Source: Gymnodinialimonas sp. 202GB13-11 (GTDB taxonomy: Bacteria; Pseudomonadota; Alphaproteobacteria; Rhodobacterales; Rhodobacteraceae). Taken from it: DNA of 64,000 nucleotides. Under the pieces are notes generated by a model that was not told where the DNA came from, did no database searches, and worked only from the letters and a program-made list of their open reading frames with translations. Positions 1 to 64,000 of the stretch are shown piece by piece (position 1 is the first letter of the stretch; each line of letters begins with the position of its first letter). Made by a program: the position numbers and the translations under genes. The stretch lies in assembly GCF_040932485.1 (NCBI RefSeq), contig NZ_JBFRBH010000001.1:310001-374000 (forward strand). The letters run 5' to 3'.

Positions 1-711
1 AAGGGTCTGCATGGTTGCATCGCCGACGCATTAAACGCGGCGGACGGGATAAGCGCGACAACCGCCACCCTTCAAGAGCCTGAACATGGGCTACCACAAT
101 CGCGACTGGACGAGACAGATGTGTTGCTTTGGTGGGGCCACGCCGCCCACGGGGATGTCAGTGATGAAGTGGTGGAGCGCGTGGTTGAAGCCGTCTGGGG
201 CGGTATGGGTCTGATCCTTTTGCATTCTTCTCATTTCGCAAAGGTTTTCAAACGGCTGATGGGCACGCCCTGCAACCTCACTTGGCGCGAAGCGGGGGAA
301 CGTGAACGCCTATGGGTTTCTGCCCGTCAGCACCCCATTGCGCGTGGCCTGCCAGATCATTTTGAGCTGGAACATGAAGAGATGTACGGAGAGCCCTTCG
401 CCGTGCCGGAGCCGCTGGAAACTGTCTTCATCAGCTGGTTTCAGGGCGGCGAAGTCTTCCGATCCGGTTTGACCTACCGTCGTGGCGCGGGCAAAGTCTT
501 CTATTTCCGCCCCGGACACGAGACATATCCTACCTATTTCGACCCCAACATTCGCCGCGTTTTGGTCAACGCCACCCGATGGGCGCACAATCCCGAAGCC
601 CGTCAGTCGTCTGATTGGGACGCACCCAACATTGACGTTAGTGATGCGTTGGAACCCCTCGAACATCGCGGTGCGAAGCTTCACAAAGAGGGTGACGCTG
701 GATTCCAATAG
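1..711 (+). CDS. ThuA-like domain protein (5' end cut by window)
   Basis: The reading frame is open from base 1 to the stop at 711, so the start lies before the window; the first in-window ATG (121) is internal. The visible 236 residues match the ThuA/trehalose-utilisation family, a class I glutamine-amidotransferase-like fold: a '[14 protein letters not shown]' strand, a '[13 protein letters not shown]' strand, '[19 protein letters not shown]' and '[10 protein letters not shown]' near the end. Family members occur in sugar-utilisation clusters and their reaction is poorly defined. It is separated by 383 bases from the convergent sulfonate operon, so no functional link is evident. Confident in family, not in substrate. 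Confidence 0.85.
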
Positions 712-1094
712 CCACTTCGACCGATATCATTTGGAACTTTTGTTGGCTTGGAACTTTGCGACCTGCCAAAAGGTGAAATTTCATGCCACGGCAGCGTCGG
801 CCACTTGGAGAAACACAGCTTACAAAGCGGGCCTTTGGCCAACGCCCCTGCTTCGCGCGGTTTCTTTGCTATTCTACGACACCTGTCGTGGTTCATTTGG
901 GGCCATTTGCTTACACGGCATGGTCCGGTCGGTCTTCTCTTGAAGAGTGATCTGTTTGTGAAGAATTCTGTAAATGCAGATGACCCTAGCGGCGTTTCAG
1001 ACGCCCCCGTGACTCAGCGGTGGAGGCAGGTGTCGTGGGATAGAAGCTGCAGCCCTCGCACGGGCGCTTGAATGGATGGAAGTGATGGGCTGAG
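712..1094. other. 383-base gene-free gap between convergent genes
   Basis: No convincing gene is present. Small ORFs on both strands give composition-biased products with no recognisable motif. The stretch looks less GC-rich than its surroundings. A short inverted repeat (GGCGT, five bases, ACGCC, 991-1005) lies about 90 bases past the end of the minus-strand sulfonate operon but has no T-tract. The last bases (about 1046-1093) read in one frame as a plausible C-terminal tail, which could be a decayed gene end or chance. Confidence 0.5.
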
Positions 1095-2189
1095 CTAGCC
1101 CGCGCGCGGCATCTCGGTCGCCCCGATCTGGGCCAGTGTGATGCTGGTCTCTGATGTTAGAACGGACCAAAGCTGCTCCAAACCCTCTTCCCCACCAGCA
1201 GCGATTGCGAACTGCAAGACGCGCCCGAAAAAGGCGAAGTCTGCGCCCTGCATGTAGGCTTTGACCACATCCTCGCCGCTGCGCAAACCGGTATCGAAGA
1301 ACAACGGGTAGTCGGGGCCAACGGCCTCGCGGATCGCTGGCAGGACAGAGATCGGGGCAGGGGCACTTTCCAATTGTCGAGCGCCGTGGCTGGATACCTG
1401 AATGGCATCGACGCCCTCTGACTTGAGGCGTCCGGCATCTTCCGGATCGAGCACGCCTTTCACCACCAGATTGCCCTTCCAGGCCTCCCGCAATTGCTTA
1501 AGCGTGTCCCAATCCGCCTTTGCTCGGCTCGCCTTCCGGTCAAAGGAAAAGCCATCCATCCGAAAATTTGCCATGTCAGGTTTGCCTGCAAGAAGCGAAG
1601 TTATGGACCAGCGCGGGTGCAAGGCGAAGTCGAGGAACTGCCACGGACCTATGCGGAAGGGCATGGTGAAGCCGTGGCGGAGTTCGCGGGGGCGGCGGCC
1701 AACCTCAGGGACATCGACGGTCAGAACAAGAGTCTCATAACCCGCGGCTTTGGCCCGCTCCACGAGCTTGAAGGTCTCCGTCCCATCGCCTGAGAAATAG
1801 AGCTGGAACCATGCATGGCCCTGAGCTTCTTCTATAATATCTTCTAGTGGCGTGGATGATACGGTGGACACGCCCAAAGGCACCTCCTCCCGTGCGGCCA
1901 GGCGCGCCAGCATCAGGTCGGCGCCGGGGCCGGAAAGGTTGCACATGCCCATCGGCGAGATGCCGAAAGGGGCTTTTGTTTTCCGTCCAAAAACCGTGGA
2001 AGACAAATCCCGCTGGCTCACATCGCGCAGGATCCGGGGGCGCAAGGTCAGCGCATCGAAGGCGGAGCGGTTTCGGTCTGCGCCCGTTTCTGCCCCTGCG
2101 GCCCCGTCGATATAGTCGAATACCATCCAGGGCAGACGTCGCTTCGCGATGCGCCGCGCGTCCGCGCTGGAATGGATCGCCGGGGCCAT
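1095..2189 (-). CDS. FMN-dependent alpha-hydroxy acid dehydrogenase, probable sulfolactate dehydrogenase
   Basis: 364 residues, the normal length for the FMN-dependent L-lactate dehydrogenase/glycolate oxidase family. Visible marks are the N-terminal 'FDYIDGAAG', 'ISPMGM', 'FQLYF', 'LTVDVP', the FMN-contacting Lys244 in 'VVKGVLDPEDA', the catalytic His268 and substrate-binding Arg271 in 'SSHGARQ', and 'FDTGLRSGEDV'. It is the last gene of the operon, starting one base after comE stops. Because the upstream enzymes make sulfolactate and the adjacent ComDE consumes sulfopyruvate, the inferred reaction is oxidation of sulfolactate to sulfopyruvate. Known sulfolactate dehydrogenases (ComC/SlcC, SlcD) belong to other families, so this would be a non-homologous replacement. 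An ordinary lactate or glycolate substrate remains possible. Confidence 0.85.
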   Translation of the reverse strand: MAPAIHSSADARRIAKRRLPWMVFDYIDGAAGAETGADRNRSAFDALTLRPRILRDVSQRDLSSTVFGRKTKAPFGISPMGMCNLSGPGADLMLARLAAREEVPLGVSTVSSTPLEDIIEEAQGHAWFQLYFSGDGTETFKLVERAKAAGYETLVLTVDVPEVGRRPRELRHGFTMPFRIGPWQFLDFALHPRWSITSLLAGKPDMANFRMDGFSFDRKASRAKADWDTLKQLREAWKGNLVVKGVLDPEDAGRLKSEGVDAIQVSSHGARQLESAPAPISVLPAIREAVGPDYPLFFDTGLRSGEDVVKAYMQGADFAFFGRVLQFAIAAGGEEGLEQLWSVLTSETSITLAQIGATEMPRAG

Positions 2190-2190
2190 T

Positions 2191-2745
2191 TTAGCTGGCC
2201 ACGGCTTTCATGAAACGGTCACGGATGATGACCGGGTCCATCGTGATGACAGGGTTCTTCGCATTGCCGCTGTCGCATTTCACGATCATCACAGTGCCTT
2301 TGCCGCTGTCGAGCGCGGCTTGCAGGGCCTTGCCAGTATCGACGTCTTGAACCTCGACCACATTGTCACAGCCCGCTGCACGCGCCATGCCGGCAAGGTC
2401 CGTCTTGCGACCTGTATAGGTCGGTTGATCTCCGGTGGACCCATAGGAGCCATTGTCGATGATCATCAGGATGTAGTTGTCGGGACAGTTGTTACCGATG
2501 GTCGGCAGCGTGCCGAGGTTCGTCAGCACCGAGCCATCGCCGTCAATCACCACGACCGGCTTGGGCTGCGACAGGGCGAGGCCCAGACCGATGGAAGAGG
2601 CCAGACCCATTGTGCCGAGCATGTAGAAATTCGTCGGCTGGTCATCGATGGCGTGCAGTTCCTGGGACGGAATACCGATATTGCAGACGACAAGTTGGTC
2701 ACGGAGGATGGGCGCGATCTCGCGCAGTATTTCAGAACGGATCAT
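2191..2745 (-). CDS. comE: Sulfopyruvate decarboxylase, beta (TPP-binding) subunit
   Basis: 184 residues. It is the C-terminal half of a thiamine-pyrophosphate decarboxylase: 'MGLASSIGLGLA' and the pyrophosphate/Mg motif starting GDGS near residues 69-72 and ending with Asn98 in 'IIDN', followed by 'YGSTGDQPTYTG'. The start at 2745 makes a 4-base ATGA overlap with comD; an upstream in-frame start at 2766 would add seven poorly conserved residues. With ComD it should convert sulfopyruvate to sulfoacetaldehyde and CO2 in the cytoplasm. Phosphonopyruvate decarboxylase is homologous, but that enzyme is usually a single chain and no phosphonate genes are nearby. Confidence 0.88.
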   Translation of the reverse strand: MIRSEILREIAPILRDQLVVCNIGIPSQELHAIDDQPTNFYMLGTMGLASSIGLGLALSQPKPVVVIDGDGSVLTNLGTLPTIGNNCPDNYILMIIDNGSYGSTGDQPTYTGRKTDLAGMARAAGCDNVVEVQDVDTGKALQAALDSGKGTVMIVKCDSGNAKNPVITMDPVIIRDRFMKAVAS

Positions 2746-3248
2746 TGGTCGCCATAGCCTCCCCAAAAGGATGCGTCCGTCAGGATCGCGACGGGTTTGT
2801 TTGCCATAAAGGTATATTTCAGGATCTCGTCGAACTCATCCGCGTCCGATTCCTTGTGGAAATGGTAGGTCGGAATCAGCATCTGGTTCAGCAGCGCTTT
2901 CGTGTGCACGGCCATCTCCACCTGACAGGCCACCGGTTCGCGCAACTCACCCCGGTACGAGATCAGGATCGGCAGAGGCATCCGGTAATACTGTGTTAGC
3001 GTCGCCAGCGTGTTGATCGTCACGCCAATCGCGGTGTTCTGCATGATGATAGCGGGGCGTTTGCCGCCCATCCATGCACCCGCGCACAGGCCCATGCCCT
3101 CGTCTTCTTTGTTCGACGGGATATGGAATATCTCGGGGCGCGCTTCGACCTCGTCGATCACGCCGGCCAGTTGCTTGCACGGCACGGTGGTGATGAAGGA
3201 CACGTCGTTGGCGACGAAATCGTCAACGAGCTTCTTGGAAATGCTCAC
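2742..3248 (-). CDS. comD: Sulfopyruvate decarboxylase, alpha subunit
   Basis: 168 residues, the N-terminal (PYR) half of a split TPP-dependent decarboxylase. 'TVPCKQLAGVID' and 'HIPSNKEDEGMGLCAGAW' (with the glutamate expected to activate the thiamine ring around residues 48-50) are typical of ComD. It forms the heteromeric enzyme with ComE encoded immediately downstream in a translationally coupled arrangement. The start at 3248 is 63 bases after the universal stress protein gene. In the coenzyme M pathway of methanogens the same enzyme is biosynthetic; in roseobacters it is part of sulfolactate/DHPS degradation, which fits this operon. The next enzyme, sulfoacetaldehyde acetyltransferase (xsc), is not in the window. 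Confidence 0.88.
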   Translation of the reverse strand: MSISKKLVDDFVANDVSFITTVPCKQLAGVIDEVEARPEIFHIPSNKEDEGMGLCAGAWMGGKRPAIIMQNTAIGVTINTLATLTQYYRMPLPILISYRGELREPVACQVEMAVHTKALLNQMLIPTYHFHKESDADEFDEILKYTFMANKPVAILTDASFWGGYGDQ

Positions 3249-3311
3249 GTTTCTCGGTGCTCCTGATGGGTTTTGCGATGCGTGTATCGCGCGTTGGAAA
3301 AGGAAAGGGGT

Positions 3312-3725
3312 TCAGACGGTGTCGCGTAAAACGTGCACCGCGCAGGGGGCATGGCGCACGACGCGAGCCGCCGTAGACCCAAGCAGAAAATCGGCAAGAT
3401 CAGGCTTGTGCGAGCCCATGATGATCAGATCAGCACTTTCCGCTTGGGCTACATCCACGATGGTGCGCCCGCCATGGCCTTTCACGGCGACACCGCGCGC
3501 GTTGGGCACATCAGCCATGCGGTCGGCCATCTTTGCCTTGGCCGCCGCAAAGGCCCGTTCGGGCACGTCGGCATCGATGAAGGCATTCACGCTTCCAGCG
3601 GGTTCTTCGAATACATGCAAGGCGGTGATCTGCCCGCCGTTGTTCAACAAAGTCTGGGCGAGTTTCATGGCCTGCGGACCGTAGCCATGATCCAGCGCCA
3701 TCGCGATAATGATGTGGTTATACAT
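3312..3725 (-). CDS. Universal stress protein (UspA family)
   Basis: 137 residues, the standard size of a single-domain Usp. It begins 'MYNHIIIAMALDHGYG', contains 'ITALHVFEEPAG', and ends with the nucleotide-binding signature 'ADLIIMGSHKPDL...LLGSTAARVVRHAPCAVHVLR', where G-2x-G-9x-G(S) resembles the ATP-binding type (here GSH ... GST). It sits inside the sulfonate operon, 32 bases after the alcohol dehydrogenase gene. Usp genes are also found in roseobacter taurine/sulfonate clusters, where their role is unclear. It is not an enzyme of the pathway as far as can be judged; a sensor or chaperone-like function is inference. Confidence 0.85.
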   Translation of the reverse strand: MYNHIIIAMALDHGYGPQAMKLAQTLLNNGGQITALHVFEEPAGSVNAFIDADVPERAFAAAKAKMADRMADVPNARGVAVKGHGGRTIVDVAQAESADLIIMGSHKPDLADFLLGSTAARVVRHAPCAVHVLRDTV

Positions 3726-3757
3726 GGCGGCTCAACTCCAGTTGGGAAAAGGGGGCG

Positions 3758-4738
3758 TCAGTCATGAGGGTGCAATACGATCTTGGGTGCAGCAACGCGT
3801 CCCGCGCGAATATCCGCGAACGCTTGCGCCCCTTCAGATAGTGGGCGTGCTTCCGTCCAATCAAGGGGGCCAAGCAGCCCGTCGAACAGGGCCTTTGCGC
3901 AATCGCGGAAGTCTTGCGCGGTGTAAGTATAGGTGCCGATAAAGGTGATTTCCTGCAAAGTCATGCGCCGGGCGTCGAGGCCCCCGGTGTCCTCGCCAAG
4001 GCCCACATGGGCAATGACGCCGCCCGGTGCGGTGTGGGCCGAGGCCGTCGCGCGGGTTGCGGCGAAGCCCACAGCGTCAATCACGAGCGAATACAGCCCC
4101 TCAGGTTCCGATCGCGCGTTTTGCGCACACACATCCACTAGGTAGGCACGGCGTGTATCGTTGGGCTCCGTGATTGTAATGTCTTCAACGTCCATCGCGC
4201 GAAGCGCAAGCGCTGCCGCAAGGCCAATCGCACCGCCGCCGATCACAAGCGCGCGGATGGGCATTTTCGGATCAAGGACGGCAAGCGCAAGCTGCACTGC
4301 ATGCCAACTAACGGCCAAAGGCTCCGCCAATGCCGCTTTTGCAAGCGGCACGTCATCAGGGACCATGATCAGATTGCTTTCCGGCATCGCCACATATTGC
4401 GCAAACGCGCCCTCACGCGGCGGCATGGAGATGATCTGACGCTCTGGGCACAGATTCTCGCGGCCAGATGCACAGGCCAGGCAGGTACCACACGTGACCA
4501 ACGGATTGATCGTTACCCGCTCGCCGTCACGGGGGCCGCCTTCGATCACACCAGCGGCCTCATGGCCCAGGATCAGTGGCGCAGGGCGGCGGGCATCGTG
4601 GCCAAGGTAGGCGTGCATGTCGGACCCGCAGACGCCGACCGCTTCGACACGGATCAGATGCTCGCCCGGGCGCGGCACGGCCAAGTCGGTGTCACGGAAA
4701 CCAAGGGTTTCAACGCCATCATAGATCAGGGCTTTCAT
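3758..4738 (-). CDS. hpsP: Zinc-dependent dehydrogenase, HpsP-like (DHPS 2-dehydrogenase)
   Basis: 326 residues, medium-chain alcohol dehydrogenase family. Catalytic zinc ligands Cys37 ('GVCGSDMH') and His59-Glu60 ('LGHEAAG') and the structural-zinc cysteines 83, 86, 89 and 97 are all present; the Rossmann motif is 'VIGGGAIGLAAALALRA'. The start at 4738 (MKALIYDG) overlaps the SDR stop as TGATG; a longer version starting at 4804 would add 22 residues encoded by the SDR gene and is rejected. In characterised clusters (Cupriavidus, Ruegeria) HpsO and HpsP interconvert DHPS enantiomers through the 2-keto form so that HpsN can oxidise one of them. The symbol is assigned from context; sorbitol/threonine-type substrates are alternatives. 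Confidence 0.72.
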   Translation of the reverse strand: MKALIYDGVETLGFRDTDLAVPRPGEHLIRVEAVGVCGSDMHAYLGHDARRPAPLILGHEAAGVIEGGPRDGERVTINPLVTCGTCLACASGRENLCPERQIISMPPREGAFAQYVAMPESNLIMVPDDVPLAKAALAEPLAVSWHAVQLALAVLDPKMPIRALVIGGGAIGLAAALALRAMDVEDITITEPNDTRRAYLVDVCAQNARSEPEGLYSLVIDAVGFAATRATASAHTAPGGVIAHVGLGEDTGGLDARRMTLQEITFIGTYTYTAQDFRDCAKALFDGLLGPLDWTEARPLSEGAQAFADIRAGRVAAPKIVLHPHD

Positions 4739-5496
4739 TTCGCCGTGAACCCTCCGTCCACCATCAAAACCTGCCCAGTGACATAGGCGCTGGCCTCGGA
4801 ACACAGGAACAGAAGCGGGCCGTCGATGTCATCCAACAGGCCGTTGCGCCCCACGCAAGTCTGCGCCGCATTGCGGGCGGCGCGCTCGGGGTCAGCGAAG
4901 ACAGGACCGGTCAACTCGGTCGGGAAGAAGCCCGGCCCGATGGCGTTGGCGTTGATGCCGAACTGCGACCACGCCTCAGCCATGGCGCGGGTAAGCTGGC
5001 CGATACCCGCCTTGGACGCGCCGTAGGCGACCCCGCCCGGAAACGCGCGGGAGGTCTGGAGCGAGGCGAAATTCACCACGCGGCCCCAGCCTTTGTCTTT
5101 CATCGCGGGCACGAAAGCCTGCGTCAGAAAGAAGGGAGCTGCGAGGTTGAGGTTCAGGGTCAGATCCCACCCCTCTGGTGTGACGTCATCCGCCGCCTGC
5201 CGAGTATTCACACCCGCCGCATGGACGACGATGTCGGGCGGGCCGAACGGGGCGGTCACACGGGCCGCGACGTCCTGCAACGCGCTGCGATCCGCCAAAT
5301 CAGCCGAGACAATCGCGGCGGGTGGGCCTGTGCGGTCCGCCCAATCCTGTAATTCCTCTTCCCGTCGCGCCACCGCAACAACCCGCGCCCCTGCATCGGC
5401 CAGCGCGCTGGCGGCCTGCTGCCCCAGCCCGGCGCTGGCGCCGGTCACACAAGCCACCCGGCCCGTCAGATCGAAGAGGCGCGAGGTGTCCGACAT
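4735..5496 (-). CDS. hpsO: Short-chain dehydrogenase, HpsO-like (DHPS 2-dehydrogenase)
   Basis: 253 residues, classical SDR. Visible are the cofactor motif 'TGASAGLG' (19-26 region), 'HAAG' at 92-95 in place of NNAG, the catalytic Ser145, Tyr158 and Lys162 ('AYGASKAG'), and a C-terminal 'GQVLMVDGGFTAK' ending typical of the family. It is translationally coupled to both neighbours: TGATG junctions with hpsN upstream and hpsP downstream. Its place between hpsN and hpsP reproduces the hpsNOP order of known DHPS clusters, which is the basis for the name. The SDR family is broad, so the substrate is inferred from context only. Confidence 0.72.
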   Translation of the reverse strand: MSDTSRLFDLTGRVACVTGASAGLGQQAASALADAGARVVAVARREEELQDWADRTGPPAAIVSADLADRSALQDVAARVTAPFGPPDIVVHAAGVNTRQAADDVTPEGWDLTLNLNLAAPFFLTQAFVPAMKDKGWGRVVNFASLQTSRAFPGGVAYGASKAGIGQLTRAMAEAWSQFGINANAIGPGFFPTELTGPVFADPERAARNAAQTCVGRNGLLDDIDGPLLFLCSEASAYVTGQVLMVDGGFTAK

Positions 5497-6803
5497 CAGC
5501 CGTCGGCGCTCAGATCGAAATTCTCACCCGGGAAGTATTTCGCCAAACGCACATCTGCGGCGCGGGCATGGCCCTCCATCCCCTCAAGGCGAGAGATGCG
5601 CGCCGTCGCCTCGGCCACCCCACGCGATCCTTCGCGCGTGGCCTGCTGCCAGGTGACGATCTTCATGTATTTGTGCACGGAAAGGCCGCCCGTGTAGGAC
5701 GCAGCGCCTGAGGTCGGCAGAACGTGGTTCGTCCCCGTCGCCTTGTCGCCATAGGACACGGTCGTCTCTTCGCCAACGAAGAGTGAGCCGTAGCAGGTCA
5801 GACGATCCTTCCACCAATCCAGATCTTCGGCCTGAACGGTCAGATGCTCCGGCGCATATTCGTCGGAACAGGCGGCCATGTCTTCGCGATCTTCGCAGAT
5901 GATGACCTCCGCGTAATCACGCCACGCGGCGGTCGCGTTTTCGCGGTTGGTCTCGGGCAGATCGTCGATCAGGCCTGGCACCAGCGCCATGACCTTCTCC
6001 GCCAACTCGCGATTATCCGTCACCAGCCAAACCGGAGAGTTATAGCCATGCTCGGCCTGGCTCACCAAATCGGTGGCCACGATATGCGCGTCGGCCGTTT
6101 TGTCGGCGAGGATCAGGCTGTCGGTTGGCCCCGCAATCATGTCGATGCCCACACGGCCAAAGAGGATGCGCTTGGCTTCGGCCACGAATTGGTTGCCGGG
6201 GCCGACAAGGATATTCGCTTTCGGCAGGCCAAACAGGCCAAAGCTCATCGCCGCGACGCCCTGCACACCGCCAAGCGCCATGATGGTATCCGCGCCGCAG
6301 ATATGGGCGGCGTAGATGATGGCGGGCGCTACACCAACGCCGGGGCGGGGTGGGGAGGTGGCGACGATATGGTTGCAACCCGCGACTTTTGCCGTTGTCA
6401 CGGTCATAATAGCGCTGGCGATGTGGCTGTAGCGGCCACCCGGCACATAGCAGCCAGCCGTATCGACCGGGATCGCCTTTTGGCCTGCGACGAAGCCCGG
6501 CACAATCTCGACTTCAACATCGCTCAACGTCGATTTTTGCGCCTCCGCAAAGCGGCGCACATTGTCGTGGGCAAAGCGAATATCCGCTTTCAGCTTCTCA
6601 GGGACCTGTGCTGCCGCGGCCTCGATCTCTTCGGCGGTCAGGATGATGTTGCCGTCGTATTTGTCGAACTTGGCTGCGTATTCTAGCGCCTTCGCGTCAC
6701 CGCCCGTCTCGATATCAGCAAGGATGTTCTGCACAGTTTCGTGGACGTCCGAGGCATCCGATTTTGAGGTGAGTTGCGCTTTCTTCAAGTATTCGCGGGT
6801 CAT
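5496..6803 (-). CDS. hpsN: Sulfopropanediol 3-dehydrogenase HpsN (histidinol dehydrogenase family)
   Basis: 435 residues, full length for the HisD fold. The zinc and catalytic residues of the family are in place: Gln249 and His252 ('SQAEHGYNSP'), the Glu319-His320 pair ('EYAPEHLTV'), Asp353, His360 ('GTNHVLPT'), His377 and a C-terminal 'EGMEGHAR'. It is the first gene of an operon with SDR, alcohol dehydrogenase and ComDE genes and not with histidine genes, so this is the HpsN branch: NAD-dependent two-step oxidation of (R)-DHPS to (R)-sulfolactate. Two LacI-family operator sequences lie 81-117 bases upstream of the start. Automatic annotation as histidinol dehydrogenase would be misleading. 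Confidence 0.85.
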   Translation of the reverse strand: MTREYLKKAQLTSKSDASDVHETVQNILADIETGGDAKALEYAAKFDKYDGNIILTAEEIEAAAAQVPEKLKADIRFAHDNVRRFAEAQKSTLSDVEVEIVPGFVAGQKAIPVDTAGCYVPGGRYSHIASAIMTVTTAKVAGCNHIVATSPPRPGVGVAPAIIYAAHICGADTIMALGGVQGVAAMSFGLFGLPKANILVGPGNQFVAEAKRILFGRVGIDMIAGPTDSLILADKTADAHIVATDLVSQAEHGYNSPVWLVTDNRELAEKVMALVPGLIDDLPETNRENATAAWRDYAEVIICEDREDMAACSDEYAPEHLTVQAEDLDWWKDRLTCYGSLFVGEETTVSYGDKATGTNHVLPTSGAASYTGGLSVHKYMKIVTWQQATREGSRGVAEATARISRLEGMEGHARAADVRLAKYFPGENFDLSADG

Positions 6804-6883
6804 CGGCGGCCTTGTCCTATCGGTCGGAAATCTGATGCGGTGGGGCTGTTCTATGGCTTAAAACAGCGAATCTGTCATCGACA

Positions 6884-6920
6884 TGTAAGCCCTTGCAGTA
6901 CGATCATGCAAGCGCTTACA
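6884..6920. promoter_or_regulatory. Tandem LacI-family operators upstream of hpsN
   Basis: TGTAAGCCCTTGCA (6884-6897) and TGCAAGCGCTTACA (6907-6920) each fit the LacI/CcpA-family operator pattern TGNAANNNNTTNCA; the second has the classic central CG. Their centres are 23 bases apart, about two helical turns, and the two together also form a larger inverted repeat. They lie 81-117 bases before the hpsN start and behind nothing on the other strand, so they should control the DHPS operon. No LacI regulator gene is in the window. Confidence 0.65.
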
Positions 6921-6995
6921 TTTTGGGCTAACGATGTTTGGCAATCGCTCGATTGCGAACGCCAATCAGGACTGAGAATTCAGGTCAGTTGGGCG

Positions 6996-8699
6996 CTAGA
7001 GCGTCTCGCCACGTCGAACAGCGGCCTCGACTGCTGCGATATCCTCTGCCGACATGCCGTAGTCTCGCGCCGCAGCCTCCGCGCCGATATAGCCCCGCGC
7101 GAGATCTCGAATGACCGCCTCGCGCGACCGCTCCGCCGGATCGCCGTAACCTGCACCACCGGGGAAGGCCATCTGAACGCGCCGCCCGTGTGGCACGAAT
7201 TGCTTGCCTTTGCCCTGCATCGGTGTGCCGTCATCTTGCGCAATCGTAGTGCGCGCACCATCCGCGCCGCCGCGCCGTCCCCGGGCCGGATGCTCGCCCC
7301 GGTCGAACATGGCCTGAATGTCGAATTCATGCCCCTCCCGCGCGCCGACTTCCATATATTGGCCCAAGCCTCCGCGCATCTTTCCTGCACCGCCGCTATC
7401 CGGGCGCAGCTCCTTCCGCCAGATGATCACAGGTCCCGCATGTTCCGTGGCCTCAATCGGCATGGTCATAACACCCGAGGGGAAGGCGGTTGCATTCATC
7501 CCGTCGAGGTCTGGCCGCGCCCCCGACCCGCCGGAGTTAAACGTCAAAACCTCGGAGCGTCGGGCATCCGGCGGGGCAGGGGCGTCTGTGCGCGGCCGCA
7601 GCGACACCTGGAAGTTGCACAAACAGCCCGCTCCTTCCGCTGGCACCAAACCCGGCACGATCTTGTCAAAGGCGTCAAACACTGCATCCGGGACGAAATG
7701 CCCGACGATATGGCGCAAGGCAACAGGCGCCGGGTGTAGCGCATTTACGATTGTGCCTTCCGGGGCTGTGACCTCAAACGGTGCAAGCGAAGCCGCATTG
7801 TTCGGGATCTCCGGCGCGATGGCGACTTTCAGGGCGTAGCAGGCATAGGCCTTGGTGTAGACCATCGGGCAGTTGATGCCCTTCTTGTCGACGCCGCTGG
7901 TGCCTGCGAAATCCGTGAGGATCCTGTCCTGTTCGACGCTCACTTTTACCTTCAGCGCGATCGGCGTGTCGAACCCGTCCATCGTCATCGACCCCTCCGC
8001 CGAGGTGCGAGGCAGCGCGTTGATCGCCTCCAGCGTCGCGCGTCGTGAGTTGTCGAGGATAAAGGCCGCGATCCCGTCCAAATCGTCGAGCCCGAACTCT
8101 TCCATCATATCGACCAGCCGCCGGTGGCCGATCTCGTTACACGTCGCCAGCGCGTAGATGTCGCCAATCAACTGATCCGGCTCCCGCACGTTGCCGCGAA
8201 TGATGCGCGTCAGTGTCTCGTCCACCTCACCACCATCTGCGAATTTCATGATCGGGATATAGAGCCCTTCCTCATAAACGCTCTGCGCATCCGCTCCAAA
8301 CCCGCGCCCGCCGATGTCGACGATATGCGCAGTGCAGGCGAAGAACCCGACCAGCTTGCCTTGGTAGAAGGACGGTGTGACCATGGTGATGTCATGCAAA
8401 TGGCCCGTGCCTTCCCACGGGTCGTTCGTGATGTAAACATCGCCCTCGAACATGTTCTGCCGCCCGATCCGGCGGATGAAATGCGCCACCGCATCGGCCA
8501 TGGCATTTACATGGCCCGGCGTGCCGGTCACGGCCTGGGCCAGCATCTGCCCCTCGCGGTCATAGACTCCAGCCGACAGGTCCCCGGCCTCGCGGACAGA
8601 GGTCGAAAAGGCCGTACGCACCAGCGCCTGTGCCTGTTCTTCGACAACCGAGATCAGGCGGTTCCACATGATCTGATAGGCAACACTAGATTGGGTCAT
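6996..8699 (-). CDS. hyuB: Hydantoinase B / oxoprolinase-type subunit
   Basis: 567 residues, the usual size of HyuB, the partner of HyuA in ATP-dependent N-methylhydantoin/oxoproline hydrolysis and in acetone/acetophenone carboxylases. The N-terminus 'QIMWNRLISVVEEQAQALVRTAFS', then 'ITNDPWEGTGHLHDITMV', and the C-terminal 'GGAGYGDPAERS' are characteristic. The start at 8699 overlaps the hyuA stop by four bases (ATGA); an upstream start at 8759 is inside hyuA and is rejected. Expected to form a cytoplasmic complex with HyuA. Substrate cannot be read from the sequence; cyclic amide (hydantoin, 5-oxoproline) is the family default. Confidence 0.85.
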   Translation of the reverse strand: MTQSSVAYQIMWNRLISVVEEQAQALVRTAFSTSVREAGDLSAGVYDREGQMLAQAVTGTPGHVNAMADAVAHFIRRIGRQNMFEGDVYITNDPWEGTGHLHDITMVTPSFYQGKLVGFFACTAHIVDIGGRGFGADAQSVYEEGLYIPIMKFADGGEVDETLTRIIRGNVREPDQLIGDIYALATCNEIGHRRLVDMMEEFGLDDLDGIAAFILDNSRRATLEAINALPRTSAEGSMTMDGFDTPIALKVKVSVEQDRILTDFAGTSGVDKKGINCPMVYTKAYACYALKVAIAPEIPNNAASLAPFEVTAPEGTIVNALHPAPVALRHIVGHFVPDAVFDAFDKIVPGLVPAEGAGCLCNFQVSLRPRTDAPAPPDARRSEVLTFNSGGSGARPDLDGMNATAFPSGVMTMPIEATEHAGPVIIWRKELRPDSGGAGKMRGGLGQYMEVGAREGHEFDIQAMFDRGEHPARGRRGGADGARTTIAQDDGTPMQGKGKQFVPHGRRVQMAFPGGAGYGDPAERSREAVIRDLARGYIGAEAAARDYGMSAEDIAAVEAAVRRGETL

Positions 8700-10795
8700 G
8701 CGGCACCTCCGGCATGGGCGGGTTTCGTCATCACGTCGATGCAGCCATCGCTTTTGCACATCGCATCGCGGCTGGAGGGGACAATGATGGTCGTCTCATC
8801 CTCGACAATCACAGCGGGGCCTTGCGCGATTTGGCCGGTTTGGAAGCCACCACGCCCCACAATCTGTGCATCCGTGAACGCCGCCTTGGCCGGATCAAAC
8901 AGACGGCGTGTACCACTGGTAACTGCTGTGCCGATCACGTCCGTCTGTTGTATGGTATCCGGCGCAATCGGCGGCGTCGTGGCGTTCACGGCCCAAACCG
9001 TGATCTCGATATCCATGCCTTTCACGGTCCGCGCAAACAGCTTGGTATATTCCTCCTCGAACCGCCGCTGGAATGTCTCTGCGTCCGGGGCCATCGCCTG
9101 CGCCTCGGACAACGGGATCGGAATTTCCCAGCCCTGCCCAGAATAGCGCATATAAACCTTGAACTCCAAGAGGATCGGGCTCTCGGCATCGCAGCTGCGC
9201 ACGAAACCAGTCGCCTCCTGCTGCAGTTCCGCCAAAAGCATCCGGATCACCTCCGCATCGAAATCCGCCAGCCGCATATAGACGGACCGATTGGCCTCAA
9301 AACTGAACGGCGCACGCAGGAAGCCAATGGCACTGCCCACCCCAGCCCCCGGCGGGACCAGGCACCGCTCAATCCCCAATTTCTCGCACAACCGCCCGGC
9401 ATGCAGCGGCGCCGCGCCGCCAAAGGCGATCATTGTATATTCACTCAGGTCCTCACCGTTCTCGACGGCATGAACCCTTGCGGCATTGGCCATATTCTCA
9501 TCTACCACCTCAGCCACACCAAAGGCCGCTTCCTCGGCATCCATGTCTAACACTTCCGCGAAGACGCCCGTCAGCGCGGAGGAGGAGGCGTCCGGCGACA
9601 GCCGGATCGACCCGCCCGCGAAATTCTCGGGGTCCAGCTTGCCCAGAACCAGATCGGCATCCGTCACCGCCGGGCGTTCTCCGCCCCGCCCGTAACAGGC
9701 CGGCCCCGGCTCAGACCCCGCACTTTCGGGGCCCACCCGGATCTGGCGCATCGCGTCCACATGGGCCAGTGATCCGCCGCCCGCGCCGATCTCCACCATG
9801 TCGATCACCGGGATCGAAATCGGCATGCCCGACCCCTTCTTGAAGCGATAGGTCCGCGCCACTTCAAACACGCGGCTGGTCTTCGGCGTCTGATCCTTGA
9901 TCAGGCAAATCTTCGCCGTGGTCCCGCCCATGTCGAAGCTGAGCACCTTGTCCAACCCATGGCGCGCCGCGATATGTGCGGCAAACACCGCGCCTCCAGC
10001 GGGTCCGGATTCCACCAGCCGCACCGGAAACTCCGCCGCATCCGCGATCGAGATGATCCCACCGCCCGAATGCATCAGAAACACTTGGCAGGCAGCGCCC
10101 TCGTCGCGTAGCCGCCCCTCAAGCCGCCCCAGATAGGACGCCATCAGCGGCTTGATATAGGCGTTGGCGACCACGGTATTGAACCGCTCATATTCCCGCA
10201 TCTGGGGCGAGACCTCGGATGAGATGGAGACGGAAACCTCCGGCAAACGCTCTGCCAGCACCTCCCGCACCAAGCGCTCATGGTTCGGGTTAAGGTAGGA
10301 ATGGATCAGGCCCACCGCCACGCTCTCAAAGCCACCGTCCGCGATGCGCTCGACTACGTTTTCGACGGCCTCGCGCTCCAGACCAACCAAAACGTTCCCC
10401 GTCGCATCAACACGCCCCGGCACCGTGAACCGACGCTCCCGGGGCAGTAGCGGCTCTGGCAAAGTGAGGTTCAGGTCGTATTGCTCAAATCGCGATTCCG
10501 TCCGCATTTCGATCACATCACGGAAGCCCTCTGTCGTGATCAAGGCGGTCTTTGCGCCGCGCCGCTCGATCAGTGCATTGGTGGCAAGCGTCGTGCCATG
10601 GATGATCTGACCGATCTCATCCGGTGCAATCCCGGCCTTCGTGCAGACCTGCTTCATTCCGTCGATGATTGCGTCTTCCGGTGCGGCATATGTCGTCAGC
10701 ACTTTGGTAGAATGCAGGCCGCTGGCCGTTTCCAGGACCACGTCCGTGAACGTCCCACCGATGTCAACGCCAAGCCGGTTTACGGTCTTTGCCAT
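8696..10795 (-). CDS. hyuA: Hydantoinase A / oxoprolinase-type ATPase subunit
   Basis: 699 residues. N-terminal actin/Hsp70-like ATPase motif 'GVDIGGTFTDVVLE', second phosphate motif 'LSFDMGGTTAKICLI', and 'AFGGAAPLHAGRLCEKLGI' before the C-terminal domain. I chose the start at 10795, where the protein begins just before the first strand and a G-rich Shine-Dalgarno region precedes it; the in-frame start at 10861 lacks one. With HyuB it would couple ATP hydrolysis to ring opening or carboxylation of a small substrate. The LysR gene 93 bases upstream on the same strand is the likely regulator. Confidence 0.85.
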   Translation of the reverse strand: MAKTVNRLGVDIGGTFTDVVLETASGLHSTKVLTTYAAPEDAIIDGMKQVCTKAGIAPDEIGQIIHGTTLATNALIERRGAKTALITTEGFRDVIEMRTESRFEQYDLNLTLPEPLLPRERRFTVPGRVDATGNVLVGLEREAVENVVERIADGGFESVAVGLIHSYLNPNHERLVREVLAERLPEVSVSISSEVSPQMREYERFNTVVANAYIKPLMASYLGRLEGRLRDEGAACQVFLMHSGGGIISIADAAEFPVRLVESGPAGGAVFAAHIAARHGLDKVLSFDMGGTTAKICLIKDQTPKTSRVFEVARTYRFKKGSGMPISIPVIDMVEIGAGGGSLAHVDAMRQIRVGPESAGSEPGPACYGRGGERPAVTDADLVLGKLDPENFAGGSIRLSPDASSSALTGVFAEVLDMDAEEAAFGVAEVVDENMANAARVHAVENGEDLSEYTMIAFGGAAPLHAGRLCEKLGIERCLVPPGAGVGSAIGFLRAPFSFEANRSVYMRLADFDAEVIRMLLAELQQEATGFVRSCDAESPILLEFKVYMRYSGQGWEIPIPLSEAQAMAPDAETFQRRFEEEYTKLFARTVKGMDIEITVWAVNATTPPIAPDTIQQTDVIGTAVTSGTRRLFDPAKAAFTDAQIVGRGGFQTGQIAQGPAVIVEDETTIIVPSSRDAMCKSDGCIDVMTKPAHAGGAA

Positions 10796-10832
10796 GAAGG
10801 CCCCCAGTGCTTTCTCGAATATCTCGGTTAAA

Positions 10833-10852
10833 GCGCAAATCGGGATTCGCGC
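10833..10852. promoter_or_regulatory. Imperfect palindrome between lysR and hyuA
   Basis: An inverted repeat with arms GCGCAAATC and GATTCGCGC (one mismatch per arm) lies 38-57 bases upstream of the hyuA start in the 93-base gap below the LysR gene. Size and symmetry fit a LysR-type or other dimeric regulator site controlling hyuAB. No experimental or comparative support is visible. Confidence 0.4.
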
Positions 10853-10888
10853 AAAATTCATTTTTTGCGCTGGATTGATAAAGAAACT

Positions 10889-11785
10889 TTATTCTAAATC
10901 GGTCGCGGCCTGATCCGCCGCCATCCGGGCGGCTCTTTTAACGAACCTCGCCGAAGTATTGGCATCATAAAGCGCCGCGAACCGCAGGCTGTCGGGCACC
11001 CATAGACCCTCCGCTGCGCGCAAGTGCTCCAAGCCGGCAGAAAGGCGCTTGGGCAACAACGCAATCCCCATCCCGTCTGCCGCCATTTGCAGGGTCGAGG
11101 TAAGACTGCTCGAATGCGTTATGCGGGCAGGGTCAAGTCCGTTGGCCGTCAGGTGCGCGCGCAGCGCCTGGCTTGCACCGGTCGACTTGCCATGGGTCAG
11201 AATGCCAATTTCGAATAGGTCTTTCAGGTCCGGGTTTGGATCCAAACTCCCGACAAGGTCGGCATCCCCGACCCAACCATAGGCATAATCCGCCAAGTCA
11301 ACGCTATCTACCGGCCCTCCTCTAAAGGGACCATTGGCGAGGATCAGGTCAAGCTGACCCTCGCTCAGCATACGTTCCAGTTCCGAGGATAGATCGACCG
11401 TCAACTCGACCCGCACAGCAGGATAGGCGGCTTTGAGCGTGCGGAGGAAGTCATGCAACCAAGTCGCCGCAATCAACTCCCCCACACCTAGACGCAGGCG
11501 ATCTTCTACAAGATCATGGCGACCTGCCGTCTCCAACAGCCGCTCCCCTGCGCGTAGAACATCACGGGCCACCGACAGGACTTCGCGCCCAGGCTCCGTG
11601 AAGCGGACCGAACCGGCATCTCGGTGCATAAGCTTCACACCAAGAGCCTCTTCAAGGGTTGAGATGCGCACAGACACATTGGGTTGTGTCGTCCCAAGCA
11701 TCTCCGCAGCTTTGCGAAACGTGCCGGTGTCCGCGACCTGCACGAGGGCTTCGAGCTGTTTGAATGTGATCCGGTTTTTTATCAT
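10889..11785 (-). CDS. LysR-family transcriptional regulator
   Basis: 298 residues, standard for LysR regulators. The N-terminal winged helix-turn-helix reads 'TFKQLEALVQVADTGTFRKAAEMLGTTQPNVSVRISTLEEALG', followed by a periplasmic-binding-like effector domain from about residue 90. It is transcribed in the same direction as, and 93 bases before, hyuA, instead of divergently as is more usual. The most likely target is hyuAB; the malyl-CoA lyase 51 bases upstream on the same strand could instead place it in a longer transcript. The effector is unknown, plausibly the hyuAB substrate or product. Confidence 0.85.
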   Translation of the reverse strand: MIKNRITFKQLEALVQVADTGTFRKAAEMLGTTQPNVSVRISTLEEALGVKLMHRDAGSVRFTEPGREVLSVARDVLRAGERLLETAGRHDLVEDRLRLGVGELIAATWLHDFLRTLKAAYPAVRVELTVDLSSELERMLSEGQLDLILANGPFRGGPVDSVDLADYAYGWVGDADLVGSLDPNPDLKDLFEIGILTHGKSTGASQALRAHLTANGLDPARITHSSSLTSTLQMAADGMGIALLPKRLSAGLEHLRAAEGLWVPDSLRFAALYDANTSARFVKRAARMAADQAATDLE

Positions 11786-11836
11786 CAGGCAGGCTTAGGA
11801 TCACCAAATTGAATGATCAAGCCTGCCCAACGATCC

Positions 11837-12811
11837 TTACGCACCGGCGATCTGCTTCGCCTTTTCCACCAGAACTTCTGCCTGCCGAATGGAAGCATAG
11901 TCGATCAGCCGACCGTCGAGGCTGACGGCACCTTTCCCGGCGGCCTCGGCCTCGGCCATGGCTTCAAGAATGCGATGCGCCTTGGTGACTTCCGCTTCCG
12001 AGGGGCTCATCACTTCATTGGCCAGCGCAATCTGGCTGGGGTGGATCGCCCATTTGCCTTCGCAGCCCAAAACGGCGGCGCGATGGGCGGCGGCCTTGTA
12101 ACCGTCCGGATCCTGAAAATCGCCAAACGGGCCATCAATGGGCCGCAATCCATTGGCGCGCGCAGCCACCACCATCCGCGCCAGGGCGTAGTGCCACATA
12201 TCGCCCCAATGCGTCTCCCGCACCCCATTCATATCGTCGGTCAGGACCGAATAGGCCGGGTTCACACCCCCGATATTCGTCGTCCGCGCGCGGGTATAGG
12301 CGGCATAGTCCGCGACCCCGAAATGCAGGCTCTCGTTCCGCTTCGACGCGCCCGCGATTTCGGTGATGTTCTGCATCCCCAAAGCGGTCTCGATGATGTG
12401 CTCAAACCCGATGCGGTCCTTCAGGCCGACCGCATCTTCAATCTGCGTCACCATCATGTCGACGGCATAAACGTCCGCCGCCGTGCCGACCTTCGGGATC
12501 ATGATCAGATCGAGCCGTTCGCCGGCCTGCTCCACCACGTCCACCACGTCGCGGTACATGTAATGTGTGTCCAGCCCGTTGATTCGAACCGACATCGTCT
12601 TGGTGTTCCAGTCGATCTCATTCAGAGCCTTGATGATGTTCTTGCGGGCCTGTGCTTTCTCGTCCGGGGCGACCGCATCCTCCAGGTCCAGGAAGATTAC
12701 GTCCACGTCGGATTGTGCCGCTTTTTCAAACATTTGCGGCTGGCTGCCGGGCACGGCCAGTTCAGAGCGGTTGAGCCGGGCGGGGGCCTGTTCGATGGGA
12801 TGGAAGGACAT
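11837..12811 (-). CDS. mclA: Malyl-CoA lyase (CitE-like), serine-cycle type
   Basis: 324 residues, CitE/HpcH aldolase-lyase fold. Motifs: 'RSELAVPGSQPQMFEKAAQS', the Mg-binding 'VIFLDLEDAVAPDEK', 'RINGLDTHYMYRDVVD', 'IIETALGM', 'FGVADYAAYTRAR', and 'DGPFGDFQDPDGYK', ending with 'GKWAIHPSQIALANEV'. In detail this resembles MclA of serine-cycle methylotrophs. It cleaves (S)-malyl-CoA to acetyl-CoA and glyoxylate, reversibly. The matching malate-CoA ligase (mtkAB) lies 2.2 kb away across a regulator gene, which supports this specificity over citramalyl-CoA or methylmalyl-CoA, although Rhodobacteraceae enzymes can be promiscuous. Confidence 0.88.
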   Translation of the reverse strand: MSFHPIEQAPARLNRSELAVPGSQPQMFEKAAQSDVDVIFLDLEDAVAPDEKAQARKNIIKALNEIDWNTKTMSVRINGLDTHYMYRDVVDVVEQAGERLDLIMIPKVGTAADVYAVDMMVTQIEDAVGLKDRIGFEHIIETALGMQNITEIAGASKRNESLHFGVADYAAYTRARTTNIGGVNPAYSVLTDDMNGVRETHWGDMWHYALARMVVAARANGLRPIDGPFGDFQDPDGYKAAAHRAAVLGCEGKWAIHPSQIALANEVMSPSEAEVTKAHRILEAMAEAEAAGKGAVSLDGRLIDYASIRQAEVLVEKAKQIAGA

Positions 12812-12891
12812 GGGGTGCCGCCTTTCGTTTGCGTAACAAAGTTGCGGCAGAAAGGGTAGTGGCGAACAAAAAGGTCAAGCGCTATCTGGGT

Positions 12892-13536
12892 CTACTTTTG
12901 TATACCGTCGCTCTTGCGCTCCAGCGCAAGCCGGGATGAGTAGTAGAACGCAATCGCCTGTGCGCGGTTTTTGACGGCCAGTTTGTCGTACAGGTTCGAG
13001 AGGTGAAATTTCACCGTATTGGTCGAGATCCCGAGTTTCGTGGATAGCTCCCGATTGGTCAGTCCCTCGGACAAGGCCTCCAGCATCGCACGCTCCTTGC
13101 GTGACAGGCTCTGGATGGGATCGGCCTGCAATTCGCGCACATCGACGAACGGGAAAACCATCTTACCCGCAGCAACGTCCACGCAGATATCCAGCAGCTT
13201 TTCGGCGGACGAAGATCGCGGCGCGTACCCCGCAGCGCCCGCTGCCATAGCAAGGCGAGGCAACTCGCTCGTGCCTTCCGCGTAAACGACGATACGCGGC
13301 GCATTCGCCTGATCCCGTAATACTTCTATAAGCTTCGCGCCCCCTAAAGCGGGAAGGGACCAATCAATCACACCGATCTGCACCGGCACGCGCATGACCG
13401 TACCCAGAAACCCCTCTGCTGTGGCCGCTGTGGCTACCAGCGAGAATCGTGGATCGCGGTCAATCAGCTCGGACAGTGCCGACAAGACCAGTGGATTGCC
13501 GTCGGCCAGCATGATGTCGATTGGAGAGTTAACCAT
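12892..13536 (-). CDS. LuxR/NarL-type response regulator with atypical receiver
   Basis: 214 residues. An N-terminal receiver-like domain (1-120) is followed by a LuxR helix-turn-helix: 'LSRKERAMLEALSEGLTNRELSTKLGISTNTVKFHLSNLYDKL'. Asp58 ('VIDWSLP') is at the phospho-acceptor position, but other switch positions are changed: the acidic pair is 'AD' instead of two acidic residues, the Thr/Ser is Tyr ('VVYAEG'), and the Lys is Arg ('GYAPRSS'). No histidine kinase is encoded nearby. It is divergent from the sgaA-mtkAB operon and upstream of mclA on its own strand, so it is the natural candidate regulator of this serine-cycle-like set, perhaps working without phosphorylation. Confidence 0.85.
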   Translation of the reverse strand: MVNSPIDIMLADGNPLVLSALSELIDRDPRFSLVATAATAEGFLGTVMRVPVQIGVIDWSLPALGGAKLIEVLRDQANAPRIVVYAEGTSELPRLAMAAGAAGYAPRSSSAEKLLDICVDVAAGKMVFPFVDVRELQADPIQSLSRKERAMLEALSEGLTNRELSTKLGISTNTVKFHLSNLYDKLAVKNRAQAIAFYYSSRLALERKSDGIQK

Positions 13537-13565
13537 CTGTTACTATTCCCAAAATCAGAAAAAAC

Positions 13566-13639
13566 TACCCATATAGGTGGGCAATTTTTCGGTATACTTT
13601 GGCATATTTACCTAGATGGGTGGGTAATTCCCCACCCAT
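13566..13639. promoter_or_regulatory. Palindrome cluster in the regulator-sgaA divergent promoter
   Basis: A 24-base palindrome with arms ATGGGTGGG and CCCACCCAT spans 13616-13639 (one mismatched pair in the middle). A second, weaker inverted repeat (ACCCA, TATA, GGTGGG) lies at 13566-13583, and another TACCC occurs just downstream. The region is otherwise A/T-rich and sits between the divergent LuxR-type regulator (start 13536) and the aminotransferase operon (start 13752). I infer multiple binding sites for that regulator or for another dimer. Confidence 0.55.
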
Positions 13640-13751
13640 ATTTCTACCCAAAAGCAGGTATTCCGTCCGTTGTCCAGATGCCGCTGCGTCATATGTTGCC
13701 CCCAACGACCACGATACTGCTTGGCCGAGCGCCGCACTGGATGGAGAGACC

Positions 13752-14999
13752 ATGACCGACGCTACCATTTTCCCGCAGCTGGAAATCCCCGAAACCATCG
13801 CCGCCGGCCCCGGGCCTGGGAACACCGACGGGCGCGTTCTGGCACGCTTTGCGGGCGCGGGCCTTGCGGACCACATGCACGGCGACGTTTTAAGAGGCAT
13901 GGTCGAATGCAAGCACATGCTGCGTGCGGTCATGGGCACCGACAACGTTCATACCTACGGCGTTACGGGCACCGGCTGGTCCGGCCTCGACGTCATGTTC
14001 AGCGCGGTGCAGCCGGGCGACAAGGTGGTGATGTTCGTCAACGGCACCTTCTCGGGCATCGACGGTCTGACTGTTCGCATGCGGGCCGCCACAGCGGGAG
14101 AGCTTGCCGCCAATCCGATGGACCCGCAGCCAGCGTCCGTCACCATCGTCAACGTGCCGCACGGCCAGTCCGTGACGGGTGAGATCGTCGAAGCCGCCCT
14201 GGCCGCGCACAAGCCGAAATGGGCCGCCATGGCACATTGGGAAACCGGATCGGGCCGCGTGAATGACATCCGTGGCTTCTCCGACGCCTGCGGAAAGCAT
14301 GGTGCGATGGGGCTGGTTGATGCCGTCTCGTCCCTCGGGGTCGAAGATTTCCGCATCGATGATTTCCCCGGTGTCCACGGTTGGGCCTCCTGCCCGCAGA
14401 AAGGCATTTGCTGCCTGCCGCTCACCTACGCGCCCGTCAGCTTCACGGACCACTACATCGCCGAGCTGCTGAAAACCGGCACCCGCACCTTCGCCCATCA
14501 CCCGATCCTTGAGGCCCGCCATTGGGGCATCATCGACGGCAAGGATGTGGAGAAGGGCACCTACCACCGCACCCACTCCGCCTATGCGGTTTCAGCCTTC
14601 CACGAAGCACTCCGCATCCTGCTGCAAGAGGGCGTCGCGCGCCGCGCTAAGGATTACACCTTCCACGAAGGTGCCCTGAAATCCGCCGTTGCCGCGATGG
14701 GCTGCGAAGTGACCTCCAATATGACCTCGCTCGTCGTTCTGAACCTGCCGCCTGCCATGGCTGGTCGTGAGATGGAGCTGGTTCAGCATTGCCGCGCGCA
14801 GAACTTCGGCATCTGGCCGACGCTCAGCGAACCCGTGCAGGTCCGCATCGGCATCCTCAATCTTCTGCAAGAACATGTCATCCGCGACATCGTTGCCCGC
14901 TTCGGGCAGGCGGTCCGCGAACTTGGTGGAACCTTCGACTCCCAGGCCGTCGAAGCCGCACTGGCCGCCCATTATGGGCAGGCCATCGCAGCCGAATAG
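13752..14999 (+). CDS. sgaA: Class V aminotransferase, divergent serine-glyoxylate type
   Basis: 415 residues, fold-type I class V (alanine/serine-glyoxylate) aminotransferase. Marks: 'GPGPGNTDGRVL' at the N-terminus, 'GVTGTGWSGLDVMFSAV', PLP-contacting Asp190 in 'VDAVSSLGVEDFRIDDF' and Schiff-base Lys217 in 'CPQKGICC', which differs from the usual 'GSQKGL'. The start at 13752 has a GGAGAGA Shine-Dalgarno; upstream in-frame sequence to 13599 is promoter. Leads an operon with mtkA 25 bases downstream. Context suggests glyoxylate plus serine to glycine plus hydroxypyruvate. A second, more canonical family member lies at 42911-44101, so the exact amino donor of this one is uncertain. Confidence 0.7.
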   Translation: MTDATIFPQLEIPETIAAGPGPGNTDGRVLARFAGAGLADHMHGDVLRGMVECKHMLRAVMGTDNVHTYGVTGTGWSGLDVMFSAVQPGDKVVMFVNGTFSGIDGLTVRMRAATAGELAANPMDPQPASVTIVNVPHGQSVTGEIVEAALAAHKPKWAAMAHWETGSGRVNDIRGFSDACGKHGAMGLVDAVSSLGVEDFRIDDFPGVHGWASCPQKGICCLPLTYAPVSFTDHYIAELLKTGTRTFAHHPILEARHWGIIDGKDVEKGTYHRTHSAYAVSAFHEALRILLQEGVARRAKDYTFHEGALKSAVAAMGCEVTSNMTSLVVLNLPPAMAGREMELVQHCRAQNFGIWPTLSEPVQVRIGILNLLQEHVIRDIVARFGQAVRELGGTFDSQAVEAALAAHYGQAIAAE

Positions 15000-15024
15000 G
15001 CCGCACCTTTAGGGAGGAGAGACC

Positions 15025-16224
15025 ATGGACATCCATGAATATCAGGCCAAGGAAATCCTGGCGAACTTCGGTGTCACCGTGCCGGACGGCGCGCTGGCCT
15101 ATAGCCCAGAACAAGCCGCCTACCGCGCCCGCGAGCTGGGCGGGGAGCGTTGGGTCGTCAAAAGCCAGATCCACGCCGGTGGCCGTGGCAAGGCCGGAGG
15201 CGTGAAAGTCTGCGACAGCGACGTGGAAATCCACGATGCGGCTGATGCGATGTTCGGTCAGAAGCTGGTCACGCATCAGACCGGGCCCGAAGGCAAAGGC
15301 GTTTACCGCGTCTATGTGGAGGCCGCCGTGCCGATCGCACGTGAAATCTACCTCGGCTTCGTGCTCGATCGCACCAGCCAGCGTGTGATGATCGTGGCCT
15401 CGGGTGAGGGCGGGATGGAGATCGAAGACATCTCCGCCGAAAAGCCCGACTCCATCGTGCGTGCCACGGTGGAACCCGCCGTGGGCCTGCGTGAATTCCA
15501 GTGTCGTCAGATGGCGTTCAAATTGGGCATCGAAGCGGGGCAGGTGCAGCAATTCACCCGCACGCTTCAGGGCTGCTACCGCGCCTTCACCGAGCTTGAC
15601 GCGACAATGGTCGAGATCAACCCGCTCGTCCTGACCTCCGACAACCGCGTCATCGCGCTCGACGCAAAAATGACCTTTGATGACAACGCCCTGTTCCGCC
15701 ACCCGCACGTGGCTGAGCTGCGCGACAAAAGCCAGGAAGACCCGCGCGAAAGCCGTGCCGCCGACCGCGGCCTCAGCTATGTGGGCCTCGATGGCAATAT
15801 CGGCTGCATCGTGAACGGGGCCGGTCTGGCTATGGCCACGATGGACACGATCAAACTCGCCGGAGGGGAGCCTGCGAACTTCCTCGACATCGGTGGCGGG
15901 GCCACGCCCGAACGCGTCGCCAAGGCGTTTCGCCTCGTGCTGTCCGACAAGAACGTTCAGGCGATCCTTGTAAACATCTTCGCGGGCATCAACCGCTGTG
16001 ACTGGGTGGCCGAGGGCGTGGTGCAAGCCATGCAGGAAGTTGGCGTTGAAGTCCCCGTCATCGTGCGCCTCGCGGGCACAAACGTGGAAGAAGGGCAGAA
16101 AATCCTCGCCCGCTCCGGCCTGCCGATCATCCGGGCGGCCACCCTGAACGAAGCCGCCGAACGTGCAGTGGGGGCTTGGAGAAACGACCTCTCTCAAGGC
16201 GTCAACATGAGGGCCGTATCATGA
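15025..16224 (+). CDS. mtkA: Malate-CoA ligase (malate thiokinase), beta subunit
   Basis: 399 residues. Starts '[22 protein letters not shown]' with an ATP-grasp domain ('[19 protein letters not shown]', '[10 protein letters not shown]', '[15 protein letters not shown]') and a C-terminal CoA-ligase domain ('[25 protein letters not shown]', '[17 protein letters not shown]'). Its relative succinyl-CoA synthetase SucC is very similar, but detailed wording and the neighbouring aminotransferase and malyl-CoA lyase favour MtkA. With MtkB it makes malyl-CoA from malate, CoA and ATP for the lyase. Good Shine-Dalgarno (GGAGGAGAG) before the ATG. Confidence 0.85.
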
Positions 16225-17114
16225 GCATTCTTCTCGACGAAAAGACCCCCGTCATCGTGCAGGGCATCACCGGCAAGATGGCGCGCTTCCACACCAAGGA
16301 AATGATCGAATACGGCACCAATGTCGTGGGCGGCGTTGTGCCCGGCAAGGGCGGCGAAACCTGCGAAGGCGTGCCAGTTTTTGACACCGTGGAAGATGCG
16401 GTTGCCGCCACCGGTGCCGAGGCGTCGCTGGTCTTCGTGCCGCCCCCCTTTGCCGCCGACAGCATCATGGAAGCCGCCGATGCGGGCATCCGCTACTGTG
16501 TCTGCATCACCGATGGCATCCCGGCGCAGGACATGATCCGTGTGAAGCGCTACATGTACCGCTACCCCAAGGATCGCCGCATGGTCCTGACCGGGCCGAA
16601 TTGCGCCGGCACGATCAGCCCGGGCAAAGCGATGTTGGGCATCATGCCCGGCCACATCTACCTCAAGGGCAATGTGGGCATCGTGGGCCGGTCCGGCACG
16701 CTCGGATATGAGGCTGCGGCGCAGCTGAAAGAGCTTGGGCTTGGCGTCTCAACCTCCGTGGGCATCGGCGGCGATCCGATCAACGGCTCGTCTTTCCGCG
16801 ATATTCTCGAACGGTTCGAGGCCGACCCTGACACCCATGTCGTCGCCATGATCGGCGAGATCGGTGGCCCGCAAGAGGCCGAGGCGGCGGAGTATATCCA
16901 GACCCACATGACCAAGCCGGTCGTGGCATATGTCGCGGGCCTGACCGCGCCCAAGGGGCGTACCATGGGCCATGCCGGCGCGATCATCTCAGCCTTCGGC
17001 GAAAGCGCGTCGGAGAAGGTGGAAATCCTGTCCGCCGCCGGCGTGACCGTGGCTGAAAGCCCGTCGACCATCGGGGCGACCGTTGCGGGCATCCTCACGC
17101 CTGAGGCCGCCTGA
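16221..17114 (+). CDS. mtkB: Malate-CoA ligase (malate thiokinase), alpha subunit
   Basis: 297 residues. The start at 16221 overlaps the mtkA stop (ATGA). CoA-binding Rossmann domain first ('[22 protein letters not shown]', '[19 protein letters not shown]'), then the ligase domain with the phosphorylated His251 in '[13 protein letters not shown]'. '[22 protein letters not shown]' is the family signature around the CoA pocket. Length and motifs equal those of SucD, from which it is distinguished by gene context. Partner of MtkA in ATP-dependent malyl-CoA formation. Confidence 0.85.
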
Positions 17115-17115
17115 G

Positions 17116-17679
17116 ATGGGGCCGGTCGACAAGACCATCGATCTGATCCTGCGGCTCGCCCGCCGCAGGGTTTGCGCCTTGCCGGGGAGTAAGATCCCCG
17201 GCCTGACCGCGCCGGAATTGGCGGGGCAGACCATCGGCATCATCGGCTTTGGCCGTGTGGGGCAAGCCGTTGCCCGCCGCGCCCGGTTCGAGCTTGGGAT
17301 GCAGGTTGTCATCCACACGCGGCGCCCGGTCCCTGTGGCCACGCTCGCCCGTCTTGGCGCGCGGCAGGTGGCCCGGATCGAGGATGTGCTTGAGGTCGCC
17401 GACGTCGTCTCTCTCCATTGCAACGCCGGGCCGGGCAACCGCCACATCATCGACGCCCCTCGCTTGGACCTGATGAAGGAAGAGGCCGTCTTGGTGAACA
17501 CCGCGTGCGCGCGGCTCGTTGATCAAACCGCACTCGCACAATCGCTCATGTTCGACATGATCGGCGGTGTCGCAATGGATCACTTCGATGGTACACGCAT
17601 CGACTCTGTGCTGGCCCATTGCGACGGCCTTTTGCGAGCCGACGCTCCCACACGCCCGACGCTCACGTTGGTCGCCTAG
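17116..17679 (+). CDS. NAD-binding-domain-only D-2-hydroxyacid dehydrogenase relative, catalytically dead
   Basis: 187 residues, about 60% of a normal D-2-hydroxyacid dehydrogenase. Begins at the helix before the Rossmann motif ('KTIDLILRLARRR'), has an intact dinucleotide motif 'GIIGFGRVGQAVARRA', 'ADVVSLHCNAGPGNRHII' and 'LMKEEAVLVNT', then ends near where the catalytic-histidine 'HIGG' should be. The catalytic Arg ('NTARG' is 'NTACA' here), Glu and His are all missing, as is the N-terminal substrate domain. It starts two bases after mtkB and ends overlapping the udh stop by four bases, so neither end is interrupted by an insertion. Serine-cycle operons often carry hydroxypyruvate reductase, its probable ancestor. 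A NAD(H)-binding accessory protein or a remnant. Confidence 0.65.
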   Translation: MGPVDKTIDLILRLARRRVCALPGSKIPGLTAPELAGQTIGIIGFGRVGQAVARRARFELGMQVVIHTRRPVPVATLARLGARQVARIEDVLEVADVVSLHCNAGPGNRHIIDAPRLDLMKEEAVLVNTACARLVDQTALAQSLMFDMIGGVAMDHFDGTRIDSVLAHCDGLLRADAPTRPTLTLVA

Positions 17680-18509
17680 TCGTTACCCTTAGCCGCGGCG
17701 GCAGCCCCGCCTTTGCCAAGCGGCACGGTGCCGAACGGCCCGCCATGCACCATCTGCGCCAGATCGGTTGGGTCGCCCGCTCCCTCGGCGGCCAAAATCT
17801 CCTCCGCGAACTGCTCCGCATTGTCCTTCGGGCGATAGCCGAGGAAGGACGCCCTGGAATTGTCCACCGGCGCGCGGTCATTGTCCGACACGCCGTAGAT
17901 CACCGCAAAGCCCGTGGTCGGCGTGTCAATCGCGCGCTCCACCAGATGCACCAGATCGCCATCGCTCAGCCACGTCCCCAAGGCGCGCGCATTCTTCACC
18001 GGCGCGCAGGACAAGATCCGCAGATGCACCGATTCCAGCCCGCGTTTTTCCCAGTACATCCGGCCCAAATCCTCGGTGAAGCATTTCGCCAGCCCATAGA
18101 ACGTGTCGGGCCGGTGCTCCGCGTCTATCCCGATAAACGACGCGCGGGGATGCATCCCAACAGCATGGATCGACGACGCATACACAATCCGCCGCGCACC
18201 TGCCTTCTGGGCGCTTTCCCACACGTTGTAGGATCCCACGAAGTTCGGCCCCAGCAACTCCTCGAACGGCGCCTCATCCACAATGGCCCCGAAATGGCAC
18301 ACCATCTCGACCCCATCCATCAAGGCTTCAATCGCCGCATAGTCGGCCAGATCGGCCTTCACATAGGTCTCGTTCGCGGCCAGCCCGTCGATGCTGTCCA
18401 CAATGTCCGAGGTCACAAGTTCCTCACATATGGCCGCCAGCGCAGGCCGCAGGATCATGCCGCAGCGCCCCGCAGCTCCCGTCAAAACGATCTTCTTCAG
18501 CATTTGCAC
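17676..18509 (-). CDS. NAD-dependent epimerase/dehydratase family, uronate dehydrogenase-like
   Basis: 277 residues, extended-type SDR. N-terminal 'KKIVLTGAAGRCGMILRP', active-site 'YASSIHAVG' and 'TFYGLAKCFTEDLGRMY' (YxxxK), then 'LRILSCAPVKNARALGTWLSDGDLVHLV' and 'VDNSRASFLGYRPKDNAEQFAEE'. These last motifs match uronate dehydrogenase (Udh, oxidation of galacturonate/glucuronate to the aldarate lactone) closely, and the length is right. No other uronate genes are adjacent; the next gene upstream is an FAD oxidase 7 bases away. Convergent with the mtk operon by a 4-base overlap. Confidence 0.7.
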   Translation of the reverse strand: MQMLKKIVLTGAAGRCGMILRPALAAICEELVTSDIVDSIDGLAANETYVKADLADYAAIEALMDGVEMVCHFGAIVDEAPFEELLGPNFVGSYNVWESAQKAGARRIVYASSIHAVGMHPRASFIGIDAEHRPDTFYGLAKCFTEDLGRMYWEKRGLESVHLRILSCAPVKNARALGTWLSDGDLVHLVERAIDTPTTGFAVIYGVSDNDRAPVDNSRASFLGYRPKDNAEQFAEEILAAEGAGDPTDLAQMVHGGPFGTVPLGKGGAAAAAKGND

Positions 18510-18516
18510 ATCCCCA

Positions 18517-19731
18517 TCAAATCACAGCCGTCTCAAGGATCGGCTTATTCTCCACCACCCGCTCGTAGGCAAACGGGGTCATATCCAACGCGCGGTATTC
18601 CCTGTGGATCAACCATTCCGCCGTCGCCCGGCCCATCGCCGGGCTCTGCTGCAAGCCATGGCCGGAAAACCCGTTGAGGAAAATGAAATTCGGCACATCC
18701 GGGTGCGGCCCCAGGATCGCGTTGTGATCAAGCGTGTTGACCGCATAGTGCCCGGCCCATTCGGCCTGCACCTTCACCGACTCAAACGCCGGAATGCGCG
18801 TGGCCAAAACTGGCCAGACGTGGTTCTCCCACAGGCTGTGATCCATGGCGAAATCGTCGAAATCGACCGCCGGGTCCACATCGGCGTGGCCGCCAGCCTG
18901 ATACGTGCCGCCACCGTTTTCACGACAATGCACTCCCGAGGGGTCGATGGTCAGTGGCAGGTCACGGTCAAGCGGTTGCTCTGCCTTGAACACCCAGGAA
19001 TAGCGTTTGCGCGGTTCCACCGGCACGTCGATGCCAGCCATTTTGGCCGTCCGCGCGGCCCGTGGGCCTGACGCGTTCACCACCTGCCCGCAGGCCACCA
19101 CATCGCCCGAGCCGAGCGTCACACTCTCCACCCCGCGGGCTGAACGCGCCATTTCCACCACTTCGCCGGAGATATACTCCACACCCCGCTCGCGTGCCTG
19201 CCGCTTCCACCAGTCGAACACAGCCGCGCCGTCCCAGTAGCCCTCGTTCACCGTGTTGATGGAGCCCAGAACGATGTCATCCACATTGTAGAACGGATAC
19301 CGCGCAAGGATTTCGTCAGGGCTCAGCAACTCCGTCGCCGCGCCCGCCGCGTGCTGCACCTTGATGTTCTGCCGCAGGACGTCCGCAAACCCTTCGTTGT
19401 CAGAAAGATACAAATACCCAAAGGACCGAACAGACAGCTCAGGGATGCGATCATCGCCGCCCATCCGTTCACGGATGTTGTTCACGAAATCGGCGGCGAA
19501 CTGGCTGATCCGCACGTTCAACTCGGTGGAGAATTGCTGTCGCATGCAGCTGTTCGTATGCGCGGTCGAGCATTTCTCGTACGACGGATCGCGCTCCACC
19601 ACCAAGACGGTGCCATCGAACCCCATCTCCGTCAGCCACCACGCGGTCGACGACCCCATAATCGCGCCCCCCACGATCAACACATCATAGGACGCGCGCG
19701 ACGGTTTCGTGTCGAATGTCGGACTTACCAT
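18517..19731 (-). CDS. FAD-dependent oxidoreductase (DAO/sarcosine oxidase beta-like)
   Basis: 404 residues. The N-terminal dinucleotide fold 'YDVLIVGGAIMGSSTAWWLTEMG' with 'VVERDPSYEKCSTAHTNSCMRQQF' is the glycine/sarcosine oxidase-type DAO family; the C-terminal 'GHYAVNTLDHNAILGPHPDVPNFIFLNGFSGHGLQQSPAMGRATAEWL' is typical of the sarcosine/dimethylglycine branch. I chose the ATG at 19731, four bases after a GGGGAGA Shine-Dalgarno, over a GTG at 19743. Likely oxidises a secondary amine or amino acid. It is upstream of the uronate dehydrogenase-like gene and downstream of putR on the same strand; whether they share a transcript is unclear. Confidence 0.8.
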   Translation of the reverse strand: MVSPTFDTKPSRASYDVLIVGGAIMGSSTAWWLTEMGFDGTVLVVERDPSYEKCSTAHTNSCMRQQFSTELNVRISQFAADFVNNIRERMGGDDRIPELSVRSFGYLYLSDNEGFADVLRQNIKVQHAAGAATELLSPDEILARYPFYNVDDIVLGSINTVNEGYWDGAAVFDWWKRQARERGVEYISGEVVEMARSARGVESVTLGSGDVVACGQVVNASGPRAARTAKMAGIDVPVEPRKRYSWVFKAEQPLDRDLPLTIDPSGVHCRENGGGTYQAGGHADVDPAVDFDDFAMDHSLWENHVWPVLATRIPAFESVKVQAEWAGHYAVNTLDHNAILGPHPDVPNFIFLNGFSGHGLQQSPAMGRATAEWLIHREYRALDMTPFAYERVVENKPILETAVI

Positions 19732-19805
19732 ATCTCTCCCCACCCGGTCCTTTCGCCGGTTTTCCGCACGCTGTCTCAGGCCGCGAAAAATGGCAAGCTC
19801 TGTGA

Positions 19806-20285
19806 TCAGGACAGTCCGTTTTCGTCCTTCACCGCTTCCATCGAGACATGGGTGGAAGTCGCGGCCACATGGGGCAGGCGGCTGATCACCTCGCCCAACA
19901 CGCGGCGGTAATCATTGATGTCGGTGGACCGCACCTTCAGCAGATAGTCGAACGCGCCCGCGATCATGTGGCATTGTTCGATCTCTGGCACCGCGCGGGC
20001 GGCCTCGTTGAACGCACGCAGGGCAGGCTCGCGCGTATCCTCCAGCTTCACCTCCACAAACGCCACATGGGCCAGGCCGAGACGCGCGGGGTCCAGCACC
20101 GCGCGGAATCCCTGAATATAGCCGTCTTCCTGAAGCCGCTTCATTCGCGTCTGGCACGGTGTCTTTGACAGGCCAACCCGGTTGGCGAGTTCCGTGACGG
20201 GGATTCTACCTTCGGCTGCGAGAACCGCGAGAATCCTCAAATCGGCTGCGTCTAATCGACTATCAGTATTCGGTTTCAGGCGCAT
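19806..20285 (-). CDS. putR: Lrp/AsnC-family regulator of proline catabolism
   Basis: 159 residues. Winged helix-turn-helix 'LDAADLRILAVLAAEGRIPVTELANRVGLSKTPCQTRMKRLQEDGYI', then the RAM ligand-binding domain ('VAFVEVKLEDTREPALRAFNEAARAVPEIEQCHMIAGAFDYLLKVRS'). It is divergent from putA with 117 bases between starts, the arrangement of PutR in Rhodobacter and Agrobacterium, where it activates putA in response to proline. A 14-base perfect palindrome between the genes is a candidate site. Confidence 0.87.
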   Translation of the reverse strand: MRLKPNTDSRLDAADLRILAVLAAEGRIPVTELANRVGLSKTPCQTRMKRLQEDGYIQGFRAVLDPARLGLAHVAFVEVKLEDTREPALRAFNEAARAVPEIEQCHMIAGAFDYLLKVRSTDINDYRRVLGEVISRLPHVAATSTHVSMEAVKDENGLS

Positions 20286-20305
20286 TTTGATCTGTCCATC
20301 CGGGA

Positions 20306-20319
20306 AATTTGGCCAAATT
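20306..20319. promoter_or_regulatory. Perfect palindrome AATTTGGCCAAATT between putR and putA
   Basis: A 14-base perfect palindrome sits 21 bases from the putR start and 84 bases before putA. Lrp-family proteins bind A/T-flanked palindromes of this size. I infer a PutR site controlling putA and repressing putR. Confidence 0.5.
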
Positions 20320-20402
20320 ATACATCACACTCCACACAAACAGGCAATCCGACTTCTGCGCGTATGCTAAACTGACACCGTCCCAGTCAGGAGTGCACCC
20401 CC

Positions 20403-23400
20403 ATGTCCGACCTCTCAGCGTTCCGCCAACCCATCCGTGCCGCCTATCTTGAGCCGCAAGATGCCGCGCTCGCCCGCCTGACTGAAGCGCATCCCATCTC
20501 GCTGGCCACGCGCCAAGCTGCTTCTGCCCGCGCCGCGCGCATGGTGGCCGACATCAGGGCCGAAGATCGCAGTGGGTTGATGGAGGTCTTTCTCGCTGAA
20601 TACGGCCTCTCCTCCGCCGAGGGGCTCGCCCTGATGCGTCTTGCCGAAGCTCTCCTGCGCGTGCCCGACGACGCCACCGTCGATGCCCTGATCGAAGACA
20701 AGATCGTCCCCGCCGAATGGTCGTCGCACCGGGGCCAGTCGAAGTCCGGCCTCGTCAATGTCTCCACGTTGGCACTCATGCTCACCGGCCGCGTTCTGTC
20801 TGATGAAGACGGGCAGGGGATTGCTGGCACCCTCAAAGGCGCGGTCAAGCGGTTGGGCGAACCCGTCATCCGCGCTGCAACGCGCCGCGCGATGAAGGAA
20901 ATGGGCAACCAGTTCGTGCTGGGGGAGACCATTTCCGAGGCGGTCAAGCGCGGCTCCGACATGGCCGCGAAAGGCTACACCTACAGCTACGACATGCTCG
21001 GCGAAGCGGCAGTCACGGCGGGCGAGGCCGAGGCCTTCCGCAAGGCCTACGCGGACGCCATCGCCCACCTCGCCAAACATGCGCACAGCGACGACATCTG
21101 CGAAAACCCGGGTATCTCCGTCAAACTCTCCGCGCTCCATCCTCGCTACGAGACCGCCAAGCGTGACCGCGTCATGGCCGAGCTTGTCCCCACCGTCCTG
21201 ACCCTCGCCCAACAGGCCAAAGCCGCCCAAATGGGCTTCAACATCGACGCGGAAGAGGCCAACCGCCTCGACATCTCGCTCGACGTGATCGAAGCGGTCC
21301 TGTCCGATCCTTCGCTGGCCGGTTGGGACGGCTTCGGCGTCGTCGTGCAGGCCTACGGCAAGCGGGCCGCCCCCATGATCGACTGGCTCCACGCGCTGGC
21401 CGAAACCAATGACCGCAAGATCATGGTCCGCCTCGTCAAAGGCGCTTACTGGGATACCGAGATCAAACGCGCTCAGGTCGCGGGCCTGCCCGGCTTCCCG
21501 GTCTTCACCGACAAGGCCGCAACCGATGTCAGCTACCTCAGCTGTGCGCGCCAACTGCTGGACAAGACCGACCGCCTCTACCCGCAATTCGCCACCCATA
21601 ACGCCCACACTGTCGCCGCGGTGATGGAGATGGCCGACGACCCGTCCGTCTTCGAATTCCAACGCCTACACGGCATGGGCGAGGCGCTGCACGAACAGGT
21701 CCGGCGCGGGAACATGACCCGCTGCCGCATCTACGCCCCCGTCGGCGCGCACCGCGACCTACTGGCCTATCTCGTGCGCCGCCTGCTGGAAAACGGCGCG
21801 AATTCCTCCTTCGTGCACCAGATCATGGATGAGGATGTGCCCCCGGCAGATGTCGCCGCCGACCCGTTCGAAACCCTCTCCAACGCCAGCACAGACGTCA
21901 CCAAACCGCGCGACCTCTACACACCCGAACGCCCTAATTCCCAAGGCTTCGACATCACCGACCCCGCTGCCTTGGCCGAAATCACAAACGCCCGTGAAGC
22001 GTTCGCCCGAACCCAGTGGCAGGCGGGCACGGGCACCGGCCCGACCCTCGACATCACCAACCCTGCCGACCCGTCCGATATCGTCGGCCAGGTCCGCCTC
22101 TCCACCCGCGAAGATGCCGAGCAGGCCATCGCGAAGGCAACGCCATGGGATGCGCCCAACCGTGCCGATATCCTCAACCACGCCGCTGATCTTTACGAGG
22201 CCAACGCCCCCGAACTCTTCGCCATCCTCGCCCGCGAGGCCGGAAAGACCCTCCTCGATGCCGAGGCGGAACTGCGCGAAGCCGTCGACTTCCTCCGCTA
22301 CTACGCCGCCCACATCCCCGACCTGACCGACTCAGCCTTGGGCCGCGTCAGCTGCATCAGCCCGTGGAACTTCCCGCTTGCAATCTTCACCGGCCAGATC
22401 GCGGCAGCCCTCGCCGCAGGCAATGCCGTACTCGCCAAGCCCGCGGAGACCACACCGCTTGTCGCAGCCCGCGCCGTTGAACTCCTCCACGAGGCCGGCG
22501 TCCCGCAAACCGCCCTCAAACTCCTTCCCGGCGAAGGGGCGGAGGTCGGTGCCGCTCTCACCTCCCACCCCGACATTAACGGCGTGGCGTTCACCGGCTC
22601 CACCGCCACCGCGCAAACGATCAACCGCGCCATGGCCGCGAATCTCACGCCCTCCGCGCCGCTCATCGCCGAAACCGGTGGCCTGAACGCCATGATCGTC
22701 GACAGCACCGCCCTGCCCGAACAGGCCGTGAAAGACGTCGTCCAATCCGCCTTCCAGTCCGCAGGCCAACGCTGCTCCGCCCTGCGCTGCCTCTACGTGC
22801 AGGAAGAAATCGCCGACACCTTCCTGACCGCGCTGACTGGCGCGATGGACGAACTCCAACTCGGCCAGCCCTGGAACATCGCAACTGATATCGGCCCCGT
22901 CATCGACGCCACCGCCAAGGCCAAGATCGACGCCCATATCGCGCTGGCCCGCACCGAAGGCCGTCTCATCAAGCAACTCGATACGCCGGGGCAGGGCACC
23001 TTCGTCGCCCCCGCCGCAATCCGCGTCGCCTCGATCAATGATCTTGTAGAAGAAATCTTCGGCCCCGTTCTCCATGTCGCCACCTTCAAGGCCCGGGATC
23101 TGGACAAGGTGATCGACCAGATCAACGCCACGGGCTACGGCCTGACCTTCGGCATTCATTCCCGCATCGACGATCGTATCGCTGATGTGACCAGACGCAT
23201 CGAGGCCGGAAATCTCTACGTCAATCGCAACCAAATCGGGGCAATCGTCGGCTCCCAACCCTTTGGCGGTCAGGGCCTGTCTGGTACCGGACCCAAGGCG
23301 GGCGGCCCCCACTACGTCGCCCGCTTCACGACACCCCAGCAGGGCACCAGCACCTCCGGCACACCCTCTGAAGCCGCCGCAGCCGCCCATGACCTCCGCG

Positions 23401-23804
23401 TCGCCGTTCCCGCCGACCGCACGCTTACCGAAACACTGCTCCCCGGCCCAACCGGCGAAACCAACCGCCTCACCACGCATCCTAGGGGGCGCATCCTGTG
23501 TATCGGCCCCGGGCTTGAAGCCGCGCGCGCGCAGGCCAAAGCCGCCACACAAACCGGCAACGCCCCCGTCCTTGCGCCGGACCTTCCCCCGGAGGCTCTG
23601 GCAACCCTCCCCCCATTCGATGCCGTGGTCTTCTGGGGCGACAATGCCCGCCCGTACCGGCAGGCCCTCGCGGCGCTCGATGGTCCAATCCTGCCGCTGA
23701 TCACGGACGCGGATCCAACCCCGCGCCTCATCATCGAACGCCATACCTGTATCGACACAACGGCGGCTGGCGGCAACGCGGCGCTACTGGCCTCAGTCGC
23801 CTGA
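20403..23804 (+). CDS. putA: Bifunctional proline dehydrogenase / P5C dehydrogenase
   Basis: 1133 residues, the long alphaproteobacterial PutA. The FAD-binding proline dehydrogenase barrel spans roughly 180-480: 'SVKLSALHPRYE', 'NIDAEEANRLDISLDVIEAV', 'VRLVKGAYWDTEIKRAQ', 'EFQRLHGMGEALHEQV'. The aldehyde dehydrogenase half (about 520-990) has 'CISPWNFPLAIFTGQIAAAL', Glu757 ('AETGG') and the catalytic Cys791 ('SAGQRCSA'). The remaining ~130 residues are the degenerate C-terminal lid domain. No N-terminal ribbon-helix-helix is present, so it does not regulate itself; PutR does. Converts proline to glutamate, channeling P5C. Ends in a 12-base convergent overlap with the TetR gene. Confidence 0.95.
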   Translation: MSDLSAFRQPIRAAYLEPQDAALARLTEAHPISLATRQAASARAARMVADIRAEDRSGLMEVFLAEYGLSSAEGLALMRLAEALLRVPDDATVDALIEDKIVPAEWSSHRGQSKSGLVNVSTLALMLTGRVLSDEDGQGIAGTLKGAVKRLGEPVIRAATRRAMKEMGNQFVLGETISEAVKRGSDMAAKGYTYSYDMLGEAAVTAGEAEAFRKAYADAIAHLAKHAHSDDICENPGISVKLSALHPRYETAKRDRVMAELVPTVLTLAQQAKAAQMGFNIDAEEANRLDISLDVIEAVLSDPSLAGWDGFGVVVQAYGKRAAPMIDWLHALAETNDRKIMVRLVKGAYWDTEIKRAQVAGLPGFPVFTDKAATDVSYLSCARQLLDKTDRLYPQFATHNAHTVAAVMEMADDPSVFEFQRLHGMGEALHEQVRRGNMTRCRIYAPVGAHRDLLAYLVRRLLENGANSSFVHQIMDEDVPPADVAADPFETLSNASTDVTKPRDLYTPERPNSQGFDITDPAALAEITNAREAFARTQWQAGTGTGPTLDITNPADPSDIVGQVRLSTREDAEQAIAKATPWDAPNRADILNHAADLYEANAPELFAILAREAGKTLLDAEAELREAVDFLRYYAAHIPDLTDSALGRVSCISPWNFPLAIFTGQIAAALAAGNAVLAKPAETTPLVAARAVELLHEAGVPQTALKLLPGEGAEVGAALTSHPDINGVAFTGSTATAQTINRAMAANLTPSAPLIAETGGLNAMIVDSTALPEQAVKDVVQSAFQSAGQRCSALRCLYVQEEIADTFLTALTGAMDELQLGQPWNIATDIGPVIDATAKAKIDAHIALARTEGRLIKQLDTPGQGTFVAPAAIRVASINDLVEEIFGPVLHVATFKARDLDKVIDQINATGYGLTFGIHSRIDDRIADVTRRIEAGNLYVNRNQIGAIVGSQPFGGQGLSGTGPKAGGPHYVARFTTPQQGTSTSGTPSEAAAAAHDLRVAVPADRTLTETLLPGPTGETNRLTTHPRGRILCIGPGLEAARAQAKAATQTGNAPVLAPDLPPEALATLPPFDAVVFWGDNARPYRQALAALDGPILPLITDADPTPRLIIERHTCIDTTAAGGNAALLASVA

Positions 23805-24329
23805 AAACCACGCGATGGCGGCATCGGCAGCCTCCGAATGCCCCACCGCGTCCATCACCAACGTGCCTTCCAGCACAGTCAACAGCGCCCGTGCTGTTGC
23901 TTCGCCTTCCCCCTCCGGCAGGCGCTTCATGACCCACGCCGTAAAGCCCGTGATGATTGCGCCGCCAGTCTGCCCATAGGCCAGTTCGCCCCGCGCTGAC
24001 GCCGCCACGATATCAAGCCAGACCCGCGCATACCCACTCGCCATGGGCGAGCGCATGACGCCCACCACCGCGTGCAAAACCGCGCCGGGACTCTCAAACC
24101 GCGCCTCGGGAATGGCCGCATCCAATCCTTGCGTGAACCGCTCCGCCAGATACTCCAGCAATGCGCCGATCACGCCGTCCTTGTCGCTGAAATGATAAAT
24201 CAGCATCCGATCCGACGTGCCGGCCGCCTTCGCCAATGGCCGTAAAGAGGCCGTCGTCAGCCCATGTTCCACCACATGGGCCGCCATCGCCGCCAACCAT
24301 TTTTCTTTCTTCGCGTTGATTTCGCTCAT
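23793..24329 (-). CDS. TetR-family transcriptional regulator
   Basis: 178 residues. N-terminal helix-turn-helix 'GLTTASLRPLAKAAGTSDRMLIYHFSDKDGVIGALLEYLAERF'. The C-terminal ligand domain shows no recognised subgroup. It is divergent from a small membrane-protein gene (75 bases between starts), and that gap holds two perfect palindromes, so the simplest model is autorepression plus repression of the neighbour. Its end overlaps the putA end by 12 bases on opposite strands. The inducer is unknown. Confidence 0.85.
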   Translation of the reverse strand: MSEINAKKEKWLAAMAAHVVEHGLTTASLRPLAKAAGTSDRMLIYHFSDKDGVIGALLEYLAERFTQGLDAAIPEARFESPGAVLHAVVGVMRSPMASGYARVWLDIVAASARGELAYGQTGGAIITGFTAWVMKRLPEGEGEATARALLTVLEGTLVMDAVGHSEAADAAIAWFSGD

Positions 24330-24339
24330 TTCTTTTCGA

Positions 24340-24381
24340 TTGTAGCAAGTGCTACAAAGCCATAGTGTAGCAATCGCTACA
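24340..24381. promoter_or_regulatory. Two TetR operators in the divergent promoter
   Basis: TTGTAGCAAGTGCTACAA (24340-24357) and TGTAGCAATCGCTACA (24366-24381) share the palindromic core TGTAGCANNNGCTACA; centres are 25 bases apart. They occupy most of the 75-base gap between the TetR start (24329) and the membrane-protein start (24405) and so would cover both promoters. Confidence 0.75.
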
Positions 24382-24404
24382 AATCTTCAACCAAGGCGAG
24401 TCCC

Positions 24405-24812
24405 ATGACCCTGTTTCACATCCTCGCTGCCGCCGCTTTCGCCAGCGCAGCGCTCTACGTCCTGAAACGTCCCTTTCAATCTCAAACCTCCCCAGCCACA
24501 GGCCGGTGGCGCATACCTGCACTCATTTGCGCCGCGTTCACGGCTTGGACGGTCTACACCCTCAGTGTCGACCCGCCGCTGACATTTTGGACTAACCACA
24601 CCACCAACGCGACAGGCAATCAGGTCTGGTTCGATCTGCTGATGTCCGTGTCGATGGCCTTTGTTGTTTTGATGCCGCGCGCGCGCGCTTTGAACATGGC
24701 GCTCCTGCCTTGGGCGATCTTCGTCGTCGTGACGGCCTCAATTGGCCTTTTCGCAATGTGGGCCCGTGTTCTGTTTCTTGAGGAAAAGCAAAGCGGATCC
24801 CAGTCCGCCTAA
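24405..24812 (+). CDS. Small multi-pass membrane protein of unknown function, TetR-controlled
   Basis: 135 residues. I do not recognise the family. Hydrophobic stretches suggest four transmembrane segments: about 2-20, 38-54, 74-92 and 96-118, separated by short loops; the C-terminus is polar ('EEKQSGSQSA'). It follows the two TetR operators and is the only plus-strand gene they could serve. Nothing indicates a transport motif or catalytic residue. Convergent with the binding-protein gene 5 bases downstream. Confidence 0.7.
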   Translation: MTLFHILAAAAFASAALYVLKRPFQSQTSPATGRWRIPALICAAFTAWTVYTLSVDPPLTFWTNHTTNATGNQVWFDLLMSVSMAFVVLMPRARALNMALLPWAIFVVVTASIGLFAMWARVLFLEEKQSGSQSA

Positions 24813-24817
24813 GTCGC

Positions 24818-25876
24818 TCATTGCTCCATCGCAGCATCCCAAGCTTCCAGAAAGCTCTCACGGTTCAGGCGATCGAGATACACCATCAAGGCCGGTCCCA
24901 AGCGGATCGGCCCGAAGGTTGACGCCGCCGCCTCTCCACGCGCTTGCAGCGGCGGCAGGACAGGGTCTGCACCGTCGCCCATTCCTTCGCTCAACAGCGC
25001 GTCCAGCATCAGACCCGCATCATCCACCCGCTCTGCCGTGGCCGGGATCAACGCCGTGCGTAGCATGACATTGGCGAAATCCTCCAAGGGTAAAATTGCC
25101 AGCCCTTCATCCGTGCCCAACCGCCCTTCGGCGTAGGAGCCAAGCACATTGTAAGCCAGTGCCAGGTCTCCTGAGGCAACATCGTCGATCATCTGCGACG
25201 AACAGCAGTAGAGCCGCGCCTCCAGCCGCCCCATCACCTCCGTCAGGCGCCAATAAGCATCCGTTGAGCGCGCCTCCTGCGTGGCGAACAGATAACCAAG
25301 TCCACTGGCGCGTAGGTCGTACGTTCCGACACCCCCGGCAAATCGCTCCGGATAATCGCGCAGCAGTGTAACCAGATCGGCCCGAGTGCGTGGCAGGGCA
25401 AGGCCCTCGAACCGGGCCTCGTTGATCACGATCACTGCAGGCTCTGCCGTGAAGGCGAATAGCCGGTCATTCCAACGCGCCCAATCCGGTAGGGCTTGTG
25501 TGATCGCGCTGGAATAGCTCTGTGCAAAGCCGTCATTGGCAAGCGCAAATTGCAGATCCATGGCGGAAGACAAGGCGAGATCGAACGTCGCACCTCCCCG
25601 GATTGCACGGTGCAATTCGGCAGAGGATGCGGTGACATAGTCGATGCCGAGTTCCGGGTTGGCCTCTTGGAACCGCAGCAAGAACGGCTCAAACACATCC
25701 AGATCAGCGGTCGAGATCACCCGCAGAACATCCGCGCCCGTACCCGGATAGGTCCGCCGATCCTCAATCTCGAAACCCTGCGCCCCCGCGACCGCTGCGA
25801 GGAGGGACGCAAACAGCGACCCGAGGAGGGGCGCAAAGAACCACCTCACGCGGCGGGCAAGATGAGCGACACACAT
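24818..25876 (-). CDS. Periplasmic substrate-binding protein encoded with tctDE
   Basis: 352 residues. A basic N-terminus and hydrophobic core (about 12-32, 'GSLFASLLAAVAGAQG') form a signal peptide. The body resembles the AfuA/iron(III)-type extracellular binding proteins: 'VLRVISTADLDVFEPFLLRFQEANPELGIDYV', 'SSAELHRAIRGGATFDLALSSAMDLQFALA'. No ABC permease or ATPase gene is adjacent. Instead its start overlaps the end of the sensor kinase gene by 31 bases, so it is co-expressed with tctDE and may present ligand to the sensor. Iron transport is unlikely here. Confidence 0.75.
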   Translation of the reverse strand: MCVAHLARRVRWFFAPLLGSLFASLLAAVAGAQGFEIEDRRTYPGTGADVLRVISTADLDVFEPFLLRFQEANPELGIDYVTASSAELHRAIRGGATFDLALSSAMDLQFALANDGFAQSYSSAITQALPDWARWNDRLFAFTAEPAVIVINEARFEGLALPRTRADLVTLLRDYPERFAGGVGTYDLRASGLGYLFATQEARSTDAYWRLTEVMGRLEARLYCCSSQMIDDVASGDLALAYNVLGSYAEGRLGTDEGLAILPLEDFANVMLRTALIPATAERVDDAGLMLDALLSEGMGDGADPVLPPLQARGEAAASTFGPIRLGPALMVYLDRLNRESFLEAWDAAMEQ

Positions 25877-27222
25877 GCGCCCGTTCCTTCCTCATTGCTG
25901 GTCAGGTCGAGGCGTCCGCCATGGGCACGCAGCACTTCATCAGCGATGGTCAACCCAAGGCCTGACCCGACGACACCCTCCACCTGATCGCCACGGCGGA
26001 ACCGTTCGGTCAATTGCGTGGCCGACGCCTGTCCAAAGCCCGGGCCCTGATCGCGCACCATCACTTGAGTTTCGCCGGCGCCATTGCGGACAGACAGGGT
26101 CACGACCGTTTCGGCGGGCGAGTATTTGATGGCATTATCCAGCACATTACGCAGCGCGTTCTGGATTAGGATTTCATCACCCTCGGCATGGGCCGGGGAC
26201 ACATCCAGCGCAATATCGATATCTTTCATCTGCGCTGTGGGCCGCAGCGCCTCGGCCACATCCCCGACCAGCGCAGGCAGATCAAGCCGCTCCCGCGTCA
26301 GATCATCCGCCCGGAACGAGACCATGGCGTGATCCAGCAATTGCGAAGCGGAGCGAGAGCTTTCGTCCACCGCACGGATCACCCTGCGCAACGTCCGCTT
26401 CTGGCCTTCTTCCTCCACCGAATGGAGAGCAATTTCCGCCTGTGTGCGCACAACCGCCAGTGGTGTGCGCACCCGATGCGCGGCCTCCGCGATGAAATCC
26501 TCTGACCGCCGCAGCGAACCGCCAAGTCGTTCCATCAACCTGTTGAGCGCGTGCACCAGTGGCATCAATTCCGGCGGTCCCTGCCGCCTGAGCGGGCGCA
26601 AATCCGACGGCCCCCGCGTCGCCAGATGCTGTGCCATCGTGTTCAGCGGCCTAAGCGAAGCGCGCACAGCAAACGCCGCAATCCCTACCGCCAAGACAAA
26701 AACCATCCCCGACAGGAACGCCGCCTGCCGCGAAAGCCCCGCCGCAATCGCCTGCACCCCATCGCGCGTCTGCGCAAGAGTCACCGTCACCGGCACTGCC
26801 GCCCCGTCGCGCTGGATGATACGCTGCAAACTGACCGCCCGCACGGTCACGTCGCGGTAGGGCACGGTGGCAAACCGCGCCTCGCCTGAGGTAGCGTCCG
26901 GCCCCACCAGATCGCCGTATCCCGTAAGCACCTCATCCCCCACCGCCACGCGGTAGAACACCCGATCCTCGCTCAAAGCGCCCAACATCGAAAAGGCGGA
27001 ATAAGGCAGTTCCAACCGGATCTCCCCCCCTTCGGAGCGCAGTGTCTCAGCAATGGAAGTGGCCGAGGCCGCAAGGATATTGTCCTGTGTCCGCCCCGCA
27101 GCCTCGCGCGCGAACGATGTCACCATGTACCAGCTAACAAGCGCCAGGATCGCCACCATTGCCGCCAGAAACAGCGTCAGCCGCCGTGCAATCGACCAGC
27201 GTTCGGAGAACCCGCCGCTCAT
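25846..27222 (-). CDS. tctE: Sensor histidine kinase of the tricarboxylate transporter system
   Basis: 458 residues. Two transmembrane segments (about 15-38 and 168-188) enclose a ~130-residue periplasmic domain of the TctE type, then a HAMP-like linker, the H-box His249 ('FIAEAAHRVRTPLAVVRTQ'), the N-box 'NALRNVLDNAIKYSP', and G-boxes 'DQGPGFG' and 'GSGLGLTIADEVLRAHGG'. I start it at 27222, in a 4-base ATGA overlap with the response regulator; the open frame further upstream is antisense-like sequence within tctD. With TctD it should sense an external carboxylic acid and control tctCBA. Confidence 0.85.
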   Translation of the reverse strand: MSGGFSERWSIARRLTLFLAAMVAILALVSWYMVTSFAREAAGRTQDNILAASATSIAETLRSEGGEIRLELPYSAFSMLGALSEDRVFYRVAVGDEVLTGYGDLVGPDATSGEARFATVPYRDVTVRAVSLQRIIQRDGAAVPVTVTLAQTRDGVQAIAAGLSRQAAFLSGMVFVLAVGIAAFAVRASLRPLNTMAQHLATRGPSDLRPLRRQGPPELMPLVHALNRLMERLGGSLRRSEDFIAEAAHRVRTPLAVVRTQAEIALHSVEEEGQKRTLRRVIRAVDESSRSASQLLDHAMVSFRADDLTRERLDLPALVGDVAEALRPTAQMKDIDIALDVSPAHAEGDEILIQNALRNVLDNAIKYSPAETVVTLSVRNGAGETQVMVRDQGPGFGQASATQLTERFRRGDQVEGVVGSGLGLTIADEVLRAHGGRLDLTSNEEGTGACVSLILPAA

Positions 27223-27878
27223 GTATCCATCCGGTAGCCAAGCCCGCGCACCGTCTCGATCCGCACGCCCACCCCGTCCAGCTTCTTGCGTAATCGACCC
27301 ACGTAAACCTCGATGGCATTCTCGGTCACATCGGCGTCCATGCTGAACAACCGATCCAGAAGCTGCCCTTTCGACAGGATCTGCCCCTGCGCACGCGCAA
27401 AAACCTCCAGCAACCGCAATTCCCGGTTCCGCAAATCCAGCACCTGCGCGCCATGCCGCAAGGTACCCGCCATCGGGTCGAACACTGCCTCGCCCAATGT
27501 GATCTCGTTCTTCGCAGCCCCACCGCGCCTGCGCAACACCGCCCGGCAACGTGCCTCCAACTCGCTGAAATCAAATGGTTTCGTGATGTAGTCATCCGCT
27601 CCCTGATCTAGGGCACCCACCCGGTCACTGATCTGGCTGCGCGCCGTCAAAACGATCACGGGTGTCTCCAGATGGTCGCGGTGGCGGCTCAGGAAATCGC
27701 GCCCATCGCCATCGGGCAGCATCACGTCCAGCAGGATCAGGTCATATTCGGCCACTGCCAGGCAATCCTCGGCCGCCGCCAACGTGCCGGCATGGTCCAC
27801 CGCATGGCCGTCCAGCCCAAGGCGCTGCACCACCGCATCGGCCAATTCCGCATTGTCTTCGACTAATAGAAACCGCAT
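27219..27878 (-). CDS. tctD: OmpR-family response regulator of the tricarboxylate transporter
   Basis: 219 residues. Receiver domain with Asp8, phospho-acceptor Asp51 ('LILLDVMLPDGDG'), 'VLTARS' and Lys101 in 'YITKPFDF', then an OmpR winged helix ('RNRELRLLEVFARAQGQILSKGQLLDRLF', 'NAIEVYVGRLRKKLDG', 'TVRGLGYRMDT'). Start at 27878 (MRFLLVEDN); 12 further residues are possible upstream but not conserved. Paired with the kinase gene by ATGA overlap. A TGTCAG direct repeat with 11-base period before tctC is the expected type of binding site. Confidence 0.87.
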   Translation of the reverse strand: MRFLLVEDNAELADAVVQRLGLDGHAVDHAGTLAAAEDCLAVAEYDLILLDVMLPDGDGRDFLSRHRDHLETPVIVLTARSQISDRVGALDQGADDYITKPFDFSELEARCRAVLRRRGGAAKNEITLGEAVFDPMAGTLRHGAQVLDLRNRELRLLEVFARAQGQILSKGQLLDRLFSMDADVTENAIEVYVGRLRKKLDGVGVRIETVRGLGYRMDT

Positions 27879-27938
27879 CCGGCCCTCCCTCACGCGCGAG
27901 AGTGCCGCTGCCATTCGCCTCGTGCAACCGCTCAGATG

Positions 27939-28547
27939 TCAGACCAGACCGGCCAAAGAAGCGAACGGGTCGTGGTTTGGATCATCGTTCCAGATATACT
28001 CGCATTCCTCGGCCATCTTCTCGGCGGCTGCGCGCCCGAAAAGGTCTGCCGCCGCCGCCAGCGCCATGTCCATCCCCGCCGACACACCGGACGACGTGAA
28101 GAACTTCCCATCCTGCACCCAACGCGCCTGTTTCACCCACTCCACCTTCGGGGCCAGATGCACCGTGTCGTTGAAGTCGAGCTTATTGGTCGTTGCGCAC
28201 TTGCCATCCAGCACGCCCGTGATGCCCAACAGGATCGTTCCCGTGCAAACCGCCATCACCCGATCCGCCTTGCCCGCAACCTCCCGCACCCAATGAACCA
28301 GGACTTCATCCTTGATCGCGTCCAAAGCCGAGTCCCCACCCGGCACAAACAGCAGCTTGTAATCGCTGCTCTCTGCCAACGTCCTATCCGGCATGATCCG
28401 CTGCCCATGTCGGCTTGGCACTGGGTCCAGCGTGCTGGCCACAGTCACAACCTCGATCTCATCGCGAAACCCGCCCAACATCTCGATCGGCCCGAAATAG
28501 TCGAGCGTTTGAAAACCAGGAAAGACAAGGGCTGCCATTTTTTGCAT
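27939..28547 (-). CDS. DJ-1/PfpI-family protein
   Basis: 202 residues. Begins 'KMAALVFPGFQTLDYFGPIEML' and has the nucleophile-elbow cysteine Cys101 in 'MAVCTGTILLGITGVLDGKCAT'. This pattern is closest to the isonitrile hydratase/AraC-like GATase1 branch of the DJ-1/PfpI superfamily. The start at 28547 follows a strong GGAGGTGA Shine-Dalgarno. It lies between tctD (60 bases downstream) and the divergent tctC, so it may be the first gene of the tctDE transcript. Function in this cluster is unknown. Confidence 0.8.
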   Translation of the reverse strand: MQKMAALVFPGFQTLDYFGPIEMLGGFRDEIEVVTVASTLDPVPSRHGQRIMPDRTLAESSDYKLLFVPGGDSALDAIKDEVLVHWVREVAGKADRVMAVCTGTILLGITGVLDGKCATTNKLDFNDTVHLAPKVEWVKQARWVQDGKFFTSSGVSAGMDMALAAAADLFGRAAAEKMAEECEYIWNDDPNHDPFASLAGLV

Positions 28548-28627
28548 GAAATCACCTCCGACTGCACGGGTGGCAGTTGCCATCCCCGGCACCGACCCCA
28601 ACGCGAACCTAGCCCGGCCTGCGCCCA

Positions 28628-28644
28628 TGTCAGGCTTCTGTCAG
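28628..28644. promoter_or_regulatory. TGTCAG direct repeat, candidate TctD site
   Basis: TGTCAG at 28628-28633 and again at 28639-28644, 11 bases apart, both followed by a CTTC-like sequence. OmpR-family regulators bind head-to-tail repeats with one-turn spacing, and this pair is 65-81 bases before the tctC start in the divergent promoter. Confidence 0.5.
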
Positions 28645-28669
28645 CTTCACGTGCAACGAATCTCCGCAA

Positions 28670-28688
28670 GGACGGTGGAGGACCGTCC
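28670..28688 (+). promoter_or_regulatory. Leader stem-loop before the tctC ribosome site
   Basis: Perfect 7-base-pair stem GGACGGT/ACCGTCC with a GGAGG loop, ending 20 bases before the tctC ATG and 5 bases before its GGGAGG Shine-Dalgarno. The loop itself looks like a second ribosome-binding sequence. It could protect or modulate translation of this highly expressed binding protein; inference only. Confidence 0.4.
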
Positions 28689-28708
28689 ATCTATGGGAGG
28701 AAAACCAA

Positions 28709-29686
28709 ATGAAATTTACGCGTCGCGTCATGATGACAGCGGCCGCCGCGATGGTGGCATTCTCTGGTGCAGCTCAAGCTGACGGGCACCAGGTTCTCGA
28801 AGAACTGCACTTCCTGATCCCCGGCGGGGCAGGCGGCGGCTGGGACGGCACCGCACGCGGAACCGGTGAGGCGCTGACAGGCGCTGGCATCGTCGGCACC
28901 GCATCCTACGAAAACATGTCCGGTGGCGGCGGCGGTGTGGCGATTGCCCACCTGATCGAAAACGCCGACAGCATGGGCAACACGATGATGGTGAACTCCA
29001 CCCCCATCGTGATCCGCTCGCTGACGGGTGTGTTCCCGCAGAGCTTCCGTGACCTCACGCTCGTCGCCGGCACGATCGGTGACTATGCTGCGCTGGTCGT
29101 CGGCGCAGACAGCGAAATTCAGGATATGGCCGGCCTTGTCGCGGCCTATGAAGCCGATGCGAGCGCGTTCGCCATTGGCGGCGGCTCCGTGCCCGGCGGC
29201 ATGGACCACCTCGTCGCAGCCATGGCCATGCAGGCCGCAGATCAGGATCCGACCGGCTTCAGCTACGTGGCCTATGATGCAGGTGGTGCCGCCATGGCCG
29301 CGCTTCTGTCGGGTGAGATCCAAGCGCTCTCTACCGGGTTCTCTGAAGCCGTGGCGCTGGCACAGCAGGGCGAGGTTCGCATCATCGGTGTGACCTCGGC
29401 TGAGCGTGTCGACACCTTCGCTGATGCTCCCACGATGATGGAGCAGGGCCTCGACGTGGAATTCGTCAACTGGCGCGGTTTCTTCGCGGCTCCGGGTCTG
29501 GACGAGGAAACGGTCGGCAACATGCGCGCCGCCATCGCTGCGATGTACGACACCCCAGAATGGGAAGAGGTCCGTGCCCGCAACGGTTGGGTGAACATCC
29601 ACAACCCCGGCGACGATTTCGAGGCGTTCCTCGAAGCGCAGGAACAGCAGATCGGTGATCTGATGCGGACATTGGGCTTCCTGTAA
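28709..29686 (+). CDS. tctC: Tripartite tricarboxylate transporter, periplasmic binding protein
   Basis: 325 residues. Signal peptide 'MKFTRRVMMTAAAAMVAFSG' with cleavage after about residue 24 (AQA). The mature part has the TctC-family elements 'FLIPGGAGGGWDGTARGTGEAL', 'GGGGGVAIAHLI' and 'FVNWRGFFAAPGLDEE'. It captures a carboxylic acid in the periplasm for TctAB. First gene of a probable five-gene operon that continues with a CoA-transferase and a citryl-CoA lyase, which makes citrate or a close analogue the leading substrate. Shine-Dalgarno GGGAGG. Confidence 0.9.
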   Translation: MKFTRRVMMTAAAAMVAFSGAAQADGHQVLEELHFLIPGGAGGGWDGTARGTGEALTGAGIVGTASYENMSGGGGGVAIAHLIENADSMGNTMMVNSTPIVIRSLTGVFPQSFRDLTLVAGTIGDYAALVVGADSEIQDMAGLVAAYEADASAFAIGGGSVPGGMDHLVAAMAMQAADQDPTGFSYVAYDAGGAAMAALLSGEIQALSTGFSEAVALAQQGEVRIIGVTSAERVDTFADAPTMMEQGLDVEFVNWRGFFAAPGLDEETVGNMRAAIAAMYDTPEWEEVRARNGWVNIHNPGDDFEAFLEAQEQQIGDLMRTLGFL

Positions 29687-29695
29687 ATCCAATAG

Positions 29696-29720
29696 GGCGC
29701 GCGGGGCTCACTCGCGCGCC
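29696..29720 (+). terminator. Intercistronic stem-loop between tctC and tctB
   Basis: GGCGCGCG (29696-29703) and CGCGCGCC (29713-29720) form a strong 8-base-pair stem with a 9-base loop, 9 bases after the tctC stop and not followed by a T-run. Such stems after binding-protein genes commonly attenuate or stabilise the transcript so that the binding protein exceeds the permease. Confidence 0.55.
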
Positions 29721-29813
29721 ACTTCCCGGGCTGAATCCCCGTTTGCCTCACGTCGTAGGCGCGGCCTTGGCCCGGGATCACCAAAACAATTTAAATCGAA
29801 AGGGAGGCACCCC

Positions 29814-30308
29814 ATGGCGCTCGATCGCTGGATCGCGTTGGTCTTCGTGGCACTCTGTGTGCTCTACGGCTATGCCGCGTTCTTCACCATGGACCACCTG
29901 TTGCCGCCCTTCATGCAGCGCAATCCGGTCTGGCCCTCGACCTTCCCGAAAATCCTGTCAATCTGCGGCGTCATTGTCGGCCTCGTCGTCCTGCTCGGCA
30001 TCGAAAAGCAGAACACCGTGAAAGAGCCTTCGGCCACCGACATCAACTACCGCAATCTGGGCCAGTATCACATCGGCCAGGCGCTCGCCCTTCTGGGCCT
30101 CATGGTGGCCTACGCCCTGTGCCTGCGTCCTTTGGGGTTCATCGCCTCAACCATCCTGTTTCTCAGCCTTGGCGCCACGGTTTTGGGGGAGCGTAAGTTC
30201 CATTACCTCATCCCCATCGCCGCCGTAGCGACCTTCTTTGTGTGGTATCTGGTGCAAGAGGTGCTCGGCATCTTCCTGCGGCCCTGGCCCACCTTTCTGG
30301 TGAATTGA
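29814..30308 (+). CDS. tctB: Tripartite tricarboxylate transporter, small membrane subunit
   Basis: 164 residues with four likely membrane segments (about 7-26, 45-60, 84-106 and 112-152 as a long pair), the TctB topology. Conserved-looking motifs are 'WPSTFPKILSICGVIVGLVVL' in the first third and 'LRPLGFIASTILFLSLGATVLGERKF' before the last segments. Forms the inner-membrane complex with TctA. Preceded by GGGAGG and followed 12 bases later by tctA. Confidence 0.87.
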   Translation: MALDRWIALVFVALCVLYGYAAFFTMDHLLPPFMQRNPVWPSTFPKILSICGVIVGLVVLLGIEKQNTVKEPSATDINYRNLGQYHIGQALALLGLMVAYALCLRPLGFIASTILFLSLGATVLGERKFHYLIPIAAVATFFVWYLVQEVLGIFLRPWPTFLVN

Positions 30309-30320
30309 GGGAGGTCCGCC

Positions 30321-31847
30321 ATGCTTGAAGGACTCATGATCGGCCTGTCCACGGCCATCAACCCGTTCAACCTGATGATGGTCGTCTTCGGCTGCATTAT
30401 CGGCACATTCATCGGCATGTTGCCCGGCCTGGGCCCGATGTCGATCATCGCAATCATGATCCCCGTGGCGATCACGCTGGGGGATCCCACCGCCGCACTG
30501 ATCCTGCTGGCAGGTGTCTATTACGGGGCCATCTTCGGCGGCTCGACCTCTTCCATCCTGCTGAACGCGCCGGGGGTCGCGGGCACAGTTGCGACCAGCT
30601 TCGACGGCTACCCGATGGCGCAAAAGGGCATGGCGGGCAAAGCGCTCACCATCGCCGCTGTCTCGTCCTTCGCGGGCGGCACGATCGGCGCGATCCTCCT
30701 GATGGTCTTCGCGCCGATGCTCAGCTCCGTGGCACTCCTCTTCCACTCCGCCGAATACTTCGCGCTTATGGTGGTGGGCCTCTCGGCCATCGCCGCCTTT
30801 GCGGGCACGGGCCAAGTCGGCAAGGCGCTGATGATGACGCTACTGGGCTTGATCATGGCCACCGTCGGCGAAGGCGCACAATTCAACATGCCGCGCTTCA
30901 CCATGGGCCTGATGGACCTGCAATCGGGCTTCTCGTTCATCACGCTGGCTATGGCGATGTTCGCCCTGCCAGAGGCGATCTTCCTTGTGATGAACCCGGC
31001 CCGCTCGGCCCAAGGCTCAGACGGGGCGTCGGGCGGCAAGATCACCAACCTCCGCTTCAGCCGTGAGGAAGGCCGCAAGATGGTTCCCGTCATAGGGCGG
31101 CAATCGGTGCAGGGCTTCTTCATTGGCGTCCTGCCGGGGGCAGGGGCCACCATCGCCTCTTTCCTGGGCTACGCCGTCGAACGCAACATCGCGCCGAAGG
31201 GCGAGCAGGAGGAGTTCGGCAAAGGCTCCATCAAGGGCCTTGCGGCCCCTGAGACGGCCAACAACGCCGCCTGCACGGGCTCGTTCGTGCCCCTGCTGAC
31301 GCTCGGCATTCCCGGCTCCGGCACCACGGCAATCCTTCTGGGCGCGCTCATCGCGCTCAACGTCACGCCCGGGCCTCGCCTGATGACGGACGAGCCGCAG
31401 GTGTTCTGGGCCGTGATCATCTCGATGTATATCGGCAATCTGGTTCTGCTGATCCTGAACCTGCCGCTGATCCCCTACATCGCCAAGATCCTCGCGATCC
31501 CGCGCAACTACCTGATCCCGTTCATTTTGTTCTTCACCTTGATGGGGGCCTATATCGGCCAGAACAATTCGACTGAACTTCTGATCCTCGTGGGCTTCGG
31601 TGTGATCGCCACGATCCTGCGCTTTGCCGACTACCCGCTGGCGCCGCTTCTTATCGGCTTCATCCTCGGCACGATGCTGGAGGATAACCTGTCACGCTCC
31701 ATGCAGCTGGCGCAGGGCTTCGGCTTCATCTTCGACCGGCCCATGGCGCTGGGTCTGCTGATCCTCGCCGCGGTGCTGGTGCTGCTGCCGAGCTTCCGCG
31801 CTCGGCGGGCACGCAAGCGGGCCGAAGGCGTGGCGGATGGCGATTGA
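30321..31847 (+). CDS. tctA: Tripartite tricarboxylate transporter, large membrane subunit
   Basis: 508 residues, about 11-12 membrane segments. The family signatures are visible: 'IGTFIGMLPGLGPMSIIAIM', 'LAGVYYGAIFGGSTSSILLN', 'GFFIGVLPGAGATIASFLGY' and 'FVPLLTLGIPGSGTTAILLG'. The two glycine-rich loops are the symmetric transport motif. Uses an ion gradient to import the acid delivered by TctC. Its last 11 bases overlap the start of the CoA-transferase gene, which strongly suggests co-translation of uptake and activation steps. Confidence 0.92.
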   Translation: MLEGLMIGLSTAINPFNLMMVVFGCIIGTFIGMLPGLGPMSIIAIMIPVAITLGDPTAALILLAGVYYGAIFGGSTSSILLNAPGVAGTVATSFDGYPMAQKGMAGKALTIAAVSSFAGGTIGAILLMVFAPMLSSVALLFHSAEYFALMVVGLSAIAAFAGTGQVGKALMMTLLGLIMATVGEGAQFNMPRFTMGLMDLQSGFSFITLAMAMFALPEAIFLVMNPARSAQGSDGASGGKITNLRFSREEGRKMVPVIGRQSVQGFFIGVLPGAGATIASFLGYAVERNIAPKGEQEEFGKGSIKGLAAPETANNAACTGSFVPLLTLGIPGSGTTAILLGALIALNVTPGPRLMTDEPQVFWAVIISMYIGNLVLLILNLPLIPYIAKILAIPRNYLIPFILFFTLMGAYIGQNNSTELLILVGFGVIATILRFADYPLAPLLIGFILGTMLEDNLSRSMQLAQGFGFIFDRPMALGLLILAAVLVLLPSFRARRARKRAEGVADGD

Positions 31848-33039
31848 AGCGATTTCACCTGCACCCCTGTCTGGGGTGCGGGTGCTCGACCTGACTAACG
31901 TCCTCGCAGGTCCCTTCGCCTGCCACCAACTGGCCCATCTGGGCGCTGAGGTCATCAAAGTCGAAACGCCGGGGCGGGGGGATCTTGCCCGCAACCTAGG
32001 GGCCTCACCTGATCTCTCGGCGCATGGCATGGGCATCTCCTTCCTCGCCCAGAACGCGGGCAAACGATCCCTCACGCTCAACCTCAAACACCCCTTCGGC
32101 AAAGAGGCCCTCGAACGCCTCGTTGCCAGTGCAGATGTCCTTGTCGAGAACTTCCGCCCCGGCGTCATGAATCGCTTGGACCTGGGCTACGAAACCCTCC
32201 GCCAGACCAACCCGGTACTGATCTACTGCGCCATTTCCGGTTTCGGCCAAGACGGCCCGATGGCCAAACAACCCGCCTACGATCAGATCATCCAAGGCGC
32301 ATCCGGTGTCATGTCGATCACGGGCCACGGCGCACCGACCCGCGTCGGCTACCCGCTCAGTGACACCATCGGCGGCCTGACCGCCGCCATGGCGATCACC
32401 GCCGCCCTCAACGGGCCGAAACGCGGCACCTTCATCGACGTCTCCATGCTAGAGGCCACGCTCGCCACCATGGGCTGGGTCGTCTCCAACCACCTGATCG
32501 GCGGGGCCACGCCGCAGGCCCATGGCAACGAAAACCCCACCTCCGCGCCATCGGGAACGTTCCAAGCGCAGGATGCGCCGCTCAACATTGCCGCCAACAA
32601 GGATGAACAATGGCAGGCGCTCGCATCCCTCCTCGGTCGTTCCGACCTCCTCGCAGATGCGCGGTTTGCGACGCGGGAAGACCGCAAGGCCAACCGCCAT
32701 GCCCTGCGCGCTGAACTGGAGACGGTGCTTACGGGCAAACCCGCCGCCCATTGGGTCGCGGCGCTCAACGCAAACGGTATTCCGGCGGGCCCGGTCCTGA
32801 GTGTGCCGGAAATCCTTGCTCACCCGCAGGTGGCCGACCGGGGGCTCATTGCCCGGTTCGAGCCGGATGGCCTCGGACGCAGCATCGACGTCATGACCAC
32901 AGGCTTTCGCATGGATGATGTGCGCCCGCAGGTCGCAACACCACCGCCCGAACTGGGAGAGCACACCCACGACATTCTGCGCGATCTGGGCTACTCCGAG
33001 GACGATGTCCAAAGGATGAGTGAGGAGGGGGCGATATGA
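31837..33039 (+). CDS. CaiB/BaiF family (class III) CoA-transferase
   Basis: 400 residues. Typical elements: 'LSGVRVLDLTNVLAGPFACHQLAHLGAEVIKVE', 'LVENFRPGVMNRLDLGYETL', 'YCAISGFGQDGPMAKQPAYDQIIQGASGVM', where the Asp in 'AYDQ' is the nucleophile that carries the acyl group. Overlaps tctA by 11 bases upstream and the lyase gene by 4 (ATGA) downstream. Inferred role: transfer CoA from a donor thioester to the imported acid, giving citryl-CoA (or an analogue) for the next enzyme. Class III transferases also act on formate, carnitine, citramalate and itaconate, so the acid must be tested. Confidence 0.87.
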   Translation: MAIEAISPAPLSGVRVLDLTNVLAGPFACHQLAHLGAEVIKVETPGRGDLARNLGASPDLSAHGMGISFLAQNAGKRSLTLNLKHPFGKEALERLVASADVLVENFRPGVMNRLDLGYETLRQTNPVLIYCAISGFGQDGPMAKQPAYDQIIQGASGVMSITGHGAPTRVGYPLSDTIGGLTAAMAITAALNGPKRGTFIDVSMLEATLATMGWVVSNHLIGGATPQAHGNENPTSAPSGTFQAQDAPLNIAANKDEQWQALASLLGRSDLLADARFATREDRKANRHALRAELETVLTGKPAAHWVAALNANGIPAGPVLSVPEILAHPQVADRGLIARFEPDGLGRSIDVMTTGFRMDDVRPQVATPPPELGEHTHDILRDLGYSEDDVQRMSEEGAI

Positions 33040-33803
33040 GCGATGTGTCCGACTGGTGGCGCACCAAGATCATCGACATGGAGCCGGGTCGGATCGACTT
33101 ACGCGGTACTCCTGTGCAGGAGCATATCGGCAACCGGTCCTTTGCGCAGATGATCTGGTTAATGGTCTTGGGTGAAGAGATCATGGGCCCGCGCGCGGCT
33201 TTGTTCGAGGCCGCCTTGGTCGCTGCCGTCGACCATGGCCCACAAGCACCCTCCATCGCCGCCGCGCGGATGGCCGCGACCTGTGGCGTGGGTCTGAACA
33301 ACGCCATGGCGACGGGGTTGAATATGCTCGGCGACGTCCATGGCGGGGCAGGCGAGCAGGCGGTGGCGCTCTACCACCATGTCGAACGCGCAGGCCCCGA
33401 AAACATCGCTTCGACCCTCGGCACATGGCGGGCACAGAACGGCCCTTACTTGCCGGGCTTTGGCCACCGCTTTCACAAACCCACCGACCCGCGCGCCCCG
33501 CGCCTGCTGCAACTTGTCGATGAATGCGCCGAAACGGGGTCCGTTCCCGGGGCCTATGCCATGATCGGTCGCGCGATCGAGGCGCATCTGGCCGAAGAGA
33601 AGGGCAAGCCGGTGCCCATGAACATCGACGGGGCCACGGCGGTGATATTCGCCGAACTCGGCTGCCCCGCACCGCTGGCGCGCGGGTTCTTCTGCCTGTC
33701 GCGATCGGTCGGCATCCTTGCCCATGCCTGGGAGCAGGTCGAGCAGGGGGGCCGCAACAAGGGCCCCACACCGCCCGGGTATCGCTGGACGTTTGACGGG
33801 TAG
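33036..33803 (+). CDS. Citryl-CoA lyase-like protein (short citrate synthase homologue)
   Basis: 255 residues, much shorter than citrate synthase (about 430) and similar to the citryl-CoA lyase module of ATP-citrate lyase. All three catalytic residues of the fold are present: His102 ('GDVHGGAGEQAV'), His144 ('GFGHRFHK') and Asp198 ('MNIDGATAVIF'). Translationally coupled to the CoA-transferase. Expected to split citryl-CoA into acetyl-CoA and oxaloacetate. A citrate synthase role is unlikely because of length and context. A related substrate such as methylcitryl- or citramalyl-CoA is possible. Confidence 0.8.
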   Translation: MSDVSDWWRTKIIDMEPGRIDLRGTPVQEHIGNRSFAQMIWLMVLGEEIMGPRAALFEAALVAAVDHGPQAPSIAAARMAATCGVGLNNAMATGLNMLGDVHGGAGEQAVALYHHVERAGPENIASTLGTWRAQNGPYLPGFGHRFHKPTDPRAPRLLQLVDECAETGSVPGAYAMIGRAIEAHLAEEKGKPVPMNIDGATAVIFAELGCPAPLARGFFCLSRSVGILAHAWEQVEQGGRNKGPTPPGYRWTFDG

Positions 33804-33866
33804 GGGGGCGCTGCCCCCCGTCCTGCGGACTCCCCCCGGGATATTTCTGGCACATGGAAGACGGGG
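33803..33866 (+). repeat. Hairpin repeat, copy 1; also likely terminator of the tct operon
   Basis: GGGGGGC (33803-33809) pairs with GCCCCCC (33813-33819) directly at the stop codon of the lyase gene. It is followed by a C-rich tract, 'GGGATATTTCTGG' and 'CATGGAAG'. The same layout, G/C hairpin then CCGAGGTATTTTTG and AGGAAG, recurs at 55061-55108 on the other strand. I recognise this as the short palindromic intergenic element common in Rhodobacteraceae. It probably also ends transcription. Confidence 0.65.
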
Positions 33867-33955
33867 GCCGAGTTTTGCCGGGTGCCGGATAGCACCGCTA
33901 GACACCACCGCCGCGCCTGCTACCTTCCGCGCTAATCAAATTGGCGGAGGCTCCC

Positions 33956-34837
33956 ATGGCGAAACTGGCATTTCTTGGACTTGGCGTGATGGGCTACCCC
34001 ATGGCCGCGCATCTGTTGGGCGCGGGGCAATCGGTGACGGTTTATAACCGCACCGCTGAGAAAGCTGCGAAATGGGCCTCGGAGATTGGCGGGTCACACG
34101 CCGCCACCCCTCGTGAAGCGGCTGAGGGCGCGGATTTCGTGATGGCCTGCGTCGGCAACGACGATGATTTGCGCTCGGTTGTGTTGGGCGAGGATGGTGC
34201 GCTGGCGGGCATGAAAGAGGGTGCGATCTTTGTGGATCACACCACCGTTTCCGCCATCGTCACAAAGGAGCTTGCCGCAATGGCGGCTGATCGAGGCGTG
34301 GGATGGGTCGATGCGCCAGTCTCTGGCGGGCAGGCGGGGGCCGAGAACGGGCAATTGGCGATCATGTGCGGCGGGGACGCGGCGCATTTCGACGCTGCGA
34401 AGCCCGTGATCGCCGCCTATTCCAAGGCGTCCGTGCATTTCGGCCCCGTGGGTTCCGGCCAGCTCGTTAAGATGATCAACCAGGTCTGCATCGCTGGCGC
34501 GATTCAATCGGTGTCCGAGGGGCTCTATATGGCGATGAAGGCCGGGCTTGATGCTAAGCAGGTCGCCGATCTCGTGAGCCAGGGCGCGGGCGGGTCGTGG
34601 CAGCTGGCCAACCGCGCGGGCACCATGGTCGACAATGAATTCAACCATGGCTTTGCGGTCGATTGGATGCGCAAGGATCTTGGCATCGCACTGGCGCAGG
34701 GCAAGGATATGGGGCTGAGCCTGCCAGTGACGGCAATGGTCGACCAATTCTACGCCGAGGTGCAGCAATTGGGCGGCGGGCGGTGGGACACCTCCTCCCT
34801 CATCCAGCGGTTCCGCAAGATGAACGACGAGATCTGA
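33956..34837 (+). CDS. Beta-hydroxyacid dehydrogenase (3-hydroxyisobutyrate / tartronate-semialdehyde type)
   Basis: 293 residues. N-terminal NAD(P) motif 'FLGLGVMGYPMAAHLLGAG' with 'YNRT' suggests NADPH preference; substrate-binding signature 'VDAPVSGGQAGAENGQLAIMCGG' and the catalytic-lysine segment 'GSGQLVKMINQVC' are intact. Start at 33956 after GGCGGAGG. The family includes 3-hydroxyisobutyrate dehydrogenase, 2-hydroxy-3-oxopropionate reductase and glyoxylate/succinic-semialdehyde reductase; the sequence alone does not decide. Four bases separate it from the next gene. Confidence 0.82.
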   Translation: MAKLAFLGLGVMGYPMAAHLLGAGQSVTVYNRTAEKAAKWASEIGGSHAATPREAAEGADFVMACVGNDDDLRSVVLGEDGALAGMKEGAIFVDHTTVSAIVTKELAAMAADRGVGWVDAPVSGGQAGAENGQLAIMCGGDAAHFDAAKPVIAAYSKASVHFGPVGSGQLVKMINQVCIAGAIQSVSEGLYMAMKAGLDAKQVADLVSQGAGGSWQLANRAGTMVDNEFNHGFAVDWMRKDLGIALAQGKDMGLSLPVTAMVDQFYAEVQQLGGGRWDTSSLIQRFRKMNDEI

Positions 34838-34841
34838 GCCC

Positions 34842-36044
34842 GTGACCGACTTCACCATCGCCTGCTTCAACGTCAAGAACCTTATCGGAGCGGACCGCGA
34901 ATACTACCGGTTCCAATCCTACACGCCCGAGGAATACGCTTGGAAAGTGGATTGGCTGGCCGATCAGCTTCTGACCATGAACGCCGATATCGTGGGCTTT
35001 CAGGAGATATTTGAGGAAGACGCCTTACAATCGGTCATCGCCGAAACCTCCCGCCGCGCGCATGAGCTGAACGCAGCCACCATTCCCGACCCCTCCAAGC
35101 GCTATCATCGCAAGGCGATATTCAGGAAGCTGGCGGTGGAGCCCTATGACGACGCGGCCCTCGCCTTTGCCCCCAACGCGGCCGATACGGGAGAGGCGGG
35201 CAAACGCCGCCCTGGCGTCGCTATCCTGTCACGCCTCGGCTTTGCGGAGCCGCCCCAAATCATTCAAGACCTTCCCGGCCCGCTTGACATCCCTTTCGCT
35301 CCTTTGCGCGGGTTCGAGAATGATGACGCAGGCTTTTTCCGTATACGCCGCCTATCCCGCCCAATCCTGATGGCGCGCATCCCTGTCGGCGACACCATCA
35401 TCACGGTCTTCAACTGCCACCTGAAATCCAAACTGGGCGAACAGATCACCCCACCCGGTGCCGCCTTTGCCCCTGAAAACGATCTTACCAACTACGACCC
35501 CACAGGCCGCGCCCTCGGCTCCCTGCGCGCAGGGCTGCGGCGGATGGCCGAAGCCTGGGTGCTCCGCCGCGCCATCGTGGATGAGCTGAACCAGGGCCAC
35601 CCCGTCATGGTGCTTGGCGATTTCAACGACAGCGAACATGCCGTCAGCTCCGAAATCATTACCGGCGAGGCACCCTTCAAGAATTACCAATGGATGCTCC
35701 GCCACGATGCACAAACCCCGCGCGACCGTTACAGCGAAGAGGAACACGAACAGATCACCGAGGATATAGAGGTCGTGCGCCTGCATTCCGCCGAAAGCCT
35801 CTTCGCGCGCAAATCCCGCCGTGACATGGTCTTCACCTCGGCCTTTGGCGGCGTCTATGAGAGCATTGACCAGATCTTCATGTCCCGCCACTTCCTGCCC
35901 GAAAACCCCGACCGCATCGGCGAGATGGAGTATTTTTCCGTCCTCAACGACCACATGACTGACGGCTCGCACCCCGAAGCGCCTTACAACAAACTCGCCT
36001 CGGACCACGGACAGATCATGGCGCATATGCGACTGCGGTCTTAG
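34842..36044 (+). CDS. Endonuclease/exonuclease/phosphatase-family protein
   Basis: 400 residues. The EEP fold is indicated by 'FTIACFNVKNL' at the start, the metal-binding glutamate in 'VGFQEIFEEDAL', 'VFNCHLKSKLG', 'VMVLGDFNDSEHAV' and the terminal 'LASDHGQIMAHMRL' with the catalytic His. No signal peptide, so cytoplasmic. Starts with GTG four bases after the dehydrogenase gene. Members cleave DNA, RNA, phospholipids or phosphoesters; the substrate is not evident. Confidence 0.8.
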   Translation: MTDFTIACFNVKNLIGADREYYRFQSYTPEEYAWKVDWLADQLLTMNADIVGFQEIFEEDALQSVIAETSRRAHELNAATIPDPSKRYHRKAIFRKLAVEPYDDAALAFAPNAADTGEAGKRRPGVAILSRLGFAEPPQIIQDLPGPLDIPFAPLRGFENDDAGFFRIRRLSRPILMARIPVGDTIITVFNCHLKSKLGEQITPPGAAFAPENDLTNYDPTGRALGSLRAGLRRMAEAWVLRRAIVDELNQGHPVMVLGDFNDSEHAVSSEIITGEAPFKNYQWMLRHDAQTPRDRYSEEEHEQITEDIEVVRLHSAESLFARKSRRDMVFTSAFGGVYESIDQIFMSRHFLPENPDRIGEMEYFSVLNDHMTDGSHPEAPYNKLASDHGQIMAHMRLRS

Positions 36045-36105
36045 GCTTGCCCGATGCGAAGGACGGCGGTGGACCTCGGCCGCGAACTCACCTAACGCAG
36101 GGTCC

Positions 36106-37152
36106 ATGCCTTACACGCTTACCGATCTGACCGCCCTGCAGGATACCGGTTTTGACACGATCATCGACGTTCGGTCCCCGGCTGAATACGCCGAGGATCA
36201 TGTCCCCGGCGCGGTGAACATGCCCGTCCTGTCGAACGAGGAACGCGCTCAGGTCGGTACGATCTACGTGCAGGACAGCCCCTTCAAAGCGCGCAAGATC
36301 GGCGCAGCGCTTGTCGCCCGCAACGCCGCCACTGCGATTGAGCGGCACATGATGCACCATGACGGCGGCTGGCGACCGCTCGTCTATTGCTGGCGCGGCG
36401 GGCAGCGCTCCGGCAGTTTCACATCGATCCTACAACAGATCGGTTGGAGGGCCGAAGTTCTGGACGGCGGCTACCAAAGCTGGCGTCGCCATGTCGTGGC
36501 GCGGCTCTATGATGCTGTCCTGCCCTTCAACGTCATTCGACTCGACGGCCTCACCGGCACTGCAAAGACGTATGTCCTGAACGCCGCCGCAACCCACGGT
36601 GCGCAAGTCCTCGACCTCGAAGGCATCGCCAAACATCGCGGCTCCATCTTGGGCGACATCGACGGCGAACAACCGGCGCAGAAGGGCTTCGAATCCCGTA
36701 TCCTCGAAGCGCTCGCGCCGCTCGACCGCAACCGTCGGCTGCTGATCGAAGCCGAAAGCGCCCGCATCGGCACGCTCCGTTTGCCGCCCGCGCTTTGGGG
36801 CGCAATGAAAGCCAGCCCCCGTATCGTGCTGGAAGCCGCGTCAGAGGTCCGCGCGCGCTACCTCGCCGCGCAATACGCAGCGCTGGTCGCGCAGCCTGCC
36901 GCCTTAACCGACCGGCTCAACGGCCTCCGCGCCATCGCTGGCCACGCCACGGTGGACCGTTGGCTGGCCCTCCTTCGGGACGGCCAGACCGAGGCGCTCG
37001 CCCACGCGCTCATCACCGACCATTACGACCCCGCCTACCGCCGCCTGCGCCGGGATGATGAGACCCCGGTTGCGGCGGTTCTCGATGCGGGCGATCTGAG
37101 TGCGGAGGCCATCGACCAGACCGCCCGCCGCCTGGTTCGCGACCTTGGTTAA
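36106..37152 (+). CDS. mnmH: tRNA 2-selenouridine synthase
   Basis: 348 residues. The N-terminal rhodanese domain has the catalytic Cys95 in 'LVYCWRGGQRSGS'; it is followed by a P-loop-like segment 'LDGLTGTAKTYVLNAA' and the MnmH-specific 'LDLEGIAKHRGSILGDIDGEQPAQKGFE'. It converts 2-thiouridine at the tRNA wobble position to 2-selenouridine through a geranylated intermediate, using selenophosphate. The selenophosphate synthetase (SelD fusion) lies at 57452-59575, so both parts of the route are in this window. Confidence 0.9.
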   Translation: MPYTLTDLTALQDTGFDTIIDVRSPAEYAEDHVPGAVNMPVLSNEERAQVGTIYVQDSPFKARKIGAALVARNAATAIERHMMHHDGGWRPLVYCWRGGQRSGSFTSILQQIGWRAEVLDGGYQSWRRHVVARLYDAVLPFNVIRLDGLTGTAKTYVLNAAATHGAQVLDLEGIAKHRGSILGDIDGEQPAQKGFESRILEALAPLDRNRRLLIEAESARIGTLRLPPALWGAMKASPRIVLEAASEVRARYLAAQYAALVAQPAALTDRLNGLRAIAGHATVDRWLALLRDGQTEALAHALITDHYDPAYRRLRRDDETPVAAVLDAGDLSAEAIDQTARRLVRDLG

Positions 37153-37172
37153 TTTCGGCTTGAATTGGTTAA

Positions 37173-37208
37173 TGACTCAGATTTTCTGACTCAGTTTTCC
37201 TGACAGAG
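37173..37208. repeat. Three-copy TGACTCAG tandem repeat upstream of valS
   Basis: TGACTCAG begins at 37173 and 37187, and a degenerate TGACAGAG at 37201: exact 14-base period with T-rich spacers (ATTTTC, TTTTCC). It lies 82-117 bases before the valS start and just after mnmH. May be a regulator site array or part of the valS promoter. Confidence 0.5.
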
Positions 37209-37289
37209 CTACTGCGGCCCGGTCGCCCCTTGGCCTTCGCGCCCGCTTCCGCTACCTCACGCTTCACACCCGTGAATTGGACGAGACGC

Positions 37290-40200
37290 ATGGAAAAGTC
37301 ATTCAACGCAGCTGAGGCCGAGGCCCGTATCTCCCAGATGTGGCAGGCCCGCAATTGCTTTGCCGCTGGCGCGAATTGGGACGGTAAATCAGACGCTTAC
37401 TCGATCATGATCCCGCCGCCCAACGTGACGGGCGTCCTTCACGTCGGCCATGCCTTCAACAACACGCTGCAAGACGTCCTGATCCGCTGGCACCGCATGC
37501 GCGGCTTCGACACGCTCTGGCAACCCGGCACCGACCATGCGGGCATTGCGACGCAGATGGTTGTCGAGCGAGAGCTGGCTAAGTCCCAGATTCAAAGGCG
37601 AAATCTCAGCCGTGAGGAATTTCTCGATCACGTCTGGGCGTGGAAGAAACAGTCCGGCGGCACCATCATCGAACAGCTCAAACGCCTCGGCGCGTCCTGC
37701 GATTGGTCCCGCGAAGCCTTCACCATGTCCGGCGCCCCGAATGCGCCCGAAGGTGAAGAGGGCAATTTCCACGACGCCGTCATTCGCGTCTTCGTCGACA
37801 TGTACAATAAGGGCCTGATTTACCGGGGAAAAAGGCTGGTTAACTGGGACCCGCACTTTGAGACCGCAATCTCGGATCTTGAGGTCGAAAACAACGACGT
37901 CGCGGGCCACATGTGGCATTTCAAATACCCGCTCGCCGGTGGCCAAACCTATGAATATGTTGAGAAAGATGAAGACGGCAACGTCACCCTTCGCGAGACG
38001 CGCGACTACATCTCCATCGCCACAACGCGGCCGGAAACTATGCTCGGGGACGGTGCGGTTGCGGTCCATCCCGATGACGAACGCTACGCGCCAATCGTCG
38101 GAAAACTCTGCGAAATTCCGGTTGGGCCGAAGAAACACCGCCGCCTGATCCCGATCATTACCGATGAATATCCGGACATGACTTTCGGCTCCGGTGCCGT
38201 GAAAATCACCGGCGCCCACGACTTCAACGACTACGAGGTCGCCAAGCGCGGCGGCATTCCCTGCTACCGTCTGCTCGACACGAAAGGCGCATTACGCGAA
38301 GACGGCGCGCCCTATGCCGAGGCCGCGGAAATCGCGCAAGCCGTTGCAAATGGTGAGAAAACCCTCGGTGAGATGGAGGTCGATGCCCTCAACCTCGTCC
38401 CCGATCACCTGCGCGGGCTGGACCGGTTCGAGGCCCGCGAAAAGGTCGTGGCCGAGATCACCGAAGAAGGCCTCGCCGTCATGACCACCTCCGACGATCC
38501 GCGTCTTGGGGGCAAGAAAAAGAAGGGTGAGGACGAGGAAATCACCGCTGTCCCGCTGGTCGAGGCCAAGCCCATCACACAGCCTTTCGGCGACCGCTCC
38601 AAGGTTGTGATCGAGCCGATGCTGACCGACCAATGGTTTGTAGATACTGCAAAAATCGTCGGCCCCGCCCTCGACGCCGTCCGCGACGGCCGCGTTCGCA
38701 TCATGCCCGAACAGCACCGGAAGGTGTATTTCCACTGGCTGGAGAATATCGAGCCATGGACGATCTCGCGCCAGCTGTGGTGGGGGCACCAGATCCCAGT
38801 TTGGTATGGGCCTTCGTTCGTCCGCACATCAGCCGACGATGGATCGGCGAAACTTGCATATGATTTCGAAAATCCCCAATCCTTCTGCGCGCCAAACTTT
38901 GAAGCGGCGAGCGAATTGGCCCGAACATACTATGCCGGGTCAGGTTTCGAACCCGAGGATATTCGCGAGATTCCAGTCGATGCAGTTGGCGACGAACTCG
39001 TAGCGCTAATGCCCCGGACTGTTCCGCTCTATCGCGATCCGGACGTCCTCGACACCTGGTTCTCCTCCGGTCTCTGGCCCATCGGCACCCTTCGTTGGCC
39101 CGAGCAAACGCCTGAACTGAAACGCTATTTCCCGACCTCGACGCTGATCTCCGGCTTCGACATCATCTTCTTCTGGGTCGCCCGGATGATGATGATGCAG
39201 CTCGCCGTCGTCGACGACATCCCCTTCAAGGACGTCTACGTCCACGCCCTCGTCCGCGACGAGAAGGGCAAGAAGATGTCGAAGAGCACCGGCAACGTCC
39301 TCGACCCGCTGGAACTGATCGACGAGTACGGCGCAGATGCCGTCCGCTTTACGCTGACCTCCATGGCCGCCATGGGGCGCGACCTGAAGCTCAGCAAAGA
39401 CCGCATCGCGGGCTACCGCAACTTCGGCACCAAGCTCTGGAACGCCGCGCGCTTTGCGGAGATGAATGAATGCAAACCGTCCGCCGATTTCGACCCGGCG
39501 AACGTCACCCAAACCGTCAATCGCTGGATCGTCGGTGAGACCGCGCGCGCACGTCTGGCCCATGACGAAGCGCTGGAAGCCTACCGCTTCAACGATGCCG
39601 CGAACGGTCTTTATCAATTCGTCTGGGGCAAGGTCTGCGACTGGTATCTGGAATTCGCCAAACCGCTTTTCGCGTCAGGCGACGAGGCCGTGATCGCGGA
39701 AACCCGTGCCACGATGGCCTGGGTCATCGACCAGTGCCTGATCCTGCTGCACCCCACCATGCCCTTCATCACCGAAGAGTTGTGGGGAGAAATCGCGGAT
39801 CGCGAGAAGCCCCTCGTCCACGCCGACTGGCCCGCCTATGGCGCTGATCTGATTGACGAAAGCGCTGAGCAGGAGATGCGCTGGGTAATTTCTCTGATCG
39901 AGGAAATTCGCTCCGTTCGCGCTCAGATGCACGTACCAGCGGGCCTCAAATGCCAGCTCTTGCAGGCAGATCTGGATGAAGCCGGGCAGGGGGCCTTCGC
40001 ACGCAACGCTGCGATGATCGAACGTCTTGCGCGGCTTTCCGAAGTCACCCCAACCGACAGCCTACCCAAGGGTGCCGTGACGATTGCGGTCGAGGGTGGA
40101 ACCTTCGCGCTGCCGATTGCCGACCTGATCGACGTGGCCGAAGAAAAGGCGCGGCTGGAGAAGACGTTGGGCAAGCTGGCTAAAGAACTCGGCGGTCTGC

Positions 40201-40340
40201 GTGGACGGGTGAACAACCCGAAATTTGCCGAAAGCGCGCCGCCGGAAGTGGTAGAGGAAACGAAAGAAAACCTCGCCGCCCGGGAAGAGGAGGAGGCGCG
40301 CCTGAAAGAGGCTTTGGCGCGGTTGGCCGAAGTCGGTTGA
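37290..40340 (+). CDS. valS: Valyl-tRNA synthetase
   Basis: 1016 residues. Class I motifs: HIGH-type '[20 protein letters not shown]' and '[11 protein letters not shown]', the editing domain between them ('[19 protein letters not shown]'), an anticodon domain, and a C-terminal coiled coil ('[20 protein letters not shown]', then '[18 protein letters not shown]') typical of ValS. I start at 37290 ([11 protein letters not shown]); the open frame to 37230 is not conserved in kind. Between 'HQIPVWYGP' and '[16 protein letters not shown]' (roughly 510-580) there is a stretch of less GC-rich, unusual sequence. Confidence 0.95.
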
Positions 40341-40358
40341 GCAGAACAGCAAACGATG

Positions 40359-40392
40359 CCTGCCCCGTCTAACGCTAAGGCCACGGGGCAGG
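40359..40392 (+). terminator. Stem-loop downstream of valS
   Basis: CCTGCCCCGT (40359-40368) and ACGGGGCAGG (40383-40392) form a perfect 10-base-pair stem with a 14-base loop, 18 bases after the valS stop. A smaller hairpin (CCCTC/GAGGG) follows at 40396-40409. There is no T-run, so termination may be partial. Confidence 0.55.
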
Positions 40393-40465
40393 AATCCCTC
40401 CATTGAGGGCGTAACCAGAAAAAGAGGATAGTGGCGGCATAGATTTAAACACAAGGACCCCTTCC

Positions 40466-40885
40466 ATGCGTTTTGTTAAAGCCACTGCTCTCGCCCTCGT
40501 CGCCGCATTGTCGGTCAACGCCACTGCTGCCTCAGCCACCGGTTACGGTCAGCAAACCTACCCCCAATACGGCTACGGCCAAACCCATACCGTGAATTAC
40601 CACGGCCACGGCGGCGGTTACGGCCATTCCAACTGGGGCCATTACAACAACTACTCCTGGTACCACGTCTCGGGCGTCAGCTATTACGACCACCTGAACG
40701 TGCGCAGTGGCCCCGGTGTCCGCAACCATGTTGTCTACGCCCTGGCGCACAACGCTTATGGCGTTCAGTTGCAGGATTGCACCGTGATCTCGACGAGCCG
40801 CGGCCCCTCGCGCTGGTGCCTTGTAGCGCATAACGGCCATGTGCGCGGCTGGGTGAATGCCCGCTTCCTCGCGCAATCTCACTAA
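40466..40885 (+). CDS. Secreted SH3-domain protein with Gly/His/Tyr-rich N-terminal region
   Basis: 139 residues. Signal peptide over residues 1-24 ('ATALALVAALSVNATAASA'). Residues 25-67 are unusually rich in Gly, His, Tyr and Asn, suggestive of metal binding or low-complexity surface attachment. Residues 68-139 form a bacterial SH3 domain: 'YDHLNVRSGPGVRNHVVYAL', a Cys pair ('LQDCTV', 'RWCLVAHNGH') and 'VRGWVNARFL'. Probably periplasmic or cell-wall-associated. A related gene lies at 41226. Preceded by AAGGA; followed by a strong terminator at 40899. Confidence 0.8.
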   Translation: MRFVKATALALVAALSVNATAASATGYGQQTYPQYGYGQTHTVNYHGHGGGYGHSNWGHYNNYSWYHVSGVSYYDHLNVRSGPGVRNHVVYALAHNAYGVQLQDCTVISTSRGPSRWCLVAHNGHVRGWVNARFLAQSH

Positions 40886-40898
40886 CTCACAAAAGGAT

Positions 40899-40924
40899 GG
40901 CCCGGCCTCAGCCGGGCCGTTTTG
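40899..40924 (+). terminator. Rho-independent terminator
   Basis: GGCCCGGC (40899-40906), CTCA loop, GCCGGGCC (40911-40918), then GTTTTG. It starts 14 bases after the stop of the secreted SH3 gene. Confidence 0.85.
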
Positions 40925-40927
40925 CCC

Positions 40928-41140
40928 ATGCAAACGCTCGACACACTGATGATCCGCCACCTTCTGCTGCCCGCCAAGCGGCGGGGGCTTTTGGGTTTGG
41001 TGGTGATGATTGCGGCCGCCATTGCCGCCTGTGAAGTGCGGACGATGGGCATGGGCCTGCAACGCTCGGACGGCCGTAATGCCGGCATTGCCGACGCGCT
41101 GATCGTGCAACTGGCGCAGGTGCTTTTACCGGTTCTTTGA
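40928..41140 (+). CDS. Possible small membrane protein or lipoprotein-like ORF
   Basis: 70 residues beginning just after the terminator. A basic segment ('RHLLLPAKRRG') precedes a hydrophobic stretch 'LLGLVVMIAAAIAACEVRTM', which resembles a membrane anchor or a poorly formed lipobox. The rest has no recognisable motif. No clear Shine-Dalgarno. It occupies most of the 340-base gap between the two SH3 genes; it may be real or chance. Confidence 0.3.
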   Translation: MQTLDTLMIRHLLLPAKRRGLLGLVVMIAAAIAACEVRTMGMGLQRSDGRNAGIADALIVQLAQVLLPVL

Positions 41141-41225
41141 GGGGCTGAGCCGAACCAGCCATTGAGCGGCTGCGCCCATTTCCGCTAGGCTTTTCAAAGC
41201 GTCACCCCCTTCAAGGACGAAAACG

Positions 41226-41588
41226 ATGAAAGCTCTGTTTGCCCGCCTCACTTTGGTTGCCACGCTTTTGGCTGCTTTGACCCCGATGGCAAATGCCACC
41301 GCCGATGGACCCGATGCATGGCGCGTCCACAACGTTGCATCCAACGATGTGCTAAATGTCCGCGTTGGGCCGGGCACCAACTATTTCCAAATCGACGCGC
41401 TGCCTTTCAATGCGCGGGGGGTACAAATCGAGTACTGCGTGCCAACCGTCACGCAGCAGCAATTCTTCGCGCTGACCGCGCAACAGCAGTCACAATTGAA
41501 CAATTACCCGACATGGTGCCTGATTTTCTGGAATGGAACTCAGCGTGGCTGGGTCAACCGCCGGTTTTTGACGGAAGACAGCTACTAA
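41226..41588 (+). CDS. Secreted SH3-domain protein
   Basis: 120 residues. Signal peptide 1-25 ('FARLTLVATLLAALTPMANA'). The SH3 domain has 'SNDVLNVRVGPGTNYFQIDALP', two cysteines ('IEYCVP', 'PTWCLIFWNG') at positions matching those in the protein encoded at 40466, and 'QRGWVNRRFLTED'. A Gln-rich insertion ('VTQQQFFALTAQQQSQLNNY') separates the cysteines. Likely a duplicated relative of the earlier gene, without the Gly/His-rich region. Its end overlaps by four bases with the small minus-strand Tat ORF. Confidence 0.8.
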   Translation: MKALFARLTLVATLLAALTPMANATADGPDAWRVHNVASNDVLNVRVGPGTNYFQIDALPFNARGVQIEYCVPTVTQQQFFALTAQQQSQLNNYPTWCLIFWNGTQRGWVNRRFLTEDSY

Positions 41589-41749
41589 GGGATCAGCCGG
41601 TCAACCGCCCGCAGCATGCCCAACCCTTTGTCATAAACGAGCGTCAACACGCGCCGTCCGCCGGTGCGCGTGACAATGGCTGGACCGAGCCGCGCAGCGG
41701 TGGCTGCGGCAGTTCCAAGGATGATGAATTGGCGTCTGTTTGGCGTCAT
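41585..41749 (-). CDS. Very small Tat-signal ORF
   Basis: 54 residues. 'TPNRRQFIILGTAAATAARLG' contains a twin-arginine motif (RRQFIIL) followed by a hydrophobic segment; the remaining ~30 residues ('RRVLTLVYDKGLGMLRAVDRLIP') are too short for a typical folded Tat substrate. It is divergent from the aminotransferase at 41811 (61 bases) and ends in a 4-base overlap with the SH3 gene. A start at 41749 gives the Tat signal at the very N-terminus, which supports it as real. Function unknown. Confidence 0.45.
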   Translation of the reverse strand: MTPNRRQFIILGTAAATAARLGPAIVTRTGGRRVLTLVYDKGLGMLRAVDRLIP

Positions 41750-41810
41750 GCCTTCCATATGGGGCCGCGTCCTACTTGCCGGGCGGGGAAAAATCGGCAA
41801 ACGAGGACGT

Positions 41811-42914
41811 ATGACCAAGCCGCGTTACACCCCGCTCGTCCAATCCTTGCCCTCTACCGTGCCATTCGTCGGCCCTGAAACGCAGGAGCGTGCGCGAGGT
41901 GCGTCCTTTTCCGCAAGGCTCGGCGCGAATGAGAGTGTCTTCGGCCCCAGCCCGCGCGCGCTTGCGGCCATGGCTGACGCCGCAAGCGGTGCGTGGATGT
42001 ATGGCGACCCGGAGGTGCACGATCTGCGCCACGCGCTAGCCGTCCATCACGGCGTCTCCCCCGGCAATGTGCTGGTGGGGGAGGGGATCGATGGCTTGCT
42101 CGGCTATCTCGTCCGGTTGCTGATTGGACAGGGTGACGCGGTGGTGACGTCCGATGGCGCCTATCCGACGTTCAACTACCATGTCGCGGGCTTTGGCGGG
42201 ACGCTCCACAAAGTGCCTTACGCCGATGATCAGGAAGACCCTGAGGCGCTAATTGCAAAGGCGCATGAGGTCGGCGCAAAACTGATCTACTTCGCTAACC
42301 CCGACAATCCGATGGGAAGCTGGCATGATACCGGCACGGTGCAACGGATGATCGACGCCTTGCCTGAGGGCTGCGTTCTGGCGTTGGATGAGGCCTATGC
42401 CGACACAGCCCCGGCGGATGCTATTCTACCGCTGGACATGACGCATCCGCGCGTGATCCGGTTTCGTACCTTCTCGAAAGCTTACGGCCTTGCTGGGATG
42501 CGCGTGGGGTACGCGCTGGGGGAGGAGGCGTTCATCACGGCCTTCGGCAAGATCCGCAATCATTTCGGCATGGGCCGCGTGGCGCAGGCTGCCGCATTGG
42601 CTGCATTGGAGGATCAAACCTATCTTGGTGAAACCGTCACCCGGATTGCCACAGCTCGTGACCGCATCGCTTCGATTGCGCGAGAAAACGGGCTGACGCC
42701 CCTGCCGTCTGCGACCAATTTCGTGACGATAGACTGCGGTGGCGATGGTGACTTCGCCCGGGCTGTGCTGGCCGCTCTCGTTGAACAGGGCATCTTTGTT
42801 CGTATGCCGTTCACCGCCCCACAAGACCGCTGCATTCGCGTCTCCTGCGCCCCGGATGACACGCTCGACGCCTTCGCTAAAGCCTTGCCTATCGCGTTGG
42901 ACCGCGTCCGTTAA
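41811..42914 (+). CDS. PLP aminotransferase, histidinol-phosphate aminotransferase-like
   Basis: 367 residues, fold-type I class I/II. 'RLGANESVFGPSP' and 'YGDPEVHDLRHALA' are the HisC-like N-terminal motifs; 'YFANPDNPMGSW', 'LALDEAYADTAP' and the PLP Lys223 in 'RTFSKAYGLAGMRVGYAL' follow. Substrate could be histidinol phosphate, an aromatic amino acid, or another amine; many roseobacters have more than one HisC paralogue. No histidine genes are nearby. Start at 41811 after AACGAGGA. Convergent with the next gene by four bases. Confidence 0.82.
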   Translation: MTKPRYTPLVQSLPSTVPFVGPETQERARGASFSARLGANESVFGPSPRALAAMADAASGAWMYGDPEVHDLRHALAVHHGVSPGNVLVGEGIDGLLGYLVRLLIGQGDAVVTSDGAYPTFNYHVAGFGGTLHKVPYADDQEDPEALIAKAHEVGAKLIYFANPDNPMGSWHDTGTVQRMIDALPEGCVLALDEAYADTAPADAILPLDMTHPRVIRFRTFSKAYGLAGMRVGYALGEEAFITAFGKIRNHFGMGRVAQAAALAALEDQTYLGETVTRIATARDRIASIARENGLTPLPSATNFVTIDCGGDGDFARAVLAALVEQGIFVRMPFTAPQDRCIRVSCAPDDTLDAFAKALPIALDRVR

Positions 42915-44101
42915 GCGGCTTCGGCGATCACCTTCATCGCGGCTTCCAACCCGGTCGGCCCATGCGGGATCTGTAGCGCGGACATGCCGGCCTGAAGGCC
43001 TGCGAGCACTCCCAGCACCATATGCCCGTTCACGTGGCCCATATGGCCGATCCGCAAATAGTCATCCGGCGCGTCCAGACCATCGAGCGGCACGCCAAGC
43101 GTGACGCCGTAATTTGCCTCCATCCACTCGCGCAGCCGCAGGCCGTTGCCGGGGCCGAAATTGACCAGAGTAACGGCATTGCTGCGCTTGTCACGTTCGG
43201 TGATGTTGGCGCGCACCGGGCCCGCCTGGCCCCAGATATCCAGCGCTGACCAGATGGCTTCTGCCAGCACACCATGCCGCCGCCAGACCTGTGTCAGCCC
43301 CTCCTCATGGACGATCATGTCGAGTGCCGTGCGCAGGCCATAAAGATGATGCGTCGGAGCCGTGCCGCAGAAGTAGCGATAGAAATAATCCGGGTCGATG
43401 CGCGGGCGCCAATCCCAATAGGGCGTGACCATATTGGCCCGATCGCGGGCCTTGTCCGCCTTGTCGTTGAAATAGACGAACGCCATGCCGGGTGGGGTCA
43501 TCAGGCCCTTCTGGCTACCTGTGACCATTACGTCGACTCCCCAGTCATCCATGTGGAATTCGTCGCAGCCCAGACAGGCAATATTGTCCGAGAACAACAG
43601 CGCCGGGTGGACTGCCGCATCGAGCGCTCTTCGCAAGCCAAGGATGTTGTTCTTGACGGAGGTCGCGGTATCGACCTGCACCGCTAGCACGGCCTTGATT
43701 TTGTGGTCACTGTCAGCCGCCAGCGCCTGCGCCACACGCTCCATGTCGATGTCGGATTGCATCCCGAAATCCAGCACTTCGCATTCGGCGCCCAAATCCC
43801 GGGCCATCTCGCCCCAGCCGATGCCAAAGCGACCCGTTGCCAGAACCAGCACCTTGTCCCCGCGCGACAGGGTGTTGACGAGGGCGGCTTCCCACGCGCC
43901 GTGGCCATTGCTGATATACATGGCCACATGATGCGACGTGCCAGCGACGGCCTTCAGGTCGGGCACTATCGTCTCAACCATGTCAACGAGCGCACCACGG
44001 TAAATGTTGGGCGCGGCCCGGTGCATCGCCTGCAAGACCCGGTCAGGCATCACGGAGGGTCCGGGGATGGCAAGGTAATGGCGACCGTTGGACAGGGACA
44101 T
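42911..44101 (-). CDS. Class V aminotransferase, alanine/serine-glyoxylate type
   Basis: 396 residues, the typical family length. 'RHYLAIPGPSVMPDRVLQAM', 'YISNGHGAWEAALVNTLSRGDKVLVLATG', 'SDNIACLGCDEFHMDDWGVD' and the PLP Lys198 in 'VTGSQKGLMTPPGMAF' are canonical for serine-glyoxylate aminotransferase, more so than the gene at 13752. Starts at 44101; 22 further in-frame residues upstream are not conserved in kind. It may be the housekeeping enzyme that transaminates glyoxylate. Confidence 0.8.
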   Translation of the reverse strand: MSLSNGRHYLAIPGPSVMPDRVLQAMHRAAPNIYRGALVDMVETIVPDLKAVAGTSHHVAMYISNGHGAWEAALVNTLSRGDKVLVLATGRFGIGWGEMARDLGAECEVLDFGMQSDIDMERVAQALAADSDHKIKAVLAVQVDTATSVKNNILGLRRALDAAVHPALLFSDNIACLGCDEFHMDDWGVDVMVTGSQKGLMTPPGMAFVYFNDKADKARDRANMVTPYWDWRPRIDPDYFYRYFCGTAPTHHLYGLRTALDMIVHEEGLTQVWRRHGVLAEAIWSALDIWGQAGPVRANITERDKRSNAVTLVNFGPGNGLRLREWMEANYGVTLGVPLDGLDAPDDYLRIGHMGHVNGHMVLGVLAGLQAGMSALQIPHGPTGLEAAMKVIAEAA

Positions 44102-44227
44102 TGCGGGTACTCCGGGGGGATTGCGTGCGTTGCTTTGAGAGGTATAGCGGCCCCAATAGCCGGTCAATGTTGCGCGGGACCCTGCGCATGATTAGCTGTG
44201 ATGCGAAAGATCACGGGGGATGAACAG

Positions 44228-44980
44228 ATGATCGGAGAACGGGCAGAGGATCGAACGGTTTTGCGCCTGAGTGGGGCCGACGCGCATAGCTTTCTGAAAG
44301 GTCTGGTGACGCGCGATCCCGGTGACGGGTTGACCTATGCGGCGCTCCTGACACCGCAGGGGAAGTACTTGGCGGACTTCTTCTTGTTGGATCGAGGCGA
44401 CGACATTCTGGTCGATGTCAAAACAGACCTCGCCCCCGGGCTGGCACAGCGGCTTTCCATGTACCGCCTGCGCGCTGATGTTGTGATTGAAGAGGCCGGT
44501 TTGCCGGTGACACGTGGGCTTGGCGATGCGCCGGTAGGAGCTTTCCCCGACCCCCGAGATGCGTCGCTTGGTTGGCGCGCCTACGGGATGGAGGGAGGCG
44601 ACCCGTCTATTGATTGGGACGCACTTCGTGTTGCGGCTTGTGTGCCTGAGACCGGCGTCGAGTTGGTTCCGAATGACACCTACATTCTGGAAGCTGGCTT
44701 TGATCGCTTGTCCGGCGTGGATCACCGGAAGGGGTGTTATGTCGGGCAGGAAGTTACCGCGCGGATGAAGCATAAGACGGAGCTGAAGAAGGGTTTCGTC
44801 ACCGTGTCGATCGAGGGTGAGGCCTCAGTAGGAACCGAGATTGTCGCGGACGGCAAACCCGCCGGAACGCTCTTCACGCAAGCGGGCGGGCAGGGCATTG
44901 CCTACCTTCGATTTGACCGCGCGAAGAGGCCAATGCAGGCCGGAGCGGCCAAGGTGAAGTGGCAATCCAGCCCTGAATAG
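44228..44980 (+). CDS. Folate-binding YgfZ/GcvT-like protein
   Basis: 250 residues. The invariant YgfZ motif K-G-C-Y-x-G-Q-E is present with Cys170 ('KGCYVGQEVTARMKHK'); the N-terminal 'LRLSGADAHSFLKGLVTRDP' and 'ALLTPQGKYLADFFLLD' are the folate-binding domain. The family (Iba57 in mitochondria) helps assemble or repair certain Fe-S proteins with tetrahydrofolate. I start at 44228, 7 bases after a GGGGGA, rather than at 44198. It ends 47 bases from the convergent methyltransferase. Confidence 0.85.
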   Translation: MIGERAEDRTVLRLSGADAHSFLKGLVTRDPGDGLTYAALLTPQGKYLADFFLLDRGDDILVDVKTDLAPGLAQRLSMYRLRADVVIEEAGLPVTRGLGDAPVGAFPDPRDASLGWRAYGMEGGDPSIDWDALRVAACVPETGVELVPNDTYILEAGFDRLSGVDHRKGCYVGQEVTARMKHKTELKKGFVTVSIEGEASVGTEIVADGKPAGTLFTQAGGQGIAYLRFDRAKRPMQAGAAKVKWQSSPE

Positions 44981-45027
44981 GTGGTGTGGATAAATCGAGG
45001 ATAGATTGGGATTGTGTGATCTTTACC

Positions 45028-45489
45028 TCATAGCAGTAGCCCTGCCGCTCCCTCATGTCGCAAAAGCCATACTTTCGTCTCGACACCACCGGGGGCAGAG
45101 AACCCGCCCAAGCCGCTCGCACCCAAAATGCGATGACAAGGGATCAGGATTGGAATTCGGTTCGCGCCGCAGGCTTGACCGACCGCCTGTGCGGGTAGCC
45201 CGACCTCCTGCGCAACATCTCCGTAGCTGCGCGTCTTACCCATTGGGATCGCGCGCATCGCGTCCAAGACACGGCCCGTTGCATCATCCCGCCCATGTCG
45301 GATCGGCACTGTGAAATCCGTCAGGCGACCGCTGAAATAGGCGTCCAATTCTGCCGCAGCCTCACACAGTAAATCGCTTTCCATGGGCGTATCAATCCGG
45401 CTCCAACCGGCGCGCACAATCGCGCCGTCCGCCTCCTCGACATAGACCGGGCCAACTGGCGTCTCTACGCTAATACGATTTCCGTCCAT
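45028..45489 (-). CDS. ogt: Methylated-DNA-[protein]-cysteine S-methyltransferase
   Basis: 153 residues. The acceptor Cys118 lies in 'ILIPCHRILGASGLGGF', preceded by the DNA-binding segment 'IPMGKTRSYGDVAQEVGLPAQAVGQACGAN'. It removes alkyl groups from O6-alkylguanine in a suicide reaction. No AraC-type Ada domain is fused, so this is the constitutive Ogt type. In a minus-strand series with the DUF3253 and GST genes. Confidence 0.88.
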   Translation of the reverse strand: MDGNRISVETPVGPVYVEEADGAIVRAGWSRIDTPMESDLLCEAAAELDAYFSGRLTDFTVPIRHGRDDATGRVLDAMRAIPMGKTRSYGDVAQEVGLPAQAVGQACGANRIPILIPCHRILGASGLGGFSAPGGVETKVWLLRHEGAAGLLL

Positions 45490-45520
45490 GACCTGAGCCT
45501 GTCTGGACTGCCGCGAAATC

Positions 45521-45754
45521 TCAACCCGGATCCTGCGCCAACCGAATTGGTCCGCGCGCTGTCAGCGGGTCGACTTCAACGCCCCGCTGCGTTGCACGTA
45601 GGCCCAGTTCAGCAGCCACACGCCGGACATCTGGCATCAGGGGCCGCCAATCCTCCGCCACTGCGCGCGCGGCCTCTGATGGGCAAAAGGTTTTTCCCGC
45701 CCGCTCTGTCGCCAGCCGCAGCAGAACCTCGGCAATCAGCGCATCATCCGCCAA
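45521..45754 (-). CDS. DUF3253-like small protein
   Basis: 77 residues from a TTG start at 45754, preceded by AGGA; a longer form of 97 residues from 45814 would overlap the GST coding region much further. 'DALIAEVLLRLATERAGKTFCPSEAARAVAEDWRPLMPDVRRVAAELG' matches the DUF3253 helical domain, a winged-helix-like fold of unknown role. No enzyme motif. It lies between the GST and DNA-repair methyltransferase genes in the same direction. The start is uncertain. Confidence 0.6.
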   Translation of the reverse strand: MADDALIAEVLLRLATERAGKTFCPSEAARAVAEDWRPLMPDVRRVAAELGLRATQRGVEVDPLTARGPIRLAQDPG

Positions 45755-46610
45755 TCTTGTCCTGCGTCTTGGTCTCGAAGTCTTCCGCCGAATGCCGTTC
45801 CCACAATTGTTCATGGGGCTCGCCCGAGGTGCGGTTTACCATCCGCCCGCGCTGCACACCCGGCCGCATGAGGATGGCCTCGGCCCATCGCGTCAAATGG
45901 GTGTAATCATGCACCGACAGGAATTCGCTCGCGTTGTAGCCGCCTTCCGTCACCATCCGCCCGTACCACGGCCAGATGGCCATATCGGCAATGGTGTATT
46001 CGCCGCCCGCCATCCACTCATTCTCGGCCAGATGCTTGTCGAGCACATCCATCTGCCGCTTGCTTTCCATCGCATAGCGATTGATCGGGTATTCCATCGG
46101 GTAGGGGGCATAGGCGTAGAAATGGCCAAAGCCGCCGCCCAGAAACGGCGCGCTACCCATCTGCCACATTAGCCACGACAGCAATTCCGGCCGCGCCTTG
46201 TCCGGTCCCATGAAAGCTCCGAATTTCTCGGCCAGATGCATCATGATTGCGACGGATTCAAACACCCGAACGGGCTCCGGCCCGGAATGGTCCATCAGGG
46301 CCGGTATCTTGGAATTCGGGTTCACCTCTACGAAGCCCGACCCAAATTGGTCGCCATCCCCGATGCGGATCAGCCATGCATCGTATTCGGCGTCCGAAAA
46401 GCCCGCCTCCAGCAATTCCTCGAACAGCACGGTGACTTTCACGCCATTGGGCGTGCCTAGCGAATACAGCTGGAAGGGATGCTCCCCTACGGGAAGCTCT
46501 TTGTCATGGGTCGCGCCTGCGATGGGCCGGTTCAGAGACGCCCATTCGCCCCCGTTCTCCTTGTCCCACGTCCAAACCTTGGGGGGCGTATATTCTTCCT
46601 GACGTGCCAT
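45744..46610 (-). CDS. Glutathione S-transferase, YghU-like
   Basis: 288 residues. The long N-terminal extension 'YTPPKVWTWDKENGGEWASLNRPIAGATHDKELPVG' and the thioredoxin-fold start 'FQLYSLGTPNGVKVTVLFEELLEAG' are characteristic of the YghU branch (disulfide-bond oxidoreductase activity with two bound glutathiones). 'NPNSKIPALMDHSG' supplies the cis-proline. C-terminal helical domain includes 'YTIADMAIWPWYGR'. Its start follows AGGAGG. The upstream gap carries a terminator of ileS. Confidence 0.88.
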   Translation of the reverse strand: MARQEEYTPPKVWTWDKENGGEWASLNRPIAGATHDKELPVGEHPFQLYSLGTPNGVKVTVLFEELLEAGFSDAEYDAWLIRIGDGDQFGSGFVEVNPNSKIPALMDHSGPEPVRVFESVAIMMHLAEKFGAFMGPDKARPELLSWLMWQMGSAPFLGGGFGHFYAYAPYPMEYPINRYAMESKRQMDVLDKHLAENEWMAGGEYTIADMAIWPWYGRMVTEGGYNASEFLSVHDYTHLTRWAEAILMRPGVQRGRMVNRTSGEPHEQLWERHSAEDFETKTQDKIGG

Positions 46611-46745
46611 GGCGCGGCCTCCTGCGTTTCCCGTTCAACGCAACTTAGGTCGCGCCCCGCAGAAACCCAAGGCGCAGAGGGCTGTGCGGGTGCGCACTCC
46701 GCCCACCTTTGCTTCAAAAAATAGGCATAATCCGGCACCTGAAAA

Positions 46746-46780
46746 GCAAAGCCGCGCCCAGAGACTGAGCGCGGCTTTTC
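46746..46780 (-). terminator. Terminator of ileS
   Basis: AAGCCGCGC (46749-46757) and GCGCGGCTT (46769-46777) form a perfect 9-base-pair stem, 19 bases beyond the ileS stop on the minus strand. A T-rich sequence follows in that direction (TTTGCTTTTC), fitting rho-independent termination of ileS. Confidence 0.8.
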
Positions 46781-46798
46781 ATCTAAACAGCGGGTGGG

Positions 46799-49705
46799 TC
46801 AGGCCGAAAGCGCCTCATCACAACGACCGCAGACGCCTTCGTGGGAATGTGTGCCTACATCAGGCAGGATCTTCCAGCATCGCATGCATTTCTCGCCCTC
46901 GGCCTTCTCGAAAACCGCCGCGACGCCTTCGACTTCTGGCAGGCGGAAAGCTTCCGCCGGGGCCGGATCTGCCGTCAGCGTGATGTCGGACGTGATCGCC
47001 ATATCTTCGAACGCGACCGATTTCAGGGCCACCAGGGTGCCAGCATCGTCCACATGGACGACCGGCGCGGCCTCCAGCGACGCTCCGATGACCTTGTCAC
47101 GACGCTGCACTTCCAGCGCCGCCGTCACCACCCGGCGCGCGGCCCGCACCTTGGACCATTTCGCGGCCAGTGCCTCGTCCCGCCAAGCGGCAGGCGTTTC
47201 GGGGATGTCGACCAGATGTACCGAGCTATCTTCGCCCGGGAACCGTTCCAGCCAGACTTCTTCCATCGTGAAGACGAGGATCGGCGCAAGCCAAGTGGTC
47301 AAACGGTGGAACAGGATGTCCAGCACCGTCCGGGCCGCCCGCCGACGCGCGGTGTCGCCGTCGCAGTAAAGCGCGTCCTTGCGGATGTCGAAGTAAAAGG
47401 CCGACAGGTCGGTCGTCGCAAAGGTGAAAACGGCCTGGAACACGCCCTGGAAATCGAATTTGGCATAACCCTCTCGGACCACCTGATCCAGCTCAGCTAA
47501 GCGATGCAGTACCCAACGCTCCAACTCCGGCATATCCGCAGGCTCAATCCGGTCGGCTTCGGAAAAGTCTGCCAAAGACCCCAACATGAACCGCATCGTG
47601 TTGCGTAGGCGGCGATAGCTATCCGCTGTGCCTTTCAGGATCTCCGGCCCGATGCGCTGGTCGGCGGTGTAGTCCGTCTGAGCCACCCACAGGCGCAGGA
47701 TATCGGCGCCGTACTGCTTGATGACCTCCTCCGGCACGATGGTGTTGCCGATGGATTTGGACATCTTCATGCCCTTCTCATCCAGCGTGAAGCCGTGCGT
47801 TACCACGTTGCGGTAGGGCGCGTGACCTTGCGTGCCGACCGATTGCAGAAGCGAAGAATGGAACCAGCCGCGATGCTGGTCGGTGCCCTCCATGTAAACG
47901 TCGGCGATGCCGTCATCGGTGCCATCTTCCCGGTCGCGCAATACGAAAGCGTGGGTGGAGCCGCTGTCAAACCACACATCGAGAATGTCGAAGACCTGAT
48001 CGTAGTCCTCGGCGTTCACGTCATTGCCAAGGAACCGTTCCTTCGCGCCGGGCTTGTACCAGGCATCCGCGCCCTCCGCCTCGAACGCCTCAAGGATGCG
48101 CGCATTCACGGCCTCATTGCGCAGCAGGTAGTCGGAGTCCGTTGGCAATGCGCCTTTCTTGGTGAAACAGGTCAGCGGCACACCCCAGGCCCGCTGGCGG
48201 CTCAACACCCAATCTGGCCGCGCTTCCATCATCGAATGCAGGCGGTTGCGCCCCGATTGCGGGGTCCATCTGACCTTGTCGATCTCTTCCAGCGCACGGC
48301 CACGGATGGTGAACGTATCGTCCCCAACCGACATGTCTTTGTCGATAGCTGCAAACCATTGCGGCGTGTTGCGGTAGATCACCGGCGCTTTCGAGCGCCA
48401 CGAATGCGGATAGGAATGGTGGATCTTGCCACGCGCCAGCAGCCCGCCAACCTCGACCAGCTTGTCGATGACGGCTTTGTTTGCCGTGCCTTCCCCGCCC
48501 TTGCGGCTGAGGATGTAGTGGCCGCCGAAGAAGGGCAGATCGGGCCGGAAGGATCCGTCGTCCATCACGTTGTAAGTGATGACCTGTTCCAACATGCCGA
48601 GGTCGCGGTAGAGTTCATATTCTTCCATCCCGTGGGAGGGCGCGCAATGGACGAAGCCGGTGCCTTCCTCGTCGCTAACGAAATCGCCATGGCGGAAGTC
48701 GCGCGGGTCATCCCATTCGCCGTCAGCGCCATCGGCATTTGCGAGGGGATGCAACAAGTAAAGACTCTGTAGTTCTTCTGTAGTTACGTCGCGCACACGC
48801 GCCCACATGCCGTCTTCCAGACGGGCACGGGCCATAACGTCCGCGGCCCGTGTATCGGCGAGAAGGTATTTGTCACCGACCTTGGCCCAGGATTCGTCGG
48901 GTGTGCCGGTGACTTCATAGAGGCCGTAAGAGATGTCACGCCCGAACGCGACGGCCTTGTTCGACGGTATCGTCCAGGGCGTGGTCGTCCAGATGACGAC
49001 GAAAGCGCCCTCGAGATCATTGGCTCCGCCATGGGCTTCGAACTTCACCCAGATCGTGAAGCTGTCCTTGTCGTGGTACTCCACCTCCGCCTCGGCCAAG
49101 GCTGTCTGCTCTATGGGCGACCACATCACAGGCTTGGAGCCTTGATAGAGCGTCCCGTTCATCAGGAACTTCTGGAATTCCTCCGCAATCACACGCTCGG
49201 CACGGAAATCCATCGTCAGGTATGGCTTTTCCCAGGTCCCCGTCACGCCAAGGCGTTTGAATTCCTCGCGCTGCACGCCGACCCAATGGTCCGCGAAGTC
49301 GCGGCATTCCTGCCGGAACTCGACGATATCGACGTCGTCCTTGTTCTTGCCCTTCTTGCGGTACTGCTCCTCGATCTTCCATTCGATGGGCAGGCCGTGG
49401 CAATCCCAGCCGGGGATATAGCGGCTGTCATAGCCCATCATCTGATGGGAGCGGACGATGATATCCTTGATCGTCTTGTTCAGCGCGTGGCCGATGTGCA
49501 GGTGGCCGTTGGCATAGGGCGGGCCGTCGTGCAGGGTGAAGGGCTGGCGGCCCTCCTTCTCGCGCAAGCGATCGTAGACGCCAATCTTTTCCCACCGGGC
49601 CAGCCATTCGGGCTCGCGCTTGGGCAGGCCCGCGCGCATGGGGAAGTCGGTTTTCGGCAGGTTCAACGTGTCTTTATAATCCACGGATGTGGTGTCGGCG
49701 CACAT
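46799..49705 (-). CDS. ileS: Isoleucyl-tRNA synthetase
   Basis: 968 residues. 'DGPPYANGHLHIGHALNKTIKD' carries the HIGH motif; 'LDEKGMKMSKSIGN' the KMSKS. The editing domain is in between ('VIWTTTPWTIPSNKAVAFG'). The C-terminal zinc-finger 'KCMRCWK' ... 'GVCGRCDEAL' marks the bacterial type. Start 49705 (MCADTTSV) is the usual one; two further starts to 49735 are possible but lack support. Essential enzyme of translation. Confidence 0.95.
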   Translation of the reverse strand: MCADTTSVDYKDTLNLPKTDFPMRAGLPKREPEWLARWEKIGVYDRLREKEGRQPFTLHDGPPYANGHLHIGHALNKTIKDIIVRSHQMMGYDSRYIPGWDCHGLPIEWKIEEQYRKKGKNKDDVDIVEFRQECRDFADHWVGVQREEFKRLGVTGTWEKPYLTMDFRAERVIAEEFQKFLMNGTLYQGSKPVMWSPIEQTALAEAEVEYHDKDSFTIWVKFEAHGGANDLEGAFVVIWTTTPWTIPSNKAVAFGRDISYGLYEVTGTPDESWAKVGDKYLLADTRAADVMARARLEDGMWARVRDVTTEELQSLYLLHPLANADGADGEWDDPRDFRHGDFVSDEEGTGFVHCAPSHGMEEYELYRDLGMLEQVITYNVMDDGSFRPDLPFFGGHYILSRKGGEGTANKAVIDKLVEVGGLLARGKIHHSYPHSWRSKAPVIYRNTPQWFAAIDKDMSVGDDTFTIRGRALEEIDKVRWTPQSGRNRLHSMMEARPDWVLSRQRAWGVPLTCFTKKGALPTDSDYLLRNEAVNARILEAFEAEGADAWYKPGAKERFLGNDVNAEDYDQVFDILDVWFDSGSTHAFVLRDREDGTDDGIADVYMEGTDQHRGWFHSSLLQSVGTQGHAPYRNVVTHGFTLDEKGMKMSKSIGNTIVPEEVIKQYGADILRLWVAQTDYTADQRIGPEILKGTADSYRRLRNTMRFMLGSLADFSEADRIEPADMPELERWVLHRLAELDQVVREGYAKFDFQGVFQAVFTFATTDLSAFYFDIRKDALYCDGDTARRRAARTVLDILFHRLTTWLAPILVFTMEEVWLERFPGEDSSVHLVDIPETPAAWRDEALAAKWSKVRAARRVVTAALEVQRRDKVIGASLEAAPVVHVDDAGTLVALKSVAFEDMAITSDITLTADPAPAEAFRLPEVEGVAAVFEKAEGEKCMRCWKILPDVGTHSHEGVCGRCDEALSA

Positions 49706-49884
49706 GGGGGCGCTCCTCGTCATCGGAATTTGCAATGGGGTTTAGCAGGGCGGTGCGAATGCTCAAGCACCTTCTCCCGGCGGCCTGAATGGATCAGAGC
49801 GCCGGGCTGCTAATTCGAATGACGATGGCGAAAAGCTTGGTCATGGCGCGCGGTATAAGCCCGCGCGCCGGGAAGGTCAAAGCC

Positions 49885-50190
49885 TCAGCACGGCCCGCCA
49901 ATAAGGCCAAGACCCACCAGAGCGCTGAAAACACCCACAAGGGCCGCGATGCCGGGAACCACCATGTTCATGGTGCGGGCCGAAGACAGATCCTTGCGCG
50001 CGCTCATCACGCCCCCCAGACCGACGAGAACGGCGAGAACGCCAAAGCCCAGTTTGGCGACGTCGAAATAGCTGCAATTCACCACGCCATTGAGGTTCGA
50101 GGTGGAGCTGAAATTGATGCTGATCAGAAGGCTCAGAATGGCAAGCACGGCCGCACCTTTGGCGCTGCCTGAAAGATCGGAAAATGTCAT
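49885..50190 (-). CDS. Small membrane protein of unknown function
   Basis: 101 residues with three likely membrane segments (about 12-28, 43-62 and 75-98) and a short cytoplasmic loop 'SARKDLSSART'. I do not recognise the family. Upstream of ileS on the same strand (179-base gap), divergent from the FAD monooxygenase gene. No motif suggests function. Confidence 0.6.
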   Translation of the reverse strand: MTFSDLSGSAKGAAVLAILSLLISINFSSTSNLNGVVNCSYFDVAKLGFGVLAVLVGLGGVMSARKDLSSARTMNMVVPGIAALVGVFSALVGLGLIGGPC

Positions 50191-50311
50191 AAGAAGGGGT
50201 CCTTAATTTGAAGGCCCCCACCGTGCGAATGCATGGCCTATGGGGCAAGTCAGGGAATCCGCCACAACCTGCCGCATGGTCGTGGGCGCAGGGGCAGCTA
50301 TCGTTCGGATC

Positions 50312-51493
50312 ATGAAACAGAATATCGCGATTGCCGGCGCCGGGATCGGCGGGCTTGCCGCCGCTGCCCTATTGGCCGGGGACGGCCACAAGGTCACTGT
50401 CTTCGATCAATTCGACATGCCCCGACCGGTCGGCTCCGGGCTGGTCATCCAGCCCGTTGGCATGGAGGTTCTGCGCGCCTGTGGTGCCGCGGATGAGGCA
50501 CTAGCGCGTGGCACAAGGATTGCCACCATGTTCGGTGACGAGGTCGATCAAAACCGCACGGTTCTCTCCGTCTCTTACGGAAAATCCATCGAGCGTCAGG
50601 GGCTTGGCATTCACCGCGCGGCCTTGTTTGAGGCGCTCTACGCGGCTGCGGATTCCGCGGGTACGACCATCATCGCAGACAGTCCCGTTCGCGCGCGCGA
50701 TGGGCAGTTCCTTGTGATCGAACACGAATGGGACGGTCCCTATGATCTGATCGTCGATGCGCTTGGCGCGGGCTCTCCTCTGTCGCCGCTCAAATCTCGT
50801 CCGCTGCCTTACGGCGCAGTTTGGGCGACCGTTCCCTGGCCCGACAACGCCCCGTTCCCCGAAGACCGCCTGACCCAGCGCTATCGTCGCGCCGACCGCA
50901 TGTTGGGCGTTCTGCCGGTTGGTATCATGAGACCGACGGCGGACACACGCCTCGCCGCAATCTTCTATTCCCTCAAGGCCTATGCAATAGACGGGCATTT
51001 CGCGCGCCCTTTCTCCGAGTGGCGCGCCGAGGCCGAGGCGCTTTGGCCTGAATTCGCGGCGTTCCTACCCGACACGCTCGACCATTCTGACTTTACCCGC
51101 GCCACCTACACCCACGGCACCTTGCGGCGGCCCTACGATGACGGCCTCGTCCATATCGGCGATGCTGCCCATCGCGCCTCGCCGCAACTGGGGCAGGGGG
51201 CAAATATGGCACTGCTCGATGCGCGCGCTTTGCAATTGGCTTTGCGGCAGGCAACGGTGGAGGAGGCCCTGCGCCGCTACGCGATGGCACGGCGCTGGCA
51301 TGTCTGGCTTTATCAGATGATGTCGGCTTCGTTCACGCCGCAATATCAAAGCGATAGCCGGGCCTTGCCGGTCCTGCGCGACCGCGTACTTGCCCCGCTT
51401 AGCCGTACATTTCCGGTGCCTGCGATCCTGACAAAGCTGGTCTGCGGCGACCTTGTGCCGCCTATGGCGTCCCTGACGCCGCGTTCCGACTGA
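50312..51493 (+). CDS. FAD-dependent monooxygenase (PHBH/UbiH-like)
   Basis: 393 residues. N-terminal FAD motif 'NIAIAGAGIGGLAAAALLAGDGHKVTVFDQF' and the second FAD motif 'VHIGDAAHRASPQLGQGANMALLDARAL' define the flavoprotein aromatic hydroxylase family. Start at 50312; the ORF runs 72 bases further but that part is antisense to the membrane-protein promoter. Substrate unknown; no electron-transfer partner or aromatic gene nearby. Its last 32 bases overlap the end of the DMT gene on the other strand. Confidence 0.82.
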   Translation: MKQNIAIAGAGIGGLAAAALLAGDGHKVTVFDQFDMPRPVGSGLVIQPVGMEVLRACGAADEALARGTRIATMFGDEVDQNRTVLSVSYGKSIERQGLGIHRAALFEALYAAADSAGTTIIADSPVRARDGQFLVIEHEWDGPYDLIVDALGAGSPLSPLKSRPLPYGAVWATVPWPDNAPFPEDRLTQRYRRADRMLGVLPVGIMRPTADTRLAAIFYSLKAYAIDGHFARPFSEWRAEAEALWPEFAAFLPDTLDHSDFTRATYTHGTLRRPYDDGLVHIGDAAHRASPQLGQGANMALLDARALQLALRQATVEEALRRYAMARRWHVWLYQMMSASFTPQYQSDSRALPVLRDRVLAPLSRTFPVPAILTKLVCGDLVPPMASLTPRSD

Positions 51494-52385
51494 CGGCGCG
51501 TTCCCGCATCACGATGTAAAGGCCCGAGGCAATCGTCACCGCGATCCCGGCGGCGGCCAACCCGTTGGGCAGGTCGCTGAACATTACGAAGCCCACCAGG
51601 GTCGCCATCGGGATCTCAAGATATTGCATCGGGGCCAGCGTGGCCGACGGCGCGAAGCGCAGGGACCATGTCATCAGCAAATGCCCGATGGACCCGAATA
51701 CTCCCAAGGCCACGAACAACCAGATCTCCGCGCCCATCGGCGGCAACCACCCGACCAACGGTGCGGTCTCGGCCATCGGCAAAAAGACCAGCGGCGTCAC
51801 GAACGGCAACGCCAGCAACCCAGATGAGGCTTGGAGCGCCAGCGGGTCGATCTCCTTCGCCATCGCGCGGGTGACCAGCATGAAAAAGGCAAACACGATG
51901 GCCACGCCAATCGGCAGCAACGCCGCCCAACCGACCGCTGCAAAACTGGGTTGGACAACCATGAGCGTACCCACAAACCCCACCGCACAAGCGATCAGGC
52001 GGCGCGGTCCGACCTCTTCATCCAGGAAAAAACGCCCGAGCAAGAGCATGAGGAAGGGCATGACGAACGCAATTGCCACCGCATCCGCCAAAGGCAGGAA
52101 GCGCAAGGCAGAGAACATCATCAACAGGCCTGAGATTTGTAGCGCTGCACGAAGGGCTGTCAGGCCGGCCACCCTGGCCGAAGGGAAAAGCGCCGCCCCT
52201 GCCATCAGGGCCATCGGTGTGAACAGCAAGGCCTGCGTGACAAAGCGCACGACAATTAGCTGGAATAGCGGAAATTCCTCACCCAACAGCTTCGCCAAGG
52301 CATCCGCAAAAGGGATGACCGCACAGAAGCCGAACATCAGCAAGATGCCCAAAAGGGGGCGGTCAGTGGAGGTGTCGCGGGCCAT
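51462..52385 (-). CDS. DMT-superfamily (EamA) permease
   Basis: 307 residues with ten predicted membrane helices arranged as two EamA repeats; first-helix 'LLGILLMFGFCAVIPFADALAKLLGEEFPLFQLIVVRF' and the repeat 'IGHLLMTWSLRFAPSATLAPMQYLEIPMATLVGFVMF' are diagnostic. Exports or imports small metabolites; specificity cannot be told. Last gene of a likely operon ycjX-ycjF-fusion reductase-DMT (32-base gap upstream). Confidence 0.85.
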   Translation of the reverse strand: MARDTSTDRPLLGILLMFGFCAVIPFADALAKLLGEEFPLFQLIVVRFVTQALLFTPMALMAGAALFPSARVAGLTALRAALQISGLLMMFSALRFLPLADAVAIAFVMPFLMLLLGRFFLDEEVGPRRLIACAVGFVGTLMVVQPSFAAVGWAALLPIGVAIVFAFFMLVTRAMAKEIDPLALQASSGLLALPFVTPLVFLPMAETAPLVGWLPPMGAEIWLFVALGVFGSIGHLLMTWSLRFAPSATLAPMQYLEIPMATLVGFVMFSDLPNGLAAAGIAVTIASGLYIVMRERAVSRNAASGTP

Positions 52386-52417
52386 GGTGACTGAATGGCA
52401 CGGGGCGCGCCGGCCCG

Positions 52418-54040
52418 CTAGTCCGCGTTCAGATATTCCCAGACGCGGCTGATCACGACCGATCCTTCGCCCACTGCACTAGCGACCCGTTTCACACTCC
52501 CCGCCCGAACATCGCCCACTGCGTATATGCCAGGGCACGAGGTAGAATAGGCGCTCGACTGCCCCACATCGGCGCCGGTCTTCACAAAGCCTTGTGGGTT
52601 CAACTCAACCAAACCGGACAGCCATTCTGTATTCGGCGCCGCACCCACCATCACAAAGACGGCGCGAGTCTTGATTTGCCAATCCTGCCCGTCACCCGTG
52701 TTGCGGATGGTGATCGCGTCGAGCTCAGCTTCGCCATGGCAGCAGGTCATTTGGGTGCGATAATGAATGGTGATGCGTGGATGAGCCTCCAGCCGATCGG
52801 TCAGGTAGCGCGACATGGAAGCGGCAAGGCTGTCGCCCCGCACCAGAACGTGTACATGTTTGGCCGTACGGCTCAGGAACATCGCTGCCTGACCGGCCGA
52901 GTTCCCGCCGCCAATGACGACCACTTCCGTATTGCGGCAGAACCGCGCTTCAACATCAGTTGCGGCGTAGTAAATGCCAGCGCTCTCAAACTCTTCGAGC
53001 CGTTCAATCGGCAGTTTGCGATACTGTACGCCGGTCGCCACAACCAAGGCGCGCGCGCAGGTTTCGGCCCCGTCATCAAGCGTGACATGAAATGTACCAT
53101 CATCCTTGCGCTGCAACTCGGCGGCTCGGCGCGGCACAGCGAAGCGTGTGCCGAACTTCATCGCCTGCACTTCGCCGCGCCAGCACAGGTCTGCGCCAGA
53201 GATACCGGTGGGAAAGCCCATGTAATTCTCAATCCGACTTGACGTTCCGGCCTGTCCGCCAATCGCAAGATCCTCGACCACCAGCGCCTTGAGGCCTTCC
53301 GATCCCGCATAAACCGCCGCTGCCACGCCCGCCGGGCCCCCGCCGACGATGAGCACATCATGGAGTTCATCTTCCTCGAAACTCAGGTCCAAGCCCATGC
53401 GCGCCGCGATCTTGCGCGGGGTTGGGTCTGCGATTACCTCGCCTTTGCCAAAAATCACCGCAGGTGCGTTCGGCGCGATGGAGCAGGCATGGGCGACCGC
53501 TTCGGCTTCCGCCTCATCCAGTGTCAGGGACCGTACGGGGATGCGATTGCGCCCGGCAAAGGCGGCGATCCGGCGAATGTTGCGATCCACTTCTGCGCCG
53601 ATCAAAGTCAGGGCTGAGGCTTCGCGCTCCAACTGCCCCCGTCTGCGGGCTGCGAAGACCGATATGATGATGTCCGACATCTCAGGGATGCGCGACATGA
53701 GGTCGAGCATGGTATGCCGTTCAACACATAGCAGTGTTGTGTCCTGGACCGCCCGCAACGCCATGGAATAGGCCCCGCCATGCAGGAACGCGATGTCACC
53801 CGCAAACTGCGTCGGACCGAGCGTCGCGCCATCTCCGTAACGCCCGCCGGTGGCGGGATCGACCGCCTCCATTTCGCCCGCCAGAAGGTAGCAAAACTCA
53901 TCCACAAGATCGCCTGCGTGGTGCAGAACTTCGCCAGCCTTAAGCGTGCGCTCAGAGCCGACCTTGCGCATCGCGGCGACATGGGCCTCCTCCAGGGGCG
54001 TGCGCACCATGGTCCGCAGATCAGCCGCAAGCGTTTCCAT
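52418..54040 (-). CDS. cNMP-binding / thioredoxin-like / thioredoxin reductase-like fusion without redox cysteines
   Basis: 540 residues in three modules: a cyclic-nucleotide-binding fold (about 20-135: 'LKAGEVLHHAGDLVDEFCYLLAGEMEAV', 'FAGDIAFLHGGAYSMALRAV'), a small thioredoxin/glutaredoxin-like segment (140-220), and a flavoprotein (228-540) with 'VLIVGGGPAGVAAAVYAGSEG', 'IGGQAGTSSRIENYMGFPTG' and 'VVIGGGNSAGQAAMFL'. At the position of the CATC redox pair of thioredoxin reductase the sequence reads AATD (359-362), so dithiol transfer to thioredoxin is impossible by the usual route. Follows ycjF by 3 bases. Likely uses NAD(P)H and another acceptor. Confidence 0.82.
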   Translation of the reverse strand: METLAADLRTMVRTPLEEAHVAAMRKVGSERTLKAGEVLHHAGDLVDEFCYLLAGEMEAVDPATGGRYGDGATLGPTQFAGDIAFLHGGAYSMALRAVQDTTLLCVERHTMLDLMSRIPEMSDIIISVFAARRRGQLEREASALTLIGAEVDRNIRRIAAFAGRNRIPVRSLTLDEAEAEAVAHACSIAPNAPAVIFGKGEVIADPTPRKIAARMGLDLSFEEDELHDVLIVGGGPAGVAAAVYAGSEGLKALVVEDLAIGGQAGTSSRIENYMGFPTGISGADLCWRGEVQAMKFGTRFAVPRRAAELQRKDDGTFHVTLDDGAETCARALVVATGVQYRKLPIERLEEFESAGIYYAATDVEARFCRNTEVVVIGGGNSAGQAAMFLSRTAKHVHVLVRGDSLAASMSRYLTDRLEAHPRITIHYRTQMTCCHGEAELDAITIRNTGDGQDWQIKTRAVFVMVGAAPNTEWLSGLVELNPQGFVKTGADVGQSSAYSTSCPGIYAVGDVRAGSVKRVASAVGEGSVVISRVWEYLNAD

Positions 54041-54043
54041 CGC

Positions 54044-55048
54044 TTATCCTTCCCGTCCGTTGAACAGGCCCGTCAGGGCGCGTTTGATCAAACCGGTCAC
54101 ACTTGGCCTGCGCCCGGTGCCGAAGGGCAGGGGGCGACAGACTTCCATCGCGGCCACGCCAACGCGCGCGGTCAGCGCGCCGTTGACCAAGCCTTCGCCA
54201 AAGCGGCGCGATAGCTTGGACAGGACCGAGCCGCCAACGGCAGAGCCCAACAGATCGTCCCCCACGGCAACCGCGCCTGTGGCAACAAGATGGGTCAAAA
54301 CCGCCCGAGTCAAACGCCAGGCCCCCAAAGTACCCGCCCGGCCGCCATAGATTTCTGCGATCTTTCGGATCATCCGCAGGTTGGAGGTGAGCGCTGCGAT
54401 GATGTCCGCGAAGGCCAGCGGCACCAGCGCCGTAACTGTCGCCACCTGCCGCGCCGCTGCCTCAACCTCCCGCTCGGCCATGGCGTCCAGAGGGGCCATC
54501 ACCTCCGCCTCGGCCAAGGCAAACAGGCTGGCCGGATCGAACAATTCCTCGCGCTGGCGGTCGAGCGTCTCGCGCCCCAACCGTACCTCCGCGCGTCCAG
54601 CATAAAGCGTCGAAATGCGCCGTGCCACGTCCCGTGCGGCCTTAACATCGCCAGAGGCCAACGCCGCTTCTGCCGCGCGATGCACTTTGTCGAGGCGACC
54701 AAGGCGCGAAAATGCGGCCAGCTCTCGAAGACAGATCAGCAAAAGCGCCAACACGACTGCGCCGATCAGCGCAAACGCCACCCAGCCCAAGACAGGATTC
54801 GACGCCAGCAAGCCAGTCACGAAATTCCACGCCGTGAGGGACGCCACAAACCCGATCAACGCCACAAGAGCCGACCAGAAGAACCGCGCGAGCCAAGACG
54901 GCCTGCGTGCGCCCAACGTTGCCACAACCTGCATGGCTTTGCCTTCCGGCAGCGGCATCCCCACATCCGGCACTGGGGCAGCCAGTTCAGGCCCGGCCTC
55001 CGGCGCGTCATCCAATTCGATCAGCACGGGGCCTTTTCGCTCACTCAC
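54044..55048 (-). CDS. YcjF-like membrane protein (DUF697)
   Basis: 334 residues from a GTG start (VSERKGPVLIELDD). Two membrane segments (about 65-85 and 93-115), then a long helical cytoplasmic region ending with the DUF697 domain ('VTALVPLAFADIIAALTSNLRMIRKIAEIYGG', 'AVGDDLLGSAVGGSVLSKLSRRFGEGLVNGALTARVGVAAMEV'). The family accompanies YcjX. An upstream start at 55108 would translate a hairpin repeat and is rejected. Function is unknown; YcjX/YcjF are envelope-stress-associated in enterobacteria. Confidence 0.8.
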   Translation of the reverse strand: MSERKGPVLIELDDAPEAGPELAAPVPDVGMPLPEGKAMQVVATLGARRPSWLARFFWSALVALIGFVASLTAWNFVTGLLASNPVLGWVAFALIGAVVLALLLICLRELAAFSRLGRLDKVHRAAEAALASGDVKAARDVARRISTLYAGRAEVRLGRETLDRQREELFDPASLFALAEAEVMAPLDAMAEREVEAAARQVATVTALVPLAFADIIAALTSNLRMIRKIAEIYGGRAGTLGAWRLTRAVLTHLVATGAVAVGDDLLGSAVGGSVLSKLSRRFGEGLVNGALTARVGVAAMEVCRPLPFGTGRRPSVTGLIKRALTGLFNGREG

Positions 55049-55060
55049 AGCGCGCCCCCT

Positions 55061-55108
55061 GCTTCCTGGTTTCAAAAATACCTCGGCGGTTTGGGGGCTG
55101 GCCCCCAA
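55061..55108 (-). repeat. Hairpin repeat, copy 2
   Basis: On the minus strand: TTGGGGGC, CA, GCCCCCAA (55108-55091), then 'CCGAGGTATTTTTG' and 'CCAGGAAG', matching the copy at 33803-33866 in order and in the TATTT and GGAAG tracts. Lies between ycjX and ycjF and probably acts on the transcript. If translated it would add 20 residues to the N-terminus of YcjF. Confidence 0.65.
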
Positions 55109-55132
55109 GATGCAGGCTGGAAAACGGCTTTG

Positions 55133-56554
55133 TCATCGCAACTTGTCCCCGATCAGAAACTCCGCTGCACGGTCCAGCCGGATATGGGGCGGCCCTTCCC
55201 CGGCCCTCAGCGAAAGCGGCGCGGGCGCAAATTTCATCACCCCATATTCCGCATCCAGCCACGCCTCTGCACCCTCGCGCGCCGGGGCCAGCAACACCTG
55301 CGGATCCGCCGGCAAATCGCCGGGATGCATGGCCGCCTGTTTGCCACCTTCCAGCAATGCGCCGCGTACCACGCCCAGATCCGCGCCATTCACGCGCCGG
55401 GTCTCTTCCACCGTAGCGCGCAGGGCCGCAATCGCCATCGCACCGGTCTCTGCACCCGAGAAATCCGCCTTACGCCGGGCGTCCGACACCAACGCCTCCA
55501 TGATGCTCTGCAGCTTTCCGTGCTGGTCATGATGCAGATGGTCCGCCTTCGTCGCCGCAAACAGGATCCTGTCCACCCGCTTGCCGAGGATCGAGGTCAG
55601 GAACGTATTCCGCCCGGGCCGGAAGCTGCCCAGAATACCGCTTAGCGCCTGCCGCAAATCCTCCACCGCGCGCGGCCCATTGTGGATCGCGCCAAGGGCG
55701 TCGACCAACACGACCTGCCTGTCGATCCGCGAGAAATGCGCCCGGAAGAAGGGCTTCACGACCTGCGACTTATACGCCTCGAACCGCCGCGCGAACTCCC
55801 GCGCCAATGATCCGCGTGGCGACGCTCCCGGCGGCAGCGGCGCAAAGGTCAGCGCAGGCGAGCCTTCCAGATCACCGGGCAACAGGAAACGCCCCGGCGT
55901 GCAATCCGAATAGCCTGCCATCCGCGCCGCGTTCAGATACCCCGTCCATCCATCCGCCAAGGCCTTCGCCGCGCTCTCATCCAGCTTGGCGGTCGCATCC
56001 AGCCCTTCAAGCTGCGCCACGAACCCAGCACCCTCTGCGCGAGCCTGTGCCTTTGCCAATGCCTCGGCCGACCACCCGGCGAAACCCATGTCCAGCAGGG
56101 CCAGATCCAGCAGCCATTCGCCGGGATAGTCCACGATATCCAGATGCACCGTCCGTGGGCCGGAGAACCCCGATAACAAGCCCTTCGGCCTGACCCGCAG
56201 GGACAGGCGCAACTCACTGACCGAGCGCGTGCTTTCCGGCCAGAACGGCTCCGGCCCCGTCATCGCTGCTAGATGGCTCTCAAACTCGAACCTCGGCACA
56301 GTATCGTCGGGTTGCGGTTGCAGGAACGCGGCCTCGATCCGGCCACCTGCTGCTGCCTCAAGCCCCGCCATCCGGCCTCGGTCCATCAGGTTCGCGACAA
56401 GCGAGGTGATAAACACCGTCTTGCCCGACCGTGCGAGGCCGGTGACGCCCAAGCGGATCACCGGCTCAAACAACATCTCCGAGACACCGTCAGTCACGGT
56501 CTCGATCCCCCGGCCCAGGGTGTCTGCAATGGCTCCGATCACCAAGGGGGGCAT
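55133..56554 (-). CDS. YcjX-like P-loop ATPase/GTPase (DUF463)
   Basis: 473 residues. Walker A 'LGVTGLARSGKTVFITSLVANL', then 'FPRFEFESHLAAM'-like linker, 'HLDIVDYPGEWLLDLALL' (Walker B with the DYPGEW signature), and 'LFAATKADHLHHDQHGKLQSIMEAL' (NKxD-like TKAD). These mark the YcjX family. Upstream of ycjF (84-base gap with the hairpin repeat). ATG at 56554 overlaps a GAGAGG; a TTG at 56578 is an alternative. Divergent from truA. Confidence 0.82.
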   Translation of the reverse strand: MPPLVIGAIADTLGRGIETVTDGVSEMLFEPVIRLGVTGLARSGKTVFITSLVANLMDRGRMAGLEAAAGGRIEAAFLQPQPDDTVPRFEFESHLAAMTGPEPFWPESTRSVSELRLSLRVRPKGLLSGFSGPRTVHLDIVDYPGEWLLDLALLDMGFAGWSAEALAKAQARAEGAGFVAQLEGLDATAKLDESAAKALADGWTGYLNAARMAGYSDCTPGRFLLPGDLEGSPALTFAPLPPGASPRGSLAREFARRFEAYKSQVVKPFFRAHFSRIDRQVVLVDALGAIHNGPRAVEDLRQALSGILGSFRPGRNTFLTSILGKRVDRILFAATKADHLHHDQHGKLQSIMEALVSDARRKADFSGAETGAMAIAALRATVEETRRVNGADLGVVRGALLEGGKQAAMHPGDLPADPQVLLAPAREGAEAWLDAEYGVMKFAPAPLSLRAGEGPPHIRLDRAAEFLIGDKLR

Positions 56555-56648
56555 CCTCTCGCGCTTGTGACCCCACAAGGATAGTCATTCGCTTCAAAGG
56601 TTTCGAGGGGCGATGGACGGGGAAGATCAACTGGGGTAGCCCCGTGCC

Positions 56649-57452
56649 ATGCCCCGCTACGCCTTCCGCATAGAATATGACGGCCGCCCCTTCGCGGGCT
56701 GGCAGCGTCAGGCCAATGTGCCAAGCGTCCAGCAGACGCTGGAAGAGGCGTTGGCCAAGCTGCAATCGGTTGAGCCTCGCACAACGACCGCTGGCCGCAC
56801 CGATGCCGGGGTTCACGCCACGGGGCAGGTGGCTTCGGTTGATCTGGAAAAGCCGTGGGATCCTTTCCGTCTGGCCGAGGCGCTGAACTGGCACCTCAAG
56901 CCTGCGCCGGTTGCGATCACCGCCTGCACTGAGGTGCCAGAGGATTTCAGTGCGCGTTTCTCGGCCCTGTCACGCAGCTACACGTACCGCTTAGTCTGCC
57001 GCCGCGCGCCGGTTGTCCATGACGCGGGCTTCGTTTGGCAAGTGCGCGGCGATCTGGATGTCGCGGCCATGGCCGAGGGCGCGCGCCATCTGATCGGCAA
57101 GCATGACTTCACCACCTTCCGCGCGGTTCATTGTCAGGCGCAATCCCCGGTCAAAACACTCGACACGATCGAGGTGGAAGAGGCCCCGGCCCTGGGCGGC
57201 GGGCGCGAAATCCGCTTCCACCTTAAGGCGCGCTCTTTCCTGCACAATCAGGTCCGCTCCATCGTCGGCACGCTCGAACGGGTCGGTGCCGGTTCGTGGG
57301 AGCCGGACGATGTCCGCACAGCGCTTGAAGCTGTCGACCGCGCCGCCTGCGGCCCCGTCGCCCCGCCCGATGGCCTTTACATGACCGCTGTTGGCTATAC
57401 CGATGATCCGTTTCAATCCGGCTGGCGCGAAACGCAAGTGGAGGCCCCGTGA
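56649..57452 (+). CDS. truA: tRNA pseudouridine(38-40) synthase
   Basis: 267 residues, the standard length. Catalytic Asp52 in '[14 protein letters not shown]', N-terminal '[19 protein letters not shown]', and '[19 protein letters not shown]' near the C-terminus. It isomerises uridines 38-40 in the anticodon arm. Start four bases after a purine-poor leader; first gene of a run that continues with the SelD fusion through a TGATG junction. Confidence 0.92.
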
Positions 57453-59575
57453 TGGAGCAACAAGTTCCTATCGTGAAAGATCTGGTCTTCGTCGGCGGCG
57501 GTCACACCCATGCGCTCGTGTTGCGCAAATGGGGCATGAAACCGGTGCCGGGCGTCCGCGTCACCCTCATCAACCCTGGCGCTACCGCGCCTTATTCCGG
57601 CATGCTGCCCGGCCATATCGCAGGCCATTACACGCGCGACGAGTTGGACATTGATCTCGTCCGCCTCGCCCGTTTCGCGGGCGCGCGTCTGATTGTGGAT
57701 CGCGCCGTTGCATTGGACCCCGAGGCCAAGATCGTGCGCCTCGGGTCCGGGCGAGAGGTGCGCTATGACCTCGTCTCTCTCGACGTCGGGATCACCGCCG
57801 AAATGCCTGTTCTGCCTGGCTTTGCCGAACATGGCGTTCCGGCCAAACCCCTCGGGCGCTTTGCGGACATCTGGGCCGAGCGCTGCGCAGGCAAAGGCCC
57901 GATCCGCATCGCGATCCTTGGCGGCGGTGTCGCCGGCTGCGAAGTGGCCATGGCCGCTGTCCACCGCATGAATGGCCTGAACCGAGAGGTCAGCGTTTCC
58001 GTCATCGACCGGGGCAAGGTGCTCTCGAGCGTGGTTCCCGCTGCCCGCACCCGCCTGATGGGCGCGCTCATTGAACATGGCGTAGATGTCATCGAGAACG
58101 CCGTCCCCGCCTCTGTTGAGGCTGACGCCGTGGTGCTGGAAGATGGCCGCCACATCCCCTCCGACCTGACCATCGGCACCGCCGGAGCCACGCCGCAGGC
58201 TTGGGTGGCCGAGACGGGCCTGCCGTGCCGCGATGGATTTCTGGAGGTGGACAAATACCTCCGCTCAACCGCCGACAAAACCATCTACGCCGCAGGTGAT
58301 TGCGCCCATATCGTCCACGATCCGCGCCCTAAGGCGGGCGTCTACGCTGTGCGCGCCGCACCGATCCTGACGCACAACCTGCGTGCTGATCTGACCGGAT
58401 CACAGCGCAAGCCGTTCCACCCTCAGAAGGATTTCCTCAAGCTCATCTCGATGGGCGACAAGGTTGCCGTGGCTGAGAAAGCGGGCCTCGCCCGTGCCGG
58501 TCGCCCCCTCTGGCGCTGGAAGAACAGCATCGACCAGAAGTTTATGGACCAGTTCCGCCATCTGCCTGAAATGCCTGCGCCTGCCGTGCCGAAGGACGCG
58601 GCCAAAGGCGTCGCGGCTGAGCTGTCAGGCCCGGCCCCCTGCGGTGGCTGCGGCGCGAAACTGGGCGCACTGGCGCTTGATGGCGTCCTTGGTGGAGCCC
58701 CCGGCGATGACGCCGCCGTCCTGACCATCGGTGGCACGCGCCAGGTCCTCAGTCACGACCACTTGCGTGCCATTGCCCTCGACCCCGTCCTCGTCGCCCG
58801 CGTCGCCGCCATCCACGCGCTTGGCGACATCTGGGCCATGGGCGCGACACCGCAAGCCGCACTCGCCCAAGTTATCCTGCCCCGCGCCACGGCCCGGCTT
58901 CAGGGTCGCGCCTTGGATGAAGTCATGGACGCCGCCCGCGCGGTGTTTGAGGAAGCTGGAGCCGAGATCATTGGCGGCCATTCCACCGAAGGCGCGGAGC
59001 TGACGGTCGGCTTCACCGTCACCGGCCTGCTCGACCGTGACCCCATCACGCTGTCCGGCGCGAAACCCGGCGATGCCCTGATCCTCACCAAACCGCTTGG
59101 AACTGGCGTGATCCTTGCTGCTGAGATGCAGGGCAAGGCGCCCGGTGAAGACGTGTTGACCTGCTGGAAGGCCATGCAACAGCCCTCCGCTGACGCCGCC
59201 AAAGCCCTCACCCCCCACTCCCATGCCATGACCGACGTCACCGGCTTCGGTCTTTCGGGCCACCTGCAAAACATCTGCACCGCCTCCAATGTCGGTGCTG
59301 AGATCGACCTCAACGCCCTGCCGCTGCTGCCTGGAGCCGAGGCCCTCGCCGCCCAAGGTATCCGCTCCTCCCTCTATCCGCAGAACTTGGCGGCGGCCCC
59401 CGTCAACGCGGCCACCGGCGCCCGCGCCGAGCTGCTGCACGACCCGCAAACCGCGGGCGGTCTGCTCGCCGCCGTGCCCGCCAAAACCGCCACCGACCTG
59501 CCCGGCACGATCATCGGCACCATCACCGAAACGCCCGGCCTCACGGCCACTGGACACGGCGCGCAACAGGCTTAG
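57452..59575 (+). CDS. selD: Fusion of NADH-dehydrogenase-type flavoprotein and selenide, water dikinase
   Basis: 707 residues. The first ~350 are a pyridine-nucleotide-disulfide-type flavoprotein ('LVFVGGGHTHALVLRKWGM', 'GVRVTLINPGATAPYSGMLPG', 'AILGGGVAGCEVAMAAV', 'IYAAGDCAHI'). From about 390 it is SelD: Cys397-Gly-Gly-Cys400-Gly-Ala-Lys403, 'PGDDAAVLTIGG', 'DIWAMGATPQAALAQVILP', 'GGHSTEGAELTVGFTVTG'. Cysteine, not selenocysteine, at the active site. Makes selenophosphate for MnmH. The flavoprotein half may reduce a selenium precursor; this fusion is known in some bacteria. TGATG overlap with truA. Confidence 0.9.
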   Translation: MEQQVPIVKDLVFVGGGHTHALVLRKWGMKPVPGVRVTLINPGATAPYSGMLPGHIAGHYTRDELDIDLVRLARFAGARLIVDRAVALDPEAKIVRLGSGREVRYDLVSLDVGITAEMPVLPGFAEHGVPAKPLGRFADIWAERCAGKGPIRIAILGGGVAGCEVAMAAVHRMNGLNREVSVSVIDRGKVLSSVVPAARTRLMGALIEHGVDVIENAVPASVEADAVVLEDGRHIPSDLTIGTAGATPQAWVAETGLPCRDGFLEVDKYLRSTADKTIYAAGDCAHIVHDPRPKAGVYAVRAAPILTHNLRADLTGSQRKPFHPQKDFLKLISMGDKVAVAEKAGLARAGRPLWRWKNSIDQKFMDQFRHLPEMPAPAVPKDAAKGVAAELSGPAPCGGCGAKLGALALDGVLGGAPGDDAAVLTIGGTRQVLSHDHLRAIALDPVLVARVAAIHALGDIWAMGATPQAALAQVILPRATARLQGRALDEVMDAARAVFEEAGAEIIGGHSTEGAELTVGFTVTGLLDRDPITLSGAKPGDALILTKPLGTGVILAAEMQGKAPGEDVLTCWKAMQQPSADAAKALTPHSHAMTDVTGFGLSGHLQNICTASNVGAEIDLNALPLLPGAEALAAQGIRSSLYPQNLAAAPVNAATGARAELLHDPQTAGGLLAAVPAKTATDLPGTIIGTITETPGLTATGHGAQQA

Positions 59576-59616
59576 TCTCCGCCTCAACAAACCCTTCCAA
59601 AAAAGGCGCGCGCATC

Positions 59617-61914
59617 ATGTCGAAATTCGGCTCCAGCCAATCCGTCACTCGTGTCGAAGATCAGCGCTTCCTCACCGGCGCAGGCCGCTACACTGATGAT
59701 ATCGCGCCGGAAAACGCGCTCCACGCCTTTGTCCTGCGCTCGCCCGTGGCCCATGCGACCTTCACGCTCGACACCGAAGACGCCCGCCAAGCCCCCGGCG
59801 TCCACGCCGTTATCACCGCTGAAGACCTCGCCACCGCCGGTCTTGAGAACAAGATGCGCGCCCATGTCATCAAGAACCGCGACGGCGAGCGCGGCGATGC
59901 CTCCCCCCGGACGATCCTTGCCGAAGGCCGGGTGCGGTTCGTGGGCGATGCCGTGGCCTTCATCGTGGCCGAAACGCTGGCCCAAGCCAAAGACGCGGCT
60001 GAGCTGATCGAGCTCGACTTCGACGACCTGCCCGTCAAACTCGACCTCGCCCCCGGCGGCCCCGTCATTCACGAAACGGCCCCCGACAACATCGTTTATG
60101 ATTTTCACCTCGGGGATGAGGCCGCAACCGACGCCGCGCTTGCCCAAGCCAACCGCACCGTCACCCTCACAACCTACGATAACCGCATCATCGTCAATTC
60201 GATGGAGCCGCGCAGCGCCTTCGCCGAAACCGAAGGCGACAAGCTCCACGTCGCGGTCACCGGCCAAGGCGTCTGGGGCACCAAGAATGACCTCATCAAA
60301 TGGTTTGGCCTGTCTGACACCCAAGTGCGCGTGACGAACCCCGACATCGGTGGCGGGTTCGGCATGAAGGCGATGGAGTATCCGGAATACCGCCTTGTGG
60401 CGCTCGCTGCCCGCCAAACGGGCCACCCCGTCCGCTGGATCGGCGAACGCACGGAATCCATGCTGTCGGACAATGCGGGCCGCGACCTGAACGTCACCTG
60501 CACGCTTGGCTTCGATGCGAACAACAAGATCACCGCCTACAAGGTCGACAGCCTGTCGAACATGGGCGCTTACAACTCGGAATTCGCCCAAGCCATCCAA
60601 TCGAACCTCTTTGCTCGCGTCCTTTGCGGCCCCTACGACATCCAAACCATGTACTTCCGCAATCGCGGCATCTTCACCAACACCACGCAAGTCGATGCCT
60701 ATCGCGGGGCAGGGCGGCCCGAGGCGATCTATGCCCTTGAACGCGTGATGGACTTCGCCGCACGGGAACTTGGCGTCGACCCACTCGACCTGCGCCGCAC
60801 GAACTTCATCGCTGACGAGGCCTTCCCCTACAAGACGGCCACAGATGAGCTTTACGATGTTGGCGAATTCAACCGCGTCCTGACCCGCGCGGCGACTGAG
60901 GGCGACGTCGCAGGCTTCGCCGCCCGCCGCGCCACGTCTGAGGCAAACGGCAAATATCGCGGCCTTGGCGTCGCCTACTACATCGAAAGCATCCTCGGCG
61001 ACCCCTCCGAGACCGCAAAGATCGAACTGCACGACGGCGGCGCGCGCCTTTACGTCGGCACCCAATCGAACGGGCAGGGACATGAGACCGTCTACCGCCA
61101 GATCCTGCATGACCAGACCGGCCTGCCGTTTGACCAGATCGAGGTCGTCCAAGGCGACAGCGACCTGATCGCCAAAGGCGGTGGCACCGGCGGATCACGC
61201 TCTGTCACAACGCAGGGAGTGGCGATGCGCAAGACGGCGGATGTGCTAATCTCTAACCTGACGGCGTTCTTGGATAAGAATATGGACACCACCGACATGA
61301 CATTCGACGCAGAGGAGGGCGTGTTCCGCGCCCCGGGCTCGAATGTCGTCGTCACCTTGCTGGAGGCCGCTGAAAAGGCGCATCAGGCGGGCGAAGGCCA
61401 CCTTGCCACGTCCGAGGAAACCACCAAGCTGCCCGGACGCTCCTTCCCCAACGGCTGCCATATCGCCGAGGTCGAGATTGACGCCGACACCGGCGAGACC
61501 CGCGTCGACCGCTACACCGTCGTCGATGATTTGGGCGTGCTGATGAACCCGATGCTTGCCGAAGGGCAGGTGCACGGCGGCGTCGTGCAAGGCATCGGAC
61601 AGGCGATCACTGAACAGGTGGTCTATGACGAAGACGGCCAGCTTCTGACCGCCACCTTCATGGACTACGGCATGCCGCGAGCCGATGACGTGCCCTATGT
61701 CGCCTTCTACACCGAGGAAATCCCCTCCACCGCCAATCCGCTTGGCATGAAGGGCTGTGGCGAGGCCGGGACGGTTGGCGCGCTTGGCGCTGTCGCCAAC
61801 GCTGTGCAAGACGCACTCTGGCCGCTCGGCCTGCGGCAGGTGGACATGCCGTTCACGCCATCGCGCGTGTGGCACATGTTGCAGGAGGCGAAGGGCCAAG
61901 TTGCGGCTGAGTGA
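59617..61914 (+). CDS. Xanthine-dehydrogenase-family molybdopterin hydroxylase, CoxL form II-like, orphan large subunit
   Basis: 765 residues. 'SVTRVEDQRFLTGAGRYTDD' start, 'GGGFGMKAMEYPEY' and the active-site loop AYRGAGR (361-367), which is form II; true CO dehydrogenase has AYxCSFR. Catalytic Glu716 in 'MKGCGEAGTVGAL'. The FAD (coxM) and 2Fe-2S (coxS) subunit genes expected beside it are absent on both sides, so partners must be encoded elsewhere. The substrate is unknown and probably not CO. 41 bases after selD. Confidence 0.85.
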   Translation: MSKFGSSQSVTRVEDQRFLTGAGRYTDDIAPENALHAFVLRSPVAHATFTLDTEDARQAPGVHAVITAEDLATAGLENKMRAHVIKNRDGERGDASPRTILAEGRVRFVGDAVAFIVAETLAQAKDAAELIELDFDDLPVKLDLAPGGPVIHETAPDNIVYDFHLGDEAATDAALAQANRTVTLTTYDNRIIVNSMEPRSAFAETEGDKLHVAVTGQGVWGTKNDLIKWFGLSDTQVRVTNPDIGGGFGMKAMEYPEYRLVALAARQTGHPVRWIGERTESMLSDNAGRDLNVTCTLGFDANNKITAYKVDSLSNMGAYNSEFAQAIQSNLFARVLCGPYDIQTMYFRNRGIFTNTTQVDAYRGAGRPEAIYALERVMDFAARELGVDPLDLRRTNFIADEAFPYKTATDELYDVGEFNRVLTRAATEGDVAGFAARRATSEANGKYRGLGVAYYIESILGDPSETAKIELHDGGARLYVGTQSNGQGHETVYRQILHDQTGLPFDQIEVVQGDSDLIAKGGGTGGSRSVTTQGVAMRKTADVLISNLTAFLDKNMDTTDMTFDAEEGVFRAPGSNVVVTLLEAAEKAHQAGEGHLATSEETTKLPGRSFPNGCHIAEVEIDADTGETRVDRYTVVDDLGVLMNPMLAEGQVHGGVVQGIGQAITEQVVYDEDGQLLTATFMDYGMPRADDVPYVAFYTEEIPSTANPLGMKGCGEAGTVGALGAVANAVQDALWPLGLRQVDMPFTPSRVWHMLQEAKGQVAAE

Positions 61915-62983
61915 GCGGATATCTGGCTGGCTGCGCGGCCTGCGCAGTGCCGCGCCCCCCGCGCCGGTAGATGCGCCGCGCAGTTGCACCCATGTCATCC
62001 TGCTCGACGGCACGATGTCATCCCTCACACCGGGCTGCGAAACCAATATCGGCCTCACCTTCTGCCTCTTGCAGGACCTTCCCACTGATAGCACCGTGCG
62101 CCTCTATTACGAGCCGGGCATCCAATGGCGTGGCGTCCTGCGTGCGCATGAGGTGATGGCGGGCATCGGCATCAACCGCCAGATCAAACGCGCCTATGCA
62201 TGGCTCGCCACCGGGTACAAACCGGGCGACCGCATTTTTCTGATGGGGTATTCGCGTGGCGCCTATGCCGTCCGCTCGCTCGGCGGGCTGATCGACCGCA
62301 TGGGCCTTCTGCGCCGCGAACTCGTCGCCCAAGGCATGGTTGAAGAGATCTACAGCCTCTACCGCGAAGACCCGGAGGGCGCGGCCGCGCAGGCGCTGAG
62401 TGGGCGCGTTTGTTTCCGGGAGGTGCCGATCCGCTTTCTGGGTGCTTACGACACTGTCCGCGCCCTTGGCATCCGCTATCCGCTGGTCTGGCGCTTCTTG
62501 CCCCTGCCGCACCCCTACCACAGCCACACCCTTGGCGATCATGTCGAGGTGGCGCGCCAGGCGCTCGCCCTTGATGAAACCCGCGTGGCCTATGCGCCGG
62601 TTCTTTGGGATACGACAGCGCCCAACCGCAGCGGGCGCGATGTGCGACAGGTTTGGTTCAAGGGCAACCACGGCGACATCGGCGGCCAGTTGAATGGCAG
62701 GGCGACGGCGCGTCCCCGCTCCAACATCTCACTCGTCTGGATGCTGGAAGAGGTGGCGGAAGCGGGCCTTTCCCTACCGGTCGGATGGCAGGGCCGCTTT
62801 CAAACGGATCACGACGCGCCCTCGATTGGCAATTTCGCGGGCTTCGGCAAACTCTTCTGGGCCCGCAGGCGGCGCGTTGTGGGCGTTGACCCGTCCGAGC
62901 GCCTCCACCCCAGCGCCAAGGGCCATTCCGGCGTTCCAACGCTCGACACCAATGATACAGACGGACAGCCCGCGCCCGGCTGA
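61901..62983 (+). CDS. DUF2235 alpha/beta-hydrolase-like protein
   Basis: 360 residues from a TTG at 61901, with a 14-base overlap with the hydroxylase gene; the ORF is open further upstream but that is shadow sequence. 'HVILLDGTMSSLTPG' (DGT start of the family), nucleophile elbow 'FLMGYSRGAYAVRSLGGLID' (GxSxG Ser) and 'FKGNHGDIGGQLNG' (the His-x-Asp-Gly-Gly segment) identify DUF2235, which includes type VI secretion phospholipase effectors (Tle1). No secretion genes are nearby, so a housekeeping or lipid-related role is as likely. Convergent with hrpB. Confidence 0.82.
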   Translation: MRLSERISGWLRGLRSAAPPAPVDAPRSCTHVILLDGTMSSLTPGCETNIGLTFCLLQDLPTDSTVRLYYEPGIQWRGVLRAHEVMAGIGINRQIKRAYAWLATGYKPGDRIFLMGYSRGAYAVRSLGGLIDRMGLLRRELVAQGMVEEIYSLYREDPEGAAAQALSGRVCFREVPIRFLGAYDTVRALGIRYPLVWRFLPLPHPYHSHTLGDHVEVARQALALDETRVAYAPVLWDTTAPNRSGRDVRQVWFKGNHGDIGGQLNGRATARPRSNISLVWMLEEVAEAGLSLPVGWQGRFQTDHDAPSIGNFAGFGKLFWARRRRVVGVDPSERLHPSAKGHSGVPTLDTNDTDGQPAPG

Positions 62984-62993
62984 TCGGCCCGCC

Positions 62994-64000
62994 TCAACCT
63001 CCCTTTCGCTTCTTTGCCCGCAACGTCGGGTCGGCCTCCCGCGGGTCCTCCGGCCAGGGATGTTTCGGGTACTTCGCCCGCATCTCCTTGCGCACCTCGG
63101 CATAAGACCCGTCCCAAAACCCCGGCAAGTCGGTCGTGACCTGAACCGGCCTCTGCGCCGGGCTCAGCAGGGTCAATTTCAGTGGCAGCCGATCCGGTCC
63201 GATCCGAGGATGCTCCCGCGTGCCGAATACCTCCTGCAGGCGCAGCGCGACCTCTGGCACGTCGCCCGAATAATCAATCGCCACCGAGCGCCCGAGCGGC
63301 GACACCCAGCTCTCCGGCGCCAGCCGCGCGACCTCCTGCATGGCGTCCCACCCGAGCCACGCCTCCAGCGCCTGCGCCGGGTCGAAACGCTTCAAATCAT
63401 CAGCGCTTTTCAGGCCCGACAGAAACGGAAGCGCCCAATCCTCCAGCCCCGCCATCAAACCCGCGTCTGACACGTCCGCCACGCCGGAAAACGCGACCCG
63501 TGCCCGCAACAGCTTCGCCCGTTTCGACCATCCCAATGCGCCCAGGCCAAGATCACGCACCCCGTCCAGCAGGGCCTCGGCCACCGCTTCTGGCGCTGCG
63601 TCCTTCCAGACCCGATCCTCCAGCACCAGCGCACCCAACCGCTCCTGCCGCCGCGCCTCTACCCGCCGCGTCCGTTTGGACCATTCGCACACGTCTACCC
63701 AAGCGATCCGATCCCCATAGAGCGCCCGGACTTCAGCCTCCGACACCTCAACAGCCGCGCGGATCCGCGCCTCCCTCGGATTGCCATCCAGATCGGTCGC
63801 CACGATCAGCCGCGCTCCAGCCAACCCGTCGCCCTCCGGCATCACCGCGCCCTTACCGCCAGACAGCACGAACCGAGGCTGCTCCCCCGCGCGCCGCAGC
63901 CCGATCCGGTCCGGGTACGCCAAAGCCGCCTGCGCGCCCGGCCCCAGTGTCGGACCCGCCTCAAACCGCTTCAGCCGCTTAGCCTCCTGTCGGATGCGCG
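62994..64000 (-). CDS. hrpB: ATP-dependent helicase HrpB, C-terminal part (cut by window end)
   Basis: The minus-strand frame stays open to base 64000, so the 5' part lies beyond the window; the in-window ATG-like codon near 63923 is internal. Residues seen are the HrpB C-terminal region: 'ALAYPDRIGLRRAGEQPRFVLSGGKGAVMPEGDGLAGARLIVATDLDG', and the extreme C-terminus 'PVQVTTDLPGFWDGSYAEVRKEMRAKYPKHPWPEDPREADPTLRAK' with the tail Lys/Arg-rich. HrpB is a DExH-box helicase of uncertain RNA role. The helicase core is not in the window. Confidence 0.9.
   Translation of the reverse strand, partial: RIRQEAKRLKRFEAGPTLGPGAQAALAYPDRIGLRRAGEQPRFVLSGGKGAVMPEGDGLAGARLIVATDLDGNPREARIRAAVEVSEAEVRALYGDRIAWVDVCEWSKRTRRVEARRQERLGALVLEDRVWKDAAPEAVAEALLDGVRDLGLGALGWSKRAKLLRARVAFSGVADVSDAGLMAGLEDWALPFLSGLKSADDLKRFDPAQALEAWLGWDAMQEVARLAPESWVSPLGRSVAIDYSGDVPEVALRLQEVFGTREHPRIGPDRLPLKLTLLSPAQRPVQVTTDLPGFWDGSYAEVRKEMRAKYPKHPWPEDPREADPTLRAKKRKGG

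Follow-up and report, generated by a model that had tools for sequence, protein, structure and literature searches.

A tctCBA-CaiB-lyase gene module in Gymnodinialimonas and its proposed role in citrate import and cleavage through citryl-CoA

The five-gene run tctC-tctB-tctA-CaiB-lyase of Gymnodinialimonas sp. 202GB13-11, which we have analysed in a window of 64,000 nucleotides (contig NZ_JBFRBH010000001.1, positions 310,001 to 374,000), probably serves to import citrate, transfer CoA to it and cleave the product to acetyl-CoA and oxaloacetate, as an operon under a divergently encoded two-component system. Its parts are known; their combination is new.

In the proposed pathway, TctCBA would import citrate, as a mutant has shown for the Ruegeria pomeroyi ortholog. 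The class III (CaiB/BaiF) CoA transferase would then place CoA, taken from acetyl-CoA or succinyl-CoA, on a terminal carboxylate of citrate, and the resulting citryl-CoA would be split by the lyase in a retro-Claisen reaction, as the family and residues of the latter suggest. If acetyl-CoA is the donor, the net conversion of citrate to oxaloacetate and acetate would equal the citrate lyase reaction, performed on free CoA and not on the CitD carrier protein. With succinyl-CoA as donor, citrate and succinyl-CoA would give oxaloacetate, acetyl-CoA and succinate. Neither donor would entail direct ATP use, and such a branch beside aconitase would yield C4 and C2 units directly from the citrate taken up.

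Gene layout and recurrence of the five-gene order

The locus and its flanks contain the following features (window coordinates):

24818..25876, minus strand: extracellular solute-binding protein (SBP) encoded with the kinase (SBP_bac_1)
25846..27216, minus strand: tctE-like sensor histidine kinase, 456 aa (2CSK_N, HisKA, HATPase_c), kept beside tctD in relatives
27219..27914, minus strand: tctD-like response regulator, divergent (Response_reg and Trans_reg_C); true start possibly near 27878
27939-28628, minus strand: DJ-1/PfpI gene, between the tctD/tctE pair and tctC
28709..29686, plus strand: tctC (Pfam TctC, 1.1e-21); 73% identity to its counterpart at the R. pomeroyi DSS-3 citrate transporter locus
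29814..30308, plus strand: tctB, small membrane subunit (Pfam TctB, 3.3e-21); 65% identity to R. pomeroyi
30321..31847, plus strand: tctA, large membrane subunit (Pfam TctA, 4.8e-143); 83% identity to R. pomeroyi over 508 aa
31837..33039, plus strand: class III (CaiB/BaiF) CoA transferase, proposed acyl-CoA:citrate CoA transferase (Pfam CoA_transf_3, 8.6e-118)
33036..33803, plus strand: citryl-CoA lyase family protein (NCBIfam NF004864; best match of the model 6hxp), proposed to convert citryl-CoA to acetyl-CoA and oxaloacetate
33941-34837: HIBADH-like gene

The ORFs and Pfam matches place the three TTT subunits TctC, TctB and TctA in one gene run. By ORF coordinates, tctA and CaiB overlap by 11 nt and CaiB and the lyase gene by 4 nt; 12 nt separate tctB from tctA, and 127 nt separate tctC from tctB. 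The initial annotation had called the genes "overlapping or nearly so", which describes the last two junctions well; owing to the 127-nt gap, it does not fit that of tctC and tctB. It had also included tctDE in a range of 28547-33803. The tctD/tctE pair does exist, outside that range, and position 28547 lies inside the DJ-1/PfpI gene. The latter was rejected as a part of the module, being found in only two of the 36 complete relatives (L033 and L034), as was the HIBADH-like gene as a sixth member, since among 80 loci only L033-L035 have a strong ortholog of it behind the lyase.

The top NCBIfam match of the tctD-like regulator is TctD, with a score under the cut-off (191.6 vs 337 bits). The SBP gene was found at 42 of the 80 named loci and also in R. 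pomeroyi, and its product is likely a periplasmic sensor partner of the kinase. Gene position suggests that the two-component system controls the operon. A scan for promoters and terminators yielded no signal above that of shuffled sequences.

The search for the same five-gene order proposed in the initial annotation showed that the order is not unique to this genome. It is complete in 36 of 80 named relatives, with four further loci cut by a contig end, and of 295 family genomes, each standing for one genus, 30 have the lyase one gene after tctA at near-constant spacing. In the genus of R. meonggei, CaiB adjoins tctA at 24 of the 30 loci fetched. The regulator, kinase and SBP genes are all divergent in 33 of the 36 complete relatives according to a script test (exceptions L041, L046 and L093). 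Among 41 loci that have a close TctA, the 4-nt stop/start overlap between CaiB and lyase reads ATGA at 30; by eye, 10 of the remaining 11 show TTGA or GTGA. Four loci with tctA cut by the contig start (L054, L076, L097, L044) were scored as five-gene, and two with another membrane gene between tctA and the lyase (L066, L095) as a separate group. On the lyase tree, the five-gene label needs seven changes, six of them forced by well-supported branches. Matches to the lyase also occur in 29 plasmid records, of which 25 were listed and 10 examined for gene neighbourhood.

Since the gene order recurs and the 4-nt overlap is conserved, chance is excluded as the cause of the association. CaiB and the lyase could still be mere passengers, co-transcribed with TctCBA and sharing no pathway with it. 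Such a reading would be compatible with 29 of the 78 genera with TctA having no such lyase at E <= 1e-40, and with the two genes being non-adjacent in 19 of the 49 genera that have both. It is nevertheless highly improbable in view of the adjacency in 30 genera and the conserved overlap, the genes being adjacent in Ruegeria too and, with a more distant TctA, in Ahrensia (L078) and Photobacterium. Five tctCBA loci carry CaiB with no adjacent lyase (L224, L231, L232, L236 and L237).

Citrate import and the Ruegeria pomeroyi locus

R. pomeroyi DSS-3 (G732) has orthologous tctCBA genes (SPO0184-0186) and shares the divergent regulator, kinase and SBP genes, and this locus holds the only TctA match of that genome at E <= 1e-150. 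A stretch of 2501 bases in the second contig of G732 is identical to NC_006569.1; the megaplasmid piece had no match among 54 genomes of the R. meonggei genus, and flagellar-gene synteny of L183/G415 led to G732. A delta-SPO0184 (tctABC) mutant of this organism was reported to lose 99.1% of growth on citrate and 99.3% of citrate drawdown (PMC10130141). Because TctCBA of the window is orthologous to this mutant-verified transporter, its predicted function as a citrate importer, as initially annotated, is well supported. The nearest solved relatives of TctC are distant (best E 6.9e-19).

The two loci differ in what accompanies the transporter. CaiB is absent within 19.9 kb around R. pomeroyi tctCBA, and no NF004864-type lyase was found in the R. 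pomeroyi genome, the best match being 29% identical (7e-14). Hence, the CaiB-lyase pair is an add-on to a citrate transporter. Citrate uptake needs neither enzyme, since R. pomeroyi, with no CaiB at its locus and no such lyase in its genome, uses citrate, and 29 TctA-containing genera have no such lyase at E <= 1e-40.

The CoA transferase, the lyase and their substrate

The CaiB protein belongs to class III by its CoA_transf_3 domain. Residue D176 is invariant in 23 of 23 sequences (alignment A2) and aligns with an Asp in three solved relatives; we take it to be the position of the catalytic Asp of class III CoA transferases. The protein scored under the cut-off for all seven NCBIfam families listed, so that no equivalog was assigned; these include the succinate-glutarate, oxalate/formyl, mesaconate and carnitine CoA transferases. 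Among solved structures it is closest to a formyl-CoA transferase entry, to SUGCT (the succinate-hydroxymethylglutarate CoA transferase) and to YfdE. In hydroxymethylglutarate, a methyl group replaces the central carboxylate of citrate. We infer citrate as the CaiB substrate.

The last gene was first described as encoding a citryl-CoA lyase that is a citrate synthase homologue with His102, His144 and Asp198. All three residues are present, and the protein scores 409 bits with NF004864 (citryl-CoA lyase; curated cut-off 261), a family that was over cut-off in none of 14 control genomes. The AlphaFold model (mean pLDDT 88.6) matches best the Hydrogenobacter citryl-CoA lyase 6hxp (E 2.5e-15), followed in the fold search by ACLY lyase modules and then by citrate synthases, and 6hxp was also first in a profile search (3.7e-51). 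By Pfam, the lyase has the Citrate_synt C-terminal domain, and the length of 255 aa corresponds to a citryl-CoA-lyase module only. The profile and model matches support that the protein belongs to the citryl-CoA lyase family and is not a citrate synthase. All 23 aligned lyases share H102, H144 and D198 (alignment A1: the window copy plus 22 loci out of 24 others over cut-off, L011 and L023 being left out), and together with R145, R153 and R223 these residues are invariant across 105 lyase rows covering all gene contexts compared.

The fold common to lyase and citrate synthase would also be compatible with the enzyme running synthetically, as a small citrate or citryl-CoA synthase with CaiB recovering CoA. 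We give this very little credence: the genome already has a type I citrate synthase (750 bits vs a cut-off of 485), the protein has lyase-module length and ranks with Ccl and ACLY by fold and with Ccl by profile, and the operon logic with an importer favours breakdown. The genome also encodes AcnA (a second aconitase-superfamily match was rejected as an aconitase, the two matches being one AcnA and one LeuC). Given AcnA and the type I citrate synthase, the module would seem to be an additional branch that splits citrate.

The CaiB-lyase pair was also found beside distant TTT, TRAP (L081), DASS and ABC transporters, as in Methylobacterium nodulans, where it follows a DASS-family anion symporter; the pair is therefore not bound to TctCBA. 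An NF004864-family lyase also lies, without CaiB, in a different, TRAP-linked cluster, and the lyase of Bradyrhizobium sp. CB82 has no annotated CoA transferase next to it on its own strand. Because of this cluster and of the pair's other transporters, the "equivalog" name may cover several substrates. In Ruegeria sp. AD91A, acetate kinase and phosphate acetyltransferase genes adjoin the lyase on the opposite strand, a weak hint at acetate release.

The variety of transporters beside the pair, and the lack of such a lyase in R. pomeroyi, would also agree with TctCBA carrying citrate and the two enzymes handling a citrate-like acid, such as citramalate, methylcitrate, homocitrate or another 3-hydroxy-3-carboxy acid, that has the importer or the operon inducer in common with citrate. 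We consider this unlikely, since the pair recurs with the citrate transporter ortholog and the lyase keeps the same residues at the citrate-synthase/Ccl active-site positions in every context compared. Furthermore, the citramalyl-CoA lyases of itaconate degradation are CitE-like and of another fold; the window lyase belongs to the citrate-synthase superfamily and the itaconate-cluster lyase to the CitE type.

A wider and rather doubtful reading is that several catabolic routes of alphaproteobacteria and relatives converge on citryl-CoA. One lyase family would then be supplied by the importer and CaiB design and also by a CaiB-free route, in which a thiamine-diphosphate decarboxylase, together with an aldehyde dehydrogenase of the acylating kind, would make citryl-CoA from a quinate/shikimate-type ring acid. 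Carbon 1 of quinate already bears the CH2-C(OH)(COOH)-CH2 core of citrate. If so, there would be a free-CoA citrate lyase system and an unrecognised route into it.

Significance and comparison with known systems

Among the open-access papers listed (titles and abstract starts; for two of the lists, 12 of 19 and 5 of 1,260 papers), no description of CaiB and a citryl-CoA lyase with a TTT importer was found, in line with the initial annotation, which knew of none for roseobacters. The NF004864 family was met there only as an annotation name, and the papers listed gave no enzymatic data on any of its members or on this CaiB group. The proposed pathway, if true, would give this widespread lyase family a function and add a further way of splitting citrate to CitDEF, ATP-citrate lyase, Ccs/Ccl and reversed citrate synthase. 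R. pomeroyi transporters have been studied in a coastal bloom (PMC10130141), so that citrate processing by roseobacters bears on marine carbon flow.

SUGCT (9br7) is of the same class III family and among the nearest solved relatives of CaiB (1.7e-69), but has another acceptor, and CaiB misses the NCBIfam succinate-glutarate transferase cut-off (289 vs 750 bits, its best score). CitDEF citrate lyase works with an acyl carrier protein bearing a prosthetic group. With acetyl-CoA as donor, the proposed pathway would share its net reaction, by acyl exchange and then cleavage; however, the window genome has no match to the CitF alpha subunit, in a search with hits for 3 of 14 controls, one of which was over cut-off. 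This agrees with the initial proposal of a route without that lyase. ATP-citrate lyase (ACLY) has a C-terminal lyase module of the same fold, whereas the window module has no ATP-dependent synthetase part and its lyase is a stand-alone protein. What the homologous ACLY module does in catalysis is itself disputed (PMC10115795).

The itaconate degradation cluster (itaconate CoA transferase, hydratase and citramalyl-CoA lyase; PMC12290011) similarly combines CoA transfer to an acid with subsequent C-C cleavage, and the gene of a TTT binding protein is reported to lie near it in C. necator (PMC12290011); in contrast to that cluster, the window module has no hydratase. For its part, Hydrogenobacter thermophilus cleaves citrate in two steps via free citryl-CoA with CcsAB and Ccl, the latter (6hxp) being the nearest solved structure to the window lyase. 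The citryl-CoA synthetase CcsAB uses ATP. While activation in H. thermophilus relies on this synthetase (PMC9768450), CcsAB is absent beside the lyase in the window, and its place, next to an importer, is held by a class III CoA transferase, the proposed activating enzyme.

Organization of the locus and substrate of the importer

The five genes grouped into one module by the initial annotation were located by ORF reading where they had been placed, with the overlaps described, and Pfam and NCBIfam profile searches gave clear domain assignments for all of them. The junctions were also said to be overlapping or nearly so, which holds except for tctC-tctB, where 127 nt separate the two genes. The genes for a response regulator, a sensor kinase and a solute-binding protein are divergently oriented:

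24818-25876 (-), solute-binding protein
25846-27216 (-), sensor kinase
27219-27914 (-), response regulator
27939-28628 (-), DJ-1-like protein
28709-29686 (+), tctC
29814-30308 (+), tctB
30321-31847 (+), tctA
31837-33039 (+), class III (CaiB/BaiF) CoA transferase, hereafter CaiB
33036-33803 (+), citryl-CoA lyase family protein
33941-34837 (+), 2-hydroxy-3-oxopropionate reductase/HIBADH-like protein

We have compared 80 loci from other genomes, the best 80 of 489 relatives taken from a candidate list of best matches only. The DJ-1-like gene between the divergent genes and tctC recurs only in L033 and L034 among them, and a strong ortholog of the reductase-like gene follows the lyase in L033-L035 only. 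The solute-binding protein gene is conserved behind the sensor kinase, in a conserved set without ABC transporter genes; its product is likely a sensory partner.

There is a strong case that TctCBA is a citrate importer, as had been proposed, through its ortholog in Ruegeria pomeroyi DSS-3. In a mutant study, deletion of SPO0184 (tctABC) lowered growth on citrate by 99.1% and citrate drawdown by 99.3% (PMC10130141). The genome examined was recognized as that of this strain by a stretch of its second contig that matches the public record NC_006569.1 exactly. The R. pomeroyi tctCBA genes, at 200.8 kb, encode proteins 73, 65 and 83% identical to TctC, TctB and TctA of the window, and this tctA is the only TctA match of that genome at E <= 1e-150. 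As in the window, divergent genes for the regulator, the kinase and the binding protein accompany it, and flagellar genes lie on either side of the locus. Five genes (these three and two others) separate tctC from flgE, which is SPO0192 in PMC4809877, and the step from SPO0186 to SPO0192 exactly fits them. No CaiB match was seen within the surrounding 19.9 kb, and the best lyase match in the R. pomeroyi genome is 29% identical (7e-14). Hence, CaiB and the lyase are accessory to citrate use and not required for it.

Distribution of the five-gene order

The order tctC-tctB-tctA-CaiB-lyase is not unique to the window, being complete, with a close TctA and all genes on the same strand, in 36 of the 80 loci. 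Four further loci (L044, L054, L076 and L097) are consistent with it but interrupted by a contig end, L078 shares the order but its TctA is more remote (606 bits), and six (L049, L074, L077, L085; L066, L095) hold all parts in another arrangement. CaiB lies directly 5' of the lyase gene in 78/80 loci, the exceptions being L066 and L095, and scores only 135-140 bits in L070 and L086. A Photobacterium plasmid carries the five genes as well, its TctA scoring 600 bits vs about 900 in family members.

We have also drawn 295 genomes of the window's family independently, one per genus, and searched them for TctA (E <= 1e-150) and lyase (E <= 1e-40) only. TctA was found in 78, the lyase in 65 and both in 49 (Fisher p = 7e-22, the genera not being independent). 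In 30 genera the lyase gene lies 3' of tctA on the same strand, 1177-1323 nt away, which leaves space for one CaiB gene. No such lyase was found at E <= 1e-40 in 29 of the 78 tctA genera. Lyase-free tctA loci from 20 of these 29 were inspected, plus L240; the 20 all contained tctC, tctB and tctA, none contained CaiB or the lyase, and the regulator, kinase and binding-protein genes were each present in 16. Within the genus of R. meonggei, a tctA match at E <= 1e-200 was obtained for 39 of 54 genomes; among the 30 loci inspected, CaiB adjoins tctA in 24, with the lyase start also visible in 23, and both are absent in 6.

Mapping the five-gene label onto a lyase tree of 105 rows requires 7 changes, of which well-supported branches force 6, the bootstrap being not fully settled. 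The linkage therefore does not go back to a single chance event passed on by descent, although gains are not distinguishable from losses.

Variants were also seen. CaiB adjoins tctCBA in L224, L231, L232, L236 and L237, where the lyase gene is elsewhere in the genome. A multi-pass membrane protein gene occurs in or after the operon in L044 (2102-3235), L066 (5361-6452), L095 (7958-9004) and L085 (9786-10829); that of L085 belongs to the AbrB family (PF05145), in a cluster covering 12 loci, L044 included, and those of L066 and L095 resemble it by eye only.

The predicted lyase and CoA transferase

The lyase scored 409 bits to NF004864, the NCBIfam citryl-CoA lyase family (cut-off 261), which none of 14 control genomes passed. 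The retention of His102, His144 and Asp198 in this 255-residue protein was borne out, the three being invariant in 23/23 aligned sequences. An AlphaFold model built from this 23-row alignment (mean pLDDT 88.6) retrieved the Hydrogenobacter citryl-CoA lyase 6hxp first (E 2.5e-15, TM 0.80), followed by ATP-citrate lyase modules and then citrate synthases (TM 0.67-0.71, rows shown). The sequence-profile search also ranked 6hxp first (3.7e-51 vs 1.9e-29 for the best citrate synthase), with the ACLY modules below several citrate synthases. Arg145, Arg153 and Arg223, which occupy citrate-synthase substrate-binding positions, are invariant in all 105 rows, whatever the gene neighbourhood. In the case of human ACLY, there is dispute over the part that the homologous module plays in catalysis (PMC10115795).

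CaiB is a clear class III CoA transferase by Pfam and reaches no named NCBIfam cut-off. Among solved structures it is closest to a formyl-CoA transferase entry, SUGCT (succinate-hydroxymethylglutarate CoA transferase) and YfdE, and its D176 is invariant in 23 chosen sequences. Hydroxymethylglutarate, the acceptor of SUGCT, has a methyl group where citrate has the central carboxylate. By analogy with this single exchange, citrate is a plausible acceptor of the predicted transferase.

Other contexts of the lyase and the proposed route

The CaiB-lyase pair also stands beside a DASS symporter (M. nodulans), an ABC transporter (Bradyrhizobium sp. 187), TRAP genes (L081) and distant TTT systems. In Azospirillum it accompanies an ABC transporter, an aldehyde dehydrogenase and an FAD oxidoreductase, the lyase preceding the transferase, and in Agrobacterium larrymoorei the latter two enzymes, and an aconitase gene is close by. 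For Bradyrhizobium sp. CB82, the annotation shows no transferase next to the lyase on its strand.

The lyases of a separate clade, mostly without CaiB, are found in TRAP-linked clusters, which also encode a QuiC-like fused protein, an acylating aldehyde dehydrogenase and a TPP enzyme, all three below their own NCBIfam cut-offs. Fourteen loci were compared, two of them with CaiB: the fused protein or a relative occurs in 12, the TPP enzyme in 11, and the aldehyde dehydrogenase and TRAP genes in 10 each; all four are absent from the stretch inspected in L216. One CaiB-free example, L211 (1044-12580), comprises a TRAP transporter, a GFO/IDH oxidoreductase, a fused AP-endonuclease-like/HPPD-like protein, a citryl-CoA-lyase family protein, the acylating aldehyde dehydrogenase and the TPP enzyme. 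Similar clusters are L198, L199, L200, L201, L205, L208, L210 and L212, and partial ones L214 (no aldehyde dehydrogenase or TPP gene in the stretch inspected) and L217 (likewise no TRAP genes). The CaiB-free clusters possibly encode a quinate/shikimate-type route ending in citryl-CoA. On a plasmid of Azoarcus sp. KH32C (L253:1837-9351), one run holds genes for an HPPD-like protein, an isomerase, a CoA transferase, citryl-CoA lyase, a TPP enzyme, shikimate dehydrogenase and 3-dehydroquinate dehydratase, which ties the lyase to shikimate-type acids. These contexts could deliver citryl-CoA too, giving the family one substrate, or could reflect several substrates; which of the two applies is the main uncertainty.

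Taking citrate as the substrate in the window, import by TctCBA, demonstrated for the R. pomeroyi ortholog, would be followed by transfer of CoA onto citrate by CaiB and by retro-Claisen cleavage by the lyase. The window's genome has no CitF match and encodes a type I citrate synthase and the aconitase AcnA; therefore, the module should shorten the path from citrate to oxaloacetate and a C2 unit.

According to the initial annotation, such a unit is not known to have been described in roseobacters. Among the matches listed in our literature searches, no paper describes CaiB and citryl-CoA lyase as a unit with a TTT importer. The parts are already annotated, since the public record of Ruegeria sp. 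AD91A labels a permease, a CaiB/BaiF CoA-transferase and a citryl-CoA lyase; their joint function is, to judge from these searches, undescribed. With acetyl-CoA as donor, the CaiB-lyase pair would repeat the chemistry of the classical citrate lyase CitDEF, using CoA where that enzyme has the CitD carrier.
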